Of a stretch of 26,999 bases of DNA, positions 1 through 26,999 are shown one piece after another. The DNA is taken from contig JALGZK010000027.1 of assembly GCA_025774935.1 (NCBI GenBank), positions 1 through 26,999 on the forward strand, in the 5' to 3' direction. The notes below the pieces were generated by a model. The model saw nothing but the letters and a program-made list of their open reading frames with translations, was not told where the DNA came from and ran no database searches. Source of the stretch: a bacterium (lineage in GTDB: Bacteria > Joyebacterota > Joyebacteria > Joyebacterales > Joyebacteraceae). Made by a program: the position numbers and the translations under genes. Each line of letters begins with the position of its first letter. The stretch's first letter is position 1.

Positions 1-1
1 C

Positions 2-646
2 TCCGTCACGGGGCGCTACGCCGCGCGCGAGGCCAGGAAGGCCCTCGACGCCGGGCTCCACGTGATGCTCTTCTCCGACAACGTCTCGGTCGAGGACGAG
101 GTCGCACTCAAGCGCCTCGCGCACGAGCGCGGCCTTCTCGTGATGGGACCCGACTGCGGGACGGCCATCGTGAACGGTGTCCCGCTCGCTTTCGCGAACG
201 TCGTCGATCGCGGCGAAATCGGAGTCGTGGCGGCGTCTGGTACGGGTCTTCAGGAGGTGAGCTCGATCATCTCGAGTGAAGGTGCCGGGATCTCGCAGGC
301 GCTCGGGACCGGCGGGCGCGACGTGAAGAAGGAGGTGGGCGGAATCACGTTCATCGATGCGTTGGGCGCCCTCACTGACGATCCCGAGACGAAGGTGATC
401 GTCCTTGTTTCCAAGTCGCCCGATGAGGAAGTGCTTGGGCGCGTCCGGAATGAGGTCGCGAGCATCACGAAGCCCGTTGTCGCCGTCTTGCTGGGCGCGC
501 AGATGGACGAACTCCCGGGCCCCGACGGGGTCGCTCGCTGGTCGGCTGCGACCCTCGACGAGGCTGCCTTTGCGGCTCTTGCTATCTCCGGGGGCCGAGA
601 TCCCTCCGGGGTCCGTGTTCTCCGCGGTACATTCGTGGACTCATGA
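2..646 (+). CDS. fdrA: FdrA/AllF N-terminal part (oxamate carbamoyltransferase subunit-like), truncated by window edge
   Basis: The reading frame is open from base 2, so the true start lies outside the window. The protein resembles the succinyl-CoA-synthetase-alpha-like half of FdrA. Visible family stretches are GLLVMGPDCGTAIVNGVPLA, GVVAASGTGLQEVSSIISSE and ALGTGGRDVKKEVGGITFID, followed by a Rossmann-like VIVLVSKSP segment. In E. coli, FdrA (AllF) with YlbE (AllG) and YlbF (AllH) forms oxamate carbamoyltransferase, which acts at the end of anaerobic allantoin breakdown and yields carbamoyl phosphate. Here the polypeptide stops at 646, and the part that would be the C-terminal half of a one-piece FdrA follows in another frame from an ATGA overlap (643-646). 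Family membership is clear. The substrate is inferred, because FdrA homologues also occur outside allantoin pathways. Confidence 0.88.
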   Translation, partial: SVTGRYAAREARKALDAGLHVMLFSDNVSVEDEVALKRLAHERGLLVMGPDCGTAIVNGVPLAFANVVDRGEIGVVAASGTGLQEVSSIISSEGAGISQALGTGGRDVKKEVGGITFIDALGALTDDPETKVIVLVSKSPDEEVLGRVRNEVASITKPVVAVLLGAQMDELPGPDGVARWSAATLDEAAFAALAISGGRDPSGVRVLRGTFVDS

Positions 647-1131
647 GCGGCGGGACGTTCGCCACCGAAGCCCAGGTGGTCCTCGAGGGCATGGTGCAAG
701 GCGTCTCCTCGAACGTTCCGACGGGCAGATCGACAAGGCTTGAGGATGTGCTCGCGAGCCAGGGTCACTCCATCATTGATCTCGGCTCGGACGAGTTCAC
801 GGTCGGGCGTCCACATCCCATGATCGACTACTCGATTCGCAAGCGTCGGATCGTCGAGGAGTCCGAGAACCCGGATGTCGCGGTCATCCTCCTCGACGTC
901 GTCATCGGCTACGGGTCGAACCCCGATCCGGCTGGCGAGCTCGTCGACGTGCTCACGGAGGCTGCGCAGAGAGTCACCGTCGTCTGTTCGGTCACGGGGA
1001 CCGATCAGGATCCGCAGTGCCGGCGGTCGGTCGAGAGCGACCTCGAAGCCGCAGGTGCCGTGGTCATGCCGACGAATGCCTCTGCTTCTCGCGCGGCCGG
1101 GTTCATCGCGCAGGGACTTGAGAAGACATGA
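643..1131 (+). CDS. fdrA: FdrA/AllF C-terminal part as a separate ORF
   Basis: This 162-residue protein matches the second, ligase-CoA-like half of FdrA. It starts with SGGTFATEAQ, then carries IIDLGSDEFTVGRPHPMID and VAVILLDVVIGYGSNPDPAG, and ends with SVTGTDQDPQ and a terminal helix. In one-piece FdrA proteins the SGGT segment directly follows a sequence like the end of the upstream ORF (RGTF), so nothing obvious is missing between the two parts. The start ATG overlaps the upstream stop as ATGA, which favours translational coupling. Its own stop overlaps the next start in the same way (1128-1131). It is either a natural gene fission or a frameshift in a single fdrA. The matching coupling at both junctions favours fission, but this cannot be settled from one sequence. 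Confidence 0.85.
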   Translation: MSGGTFATEAQVVLEGMVQGVSSNVPTGRSTRLEDVLASQGHSIIDLGSDEFTVGRPHPMIDYSIRKRRIVEESENPDVAVILLDVVIGYGSNPDPAGELVDVLTEAAQRVTVVCSVTGTDQDPQCRRSVESDLEAAGAVVMPTNASASRAAGFIAQGLEKT

Positions 1132-2540
1132 TGCCGATTCGTGACCTCTTCGGGAAAGAACTCAAGGTCGTGAACGTCGGGCTCTCCTCGTTCAAGGAGA
1201 GCCTCGACGAGGTCGGGGTCGAGGCGGTACAGGTCAATTGGCGGCCGCCGCTCGACGTCGATCCCGAAGCGGAAGGGCTCATCGCCGAGAAGCGCGCCGA
1301 GATCAGGCAAGCGAACGCGAAGGTCGTCGATATCATCCTCCGCGGGATGCCTCACCTCATCACGCTCGACAGGGCGGTCGACGTCATCCCAGGGATCGAG
1401 CAGAACCTCTTCCTTCACGCTGGACCGCCCATCACGTGGGACAGGATGTGTGGGCCGATGCGCGGCGCCATCATCGGCGGGCTCATCTACGAGGGGAGGG
1501 CTTCGACGCCCGAGGAAGCAGAGAGGCTCGCGGCGTCGGGCGAGATCGAGTTTGCGTCGTGCCACGAACACGAGACCGTCGGGCCGATGGCGGGTATCGT
1601 GACGCCGTCCATGCCGGTCTTCGTCCTCAGGAACGAGGAGTTCGGGAACCACGCCTACTGCACGATGAACGAGGGGCTCGGGAAGGTCCTCCGGTACGGA
1701 GCGTTCAGCGACGAGGTCATCGAGAAGCTCCGGTGGATGGCGGACGTTCTCTATCCGGCGCTCAAGGCCGCCCTCGAGAAGACCGGCCCGATCGACCTCA
1801 AGAACATCATCGCCCAGGCGCTCCACATGGGCGACGAGGTCCACAACCGGAATCGGGCTGCCACGTCGCTATTCTACAGGGCGATCGCTCCGGCAGTCGT
1901 CGAGACAGCCCCGGACAGCTCCACAGCGGCATCGGTCCTTGAGTTCATCAACGGGAACGACCACTTCTTCCTGAACCTTTCGATGCCCGCGTGCAAGGCA
2001 ACGCTCGACGCGGCGCGGAACATCCCGCTGAGCAGCGTCGTCGTGGCGATGACGCGGAACGGCACCGACTTCGGGATCCAACTTGCAGGGACGGGCGACG
2101 AGTGGTTCACTGGACCCGCCGACGTCCCGGACGCGCTCTTCTTCCCGGGCTACACGAAGGAGGACGCAAACCCCGACATCGGCGATAGCTCGATCACCGA
2201 GACGAACGGGCTCGGCGGGTTCGCCATTGCGGCTTCGCCTGCGATCGTGCAGTTCGTTGGCGGGAGCACGTCGGACGCGATCTCCTATACGAGGCAGATG
2301 TACGAGATCACCGCGGCGGAGAACAACGTCTATCAGATCCCGTACCTCGACTTCCGGGGGACGCCGACCGGGATTGACGTGATCAAGGTGGTTGAGACCG
2401 GCATCCTGCCGTTCATCGACACTGGGGTGGCGCACAGGGAGCCGGGAATCGGGCAGGTGGGAGCAGGCGTTCTTTCCGCGTCGCCCTCCCCGTTCCCCAA
2501 GGCGTACGAAGGACTCTCACGGACGGCTGAGCGCAGCTGA
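1128..2540 (+). CDS. allG: AllG/YlbE family protein (DUF1116), oxamate carbamoyltransferase subunit-like
   Basis: This 470-residue protein is the typical length for DUF1116 and looks like E. coli YlbE/AllG throughout. Recognisable blocks are LFLHAGPPITWDRMCGPMRG near residues 94-113, CHEHETVGPMAGIVTPSMPV, NHAYCTMNEGLGKVLRYGAF, MGDEVHNRN, VVAMTRNGTDFGIQLAG, ANPDIGDSSITETNGLGG and VVETGILPFIDTGVAHREPG near the C-terminus. In E. coli it is one of three subunits of oxamate carbamoyltransferase. The ATG at 1128 overlaps the stop of the FdrA C-terminal ORF (ATGA), and a second in-frame ATG lies at 1131. The third E. coli subunit, AllH/YlbF (DUF2877), is not seen downstream and could only lie upstream of the window. 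The family call is firm; the exact carbamoyl acceptor is inferred. Confidence 0.9.
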   Translation: MMPIRDLFGKELKVVNVGLSSFKESLDEVGVEAVQVNWRPPLDVDPEAEGLIAEKRAEIRQANAKVVDIILRGMPHLITLDRAVDVIPGIEQNLFLHAGPPITWDRMCGPMRGAIIGGLIYEGRASTPEEAERLAASGEIEFASCHEHETVGPMAGIVTPSMPVFVLRNEEFGNHAYCTMNEGLGKVLRYGAFSDEVIEKLRWMADVLYPALKAALEKTGPIDLKNIIAQALHMGDEVHNRNRAATSLFYRAIAPAVVETAPDSSTAASVLEFINGNDHFFLNLSMPACKATLDAARNIPLSSVVVAMTRNGTDFGIQLAGTGDEWFTGPADVPDALFFPGYTKEDANPDIGDSSITETNGLGGFAIAASPAIVQFVGGSTSDAISYTRQMYEITAAENNVYQIPYLDFRGTPTGIDVIKVVETGILPFIDTGVAHREPGIGQVGAGVLSASPSPFPKAYEGLSRTAERS

Positions 2541-2565
2541 CGAGACCTACCCACGGAGGCCACGA

Positions 2566-3384
2566 ATGACCACCACCAAGTTCCTACAACTCATGCAGTC
2601 CGCCCGCATCTACGACCTCACCCAACCCTTGAGCATCCACACGCCGCCGTGGCCGAGCTACATGCCGATGGGGCTCCAGTACTTCAAGCGGATCGCCGGG
2701 GCGCACATGGGGCAGGGCGCGAACGGGCAGATCATGACGACGAGCAACCACGTCGGAACCCACATGGACGGCGAGATCCACTTCCACGCGAGCGGCCGCG
2801 CGATCGGGCAGGTGCCCCTCGAGGAGTGGATCGGCCCGGGCGTGGTCGTCGACATCTCGGACGACGTCGAGGACTACAGCCTCTACTCGCCCGACATGAT
2901 CACGAGCCGCGTCGACGTGCAGAAGGGCGACATCCTCATCATCAACACCGGCTACCACAGGTACGCCTGGGACCAGCGGGGCTCGGACGAGATCCGCTAC
3001 TTCGTCAAGCACCCCGGGCCCGACCCCGACTTCCACAAGTGGGCGCTCAGGATGAAGCTCAAGTGGATCGGCGTCGACTGCGGGAGCGCCGACCACCCGA
3101 TGAACACGATCATCAAGGACTGGCACCCCGGGCTCTTCGCGAAGGCCGAGGCGAAGCTCAGGAAGGACTACGGCAAGAGCTGGGACGAGATGTTCCCGCC
3201 GGAGACCTACTACCAGGTGATGCATCTCAAGCTCTTCCCGAAGAAGCTCGTGCACGCCGAGAACCTGGGCGGGGAAATCGACAAGGTCTCGAACCAGCGC
3301 TGCTGGATCGGATGCTTCCCCTTGAGGGGGATTGAACTCGAGTCCTCGATGTGTAGAATCATCGCGATGCTCCCTCCGAAGTAG
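2566..3384 (+). CDS. Cyclase/kynurenine formamidase-like metal-dependent hydrolase
   Basis: This 272-residue protein belongs to the cyclase family, which includes kynurenine formamidase (KynB) and isatin hydrolase. These enzymes use a divalent-metal site to cleave an amide or open a lactam ring. The metal-binding signature HVGTHMDGEIHF is intact (His62, His66, Asp68, His72). A second block, VHAENLGG (His230, Glu232), matches the catalytic His/Glu region near the C-terminus. The start at 2566 is chosen because GGAGG at 2555-2559 precedes it by six bases; the frame is open further upstream but has no homology there. It follows allG by 25 bp and precedes the hydroxylase FAD subunit by 9 bp, so it is very probably in the same operon. 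The context suggests hydrolysis of an oxidised N-heterocycle or an amide derived from it, rather than tryptophan catabolism. The substrate is unknown. Confidence 0.85.
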   Translation: MTTTKFLQLMQSARIYDLTQPLSIHTPPWPSYMPMGLQYFKRIAGAHMGQGANGQIMTTSNHVGTHMDGEIHFHASGRAIGQVPLEEWIGPGVVVDISDDVEDYSLYSPDMITSRVDVQKGDILIINTGYHRYAWDQRGSDEIRYFVKHPGPDPDFHKWALRMKLKWIGVDCGSADHPMNTIIKDWHPGLFAKAEAKLRKDYGKSWDEMFPPETYYQVMHLKLFPKKLVHAENLGGEIDKVSNQRCWIGCFPLRGIELESSMCRIIAMLPPK

Positions 3385-3393
3385 GGGACAGGT

Positions 3394-4281
3394 ATGCCCA
3401 TCGCGCACGAGTTCGACTACGTGAAACCCGCGAGCCTCGAGGAGGCGGTCGCGATCCTCGCGGAGCGTCCGGGCGCGCAGGTCCTGGCGGGCGGCACCGA
3501 CCTCGTCGGCTGGCTCAGGGACGAGTTCGTCGAGCCGTCGGTTCTCGTTGACATCAAGGGCCTAGATGGGCTTCACGGCATCGAGTTCGCCGACGGCATC
3601 CTCTCCATCGGTTCCCTCACCACGTTCACCGAGCTCATCGAATCGGAGACCGTTAGGTCTCACGCGCCGCTCCTCTACGAGATGGGGCGCACGGTCGCGT
3701 CGACGGGCATCCGGAACCGCGCCACCGTGGTCGGGAACATCTGCTCTGCCGTGCCGTGCTGCGACGCGGGGCCGGTGCTCCTGGTGTACGATGCGATCGT
3801 CCACGCGACCGGGATCGCGGGCGCAAGGACCATCCCCATACGGGAGTGGTTTGTCGGCAACAAGCGGACGGTGCTCCCGCCGGACGAGATCGTGACCGGT
3901 GTGACGATCCGTCTCCCGATGTGTGGGCACGGCGCCGCCTACGTCAAGCTCGGACGCTACCGGGGCGAGGACCTCGCGCAGGCGAGCGTAGCCGTCGTGT
4001 CGCTTCCCGGGAACGCGTACCGCATCGCGTTCGGGGCGGTGGCGGCCACGCCAGTGCGCGCCCAGAGGATCGAGGCGGTGCTTGAGGGCAGGGAGCTCGA
4101 TCAGTCCGCGGTCGACGCGGCGAAGGGACTCGTCCCGGAAGAGACCTCGCCCATCACAGACGTCCGGGCGTCGCAGGAGTACCGGGAGCTCATGCTCCCG
4201 ATCATGCTCGAGCGGGGACTCAGGGCCGCCGTCGCGAGACGCGACGGAGAAGGCCCCGAGTACGGCACCCGGTTCATCTAG
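3394..4281 (+). CDS. Molybdenum hydroxylase FAD-binding (medium) subunit, xanthine dehydrogenase/CO dehydrogenase family
   Basis: This 295-residue protein has the usual size of a CoxM/XdhB-type subunit. It passes electrons from the 2Fe-2S subunit to NAD or another acceptor through FAD. The first FAD loop, LAGGTDLVG, lies at residues 31-39. The second flavin region is GIRNRATVVGNICSAVPCCD, close to the usual T-x-GGN-x-C block but with Val in place of the first Gly. The C-terminal CO_deh_flav_C region (YVKLGRYRGEDLAQASVAV) follows. It sits 9 bp after the cyclase gene and 8 bp before the 2Fe-2S subunit, so it is tightly coupled to both. The large subunit is not adjacent but lies at 7496-9844. 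Which heterocycle or aldehyde is oxidised cannot be read from this subunit. Confidence 0.9.
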   Translation: MPIAHEFDYVKPASLEEAVAILAERPGAQVLAGGTDLVGWLRDEFVEPSVLVDIKGLDGLHGIEFADGILSIGSLTTFTELIESETVRSHAPLLYEMGRTVASTGIRNRATVVGNICSAVPCCDAGPVLLVYDAIVHATGIAGARTIPIREWFVGNKRTVLPPDEIVTGVTIRLPMCGHGAAYVKLGRYRGEDLAQASVAVVSLPGNAYRIAFGAVAATPVRAQRIEAVLEGRELDQSAVDAAKGLVPEETSPITDVRASQEYRELMLPIMLERGLRAAVARRDGEGPEYGTRFI

Positions 4282-4289
4282 GACACGCC

Positions 4290-4757
4290 ATGAAGACGAC
4301 CATCACCCTGAATGTGAACGGCGAGGAGCGGGAGGTCGACGTCGAGCCGAGCGACACGCTCCTCGACGTCCTCCGCGCGAAGATCGGGGTCAAGAGCCCG
4401 AAGGTCGGCTGCGAGCGCGGGGACTGCGGGAGCTGCACCGTCCTCCTCGACGGGAAGAGCGTCCGGAGCTGCCTCGTCCTCGCGATCGAGGCGGACGGCC
4501 AGGGCGTCATCACGGTCGAGGGTCTCGCGAGGGACGGGGCGAACGAGCTCCAGGAGGCCTTCGTCGAGACGAACGCGTTCCAGTGCGGGTTCTGCGCGCC
4601 GGGGACCGTCCTCTCCGTGTCCGAGCTCCTCGCGAAGAACCCGAGCCCGACCGTGGAGGAGATCAAGGAGTCGATCTCCGGGAACCTCTGCCGGTGCACG
4701 GGCTACGAGCCGATCGTGGAGGCGGTGCTCACGCTGACCGGAAAGGGCACGAAGTAG
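4290..4757 (+). CDS. Molybdenum hydroxylase 2Fe-2S (small) subunit
   Basis: This 155-residue protein carries the complete eight-cysteine pattern for two 2Fe-2S clusters. The N-terminal plant-ferredoxin-like domain has Cys41, Cys46, Cys49 and Cys61 ([17 protein letters not shown]...SCL). The C-terminal four-helix domain has Cys99, Cys102, Cys134 and Cys136 (QCGFCAPG and [11 protein letters not shown]). This is the CoxS/XdhC-type electron-transfer subunit that links the molybdopterin site to the FAD subunit. It is encoded 8 bp after the FAD subunit, with 64 bp before the aquaporin start. All ligands are present, so the subunit should be functional. Confidence 0.95.
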
Positions 4758-4821
4758 GACTGGCCGAGCGCGGCCGTTCGGACGGGTGTCGACGGAGGGC
4801 GCCGGAGCAAAGGGGGGCACG

Positions 4822-5523
4822 ATGCATCTCTCGAAGCGGTTGGGCGCGGAGTTCTTCGGGACGTTCTGGCTCGTGTTCGGCGGGTGCGGGAGCGCGGTCC
4901 TGGCCGCGGGGTTCCCGAACGTCGGCATCGGGCTCCTCGGCGTGTCGCTCGCGTTCGGCCTCACCGTCCTCACGATGGCCTACGCGATCGGGCACGTCTC
5001 CGGCTGCCACCTGAACCCCGCCGTCTCGCTCGGCCTCTGGGCGGGCGGACGGTTCCCCGCGAAGGACCTCCTGCCGTACATCGTGGCGCAGGTCCTGGGC
5101 GGCATCGTCGCCGGCGGGCTCCTCTACCTCATCGCGAGCGGGTCGCCGACCTACGACATCGCCGTCAACGGACTCGCGGCGAACGGCTACGGCGCGCACT
5201 CGCCGGGCGGGTACTCGCTCGTGGCGTGCTTGGTTGCTGAGATCGTGCTCACGTTCATGTTCCTCATGATCATCCTCGGTGCGACCGACAAGCGGGCGCC
5301 GGCCGGGTTCGCACCGATCGCGATCGGGCTCGCGCTCACGCTCATTCATCTGATCTCGATTCCGGTGACGAACACGTCGGTGAACCCGGCGCGGAGTACG
5401 GGGCCCGCCATCTTCGTCGGCGGCTGGGCGATCCAGCAGCTCTGGCTCTTCTGGCTCGCGCCGATCGTGGGCGCGATCATCGCCGGGTTCGTCTACCCGC
5501 GGATCGCGGGGAAGCAGCAGTAG
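4822..5523 (+). CDS. aqpZ: Aquaporin Z
   Basis: This 233-residue inner-membrane channel is close to the 231 residues of E. coli AqpZ. Both pore motifs are present: HLNPAVS in the first half and SVNPARS in the second. The selectivity-filter block [18 protein letters not shown] is nearly the same as in AqpZ, including the His, Thr and Arg, and this predicts a water-selective channel. The start at 4822 is preferred over an in-frame GTG at 4786 because AGGGGGG at 4811-4817 is well placed and [18 protein letters not shown] is the usual N-terminus. Its base composition resembles the hydroxylase genes. Its place directly after the 2Fe-2S subunit suggests co-transcription. A role in the pathway, such as osmotic balance or passage of small neutral products, is speculation. 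Confidence 0.95.
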
Positions 5524-5551
5524 GGTGGTCCTGGGTGAGCACGTGTCGCTC

Positions 5552-5599
5552 GGCTGGCCGCCCGGACGACCAGCCATGGATGCTGGGGATTCAGCATCC
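5552..5599 (+). other. Two tandem hairpins between aqpZ and the protease gene
   Basis: The first inverted repeat pairs GGCTGG (5552-5557) with CCAGCC (5570-5575) across a 12-nt loop. The second pairs GGATGCTG (5578-5585) with CAGCATCC (5592-5599) across a 6-nt loop. They sit back to back just upstream of the AGGAGGT ribosome binding site at 5604. There is no T-run, so a classic intrinsic terminator is not supported. They could be a processing or stability element, or a boundary of inserted DNA. Confidence 0.5.
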
Positions 5600-5613
5600 G
5601 GACAGGAGGTGAG

Positions 5614-7056
5614 ATGATTAACGCTCAATCGTCACTCCGGCTCGCTCTGCTGGTTGGTCTGTTGGTCTCAATCGTCTCGATCGCCGTTGCCGAGCCCGAA
5701 GTTGCGGAAGAAACTGTGATCTTCCGCGCACTCAGAGATGGCGTGTTCACGGTCTTCACTGACCGAGGCCACGGCAGCGCGTTCCTTGTCGACGAGTCAG
5801 GTCTTCTGCTGACGAATTCCCACGTGATCGCGTCCTCGAGCCAGATTTCCGTTCAACTCGATGACACCACGCGAGTGTCGGCGGAGTTGGTGGCTGAAGA
5901 CACGTTGCTCGACATCGCCGTTCTTGCCGTGTCGCCCCAAGTCGTGAGGGGGCGACCGATCTTGACGCTGGCGACAAGAGAGGCCGGTGATTTGGCGTTC
6001 GAGGGTGAGGAAGTCATTGCCATAGGCGGTCCACTCAACCCAATGAGGATTCTCACCTCGGGGACCGTAAGCAAGGTAGAGGACCGGGCGATAATATCGG
6101 ATGTCGACATCAGCCCAGGCAACTCCGGGGGACCTCTCATCAACACGGATTCGGAGGTCATCGGTATCAACACCTTCCGAGATCCCTTGCTCGGGGGGGC
6201 AGGAGTCTCCGGGAGTCTGCCAATCAGTCTCGCCATTCCGTTCCTCGAGATGGGGAGAGGGTGGGCTCAGGGCGTTGCTCCTCCAGCCACACGACTACCC
6301 GTGGTTCCTCCGCACCCGTATCCAGCGAAGGGCCTCGAATGGGCGGGGAAGAGGAGTCACATAGAGGACAACTACGTGGTGCATGGCGTCCCGGGCTTCG
6401 AGGTGAACATCGTCACGCCACCGCGACGGCACTTCCTTGAGACGTACATCCAAGGAGCGCTTGCCGAGGAACAGCAGGATCACGAGACCGAAGTCGGCAC
6501 GGATGAGGATGAGCTGTACGATCCGCTCGGCGACGATCTCAGGGAGTGGCGCGAGTACGTCGGCGATTTCGCTCCACTGGTCGGCATCGCCGTGACTCCG
6601 AAGATTGGTGAGACCGATGCAAGCAGCTTCCTCAATCTCCTCGGTACCGCGGCCGGAGTTGCCACCGCCGTCAGCGGGCCTGTCTCCGTCTCCTTCGGCT
6701 ACGATGCGTACGAGTTCCAGGGTGACCTCCAGGACTTCAAACTGCTCGAAGACGACCGACCCGTGCAGGGGGTTTACCGAATCATGGGGACGATGCCGGT
6801 GCCCGTCGAGACTTGGTCAGACTATAAGGACGACATCGTTCACCACGGCGTCTTCCAGTATCTCCCCGAGGTCTTCGGCGCCCCGGACTCGGAGCAGCTG
6901 CATTTCCGGATCGTCGATCTGAAGAACCCGACGACGGAAATCGACGTGAAGATTCCGCGCAAGTGCCTCGAGCAGATCGCGGTCGACTTCGAGCCGTACC
7001 GCATGATGCTGGACGCGAGGAAGACCGAACTCGTCGTAGGAAGAGAGGAGCGCTGA
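5614..7056 (+). CDS. Secreted trypsin-like serine protease (S1/HtrA-type protease domain) with unknown C-terminal region
   Basis: This 480-residue protein has a signal peptide, with likely cleavage after SIAVA at residue 26. The protease domain (about 35-210) carries a full catalytic triad: His70 in LLTNSHV, Asp100 in DTLLDIAV and Ser171 in SPGNSGGPL. This matches HtrA/DegP-like chymotrypsin-fold enzymes acting in the periplasm or outside. No PDZ domain is recognised. Residues from about 215 to 480 match nothing I know. The start is well supported by AGGAGGT at 5604-5610. The gene and its downstream lipoprotein partner use less GC-rich codons than the aquaporin and hydroxylase genes around them, and they separate the hydroxylase large subunit from its partners. 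Transfer into the operon is therefore plausible. Confidence 0.85.
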   Translation: MINAQSSLRLALLVGLLVSIVSIAVAEPEVAEETVIFRALRDGVFTVFTDRGHGSAFLVDESGLLLTNSHVIASSSQISVQLDDTTRVSAELVAEDTLLDIAVLAVSPQVVRGRPILTLATREAGDLAFEGEEVIAIGGPLNPMRILTSGTVSKVEDRAIISDVDISPGNSGGPLINTDSEVIGINTFRDPLLGGAGVSGSLPISLAIPFLEMGRGWAQGVAPPATRLPVVPPHPYPAKGLEWAGKRSHIEDNYVVHGVPGFEVNIVTPPRRHFLETYIQGALAEEQQDHETEVGTDEDELYDPLGDDLREWREYVGDFAPLVGIAVTPKIGETDASSFLNLLGTAAGVATAVSGPVSVSFGYDAYEFQGDLQDFKLLEDDRPVQGVYRIMGTMPVPVETWSDYKDDIVHHGVFQYLPEVFGAPDSEQLHFRIVDLKNPTTEIDVKIPRKCLEQIAVDFEPYRMMLDARKTELVVGREER

Positions 7057-7057
7057 C

Positions 7058-7444
7058 ATGCCGTTGCGCCGCGATCTTACCTCTGCCCAGAGGAAGCCCC
7101 TCGTGCTTGCGGCCGTCGTCTCCCTTGCGTGCATTCTCTCCGGCTGCGCTACTACGTACACCTACTCGTGCCCCGGGCACAACAGCTTCGGGGATGAGAA
7201 TGTGTCGCAGTTGCACGTCGGGATGGACTCCGCCGATGTGTTCGAGATCTTCGGCCAACCTGATGAGGAACTCGATGCGAGATTCGGGGCGGATGTCGGT
7301 GACGAGTGGACCGGTCGAGTCTGGATCTACTTCATCGAGCGCGACTGGGTGTACAAGTACGCGATACGGTACAAGAAGAACGTGTTCGTGTTCTATCCAG
7401 TCGACGGGCAGCTGCTGTTGAACAACTGGGAATTCGAGTCGTAG
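7058..7444 (+). CDS. Small lipoprotein with BamE/SmpA-like region
   Basis: This 128-residue protein has a lipoprotein signal peptide ending in the lipobox LSGC (Cys30), so it should be acylated and membrane-anchored, facing the periplasm. The mature part contains LHVGMDSADVFEIFGQPDEE, which looks like the 'G-M-x3-V-x3-hG-P' block of BamE/SmpA/OmlA-type folds, followed by aromatic beta-strand-like segments (VWIYFIERDWVYKY, NVFVFYP). The start lies 1 bp after the stop of the protease, with GAGAGGAG at 7043-7050, so the two are a translation unit. Its function may be tied to the protease, for example as partner or inhibitor, but nothing in the sequence proves that. It shares the protease's lower GC. 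Confidence 0.75.
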   Translation: MPLRRDLTSAQRKPLVLAAVVSLACILSGCATTYTYSCPGHNSFGDENVSQLHVGMDSADVFEIFGQPDEELDARFGADVGDEWTGRVWIYFIERDWVYKYAIRYKKNVFVFYPVDGQLLLNNWEFES

Positions 7445-7495
7445 AGGAGACTACTCTCGCTCGTTCGCACGACGATCACTCGGACTGGACACCAC

Positions 7496-9844
7496 ATGTC
7501 TGACCTCAAGTACGTTGGCACAGACTCGACGCGCATCGATGGCCTCGAGAAGATCACGGGCGCCGCGACTTTCGTCGACGACATCGACTTCGGCCCGAAC
7601 CTCCTCCGCGCGGAGATCGTCGAGAGCCCGCACGCGCACGCGCGGATCGTCTCGATCGACACGTCTGCGGCAGAGGACGTTCCCGGCGTCGTCCGGGTCG
7701 TGACGGGGAAGGACTTCCCGTACCGGTTCGGCCTCTACATGAAGGACCGATACATCTTCGCGCAGGACCGCGTGCGGTTCGTGGGGGAGCAGGTCGCGGC
7801 CGTCGTCGCGCGTGATCCCAAGGTCGCGAAGCGCGCGGCGAAGCTCGTACACGTCGAGTACGAGGAGCTTCCCCCGATCTTCGACCCGATGGAGGCGATC
7901 GAAGGCGCTTCGTGCCTCATCCATCCCGAGTGCGAGCGCGTCCCGTGGTTCTTCCCCGAGGCCGACACGAACATCGCGCACTGCCGGAAGACCCGGAAGG
8001 GAGACGTAGAAGCCGGGTTCACCGAGGCCGACGTCGTCCTCGAGGACACCTACCGTGTCCCGCGCTACGCCCACTGCGCGATCGAGCCGCACGTCATCGT
8101 CGGGCAGCAGGACCACTCGGGCAGGCTCACGCTCTGGTCGGCGTCCCAGTCCCCGCACACCCAGAGAAACCTCTTCGCGGAGTCGCTGGCGCCCTTGGGG
8201 CTCACGCACAAGGACATCCGCGTGATTACGCCGTACGTGGGCGGCGGGTTCGGCGGGAAGGCCGGCGTCACGATGGAGATCATCGGCGCCGCGCTTGCGA
8301 CCGCGGTCAGGGGACACCCGGTCAAGCTCCGCTGGACGCGCGAGCAGGAGTTCTACAACACCTACCAGCGGCAGGGACTCGTCGCGAACCTCAAGATCGG
8401 CGCGAAGAGCGACGGGACGATTACCGCGATCGAGCACGCGCTCTACTGGGACGCGGGCGCCTACGTCGAGTACGGCGCGAACGTCGTGAACGCGGTCGGG
8501 CTCTCGGCGACGGGGCCGTACCGGATTCCGAACGTCAAGATCGACTCGTACTGCATCTACACGAACCTCCCGCCCGGGGGGCCCTACCGCGGGTTCGGTT
8601 ACTCGGAGTTCCACTTCGGGCTCGAGTCGCACATGACCCGGCTCGCGGGCATGCTCGGGATGGACGCGGTCGAGTTCCGGAAGAAGAACGCGATCCGGGA
8701 GGGCGACACGCTCGCGTACGGGGCCGAGATGAACCCGAGCGGGCTCGTCGAGGCCATCGACAAGGCGGCCGCGGCCATCGAGTGGGGGAGGCCCGAGGAG
8801 CCGCTCGTCCCCGGGAACGTTGTCGGCAAGGGGTTCGCGCTCATGTGGAAGGCGCCCGCTATGCCGCCGAACGCAGCGTCGGCCGCGTTCCTCAAGTTCA
8901 ACGAGGACGGGAGCCTGAACATCGCGGTCTCCGGAATGGAGATCGGGCAGGGCTATCTAACGGCCATGGCGCAGATCGCGGCGGAGGTCCTGACGGTCCC
9001 CGTCGAGAAGATCCGCGTGGAGACGCCCGACACCGACCGGAACCCGTACGAGTGGCAGAACGTGGGGTCGCATGTGACGTGGGGCTGCGGGAACGCGGTC
9101 AAGCTCGCGGCCGAGGAGGCGCGGGAGAAGATCTTCGCGCTCGTCCGCCGCGCCCACAACGCCTGCGAGAAGGAGGACATGCTCTACCTCGAGGACGAGA
9201 AGGTGAAGTGCCGGGACAACCTCGAGTTCGAGTTGCCGCTACGTGACTTCGTAATCTCGGGCATCCAGATGGAGGATGGGACGTTCCGGGGCGGGCCGAT
9301 CATGGGGACCGGCATGTTCATGCCGGAGTTCACCTCCGCGCTCTCCGACCCCGAGACGAGCCAGGGCGGGCACCCGAACGTGCACTACACGGTGGGCGCC
9401 GCGGGCATCGTCCTCGAGATCGACCCTGCGACGGGGAAGATGCGCGTCCGGAAGACGGCCCTTGCCGTCGATGTCGGGAAGGCGATCAACCCCGACCTCG
9501 TGAACGCTCAGATCGTGGGCGGCATGGTCCAGGGCCTCGCGACCGTGCTCTACGAGGACATGCGGTTCGACGACAAGGGCCGCATGCTGAACCCGAACTT
9601 CACCGACTACAAGATCCCCACCGCGATGGACGTCCCCGACGAGATCGTCCCGATTATCGTCGAGGTCCCCCAGCCCGACGGCCCGTTCGGCGCGCGGGGC
9701 GTGGGGGAGCACACCATGATCCCCGCCGCGCCCATGGTCGCCAACGCCGTCGAGGACGCGCTCGGGCTCCGCATCACCGAGATGCCGGTGACGGCGGAGC
9801 GGGTGGCGTTGGCAGCTCAACGGCTCCGGGAATCACCTTCGTAG
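7496..9844 (+). CDS. Molybdenum hydroxylase molybdopterin-binding large subunit (xanthine dehydrogenase family)
   Basis: This 782-residue protein has the usual size of a stand-alone XdhA/CoxL-type subunit. The N-terminal aldehyde-oxidase a/b-hammerhead domain begins with RIDGLEKITGAATFVDDI. Molybdopterin-site motifs are VGGGFGGK (248-255), PYRGFGYSE (363-371) and GARGVGEHTMIP, whose Glu738 matches the catalytic glutamate of xanthine oxidase. The loop PYRGFG resembles the FRGFG of purine hydroxylases (Arg365) and not the AYRCSFR loop of CO dehydrogenase. A CO dehydrogenase is therefore unlikely and an N-heterocycle or aldehyde substrate is favoured. The start at 7496 has no strong ribosome binding site. 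Its electron-transfer subunits lie at 3394-4757, apart from it by the aquaporin and the protease/lipoprotein pair. No XdhC-type cofactor chaperone is visible. Confidence 0.92.
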   Translation: MSDLKYVGTDSTRIDGLEKITGAATFVDDIDFGPNLLRAEIVESPHAHARIVSIDTSAAEDVPGVVRVVTGKDFPYRFGLYMKDRYIFAQDRVRFVGEQVAAVVARDPKVAKRAAKLVHVEYEELPPIFDPMEAIEGASCLIHPECERVPWFFPEADTNIAHCRKTRKGDVEAGFTEADVVLEDTYRVPRYAHCAIEPHVIVGQQDHSGRLTLWSASQSPHTQRNLFAESLAPLGLTHKDIRVITPYVGGGFGGKAGVTMEIIGAALATAVRGHPVKLRWTREQEFYNTYQRQGLVANLKIGAKSDGTITAIEHALYWDAGAYVEYGANVVNAVGLSATGPYRIPNVKIDSYCIYTNLPPGGPYRGFGYSEFHFGLESHMTRLAGMLGMDAVEFRKKNAIREGDTLAYGAEMNPSGLVEAIDKAAAAIEWGRPEEPLVPGNVVGKGFALMWKAPAMPPNAASAAFLKFNEDGSLNIAVSGMEIGQGYLTAMAQIAAEVLTVPVEKIRVETPDTDRNPYEWQNVGSHVTWGCGNAVKLAAEEAREKIFALVRRAHNACEKEDMLYLEDEKVKCRDNLEFELPLRDFVISGIQMEDGTFRGGPIMGTGMFMPEFTSALSDPETSQGGHPNVHYTVGAAGIVLEIDPATGKMRVRKTALAVDVGKAINPDLVNAQIVGGMVQGLATVLYEDMRFDDKGRMLNPNFTDYKIPTAMDVPDEIVPIIVEVPQPDGPFGARGVGEHTMIPAAPMVANAVEDALGLRITEMPVTAERVALAAQRLRESPS

Positions 9845-9887
9845 TTTCGGACGGCGTTCTGATTGACTCCAACCGGGATGTCATCAC

Positions 9888-10811
9888 ATGCAGATCACCG
9901 TCGCAGGCGCCACAGGTCTCATAGGGCGCGCGCTGATCACGGCGCTTCGGAACCGCGGCGACGAACTCATCGTCCTCTCGCGGGATCCCGGGCGGGTGCC
10001 GGAGTGGATGTCGGGTGTCACCGTGCTCGGGTGGCGCCCGGTTCTCGAGAGACCCCCGGCAGAGGCTCTGGAGGGCGTCGACGCAGTGGTGAACCTCGCC
10101 GGGGCCCCTATCTTTCCGGGCCGCTGGACCGAATCCCGCATGCGCACGATCCGCGAGTCGCGCGTCGCCGGGAACCGCAATCTGGCGGAGGCCATCGCAG
10201 AACTCGACAGGCCGCCCAGGACCTCGGTTGTCGGGTCCGCCGTGGGCTACTACGGATCTCGGGGTGAGGAGGAGCTCGTGGAAGAGGCGCCTCCTGGCTC
10301 AGACTTCCTGGCTGGTGTCTGTCGCGATCTCGAGGAGGAGGCTCAGGCGGCCACACGGGCGGGCGTACGGGTCGTCAGGCTTCGCACCGGCATCGTGATG
10401 GCACCGTCGGGCGGGGCGCTCGAGCAGATTCTGCCTCTGTTCAGAGCCGGCCTGGGCGGGCGGCTGGGATCCGGACGGCAGTGGTTCTCGTGGATCCACA
10501 TCTCGGATATGGTGCGCGTCATCCTGCGCGCTCTTGATGACGACGGAATAGAAGGGCCTGTGAACGCGACCGCGCCGCATCCCGTGCGGAACGTCGAGTT
10601 CGCGAAGGCCCTGGGAAAGGCCCTGCGGCGTCCCGCGATCATGTGGGTTCCGGCCTCGCTTCTCCGGGTCGCTCTGGGGAAGACGGCTTCCGTGATCCTC
10701 TCCAGTCAACGGGTAGTGCCCGTGAAGCTCAGTCGGGCCGGTCACGAGTTCGATTTCGGGGACATCCAACGCGCTCTTGTAGACTGCGTCTCCGACAGCC
10801 GTGCTGCGTAG
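9888..10811 (+). CDS. TIGR01777/YfcH-type SDR epimerase
   Basis: This 307-residue extended short-chain dehydrogenase/reductase-like protein has the nucleotide-binding motif GATGLIGRAL at residues 6-15. It also carries the TIGR01777 hallmarks: VNLAGAPIFPGRWTESRMRTIRESRV, SAVGYYGSRG (the YYG active-site region), VRLRTGIVM and a C-terminal DUF1731-like segment (MWVPASLLRVALGKTASVILSSQRVVP). Relatives are often annotated as NAD-dependent epimerases or cell-division inhibitor SulA-like, but their substrate is mostly unknown. It follows the hydroxylase by 43 bp, so co-transcription with it is possible. The same family is widespread as a lone housekeeping gene, so no pathway link is claimed. Confidence 0.88.
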   Translation: MQITVAGATGLIGRALITALRNRGDELIVLSRDPGRVPEWMSGVTVLGWRPVLERPPAEALEGVDAVVNLAGAPIFPGRWTESRMRTIRESRVAGNRNLAEAIAELDRPPRTSVVGSAVGYYGSRGEEELVEEAPPGSDFLAGVCRDLEEEAQAATRAGVRVVRLRTGIVMAPSGGALEQILPLFRAGLGGRLGSGRQWFSWIHISDMVRVILRALDDDGIEGPVNATAPHPVRNVEFAKALGKALRRPAIMWVPASLLRVALGKTASVILSSQRVVPVKLSRAGHEFDFGDIQRALVDCVSDSRAA

Positions 10812-10862
10812 ACTCCCGGGCTCCCGCTCTCTCCGAGTCAGCGAACTGCCAACCATCACGGG

Positions 10863-10891
10863 TTGATTCGCCGCGTTCGTGGTGGTATAGT
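10863..10891 (+). promoter_or_regulatory. Sigma70-type promoter for the Cys-rich small protein gene
   Basis: TTGATT at 10863-10868 and TATAGT at 10886-10891 are separated by 17 bases, and GTGG precedes the -10 as an extended -10-like TGn. Transcription would start near 10898, about 110 bases before the ATG at 11010. Confidence 0.65.
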
Positions 10892-10934
10892 TGCACATAA
10901 CCCAACAACCTATGAGTGTAGTGCCGTCAGCGGT

Positions 10935-10959
10935 CTCCTGATCCGCGTTAACTCAGGAG
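10935..10959 (+). promoter_or_regulatory. Leader hairpin upstream of the Cys-rich gene
   Basis: CTCCTGA (10935-10941) pairs with TCAGGAG (10953-10959) across an 11-nt loop inside the predicted leader. It includes an AGGAG-like stretch, but the real ribosome binding site lies further down at 10998-11003. A regulatory role is possible but not shown. Confidence 0.4.
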
Positions 10960-11009
10960 GGGCTCCTGGTTCTGCGCTGGTCATGGAGACCACGCTCAAG
11001 GAGAGCACG

Positions 11010-11246
11010 ATGCGACAGGTGGACGGCGAGACGCTGCGTCGCACGACGAAGTGCCAGCACAGCTTCTTCTGTCTTGGAGGCTGTGGCTGGCAGCTGTGCC
11101 CGGCCGGTGACCAGGCCTCGGAGTCAGGTGGAGTCGTCACGCTGGAACGCCTTCGACCCCACTGCAAGTACGTTCGGTCGTCGGATGAAATCAGCACATG
11201 CACGTGTCCGACGAGGCACGAGCTGCGCGAGACGTACGGTCTGTAG
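11010..11246 (+). CDS. Cysteine-rich small protein (78 aa), function unknown
   Basis: ATG at 11010 is preceded by AAGGAG at 10998-11003 with ideal spacing. The frame is open further upstream to 10863, but that part overlaps the promoter and leader and is unlikely to be translated. The protein has eight cysteines in the order C-x6-C-x3-C-x4-C-x19-C-x11-C-x-C, plus His residues next to several of them (KCQHSFFCLGGCGWQLCP, RPHCKYV, STCTCPTRHEL). This suggests metal binding, for example zinc or an iron-sulfur cluster, in a soluble protein without signal peptide. I recall similar short Cys-rich hypothetical proteins in diverse environmental bacteria, without known function. It has its own promoter and a downstream hairpin, so it appears to be a separate transcription unit. 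The spacing counts were done by eye. Confidence 0.7.
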   Translation: MRQVDGETLRRTTKCQHSFFCLGGCGWQLCPAGDQASESGGVVTLERLRPHCKYVRSSDEISTCTCPTRHELRETYGL

Positions 11247-11290
11247 CAGCCGACCAACAGGCTGTGGATGACGCACGTAGCGACGATCTC

Positions 11291-11322
11291 GGAGGGAAGC
11301 GGCAGTTCATGCCGATCCCTCC
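11291..11322 (+). terminator. Probable intrinsic terminator after the Cys-rich gene
   Basis: GGAGGGA (11291-11297) pairs with TCCCTCC (11316-11322). An inner stem of CGGC (11300-11303) and GCCG (11311-11314) closes a 7-nt loop. A pyrimidine-rich stretch with several T follows (11323-11331), but it is not a full T-run. It lies 45 bp after the stop. Confidence 0.5.
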
Positions 11323-11454
11323 TCGTCTTCTCCGATTGGCTTGCGTTCCTCCGCGATCCTCAATGCCATCGACTCATGCCTGTGACGACTCTCGGGCGTG
11401 CGCCGACGATTCACGGTAGCCTCCCCATACACATGGCTCCATCCCGGAGACCCC

Positions 11455-12432
11455 ATGCTCCACATCCGCCCCTTCAATTCAACCGAGTCCGACTACCTCT
11501 TCATCACCCAGGTCTGGGACACGTACTTCCCGGAGTACGCGTTCACGGTCGACGAGCAGCGGGCAATGGACGGAGCCCGCAGTCCGAACCGGCTCTGGCA
11601 GCGCGTCATCGTTGAGCAGGATGGCGAGCCCGTCGGCCACGGGTTCTACGGCGAGCAGGAGGAGCTGGACGCTCCCGGCGACTACCAGGTCTACGTCCAG
11701 GTCCGCAAGGACAAGCAGCGGCAGGGGATCGGGACGTTCGTCTACGACCATATCGAGGGCGCCCTCGCCGAGCGCGACCCCGTCTCGTTCTCAGCGTTCG
11801 CCTCGCCCGCGTTCCCCGAGCACATCCGCTTCCTCACGAAACGCGGCCACAAGAAGATCCAGCAGGAGCAGGACTCGAAGCTCCTCATCGAGGAGTTCGA
11901 CTTCGACCGCTTCGAGCCCGCAATCGCGCGCGCCGAGCAGCAGGGCATCGAGATCATCGCCGCACCCGAGCTCGAGCGCCGCATCCCCGACTGGAAGCGC
12001 GTCATGTGGAACCTCGAGTTCGAGTTCATGAAGGACTCTCCGCTTCCCGACGAGGCCCGCCAGCGTCCGTTCGAGGCGTACTCCAAGTGGTTCGACGCGC
12101 CGATGTTCCGCCCGGACGCGTACTTCGTCGCGATGCACGAGGGAAAGGTCATCGGCATGAGCGAGCTATGGCAGCGGGGGGGCCAGCCACACAAGCTCAT
12201 GACCGGCATGACGGGCGTCGTCCGCGAGTACCGCCGGCGCGGCATCGCGACTGCGCTCAAGACCACCGGCATCCGCTACGCGCGCGACCACGGCTACACC
12301 GCCATCCAGACCATCAACGCCGAGGGGAACCCTATGTACGACCTGAACATCGCCCTCGGCTACAAACCCATGCCGGCCTGGTGGTGGCTGCGGCGGATGC
12401 TCAAGCCCAAGGAAGGCGGACCGTCTGACTGA
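11455..12432 (+). CDS. GNAT-family N-acetyltransferase with two GNAT domains
   Basis: This 325-residue protein has two acetyltransferase folds in tandem. The first (about 1-150) has VYVQVRKDKQRQGIGTFVYDHI, matching the acetyl-CoA-binding R-x2-G-x-G/A loop. The second (about 190-320) has MTGVVREYRRRGIATALKTTGI, again a typical R-R-x-G-I-A pyrophosphate loop, followed by NAEGNPMYDLNIALGYKP, the N-x2-M-x3-N-x2-L-G-F/Y-x-P ending common in antibiotic or mycothiol-type GNATs. Start 11455 has GGAGA at 11446-11450; an open frame upstream lacks homology. The second domain looks catalytically complete. The substrate is unknown. Confidence 0.88.
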   Translation: MLHIRPFNSTESDYLFITQVWDTYFPEYAFTVDEQRAMDGARSPNRLWQRVIVEQDGEPVGHGFYGEQEELDAPGDYQVYVQVRKDKQRQGIGTFVYDHIEGALAERDPVSFSAFASPAFPEHIRFLTKRGHKKIQQEQDSKLLIEEFDFDRFEPAIARAEQQGIEIIAAPELERRIPDWKRVMWNLEFEFMKDSPLPDEARQRPFEAYSKWFDAPMFRPDAYFVAMHEGKVIGMSELWQRGGQPHKLMTGMTGVVREYRRRGIATALKTTGIRYARDHGYTAIQTINAEGNPMYDLNIALGYKPMPAWWWLRRMLKPKEGGPSD

Positions 12433-12445
12433 TCCCGCCCCGGTA

Positions 12446-13144
12446 GTGTCGACTCCCGAGCGCCGAACCCCCGGAGGATCGACGCGCGCGCTGTCGCTCG
12501 TCGCCGCGGTGGCCGCCCTCACGATCGCGTGCGTCTCGTGCGGCCCCGCCCTCGCGAGCCAGACGAGCTTCTACGCCGGCGCCGGCCTCGGCTACGGACA
12601 CATGCAGGCCGCGTTCTCCGCTCACCTGCCTTCGGGCACTGAGGTCATCACCTTCGACGGTCTGGGGGGGAACGGGCCGGTCGCGACCGCGCTCGCGGGG
12701 CTCGAGCGGGACACGGGCGTCATGCGGTTCGCGCTCGAGCTCGACGGCGCGCTCCTCGGTGTCGAGAGCACGCTCGACGGCGGCTTCGGGGGGTACTGGG
12801 CGGAGGGTGACCTCACCCTCGGATGGTCGGCGAGCCTATCTGCCCTCGTCGGCCTCGAGATCTCGGAGACGGGACTCCTGTTCGGGCGCGTGGGCTACGG
12901 CACGACGTCGTACACGGCCACCATCAGGAGCAACATCGGGAACATCGACGACGAGCCCTGGGGCGACGTCCAGGCGGTCGTCCTGGGGCTCGGGCTCGAG
13001 GGGGAGCTCGGGGGGGGCTGGTCCCTCCGGGGTGAGTTCCGCTACAGCACGTTCGAGGACTTCCACGAGGGCAAGGACGGCCTCGAGCTCGTCATCAAGC
13101 CCTCGACGTACGCGGCGGGTCTGTCCGTGATACGCCGGTTCTAG
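12446..13144 (+). CDS. Outer-membrane beta-barrel protein (OmpA/OmpW-like size)
   Basis: This 232-residue protein begins with a signal peptide (hydrophobic stretch RALSLVAAVAALTIACVSCGPALAS, likely cleavage after ALA near residue 37). The mature part has alternating hydrophobic residues and glycine/aromatic turns typical of beta-strands: FYAGAGLGYGHM, LLFGRVGYGTTSY, WSLRGEFRYSTFEDF. It ends in a C-terminal phenylalanine (SVIRRF), as expected for BAM-dependent insertion. The GTG at 12446 is used because no ATG lies before the signal peptide, and its ribosome binding site is weak. It follows the GNAT gene by 13 bp. The ligand or function is not recognisable. It is a different barrel from the one at 21939. 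Confidence 0.75.
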   Translation: MSTPERRTPGGSTRALSLVAAVAALTIACVSCGPALASQTSFYAGAGLGYGHMQAAFSAHLPSGTEVITFDGLGGNGPVATALAGLERDTGVMRFALELDGALLGVESTLDGGFGGYWAEGDLTLGWSASLSALVGLEISETGLLFGRVGYGTTSYTATIRSNIGNIDDEPWGDVQAVVLGLGLEGELGGGWSLRGEFRYSTFEDFHEGKDGLELVIKPSTYAAGLSVIRRF

Positions 13145-13222
13145 CCCCGAAATCGCGCCCGTCCGCCCGCGCTCGCCACCCGCCTGCTCCATTCAACCTA
13201 TCGGCCGGGCCTCCGGTCAGAG

Positions 13223-13347
13223 TATGATGATAGGCGAATCTTCGCATTGACCGATTCGCGCGGGGCGCTCTCCGGGGGCGAGCCTGGGGACAGCTCCGCG
13301 CGGAGACCCTATGGCGGTGTGGGACCGCCTGCAACAGACCGAGGAGG
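13223..13347 (+). promoter_or_regulatory. Structured leader of the Tricorn-like gene
   Basis: A TATGAT box at 13223-13228 could be a -10, but no good -35 is seen. Downstream are three inverted repeats: GCGAATC/GATTCGC (13234-13240 with 13253-13259), a 12-bp perfect palindrome CTCCGCGCGGAG (13294-13305), and GGCGGT/ACCGCC (13313-13318 with 13324-13329). The ribosome binding site GAGGAGG (13341-13347) comes next. This could be a cis-regulatory leader. No known riboswitch class is recognised. Confidence 0.4.
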
Positions 13348-13353
13348 ACCCTG

Positions 13354-16300
13354 ATGGTCTTAGCGAGGCTGGGAACGGCGATCGTACTCGCCGTGGTGCT
13401 CGTGACATTCGCATCCCCGTCGCAGGCAGTCGAGCCGCACGCGGGGATGCTTCGTTATCCGGACGTGTCGCAGACGCAGATCGTCTTCCGCTACGCGAAC
13501 GACCTCTGGCTCGTCTCGCGCGAGGGCGGGGAGGCGACGCGCCTGTCGAGCCCGACGGGAGCCGAGAGCTACGCGAAGTTCAGCCCCGACGGCAGCTCCA
13601 TCGCCTACATGGGGAACTACGACGGCCTGTGGAGCATCTACACGCTGCCCGTCACGGGCGGCGTCCCGTTCCGCGTGACGCACCAGCCGTCGCTCCGGCG
13701 ACTCTCCGACTGGACGACCGACGACCGCATCGTCTACGCCGCCTGGAACGTCGGTCCCCACGCGTACGGGACGAAGCTCCTTACGGTGTCGGTCGACGGC
13801 GGCATGCCCGAGCAGCTCCCCGTTCCGTACGGCACGAACGCCGACATCGCCGACGACGGCAAGTGGATGGCCTACTCGCCGTTCGCGCGCGACCACGCGA
13901 GCTGGAAGCGCTACATGGGCGGCGCCGCCGCGGACATCTGGCTCTTCCACCTCGAGAACCACACATCGCGCCGCGTCACCGACTGGGACGGCAACGACTC
14001 GATCCCGATGTGGCACGGGTCGAAGGTCTACTACGTCTCCGACGCCGGGGAGAACCACCACCTGAACGTCTGGGTCCACGACGTCGACGACGGCACGAAC
14101 CGCCAGGTCACGCACCACAGGGACTACGACGTCCGCTGGCCGTCGATCGGCCCCGGCCCCGACGGCCAGGGCGAGATCGTCTACCAGCTCGGTCCCGAGC
14201 TCAGGCTCCTCGACCTCGAGAGCGAGCGCTCCGAGGCCGTGAGCGTGACGATTCCGGGCGACCGCCCGAGGCTCCGCCCGCAGCGCGAGGACGCCTCCGA
14301 CTACATTCGGGACGGCCACATCTCGAAGACCGGGAAGCGCGTCGTGGTCGAGGCGCGGGGGGACATCTGGACGCTCCCGGCGGAGAACGGCTCGCCCGTG
14401 AACCTCACCCGCACGAGCGGGTTCGCCGAGCGCGGTCCGAGCTGGAGCCCCGACGGGAAGTGGATCGCGTACTTCGGGGACGAGACCGGCGAGTACGAGC
14501 TCTACATCAAGCAGTCCGACGGGCGCGGCGAGACGAAGAAGCTCACGAACATGAAGGGCGGGTTCTACTCGAGCGCCACCTGGTCGCCCGACTCGAAGAA
14601 GATCGCGTTCTGGGACCAGGTCCGGACGCTCTACATCCACGACATCGAAAGCGGCTCGACCGACGCTGTCTACGAGATCCAGTTCGGGTACAGGAGCCAC
14701 GTCAGCTGGTCCCACGACGGGAACTGGATCGCACTGGCGGACGCTCCCACTCCTTCCTCGCACTGGGCGATCTACCTCCTCGATCTCGCGAACGGCGAGA
14801 CGCACCGCGTCACGAGCAGCATGTTCTCCTACACGTGGCCGACGTTCGACCGGGACGGGACGTACCTCTACTTCGCGTGCAACCGGGACTTCTCGGACCC
14901 GACGTACGACTGGGAGGGCTCGACCTGGGTCTACGACGAGACCGACCGCCTCCTCGCGATCCCGCTCTCGGCAGAGACCGCCTCCCCGCTCCTTCCCGAG
15001 ATCGACGAGGAGGAGTGGGAGGAGGACGGCGATGACGAGGAAGGTGAGGACGAAGAGGGCGAGGACGAGGATGGTGAAGACGAGGACGAAGACGAGGACG
15101 CCGAGGACGAAGAGCCCGAGCCGCTCGAGATCGACCTCGAGGGCTTCGAGCGGCGCGCGATCCTGCTTCCGATAGAGCGCGGCTCGTTCACCGAGCTCGC
15201 GGTCTCCGACGAGGGGCTGCTCTTCTACCTCCGCCACGGCGACGACGGCCACAAGCTCAACGTCCTCGACATCGAGGACGACGAGGAGATGGAGAAGACC
15301 GTCCTCTCGGGCGTGCAAGGCTACGCGATGTCGGCCGACGGGAAGAAGATCTCCGCGCTCAACCAGTCAGGTGGCATCGCGATCATCGAAGCCGCCGCGG
15401 ACCAGAGCTGGGACGACATGGTCCCGACCTCTGGCATGACCGCCGTGATCGACCCGCGCGAGGAGTGGCGGCAGATCTTCAACGACGCGTGGCGGTTCGA
15501 GCGCGACTACTTCTACGATCCGGGTCTGCACGGCGTCGACTGGCCGGCCGTGAAGGTCCAGTACGAGGCCATGCTCGAGGACTGCGCGTCGCGCGACGAC
15601 CTCTCGTTCATCATCCGCGAGATGATCGGCGAGCTCAGCGTTGGACACGCCTACTACTGGGGCGGCGACACGGAGCAGGCTCCGAGCACGTCGGTAGGGC
15701 TGCTCGCGTGCGACTTCGAGCTCGATGGCGGCGCGTACAAGATCTCGAGGATCTACGAGGGCGGCGCGTGGGATGCGGACGCACGCGGTCCGCTGAGCCA
15801 CCCCGGCGTCGACGTCGAGGTCGGCGACTACCTCCTCGCGGTCAACGGCGTGCCCGTCGAGACGGACAAGGACGTGTGGGCCGCGTTCCAGGGGCTCGCG
15901 GGCCGGACGGTCACGATCACCGTGAGCGAGAACTCCGAGATCGACGACGAAGCGCGCCACGTCGTGATCGAGCTCCTCTCGAGCGACTCGAGCCTGCGAT
16001 ACCGGGCGTGGGTCGAGGCGAACCGCGCGTACGTGGCCGAGCGGTCGGACGGCCGCGTCGGGTACGTCCACGTTCCCGACACGGGCATCAACGGGCAGAC
16101 CGAGCTCGTCCGGCAGTTCAACGGGCAGCACGGACTCGACGCCCTCATCGTCGACGAGCGGTGGAACGGGGGAGGGCAGGACACGCACCGGTTCATCGAG
16201 CTCCTGAACCGTCCCATCGTGAACTACTGGGTGCGGCGCGACGGCAGGGCCGGGTTCCCGGCACCGAGCCCGTCGCACTACGGCCCGAAGTGCATGCTCA

Positions 16301-16683
16301 TCAACGAGTCGGCAGGGTCGGGTGGAGACCTCTTCCCGTACGGGTTCCGGTACGCGGGGCTCGGGAAGCTCGTCGGCACGCGGACGTGGGGCGGGACGAT
16401 CGGGATGGGGCGGCCGCCGCTCCTCGTGGACGGCGGCACGGTGACCTATCCCGCCGGCGCGTTCTACGAGGCCGACGGGACGTGGGGCATCGAGGGCCAC
16501 GGCGTCGACCCGGACATCGAGGTCATCGACGACCCGGCGCTCATGTGGGACGGGGGCGACCCGCAGCTCGACGCGGCGATCGACCTCATGCTCGAGGAGA
16601 TCGAGGCAAATCCCTACGTGCCCGCGCCGCCTCCGCCTTACACCAACAGAAGCGGCATGGGCGTGCAGCCCGAGTGGAAGTAG
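13354..16683 (+). CDS. Secreted Tricorn-like protease (beta-propellers, PDZ, S41 peptidase)
   Basis: This 1109-residue protein has a signal peptide cut after PSQA (residue 25). Residues about 30-700 form WD40/PD40-like propeller repeats (AKFSPDGSSIAYMG, PSWSPDGKWIAYFGDE, ATWSPDSKKIAFWD). They are followed by a C1 domain, a PDZ domain (about 785-880, VGDYLLAVNGVPVETDKDVW) and the C2 serine-peptidase core. The order and length match Tricorn protease. The expected nucleophile is Ser989 in NESAGSGGD, and the His is His765 in SVGHAYY. By alignment from memory, the residue before the His is Gly (Ser745 in archaeal Tricorn) and the residue after the nucleophile is Gly990 (Asp966, which selects basic P1). 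A tract with 31 acidic residues out of 37 (551-587) is inserted in the second propeller. The protein probably degrades peptides in the periplasm. The start is fixed by GAGGAGG at 13341-13347. Confidence 0.9.
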   Translation: MVLARLGTAIVLAVVLVTFASPSQAVEPHAGMLRYPDVSQTQIVFRYANDLWLVSREGGEATRLSSPTGAESYAKFSPDGSSIAYMGNYDGLWSIYTLPVTGGVPFRVTHQPSLRRLSDWTTDDRIVYAAWNVGPHAYGTKLLTVSVDGGMPEQLPVPYGTNADIADDGKWMAYSPFARDHASWKRYMGGAAADIWLFHLENHTSRRVTDWDGNDSIPMWHGSKVYYVSDAGENHHLNVWVHDVDDGTNRQVTHHRDYDVRWPSIGPGPDGQGEIVYQLGPELRLLDLESERSEAVSVTIPGDRPRLRPQREDASDYIRDGHISKTGKRVVVEARGDIWTLPAENGSPVNLTRTSGFAERGPSWSPDGKWIAYFGDETGEYELYIKQSDGRGETKKLTNMKGGFYSSATWSPDSKKIAFWDQVRTLYIHDIESGSTDAVYEIQFGYRSHVSWSHDGNWIALADAPTPSSHWAIYLLDLANGETHRVTSSMFSYTWPTFDRDGTYLYFACNRDFSDPTYDWEGSTWVYDETDRLLAIPLSAETASPLLPEIDEEEWEEDGDDEEGEDEEGEDEDGEDEDEDEDAEDEEPEPLEIDLEGFERRAILLPIERGSFTELAVSDEGLLFYLRHGDDGHKLNVLDIEDDEEMEKTVLSGVQGYAMSADGKKISALNQSGGIAIIEAAADQSWDDMVPTSGMTAVIDPREEWRQIFNDAWRFERDYFYDPGLHGVDWPAVKVQYEAMLEDCASRDDLSFIIREMIGELSVGHAYYWGGDTEQAPSTSVGLLACDFELDGGAYKISRIYEGGAWDADARGPLSHPGVDVEVGDYLLAVNGVPVETDKDVWAAFQGLAGRTVTITVSENSEIDDEARHVVIELLSSDSSLRYRAWVEANRAYVAERSDGRVGYVHVPDTGINGQTELVRQFNGQHGLDALIVDERWNGGGQDTHRFIELLNRPIVNYWVRRDGRAGFPAPSPSHYGPKCMLINESAGSGGDLFPYGFRYAGLGKLVGTRTWGGTIGMGRPPLLVDGGTVTYPAGAFYEADGTWGIEGHGVDPDIEVIDDPALMWDGGDPQLDAAIDLMLEEIEANPYVPAPPPPYTNRSGMGVQPEWK

Positions 16684-16745
16684 GGCATCGCAACTCAAGT
16701 GGGGGGTTTCCGGTGAGGTCTTAGGGCGTCACCCGGTGACCCAAA

Positions 16746-16779
16746 GAGGGGCGGGACCGCTGCGCAGGTCTCGCCCCTC
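16746..16779 (+). terminator. Strong hairpin, probable terminator of the Tricorn-like gene
   Basis: GAGGGGCGGGACC (16746-16758) pairs with GGTCTCGCCCCTC (16767-16779) over 13 positions, with one G-T wobble and an 8-nt loop. It lies 63 bp after the stop and before the kinase promoter. A T-run is lacking. A smaller palindrome, GTCACCCGGTGAC, lies just upstream at 16728-16740. Confidence 0.65.
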
Positions 16780-16806
16780 GGTGCGTTCGGGCCGCGCGCG
16801 CCATTC

Positions 16807-16835
16807 TTGAACGCCACTCGGTAGCGTGGTATCAT
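16807..16835 (+). promoter_or_regulatory. Sigma70-type promoter for the kinase gene
   Basis: TTGAAC (16807-16812) and TATCAT (16830-16835) have a 17-base spacer, with GTGG in front of the -10. Transcription would begin near 16842, leaving a leader of about 32 bases before the ATG at 16874. Confidence 0.75.
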
Positions 16836-16873
16836 GTGAACGCTACAGGTCCGTTCCTTCCCAGGGGTTGTCC

Positions 16874-19102
16874 ATGCTCGGCAAGACGATCTCCCACTAC
16901 AGGACCATCGAGAAGCTCGGTGAAGGCGGCATGGGCGCCGTCTACAGGGCGGAGGACACGGCGCTCCGACGCATCGTGGCGCTCAAGTTCCTCCCGCCGG
17001 AGCTGACGCGCGACTCGCGGGCGAGGGAGCGGTTCATCCGGGAGGCGCAGGCCGCGGCGGCTCTCAACCACCCGGGCATCTGCGTCGTCCACGAGATCGC
17101 CGAGACGAACGAGGGAATCTTCATCGCGATGGAGTGCGTCGAGGGGAAGAGCCTCCGTGCCGAACTCGAATCGGGTTCGCTCAGACTCGACCGGGCGCTC
17201 GACATCACCATCCAGGTGGCGGAGGCATTGGAGGAGGCGCACGACCGGGGGGTGGTCCACCGCGACATCAAGCCGGGGAACATCATGATCACGCCGAAGG
17301 GCCGGGCGAAGATCACCGACTTCGGTCTCGCGAGACTCTCCGGGTCGACGCTCGTGACCGAGGCAGGGACCCTCCTCGGGACCGTGGCCTACATGTCCCC
17401 GGAGCAGGCCCGCGGGGGGGCCGTCGACCACCGGACGGACATCTGGTCGCTCGGCGTTGCGCTCTACGAGATGGTCAGCGGGCGCAGGCCGTTCCGAGGA
17501 GACCACCCGCAGGCGATCATCCACTCGATTCTGAACGACGATCCTCCGCCGATGCCATCGGTGCCACCGGCGCTCGGGGGAATCATACTCGGCGCGCTCG
17601 AGCGGGACCCCGGACGGCGCTACCAGCAGGCGTCCGCGCTCGCGGCCGACCTCACCGCGTTCCGCCGGGATCCGCGGTCGGTCACGCTGACGGTTCGGCA
17701 GGCCCCCTCCGACGTCCAGCCCTCGATCGCCGTGATGCCGTTCGTGAACATGAGCGCCGACCCCGAGCAGGAGTACTTCTGCGACGGCATAGCCGAGGAG
17801 ATCATCAATGCGCTCACGCAGGTCGACGGCCTGAGGGTGATCGCCCGGACCTCCGCGTTCGCGTTCAAGGGGAAGCAGGAGGACGTCCGGGAGATCGGCA
17901 GGAAGCTCGGTGTCGCGAATCTCCTCGAGGGGAGCGTGCGCAAGGCGGGGGACCGGCTGCGCGTGACCGCCCAGCTCGTCGCCGCGGCCGACGGCTCCCA
18001 CCTCTGGTCGGAGCGCTACGACCGGCAGCTCGATGACGTGTTCGCGATTCAGGATGAGATCACCTTGGCGATCGTCGACAAACTCAGGCTCAAGCTCCTC
18101 GACGGGGGAGAGGCCCGTCTCGCCAGACGCCACACCGAGGACCCGGAGGTTCACAACCTCATCCTGCAGGCCAGTTTCTTCCTCAACCGACGAAGGGGCA
18201 GCAAGGACCTGTCCAGGGCGACCGAGCTCCTCGAGGAGGCCCGGCGGAGAGATCCCGAGAACGCGCTCGTGTACGCGGGGCTGGCCGGCTGCTGGGCGAT
18301 CCGCCCGTTCATCGGGGCCGTTCTGCCGTCGGAGGTCTTCCCCAAGGCGAGAGAGCTGGCAACGAAGGCGCTGGAGTTGGACGACTCGTTGGCCGAAGCG
18401 CACATGCTCCTTGCCCACGTGAAGACCGAGTATGAGTGGGACTGGGTAGGCGCGGAGCGCGGGTTCCGGCGCGCGATAGACCTGAACCCGTCGTACGCGA
18501 CCGCCCACTTCTCGTACTCGAACCTCCTCATGTACCTCGGACGGGTAGAAGAGGCGGTATCGGAGATCGAGCTGGCTCGTGATCTCAACCCGCTCTCCGT
18601 TCCCGCCAACAGGTGGCACTCCATGGTCCTCGCGATCGGTCGGCGCTACGAAGAGGCGGCGAGGCAGTCCCAGCGCACGATCGAGCTGGACCCAACGAGC
18701 GCCATCTCCCACCTCATACTCGGATGGACCTACGCGATGATGTCGAGGCGTGAGGAGGCCCTGGAGGAGATCCGGTTGGGACTGGAGCTCGTGACGGCGT
18801 GGGTGAGTCTGCACCGCTCGATGATAGCGCGGACGTACGTCCAGCTCGGCATGAAGGATGAAGCCCGTGCGATTCTGACCGAGATGCTCGAGCGCGAGCG
18901 CGAGACGTACGTGGAGCCCGGCATGATCGCGGCGGTGGCGTCCGCCCTCGGTGAGGTCGATCTGGCCTTCGAGCACATCGAGAAGGCGATCGAGGCGCGC
19001 GACAGCAGCGTCCTGACCATCAAGACCGACCGGGCGTTCGACAGCATCAGGTCCGATCCTCGGTACGGGGAAGTCCTGCGGACGCTGAAGCTGGAGGGTT
19101 GA
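16874..19102 (+). CDS. Ser/Thr protein kinase with TolB-like and TPR regions
   Basis: This 742-residue, apparently cytoplasmic protein begins with a Hanks-type kinase domain. It has the glycine loop GEGGMGAVY (16-24), the ATP-binding Lys38 in VALKFL, the catalytic HRDIKPGN with Asp131, the metal-binding DFG with Asp149 and the activation segment YMSPEQARG. All catalytic residues are present. Residues about 281-405 are the TolB-like/adenylate-cyclase-associated domain (IAVMPFVNMSADPEQEYFCD, LLEGSVRKAGDRLRVTAQL). The rest (about 430-735) is a series of TPR repeats (AELAxx-type helices, ELDPTSAISHLILGWTYA). No transmembrane helix is seen. This architecture is common in Acidobacteria and related soil or candidate phyla. 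The start at 16874 is set by AGGGG at 16863-16867 and by the promoter, which overlaps a longer open frame. Its target is unknown. Confidence 0.92.
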   Translation: MLGKTISHYRTIEKLGEGGMGAVYRAEDTALRRIVALKFLPPELTRDSRARERFIREAQAAAALNHPGICVVHEIAETNEGIFIAMECVEGKSLRAELESGSLRLDRALDITIQVAEALEEAHDRGVVHRDIKPGNIMITPKGRAKITDFGLARLSGSTLVTEAGTLLGTVAYMSPEQARGGAVDHRTDIWSLGVALYEMVSGRRPFRGDHPQAIIHSILNDDPPPMPSVPPALGGIILGALERDPGRRYQQASALAADLTAFRRDPRSVTLTVRQAPSDVQPSIAVMPFVNMSADPEQEYFCDGIAEEIINALTQVDGLRVIARTSAFAFKGKQEDVREIGRKLGVANLLEGSVRKAGDRLRVTAQLVAAADGSHLWSERYDRQLDDVFAIQDEITLAIVDKLRLKLLDGGEARLARRHTEDPEVHNLILQASFFLNRRRGSKDLSRATELLEEARRRDPENALVYAGLAGCWAIRPFIGAVLPSEVFPKARELATKALELDDSLAEAHMLLAHVKTEYEWDWVGAERGFRRAIDLNPSYATAHFSYSNLLMYLGRVEEAVSEIELARDLNPLSVPANRWHSMVLAIGRRYEEAARQSQRTIELDPTSAISHLILGWTYAMMSRREEALEEIRLGLELVTAWVSLHRSMIARTYVQLGMKDEARAILTEMLERERETYVEPGMIAAVASALGEVDLAFEHIEKAIEARDSSVLTIKTDRAFDSIRSDPRYGEVLRTLKLEG

Positions 19103-19147
19103 GAAGGACCTGAGCGGCCGCGCCGGCCACGCGGGCTGGCTGAACAC

Positions 19148-19177
19148 AGAGACCCCCACCGTAAGGCGGGGGTCTCT
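19148..19177. terminator. Bidirectional hairpin terminator between kinase and cysteine protease
   Basis: AGAGACCCCCACC (19148-19160) pairs with GGCGGGGGTCTCT (19165-19177) with a single A-C mismatch and a GTAA loop. It sits between two convergent genes, 46 bp after the kinase stop and 41 bp from the stop of the - strand gene. It likely serves both. T-rich but interrupted sequence follows on the + strand. Confidence 0.75.
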
Positions 19178-19217
19178 CGTCGTTCCGTCTTCCGCGACGC
19201 TCGTCGGACGCCGCGGT

Positions 19218-21710
19218 CTATTTCACCAGCACCATCTTCCGCGTCGCCGTCGTCCCGCCGGCCTCGAGCCTCAGGAAGTAGACGCCCGAACCGACCTCGA
19301 TCCCGCGCGCGTCGCGCCCGTGCCACGTGAGCCCGTGCTCGCCCGCCTCGTGCTCGCCCTCGGCGAGCGTGGCGACGAGCCGTCCCCGCACGTCGTAGAC
19401 CGCGAGGTGGACCGGGCCGTCCGACGGGAGCGTGAACGAGATCGTCGTGGTCGGGTTGAACGGGTTAGGTCTGACCGGCGCGAGCCTGGGCTCGGCAACG
19501 ACCGGGTCACCCTCTTCGACCCCCGTCGACACGTTCGGCAGCGCCCAGATCTCGATCTCATCGAGGTTCCAGCCGCAGTACTGCCAGCCCTGGTCGGTCG
19601 GGCCCATCGTCCAGCGGAGCACGACGGTCTCCTCGCCGTCCGCGACCGCCGAGATGTCGAGGTCCATGAGGTGGTACTGGAAGTCCGTGATCTCGGCGTC
19701 GTTCTCCCACACCGTGACCCAGTTCACTCCGTCGTTCGTCACGCGCACGTACGCGTGGTCGTAGATCGGCTGCTCGACGCCGAGCCACCGGCGGAACTTG
19801 AGGCGCGTGCCCGCGAGTTCCGAGCAGTCGATCGCCCCGCTCGTGAGGTGGCGCTGCGGCAGGTTGTTCTCGTAGTCGCCGTTCAGGTTGTATCCGTAGA
19901 CGTTCATGCCGTTGAACCCGCTCCACGGGTCGGGCCCGCCATGCTGCCCGCCCTGCGCGGTCGGCACGCCGTACGCCCACAGCCCCTCCGTGTCCCAGCC
20001 GGGGTCTTCGTCCATGTTCCACGCGTAGTGGACGGACGCCTCGCCGACGGCGAGCCGGAGGTCGCGCGTCGTGTCGCCCAGCTGGTTCGTGAGGTTCGCG
20101 AAGTAGACCGTCACGGTGTGCATGCCCGTCGGGAGTAGGTCGGCGTTCGACGTCAGGACGACGTCGATCGAGGTCGACTCGCCTGAGGCGAGCGTTCCCG
20201 TCGTGCTGCCCGAGAGCGTCGCCCAGTCGACCCCCGAGCTGAGCCTGACCTCGTAGTCGATCGGGTCCGTCCCGTTGTACTCGACCAGGTACGTCGCACT
20301 CGGCGGATCGAACGGTCCGCCGACGGGGCCCTCGCACTGCGCGTCGCCCTCGGGCGTCACGCGCAGGCCCGCGGGGACCGTCAGCGCCTTCATGCAGAAG
20401 TTCGCGGTCCCGGTCCACGGCGGGTCGACGAAGTTCTGGAGGTCGACCCAGACGCCGCCGTCCCTGTAGTAGCTCTCGTCCGGACTCGCCGCCGACTCGA
20501 CGATCGTGCGGTACGACGCGCCGAGGAGCACCGGGACGTCCGACGACCTGTCGTACGGGTGCCCTCCGTCCGAGAGGTGGAGGTAGACGTAGAAGTCGTC
20601 GCCGGTCGTGACGGTCGGAGGCGTGGTGAGGTCGATCGTGTGGAACCCGGTGTAGTCGAGCACGCCCGCCTGGGTCGCGAGCGGAACCGCCAGCTCGCCG
20701 CCGACGAAGTCGTCGTAGATCCCGATCGTGTACGCGACGTTGTCGACCGCCGTGAAGAAGCTCACTGCCTTGATCGCGTCGTCGCCAACCGCCACGAACC
20801 TGTTGAACCCCTCGTTCGTCTCGGTCTTCGTGTCGCGCCAGCCGTGGTAGTCGTGGTAGTAGACGCGGTCGTACCGGAACGGTTCGACGTTCTGAAACGA
20901 GATCGCACCCATCTCTGGTTCCTGGCAGGCCCACTTGTCGTAATACGAGATGAAGAAGTAGCCCTCGTACCCCCACCAGTCGCCCCAGCTGTTCTTGACG
21001 ATCCAAGCCCCCGGGAGCGGCGCCTGCGTGACCTTGCTGTCGTCCCACCCCACGATCGCGACCGCGTGGTTCGGGAGGAGGCTGTTCGAGGGCGGCTGGT
21101 AGTGGATGTAGTTCTCGATGAACGCGTTGTCCGAGCAGAGACACGTCCCGAGGACCCCGTAGGTCATGATCATGTTCTTGATGGTGTCGATGTTCTCGAG
21201 GCTCTCGCCTGCCACGAACCACTCGATGTCCCTCGGGTAGTAGTAGTGCCACGAGTCATCGGCCCGGGGCGGGGGAATGCTGTACGACTGCCCGTCTATG
21301 TCGCGGACGGCGCCCTCGGCGCGCGCGAGGTAGGCGGACGTCACGCGGTAGTCACCGCCCTGGTGTACCTCCAGGCCCGCACCTGACGGCGGATCGATGT
21401 CGTCGTTGTTGTGCTGGTTGAACCCGTTCCACCAGTCGAGGTGGTACTCGGCGAGGTTGGGCTCGCCGATCTCGCCGGCGGCCTCCCACACGCCCGTCAT
21501 GAGGAGGTTCCCCTCCATCGCGGCCATCGCGCCGTGCGTCCAGCACGTGCCGCCGGACTGGCTCTTCACCGACGTGACGTAGTTCTGCCCCATGACATCG
21601 CGGAGGTCGAAGTAGGCGGGCGGCGGGTCCGCGAAGGTGTTCGCGGGGACTAGCGCGACGACGAGCGCCGCGGTGACAGCGACCGAGAGGATCGTGCGCG
21701 AGCGGGTCAT
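19218..21710 (-). CDS. Secreted papain-like (C1A) cysteine protease with FlgD-like/Por-type C-terminal sorting domain
   Basis: This 830-residue protein begins with a signal peptide (likely cut near residue 23-27, VPANTFA). The papain-like domain has Gln51 (oxyanion hole), Cys56 in GGTCWTHG, His215 in LPNHAVAIVGW and Asn240 in IVKNSWGDWWGYEGYF, so the active site is complete. There is no clear inhibitory propeptide, and the catalytic Cys lies close to the N-terminus. A lectin-like segment follows the catalytic domain, then an Ig-like repeat (about 460-580) and a discoidin-like or MAM-like segment ending before residue 745. The last 85 residues are FlgD-like (PVRPNPFNPTTTISFTLP, VHLAVYDVRGRLVATL, GVYFLRLEAG, KMVLVK), as in cargo of Por-type systems. 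The start at 21710 follows AGAGGA; a longer upstream frame lacks a signal peptide. Likely exported and attached or released outside the cell. Confidence 0.92.
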   Translation of the reverse strand: MTRSRTILSVAVTAALVVALVPANTFADPPPAYFDLRDVMGQNYVTSVKSQSGGTCWTHGAMAAMEGNLLMTGVWEAAGEIGEPNLAEYHLDWWNGFNQHNNDDIDPPSGAGLEVHQGGDYRVTSAYLARAEGAVRDIDGQSYSIPPPRADDSWHYYYPRDIEWFVAGESLENIDTIKNMIMTYGVLGTCLCSDNAFIENYIHYQPPSNSLLPNHAVAIVGWDDSKVTQAPLPGAWIVKNSWGDWWGYEGYFFISYYDKWACQEPEMGAISFQNVEPFRYDRVYYHDYHGWRDTKTETNEGFNRFVAVGDDAIKAVSFFTAVDNVAYTIGIYDDFVGGELAVPLATQAGVLDYTGFHTIDLTTPPTVTTGDDFYVYLHLSDGGHPYDRSSDVPVLLGASYRTIVESAASPDESYYRDGGVWVDLQNFVDPPWTGTANFCMKALTVPAGLRVTPEGDAQCEGPVGGPFDPPSATYLVEYNGTDPIDYEVRLSSGVDWATLSGSTTGTLASGESTSIDVVLTSNADLLPTGMHTVTVYFANLTNQLGDTTRDLRLAVGEASVHYAWNMDEDPGWDTEGLWAYGVPTAQGGQHGGPDPWSGFNGMNVYGYNLNGDYENNLPQRHLTSGAIDCSELAGTRLKFRRWLGVEQPIYDHAYVRVTNDGVNWVTVWENDAEITDFQYHLMDLDISAVADGEETVVLRWTMGPTDQGWQYCGWNLDEIEIWALPNVSTGVEEGDPVVAEPRLAPVRPNPFNPTTTISFTLPSDGPVHLAVYDVRGRLVATLAEGEHEAGEHGLTWHGRDARGIEVGSGVYFLRLEAGGTTATRKMVLVK

Positions 21711-21765
21711 GTGGCGTTCCTCTGTTCGGGGGGACACGGCTTCCGTGAGCCTGACTGTCGTGATG

Positions 21766-21781
21766 ATGAACGCACGTTCAT
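21766..21781. promoter_or_regulatory. Palindrome over the predicted transcription start of the cysteine protease gene
   Basis: ATGAACG and CGTTCAT form 7-bp arms around a central CA (21766-21781). The palindrome overlaps the -10 by two bases and covers the expected +1 of the - strand promoter. This is a typical position for a repressor operator, though it could also be a hairpin at the 5' end of the mRNA. Confidence 0.5.
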
Positions 21782-21808
21782 GATACCACATGGTTGGCCT
21801 TCCGGCAA
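21780..21808 (-). promoter_or_regulatory. Sigma70-type promoter of the cysteine protease gene
   Basis: On the - strand TTGCCG (21808-21803) and TATCAT (21785-21780) are 17 bases apart, with GTGG before the -10. The leader to the ATG at 21710 would be about 60 bases. Confidence 0.7.
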
Positions 21809-21862
21809 GAGGACGGCGATCGCATCGGTGTGACGAGTTCTGTCCGGACGGCTTCATAGAGG

Positions 21863-21891
21863 TTGCGGGAGCGCACTCGCTCTGATAGTGT
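21863..21891 (+). promoter_or_regulatory. Possible promoter of the small beta-barrel gene
   Basis: TTGCGG (21863-21868) and TAGTGT (21886-21891) are separated by 17 bases, with TGA directly before the -10. The -10 is weak. It is divergent from the cysteine protease promoter. Confidence 0.4.
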
Positions 21892-21938
21892 CCCCCCTGA
21901 GCTGGAGCCGCGGTGACCCTGACGCGGGGAGGCGCAGT

Positions 21939-22358
21939 ATGAAGGGACTGGTCGTAGCGATCTGTCTGCTGGTGCTCATCGGAGGATCCGGAGTTGCCGC
22001 GGGGGCTTTCACCCTGGGAGCGTCGTACGACTTCGACGGAGGCTGCTTCGGCGTGGTCGCCGGTACCACCTTCGATGTCTCGGACACATGGCACGTGCTG
22101 CCGGACATCGGCTACTACTTCGACAAGGACTACTGGAGTGCCAACGTGAACGGTGTCTTCGCCCTCGATCCTGATTGGACCACCACGTGGTACGGCCTCG
22201 CCGGCGTGAACATCGCGTGGGCCTCGGACACCGACATCGGGGTGAACCTCGGCGCCGGGACGAACTTCAAACTCGGTTCGTTGCCATCCTTCGTCGAGGC
22301 GAAGTACATCTTTGCCGGCAGAGACGGGTTCTACGCGATGCTCGGAGTGCGCTTCTGA
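21939..22358 (+). CDS. Small outer-membrane beta-barrel-like protein
   Basis: This 139-residue protein has a clean signal peptide (MKGLVVAICLLVLIGGSGVAAG, likely cut after VAA or AAG). The rest is about 115 residues of alternating strand-like sequence with aromatic girdle residues: FTLGASYDFDG, WHVLPDIGYYFDKDYW, TTWYGLAGVNIAW, IGVNLGAGTNFKL, FVEAKYIFAG. It ends with FYAMLGVRF, with the terminal Phe needed for outer-membrane assembly. That is enough for a small barrel of about eight strands. GGGGAGG at 21926-21932 fixes the start; an upstream in-frame start at 21888 overlaps the possible promoter. The function is unknown. Confidence 0.78.
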   Translation: MKGLVVAICLLVLIGGSGVAAGAFTLGASYDFDGGCFGVVAGTTFDVSDTWHVLPDIGYYFDKDYWSANVNGVFALDPDWTTTWYGLAGVNIAWASDTDIGVNLGAGTNFKLGSLPSFVEAKYIFAGRDGFYAMLGVRF

Positions 22359-22432
22359 TCCGCTGACCGACGGGCCGGGGGCGCATCACGAACGCTGACC
22401 GAGCCTACAAGCGCATCATCAATGCATGGTGC

Positions 22433-23680
22433 ATGTACGACTGGGCGAACTCAGCGTTCGCCACGACCGTCATTGCCGCGCTCTTCCCTCCGTTCTACCG
22501 CTCGCTCGTGTTGGCCGCAGGGCTCCCCGAGAAGAACGCCACCGCATACTGGGGCTACACGACAGCGGTCGTGCTCCTCCTCATGGCTGTTCTCTCGCCG
22601 CTCCTCGGCGCGATCGGGGATTACACCGGAGGGAAGAAGCGCTACGTCGCGTTCTTCATCGCCGTCGGCGTCACTGCGACCGCTCTCCTGGCCACGATCG
22701 GTGAGGGTGAGTGGCTCAAGGGGTCGGTCATATGCGCCGTGGCGGCGATGGGGTTCGCCGGGTCGATCCTCTTCTACGAGTCGTTCCTCCCGCACATCGC
22801 GACCAGGGGCGATATCGACCAGGTCTCCGCGCGGGGCTACGCGACGGGGTACGTGGGCGGAGGGATTCTCCTCGTCGTGAACGTGCTGTGGGTCTGGCAC
22901 CCCGACTGGTTCGGGATGCCAGACCAGGCGTTCGCGGTCCGCGCCTCGTTCGTGAGTGTCGCCGTCTGGTGGGGGCTCTTCTCGATCCCGTTCTTCCGCC
23001 GCGTGCCCGAGCCTCCCGTCGCACGGACCGAAGGTCCGCGACGCCCGCTGGTCGGCGTCGGGTTCGCTCGCCTGGTCTCGACGTTCCGCGAGATCAGACG
23101 GTACAGACAGCTCATCATCTTCCTCGTCGCGTTCTGGGTCTACAGCGACGGCATCGGCACCATGATGCGGATGGCGACCGCCTACGGCGACGAGATCGGC
23201 ATCGGCCTCGTCGACATGGTGCTGGCGCTCATCATCACGCAATTCGTCGGGATCCCGACGACGATCGGGTTCGGGCGGCTGGCGAGGCGGGTGAGCGCGA
23301 AGCCGACGATCATGCTGACCCTGGCCGTGTTCACCGTCATCGCGATCGGCGCGTACTTCATGAAGACGGCGCTCCACTTCTATCTCCTCGCCGGTTCGTT
23401 CGGGGTCATCCAGGGAGGTTGCGCCGCGCTCTCGCGCTCGCTCTTCGGCTCGATGGTCCCGAAGCACAAGACCGCCGAGTTCTTCGGGTTCTTCTCCGCG
23501 AGCGCCAAGTTCGCGGGGATCCTCGGGCCGATGATCTTCGGGATCGTCGGCCAGGCCACGGGCGGGAGCAGGATGAGCATCATCGCTCTCGTCGTGTTCT
23601 TCCTCGTGGGGATGGCCGTGCTCTCGCGGGTGGACGTGGAGGAGGGGAGGAGGGTGGCTGGAGGGATGCCCCGGAAGTGA
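22433..23680 (+). CDS. UMF1-type MFS transporter (Atg22-like)
   Basis: This 415-residue inner-membrane protein has about twelve hydrophobic helices. It carries the UMF1/Atg22 hallmarks MYDWANSAFATTVIAALFPPFY at the N-terminus, SPLLGAIGDYTGGKKR (MFS loop 2-3 motif A), FYESFLPHIA and a GYVGGGI helix. Relatives are proposed to export small solutes such as amino acids; the substrate is unknown. In homologues about ten residues precede the YDWANSAFA block, and here the same frame encodes RAYKRIINAWC before the ATG. No ATG, GTG or TTG exists between the in-frame stop at 22364 and 22433, and the ATG at 22433 lacks a ribosome binding site. Initiation at a rare codon such as ATC 22385, after GGGGG at 22377-22381, is possible. 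Confidence 0.85.
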   Translation: MYDWANSAFATTVIAALFPPFYRSLVLAAGLPEKNATAYWGYTTAVVLLLMAVLSPLLGAIGDYTGGKKRYVAFFIAVGVTATALLATIGEGEWLKGSVICAVAAMGFAGSILFYESFLPHIATRGDIDQVSARGYATGYVGGGILLVVNVLWVWHPDWFGMPDQAFAVRASFVSVAVWWGLFSIPFFRRVPEPPVARTEGPRRPLVGVGFARLVSTFREIRRYRQLIIFLVAFWVYSDGIGTMMRMATAYGDEIGIGLVDMVLALIITQFVGIPTTIGFGRLARRVSAKPTIMLTLAVFTVIAIGAYFMKTALHFYLLAGSFGVIQGGCAALSRSLFGSMVPKHKTAEFFGFFSASAKFAGILGPMIFGIVGQATGGSRMSIIALVVFFLVGMAVLSRVDVEEGRRVAGGMPRK

Positions 23681-23695
23681 CGGCGCCGAGCCGTC
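23679..23695 (+). terminator. Small hairpin overlapping the stop of the transporter gene
   Basis: GACGGC (23679-23684) pairs with GCCGTC (23690-23695) across a 5-nt loop. It begins inside the TGA stop codon. The T content afterwards is low, so termination here is uncertain. Confidence 0.3.
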
Positions 23696-23743
23696 TGCGT
23701 CTCCATACGTACGGCCCATGGTGAGCGAGAAGGGAGAATGCCG

Positions 23744-25093
23744 ATGTGTGCCATGCCTCGGCCTCCGGGTGGAGTCCGCAGGACCGGAGTAACGATCGCC
23801 GTCGTCCCACTCCTGCTGGGCCTGTCAGCGACGTCGGCCGTCTCGCAGACGACACTCCGCATCTACCACATCGACGTGAACCAGGCCGACGCCACGCTGC
23901 TGGTCTCGCCTTCCGGCAACACGCTCCTCATCGACAGCGGGGACAACGGTGACGGCCCAGAGATCAAGGCCGTCATGGACTCCGCAGGCGTCACGTCCAT
24001 CGATCATTTCGTCTGCACGCACTACCATGCGGACCACTACGGGGGCATCGACGACCTCGTTAACGCCGGCGTCACCGTGGGGACCGCGTACGACCGCGCG
24101 GACAAACCCTACGTTTCCACGACGACACTCGGCTCTGACACCTACGAAGACTACGACGACGCTGTCGGTGCCGACGCGACTCCGCTCAGGAGGCGTCACA
24201 CGATCGAGCTCGACCCGGACGTGAGCGTGGTCTGCCTCGCCCACGGCGGCGCCGTGCTGGGGGAGGTGAATCCCGTCGTGACGGGCGACGAGGAGAACGA
24301 CATGAGCATCGTGCTTCTCATCGAGTACGGCGACTTTCGTTACTTCACAGGCGGCGACCTCTTCATCCACACGGAAGAGCAGGTCATTGCGCACGATCTC
24401 GCCGTGGACGTCGATGTGTACCAGTCGAACCACCACGGGTCAGAGACGAGCTCGTGCAGCGAGTTCATGACGGAGCTCGATCCGTCGGTGATCATCATCT
24501 CGAACGGGAACGATGGCAGGTACGAACACCCACGGCAGTCGGTGCTGGACATCTACGCGACCGACACTCCGCAGGCGGCGGTGTTCCAGACGAACAAGTA
24601 CCTCGGTGGCGGCGACGGCGGCAACGTTGCCGACGCGTACATCGCCGATCTGGAGCCGAGCGGTGACGAGGGCACCATTCTGGTGACGGTGGATGACGCT
24701 GCCGGGACCTACGAGGTGAGCTACCGCGACACGAGCATCACGTTCCAGACCAAGGACCGACAGGCGAGCCGGACGGTCGTCATCGAGAGCCTCCTTCCAG
24801 ACGCGGAGGGATCAGAGACCGAAGGCGAGGTCGTCACCCTGCGGAACGAGGGGACGTCGGCGGTCTCGCTCGCGGACTGGACGCTCGTGGACATCGTCGG
24901 AGGCACCTGGGATCTCGATGCCGCCGGCACCATCGCCTCGGGTGAGAGCAAGTCGATCCCGAGAAACGGCATGCAGATGGGTCTCAACAACGACGGCGAT
25001 CACATCTACCTCCTCGATCCCGACAGGAAGCTCGTCGACCACTTCGGCTACTGGAGTTCGAGCGAGGGCGTGAACATCGAGACCGGACACTGA
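23744..25093 (+). CDS. Secreted metallo-beta-lactamase-fold protein (ComEC C-terminal-like) with lamin-tail domain
   Basis: This protein of about 449 residues has a signal peptide (TIAVVPLLLGLSATSAVSQ) and a metallo-beta-lactamase domain with the metal motif THYHADHYGG (His93, His95, Asp97, His98). Further metal or active-site segments are FTGGD and QSNHHGSETS. This arrangement (IDVNQADATLLVSPSG, DVYQSNHHGS) resembles the competence-type ComEC hydrolase domain, which in ComEC has been linked to DNA degradation at uptake. Residues about 345-447 form a lamin-tail/LTD fold (GEVVTLRNEGTSAVSLADWTL, HIYLLDPDRKLVDHFGY). The start at 23744 is preferred to an ATG at 23738 because AGGGAG at 23731-23736 is then seven bases away. 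It is most likely an exported nuclease or phosphodiesterase; the substrate is not shown. Confidence 0.85.
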   Translation: MCAMPRPPGGVRRTGVTIAVVPLLLGLSATSAVSQTTLRIYHIDVNQADATLLVSPSGNTLLIDSGDNGDGPEIKAVMDSAGVTSIDHFVCTHYHADHYGGIDDLVNAGVTVGTAYDRADKPYVSTTTLGSDTYEDYDDAVGADATPLRRRHTIELDPDVSVVCLAHGGAVLGEVNPVVTGDEENDMSIVLLIEYGDFRYFTGGDLFIHTEEQVIAHDLAVDVDVYQSNHHGSETSSCSEFMTELDPSVIIISNGNDGRYEHPRQSVLDIYATDTPQAAVFQTNKYLGGGDGGNVADAYIADLEPSGDEGTILVTVDDAAGTYEVSYRDTSITFQTKDRQASRTVVIESLLPDAEGSETEGEVVTLRNEGTSAVSLADWTLVDIVGGTWDLDAAGTIASGESKSIPRNGMQMGLNNDGDHIYLLDPDRKLVDHFGYWSSSEGVNIETGH

Positions 25094-25134
25094 CCCGCCG
25101 GCGCTCGCGTCGCGGCTCGAGCGGGGGAGGATCC

Positions 25135-26790
25135 TTGGCGAAGAACATCGTCATTTGCTCGGACGGCACCTGGAACACCGCCTTCAAGAACCGCGGCACG
25201 AACGTCTTCAAGCTGTTCGAGGCCGTGGACGTCAACGGCCACAAGATCGATCCGAACGTGACCCCGCAGATAGCGTTCTACGACGACGGCGTCGGCACGG
25301 GAGGCGGGAGGCTCTGGAAGCTCCTCGGCGGCGCCTTCGGCTTCGGCCTCGCCCGCAACGTCCGACAGCTCTACACCGAACTGGCGAGGACCTACGTCCC
25401 GGGCGACCATCTCTACTTCTTCGGGTTCAGCAGGGGCGCGTTCACAGTGCGAACGCTTGTCGGCCTGATCGATCTCTGCGGGATTCCGGACCGGTCGAAG
25501 GTCAGGAGCGACGGCGAGCTCAGGAAGCTCGTCCGGAAGGCCTACGGAGTGTACCGGTGGAAGTACGCCGCCTGGCTCCAGCGGGCGGTGGATGCGATGC
25601 TGAAGATGTCGGCCGGCCTCTCGTTGCGACGTGCGGCTCCGTGGTGGGAGGTGCGCGCCGCCTCGCACCCGGGTGCGCCCCGGGTGCCTTTCGTGGGCGT
25701 GTGGGACACGGTCGATGCCATTGGGCTCCCGGTCGCCGGGGCCGCTCACCTCCTGAACACGCTCGTCTTCCGCTTCAAGTTCCCGAACAGGACACTTACC
25801 GCGATCGTTGACCGCGCGTGCCAGGCGCTCTCGATCGACGATCAGCGGAAGACGTTCCACCCGATACTGTGGGACGCGTCGGGTGAGGACGGTGCGCGGA
25901 TCGAGCAGGTGTGGTTCGCGGGCGTCCACGCGAACGTCGGGGGAGGTTATCCGAAGCAGGGCATGTCGCTCGTCGCGCTCGATTGGATGATGACGAACGG
26001 GGGGTCCGCCGGGTTGAGGTTCGCGCCGGGGGCGCCGGATGGATACCGCCAGCGGCGGAACGTCAACGACAAGATCTACGACTCGCGGGCAGGTCCTGCG
26101 TCGTTCTACCGCTACATGCCTCGTGACATCTCAGTGCTCTGCAGGACGAACGGCGTAGTTCCGAGGATCCACGTCAGCGCGCTCGAGCGCATCGTCCAGG
26201 GAACCGAGGGATACGCGCCCGGGAACATCCCCGGGAAGCTGCAGCGAGGAGCTGTCGGGCATGATCGAGCGAGCGCTCGAGGAATCGGAGAGCCTCCTCG
26301 ACAGGGTACGATGGCGCGTCCGGACGAGGCACTGGTCCCACCTCGTGCTCCTCGGAGCCGCGGTCGCGCTTGTTGTTATCGTGGCGCGGGGAGCGAACGC
26401 GGCTGCCGGGGTCTTCGTTCCCAGATCGCTCGAGGACTGGCAGACACTCGGCGCGGGGTTCGGGCAGGCGGTCAAGACCGGGCACCTGAGCGCTTCCGTT
26501 GCCATTGGTCTCGCGCTCGTTGCCGTGTGCTCAGGCCTGATCGTGGTGAGGATGCGATCGGTGACGAACCGGATCCTCTCGGAGTTCTGGTACAGAGCGA
26601 AGCCCGACCTCGCGAAGGCTATGGCCTGCATGCTGAGACGCTGACTGGTACAGGTCTACCCGCACTCGGGGAACCCCCAGCTCACGGGGCCGGGCAGACC
26701 GAGCAACTCCTCTCAACCTCGCTGACTGCGGAAGCCCCGCACTCGCCTCCCACTCCGATTGTTCCAGTTTACTTCGTTGTCGGACGGTGA
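25135..26790 (+). CDS. DUF2235 alpha/beta-hydrolase (Tle1-like fold), C-terminus likely out of frame
   Basis: The N-terminal 370 residues are a DUF2235 hydrolase: NIVICSDGTWNT at the start, YDDGVGTG, the nucleophile elbow YFFGFSRGAFTVR with Ser99, VGVWDTVDAIG (Asp191/Asp194) and the His265 block FAGVHANVGGGY. The fold is shared with type VI secretion phospholipases (Tle1), but many members are cytoplasmic or membrane-bound enzymes of unknown substrate. The start is TTG at 25135 after GGGGGAGG (25123-25130). After about 26240 this frame becomes Arg/Pro-rich and unlike any protein, while the +1 frame continues with a plausible helix and two membrane segments. The real product probably ends in those helices, which implies a frameshift near 26222-26260. 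This is either a mutation, a sequencing error or a programmed event. Confidence 0.82.
   Translation: MAKNIVICSDGTWNTAFKNRGTNVFKLFEAVDVNGHKIDPNVTPQIAFYDDGVGTGGGRLWKLLGGAFGFGLARNVRQLYTELARTYVPGDHLYFFGFSRGAFTVRTLVGLIDLCGIPDRSKVRSDGELRKLVRKAYGVYRWKYAAWLQRAVDAMLKMSAGLSLRRAAPWWEVRAASHPGAPRVPFVGVWDTVDAIGLPVAGAAHLLNTLVFRFKFPNRTLTAIVDRACQALSIDDQRKTFHPILWDASGEDGARIEQVWFAGVHANVGGGYPKQGMSLVALDWMMTNGGSAGLRFAPGAPDGYRQRRNVNDKIYDSRAGPASFYRYMPRDISVLCRTNGVVPRIHVSALERIVQGTEGYAPGNIPGKLQRGAVGHDRASARGIGEPPRQGTMARPDEALVPPRAPRSRGRACCYRGAGSERGCRGLRSQIARGLADTRRGVRAGGQDRAPERFRCHWSRARCRVLRPDRGEDAIGDEPDPLGVLVQSEARPREGYGLHAETLTGTGLPALGEPPAHGAGQTEQLLSTSLTAEAPHSPPTPIVPVYFVVGR
26261..26644 (+). CDS. Membrane-spanning tail of the DUF2235 protein, in a shifted frame, or a separate small membrane protein
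   Basis: This frame has a start ATG at 26261 with AGGAG at 26247-26251 nine bases upstream. It could be translated on its own as 127 residues. It begins with a helix MIERALEESESLLDRVRWRV and has two hydrophobic segments (HLVLLGAAVALVVIVARG and SVAIGLALVAVCSGLIVV) with a loop between them, then a basic C-terminal tail. The frame is open before the ATG from about 26222 and would join the DUF2235 domain if one base were skipped. DUF2235 proteins with C-terminal membrane helices are known, so fusion is the likeliest ancestral state. Whether the present gene is broken or split is open. Confidence 0.6.
   Translation: MIERALEESESLLDRVRWRVRTRHWSHLVLLGAAVALVVIVARGANAAAGVFVPRSLEDWQTLGAGFGQAVKTGHLSASVAIGLALVAVCSGLIVVRMRSVTNRILSEFWYRAKPDLAKAMACMLRR
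26653..26700 (+). other. Long inverted repeat after the DUF2235 region
   Basis: GGTCTACCC (26653-26661) and GGGCAGACC (26692-26700) pair at eight of nine positions around a GC-rich internal segment that holds its own GGGG/CCCC pairs. It lies just downstream of the membrane-tail stop at 26644 and inside the open frame that I think is not translated. It may be a terminator, but no T-run follows. Confidence 0.3.
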
Positions 26791-26796
26791 TATACT
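26768..26796 (+). promoter_or_regulatory. Sigma70-type promoter for the last gene
   Basis: TTTACT (26768-26773) and TATACT (26791-26796) are 17 bases apart, with TGA before the -10 as an extended -10. The leader to the ATG at 26918 would be about 115 bases. Confidence 0.65.
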
Positions 26797-26917
26797 TGAC
26801 ACCAGCGGAAGCCGGTGGCGCCGCAACCTCTACTGGCGCTTCATCGCGCCGAATCGTCTCGGCAGCTGCCGGTGACTCTCTTTTCTCCCACAGCCCATCA
26901 GCATGGAGGGTGTCGAG

Positions 26918-26999
26918 ATGAAGCCGACGTTCGTCGTGTTCCTCATTGCTGTTGTCGTGCTCGCCCAGATGGCCGCCGCCGACGTTCCCAGGACGATGA
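26918..26999 (+). CDS. Secreted protein, N-terminal fragment only
   Basis: ATG at 26918 is preceded by GGAGGG at 26905-26910. Only 27 codons fall in the window. They encode a signal peptide with a basic start (MKP) and a hydrophobic core FVVFLIAVVVLAQMAAA; cleavage is expected after AAA, before DVPRTM. The rest of the gene is outside the window, so no function can be given. Confidence 0.65.
   Translation, partial: MKPTFVVFLIAVVVLAQMAAADVPRTM

Follow-up and report, generated by a model that had tools for sequence, protein, structure and literature searches.

The oxamic transcarbamylase of Escherichia coli, AllFGH, is a characterised enzyme of the anaerobic allantoin pathway, in which it operates with the carbamate kinase AllK (PMC11326118). 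In the classical oxidative pyrimidine pathway, uracil is converted via barbiturate and ureidomalonate to malonate and urea, with barbiturase and ureidomalonase as enzymes; oxidative uracil breakdown of this kind is known from few bacteria and has been termed rare (PMC3758960). E. coli and C. difficile have a reductive pathway for uric acid, with a molybdenum hydroxylase homologue and ring-opening hydrolases; in the E. coli version, a ureide is also phosphorolysed to form carbamoyl phosphate. The pathway relies on YgeW, a member of the ornithine carbamoyltransferase family, and on YgfK, SsnA, YgeY, and YgeX (PMC12507026), none of which is part of the cluster core described below. The allFGH genes of nitrifiers are found in a different context, linked to biuret and triuret (PMC12625717). 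In the largely open-access literature searched, AllFGH was nowhere tied to uracil, barbiturate, or malonamate.

Here, we describe a bacterial gene cluster in which homologues of the AllFGH trio are joined to a cyclase-family metal hydrolase and a molybdenum hydroxylase, in the absence of allantoin genes or a linked carbamate kinase gene. The cluster probably, though by no means certainly, encodes an oxidative, energy-conserving pathway of uracil catabolism, and such a route is not known to have been described before or to have had genes assigned to it. Its first two proposed intermediates are those of the classical oxidative pathway (PMC3758960). It would differ from that pathway in ring opening (a cyclase-family metal hydrolase rather than an AtzD-type barbiturase), in the cleavage that follows (phosphorolysis to carbamoyl phosphate and malonamate rather than hydrolysis to urea and malonate), and in its occurrence mainly in lineages known as anaerobic.

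The window analysed is the whole 26,999-nt contig JALGZK010000027.1, forward strand. Its first 114 bases are identical to the last 114 bases of another contig from this genome, C35, and joining the two supplies the N-terminus of FdrA (AllF) and places AllH (PF11392), which the preliminary description had proposed to seek upstream, immediately 5' of fdrA. The genes of interest are as follows:

Contig C35, locus L003:13592: start of the FdrA gene (335 aa in total)
2 to 646, + strand: FdrA (AllF) N-terminal and CoA-binding-like domains, 43% identical to residues 1-316 of E. coli AllF
643 to 1131, + strand: FdrA Ligase_CoA domain (PF00549), 42% identical to residues 338-479 of E. coli AllF
1128 to 2540, + strand: AllG (DUF1116; PF06545, E 1e-102), 46% identical to E. 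coli AllG
2566 to 3384, + strand: cyclase-family (kynurenine-formamidase-like) metal hydrolase (PF04199, above the Pfam cut-off)
3394 to 4281, + strand: molybdenum hydroxylase FAD subunit (PF00941, PF03450)
4290 to 4757, + strand: molybdenum hydroxylase 2Fe-2S subunit (PF00111, PF01799)
4786 to 7444, + strand: insertion encoding aquaporin Z, an HtrA-like protease, and a short lipoprotein-like ORF
7496 to 9844, + strand: molybdenum-binding large subunit, a putative uracil dehydrogenase

FdrA, AllG, the cyclase, and the three hydroxylase subunits, all named in the preliminary description, are present and intact. Their spacing is as short as had been claimed (-4 to +25 bp from fdrA through the 2Fe-2S gene), and the large subunit does follow further down, after the three-gene insertion. 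On the C35 side, upstream of fdrA and on the same strand, the AllH gene is accompanied by genes for a protein with a GNAT fold, one resembling thiolases, and one with a DUF35 domain. The joined run is operon-like, with intergenic gaps of at most 42 bp, and fdrA and allG stand in the same co-directional run as the hydroxylase rather than in a separate one. Promoter and terminator scans gave no signal clearly over chance.

The three AllFGH subunit homologues are encoded together in the order AllH-FdrA-AllG (PF11392, stretches of the FdrA model NF004760, and PF06545), with identities to the E. coli proteins of 41% for AllF, 46% for AllG, and 33% for the C-terminal part of AllH. FdrA is split in the window into two ORFs with an ATGA overlap, whereas relatives have a single fused ORF of ~512 aa, and AllG is extended at its N-terminus by a stretch homologous to the tail that closes E. 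coli AllF at its C-terminus. The only structure match of the AllG model is the uncharacterised 3clq (Z 62), so the fold yields no mechanism, and the substrate of AllFGH is not readable from sequence.

The neighbourhood, whose conservation in relatives had been named as a check on the preliminary description, is strongly conserved; together with the co-directional run described above, this means that the preliminary idea withstands both refuting conditions set for it. The core of AllFGH, cyclase, and FAD, FeS, and Mo subunits occurs in Eisenbacteria, Cloacimonadota, Elusimicrobia, Verrucomicrobia, and Bdellovibrionales, and also in Spirochaetes, Chloroflexi, Clostridia, and others; the carrier lineages are many, unrelated, and mostly uncultured, with Clostridium sp. 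CF012 as one cultured carrier. The association is well beyond chance, since each of the four genomes with AllG that were found in other families shows it and since, of 80 loci in a scan of genome contigs, many of them truncated, 48 combine a cyclase with a hydroxylase subunit. Catabolic genes brought together without a common pathway are an extremely improbable explanation, and one that the conservation already contradicts. Three unrelated genes (4786-7444) do keep the 2Fe-2S and Mo subunit genes apart in this genus, and they are syntenic in a congener contig (L138, 93.5% nucleotide identity). This insertion is absent from the relatives L035, L036, and L040, however, and lies outside the conserved cluster. 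The core itself is kept in order and on one strand across many phyla, and the gap between AllG and the cyclase has a median of 30 bp. Within the same family, three genomes that are at least 97% complete jointly lack AllG, the cyclase, and the cluster-type large subunit, and the pairwise distances of AllG, cyclase, large subunit, FAD, FeS, FdrA, and AllH correlate (r 0.64-0.92), in part reflecting species phylogeny.

In the proposed uracil pathway, the FAD/2Fe-2S/Mo hydroxylase would hydroxylate uracil at C6 to barbiturate, and the cyclase-family hydrolase, taking the place of the unrelated AtzD-type barbiturase, would open barbiturate to ureidomalonate (3-oxo-3-ureidopropanoate). FdrA/AllG/AllH would then phosphorolyse ureidomalonate to malonamate and carbamoyl phosphate, by homology to the E. 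coli conversion of oxalurate, which is one CH2 shorter, to oxamate. Carbamoyl phosphate would yield ATP through a carbamate kinase encoded by an unlinked gene, and malonamate would be handled by interchangeable modules: in other lineages a malonamidase-like amidase together with a CaiB/BaiF CoA-transferase, nitrilase, or isochorismatase, and here a module of GNAT, Cys-less thiolase, and DUF35 proteins. The preliminary description had likewise proposed oxidation of an N-heterocycle, hydrolysis of the product, and phosphorolysis to carbamoyl phosphate. The analysis supports that scheme as largely right, with a chemistry that we infer, but points to uracil as the probable substrate in place of an unknown heterocycle, because UraA-like permeases and malonamidase-like amidases adjoin the cluster in other lineages.

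The hydroxylase belongs to the molybdenum hydroxylase (xanthine oxidase) superfamily, with FAD, 2x[2Fe-2S], and MoCo domains all present; its large subunit retains the substrate Arg, and the catalytic Glu is invariant in 38 of 38 cluster enzymes. In NCBIfam, the subunits come close to xanthine dehydrogenases without reaching the curated cut-offs (498 bits vs 780 and 468 vs 916 for the XdhA equivalogs). This placement, together with PucR regulators nearby (seven loci) and YgeX-like and HyuA-like genes in one locus (L117), would suit a purine route, in which xanthine, hypoxanthine, or urate would be the hydroxylase substrate and a ureide derived from the purine would pass to the cyclase and AllFGH. 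We regard such a route as quite unlikely. The residue after GGGFGGK is Ala in the window, and 37 of the 38 cluster enzymes carry Ala where E. coli XdhA has Gln after GGGFGNK; the genome encodes two further molybdenum hydroxylases elsewhere, one of which is far nearer the XdhA models (700 bits); homologues of SsnA, YgfK, YgeY, and YgeW occur in none of the 80 loci; and the transporter motif is of the uracil type. Molybdenum hydroxylase maturation genes accompany two loci and, like the PucR regulators, also suit the uracil reading.

The cyclase is proposed as a candidate barbiturate ring-opening enzyme. Its H62xGTH66xD68xxxH72F motif (HxGTHxDxxxHF) is invariant in 10 aligned proteins, and neither the cluster proteins nor those recurrent neighbours that were identified gave a Pfam match to the AtzD/barbiturase family.

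NCS2 permeases occur in 17 of the 80 loci. The best solved relative of a representative is UraA (1e-70, vs 3e-9 for the uric acid-xanthine permease), one linked permease shares 53% identity with UraA of E. coli, and all readable motifs are ENxG (UraA type), none QNxG (XanQ type). Against the uracil reading, the position of UraA His245 is Asp in most linked permeases, and two of them are about equally near XanQ. A TIGR00801-type permease, which uptake of uracil would call for, was found neither in this genome nor in the family members tested; PF00860 gives one match above cut-off and one weak match in this genome, and the former protein, AzgA-like by its start sequence and without an NCBIfam match, was rejected as a uracil permease. 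Amidases occur in 13 loci; the best solved relative of a representative is malonamidase E2 (7e-55), and every linked amidase with a readable motif retains Arg at the aligned position.

These linked genes also bear on a C2 variant, in which parabanate arises by oxidation of a compound of the hydantoin type and is opened by the cyclase to oxalurate, from which AllFGH releases oxamate and carbamoyl phosphate into the known oxamate branch. Despite the 41-46% identity of AllF and AllG to the E. coli oxalurate enzyme, and a linked CoA-transferase representative whose best score (below cut-off) is with CoA:oxalate CoA-transferase, we consider it unlikely: the permeases are uracil-permease-like, the amidases malonamidase-like, and oxalyl-CoA decarboxylase was not recognised among the identified recurrent neighbours. 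Within the joined 41 kb, the genes read include none for allantoin or ureidoglycolate; as the preliminary description had noted for its own view, allantoinase, allantoate, and ureidoglycolate genes are missing from the genes read at the window start and in C35:10000-24066. Classical oxidative pyrimidine metabolism takes both uracil and thymine, and identical chemistry on thymine or 5-substituted pyrimidines would give methylmalonamate. The malonamidase-like amidases argue against such substrates here, methylmalonyl-CoA mutase was not recognised among the identified recurrent neighbours, and we judge this variant very unlikely.

The carbamate kinase that the preliminary description had sought is encoded in this genome, but it is unlinked to the cluster, and none of the 80 loci has a linked one. 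Carbamate kinase scores above cut-off in four of four distant cluster genomes versus two of 14 controls, and also occurs in family genomes that lack the cluster.

If the uracil reading is true, a gene is suggested for the long-known uracil dehydrogenase activity, along with a new barbiturate hydrolase; three-subunit AllFGH chemistry reaches beyond allantoin; and a second, energy-conserving form of oxidative uracil breakdown occurs widely among the anaerobic and candidate phyla that recycle dead-cell RNA in sediments. This reading also opens the way to clear, simple assays. We extend slightly less than even confidence to the fuller proposal of a widespread anaerobic uracil pathway comprising a molybdenum hydroxylase uracil dehydrogenase, a new class of barbiturate-opening enzyme, carbamoyl phosphate formation by AllFGH, and new C3 chemistry by the thiolase/DUF35/GNAT proteins.

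The GNAT/thiolase-like/DUF35 module sits in C35, beyond the view of the preliminary description. The alternative modules are mutually exclusive (19 vs 16 loci, zero overlap, p 0.008 uncorrected for relatedness), a pattern that may track lineages. GNAT249 has a GNAT fold (Z 14) and its matches indicate no specific function; malonyl-CoA decarboxylase, considered as its identity, is absent among the matches listed. The thiolase-like protein reads ENGPASG in each of the six cluster proteins aligned, whereas the solved thiolase 7yvy in the alignment shows CASG; it therefore lacks the nucleophilic Cys of active thiolases. The Ltp2/Sal-DUF35 steroid side-chain aldolases likewise pair a thiolase-fold protein, its usual active site altered as in the cluster protein, with a DUF35 Zn-ribbon/OB protein (PMC12329534), whereas the cluster has no hydratase or steroid genes and adds a GNAT-fold protein.

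The genome that holds the window (3.24 Mb in 40 contigs, the window being contig C7) extends the cluster upstream. The last 114 bases of contig C35 are identical to the first 114 of the window, the fdrA reading frame is continuous across this join, and the joined sequence contains one co-directional run from a GNAT gene to the 2Fe-2S gene, with gaps of -4 to 42 bp, followed by an interrupting block and the Mo gene (L003 denotes the locus on C35; unprefixed coordinates are those of the window):

L003:10421-11170, co-directional run, GNAT-fold protein
L003:11173-12348, co-directional run, thiolase-like protein
L003:12352-12699, co-directional run, Zn-ribbon/OB protein of the DUF35/ChsH2 type
L003:12710-13549, co-directional run, AllH (PF11392)
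L003:13592 to window 646, co-directional run, FdrA
643-1131, co-directional run, FdrA Ligase_CoA domain
1128-2540, co-directional run, AllG
2566-3384, co-directional run, cyclase
3394-4281, co-directional run, FAD subunit
4290-4757, co-directional run, 2Fe-2S subunit
4786-7444, between the 2Fe-2S and Mo subunit genes, aquaporin Z, HtrA-like protease and short lipoprotein-like ORF
7496-9844, after these three unrelated genes, Mo subunit

Every gene named in the preliminary description was found intact in the window, and AllH, which it proposed to seek upstream, is encoded on C35. Placement of fdrA/allG in a transcript apart from the hydroxylase, which that description would have taken as a refutation, is not expected from the single run, and fdrA/allG and the FAD and 2Fe-2S genes are predicted not to be separately transcribed.

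Because some relatives (L035, L036, and L040) have the Mo gene immediately next to the 2Fe-2S gene, the aquaporin/HtrA/lipoprotein block is an insertion. It is missing from other family members but recurs at 93.5% nucleotide identity in a congener (contig L138), and is therefore no misassembly. FdrA is encoded here by two ORFs with an ATGA overlap (2-1131); relatives have one ORF of ~512 aa, with a linker of ~30 residues at the position of the split. Two TIGR01777-family SDR genes (L003:9304-10266 and window 9888-10811; 71% identical, same orientation) flank the whole cluster; a search of two congeners and two family genomes gave no match. Possibly the cluster arrived, or was relocated, along with a duplicated flank.

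FdrA/FdrA2 is 41% identical to Escherichia coli AllF, AllG is 46% identical to E. coli AllG, and AllH matches E. coli AllH in its C-terminal domain. E. coli AllFGH interconverts oxamate plus carbamoyl phosphate and oxalurate plus Pi (PMC11326118). A tail of 45 residues in E. coli AllF is homologous to the N-terminal extension of the cluster AllG (the corresponding tail of the solved FdrA structure 3dmy also matches, weakly), consistent with movement of the tail between these subunits, as expected of proteins working in one complex.

Of 20 family genomes, 14 encode AllG, as do 4 of 41 genomes sampled from other families; it lies within the same cluster wherever contig extent allows. In three genomes of the family (G001, G003, and G007; 97-100% complete), AllG, the cyclase, and the cluster-type Mo subunit are absent together. 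A contig scan confirmed at least 550 relatives, and the 80 kept as loci for counts derive from Eisenbacteria, Cloacimonadota, Elusimicrobia, Verrucomicrobia/Kiritimatiellae/Lentisphaerae, Chlorobiota/Ignavibacteria, Bdellovibrionales, Spirochaetes, Anaerolineae, Thermotogaceae, Caldiserica, and Clostridia, with Oceanirhabdus sp. W0125-5, Clostridium sp. CF012, and Anaerotruncus massiliensis as named carriers. Many of these contigs being incomplete, 62/80 loci contain the cyclase, 53/80 any hydroxylase subunit, and 48/80 both. AllG and cyclase share a strand in all 62 pairs (median gap 30 bp), and between-locus distances are correlated across all seven core proteins (r 0.64-0.92), with a contribution from species phylogeny.

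Three context clues point the same way as to substrate, namely to uracil. NCS2 permeases occur in 17/80 loci; a representative has UraA as its best solved relative, far ahead of the uric acid-xanthine permease, the substrate motif of linked permeases starts with Glu (UraA-like) rather than Gln (XanQ), and the linked permease from Clostridium sp. CF012 shares 53% identity with UraA. Amidases occur in 13/80 loci; the closest solved relative of a representative is malonamidase E2, in an alignment that spans the catalytic region and includes the Arg at the third position past the catalytic Ser. This Arg, which is known for a role in malonamate binding, is retained in every linked amidase with a readable motif. 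Finally, the Mo subunit retains the catalytic Glu and substrate Arg and scores well under xanthine dehydrogenase cut-offs; 37 of 38 cluster Mo enzymes have Ala at the position of E. coli XdhA Gln, and a separate XdhA-like enzyme is encoded in the same genome.

The best reading, with moderate confidence, is that the cluster probably serves oxidative uracil catabolism in a phosphorolytic form. Uracil would be hydroxylated at C6 to barbiturate, barbiturate would be hydrolyzed to ureidomalonate, and AllFGH chemistry would convert the latter to malonamate, the substrate of malonamidase. Such a chain would account for the core of the cluster as well as for the amidases, which are interchangeable. 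The previously proposed sequence of oxidation, hydrolysis, and phosphorolysis to carbamoyl phosphate is supported in outline. The literature searched yielded no description of the cluster and no tie of AllFGH to pyrimidines.

The carbamate kinase anticipated in the preliminary description is present in this genome (above the curated cut-off, beside adenine deaminase and two carbamoyltransferases) but is not linked to the cluster here or in any of the 80 loci. It was detected in 13 of 14 cluster-bearing genomes tested, including 4/4 from other families, versus 2 of 14 controls; in the single-contig 3.3-Mb genome G031, it lies ~16 kb downstream of the cluster (C1:2729794-2730723). Family genomes lacking the cluster also carry the kinase, which thus supports feasibility rather than a specific link. 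The adenine deaminase, carbamate kinase, and two divergent carbamoyltransferases form one run (L131:4461-9305, on contig C2), possibly a second carbamoyl-phosphate-forming catabolic cluster; the carbamoyltransferases score under curated cut-offs for known transcarbamylases. In Clostridium sp. CF012 (L117:148-5542), the cluster adjoins genes for Mo-hydroxylase maturation (MocA-like and YqeB-like) and for uric acid pathways (YgeX-like and HyuA-like).

Downstream functions appear to alternate. The thiolase of the GNAT/thiolase/DUF35 module occurs in 19/80 loci, amidase/CaiB in 16/80, never together with that module, and nitrilase in 10/80, never together with the thiolase; the absence of thiolase overlap has a hypergeometric p of 0.008 against amidase/CaiB and 7e-5 against all alternatives, both uncorrected for relatedness. 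The model is at its weakest in how this module would handle malonamate. In the thiolase-like protein, Pro replaces the nucleophilic Cys; thiolase-fold proteins with DUF35 partners can act not as thiolases but as aldolases or acylases (PMC12329534). Structure prediction supports the GNAT fold (pLDDT 86, Z 14). A divergent subfamily of the GNAT protein (~38% identical), encoded without thiolase and DUF35 in Thermotogaceae, Caldiserica, and genome G032 (L088, L090, L092, L098, and L036), suggests that in some lineages the GNAT protein could function by itself.
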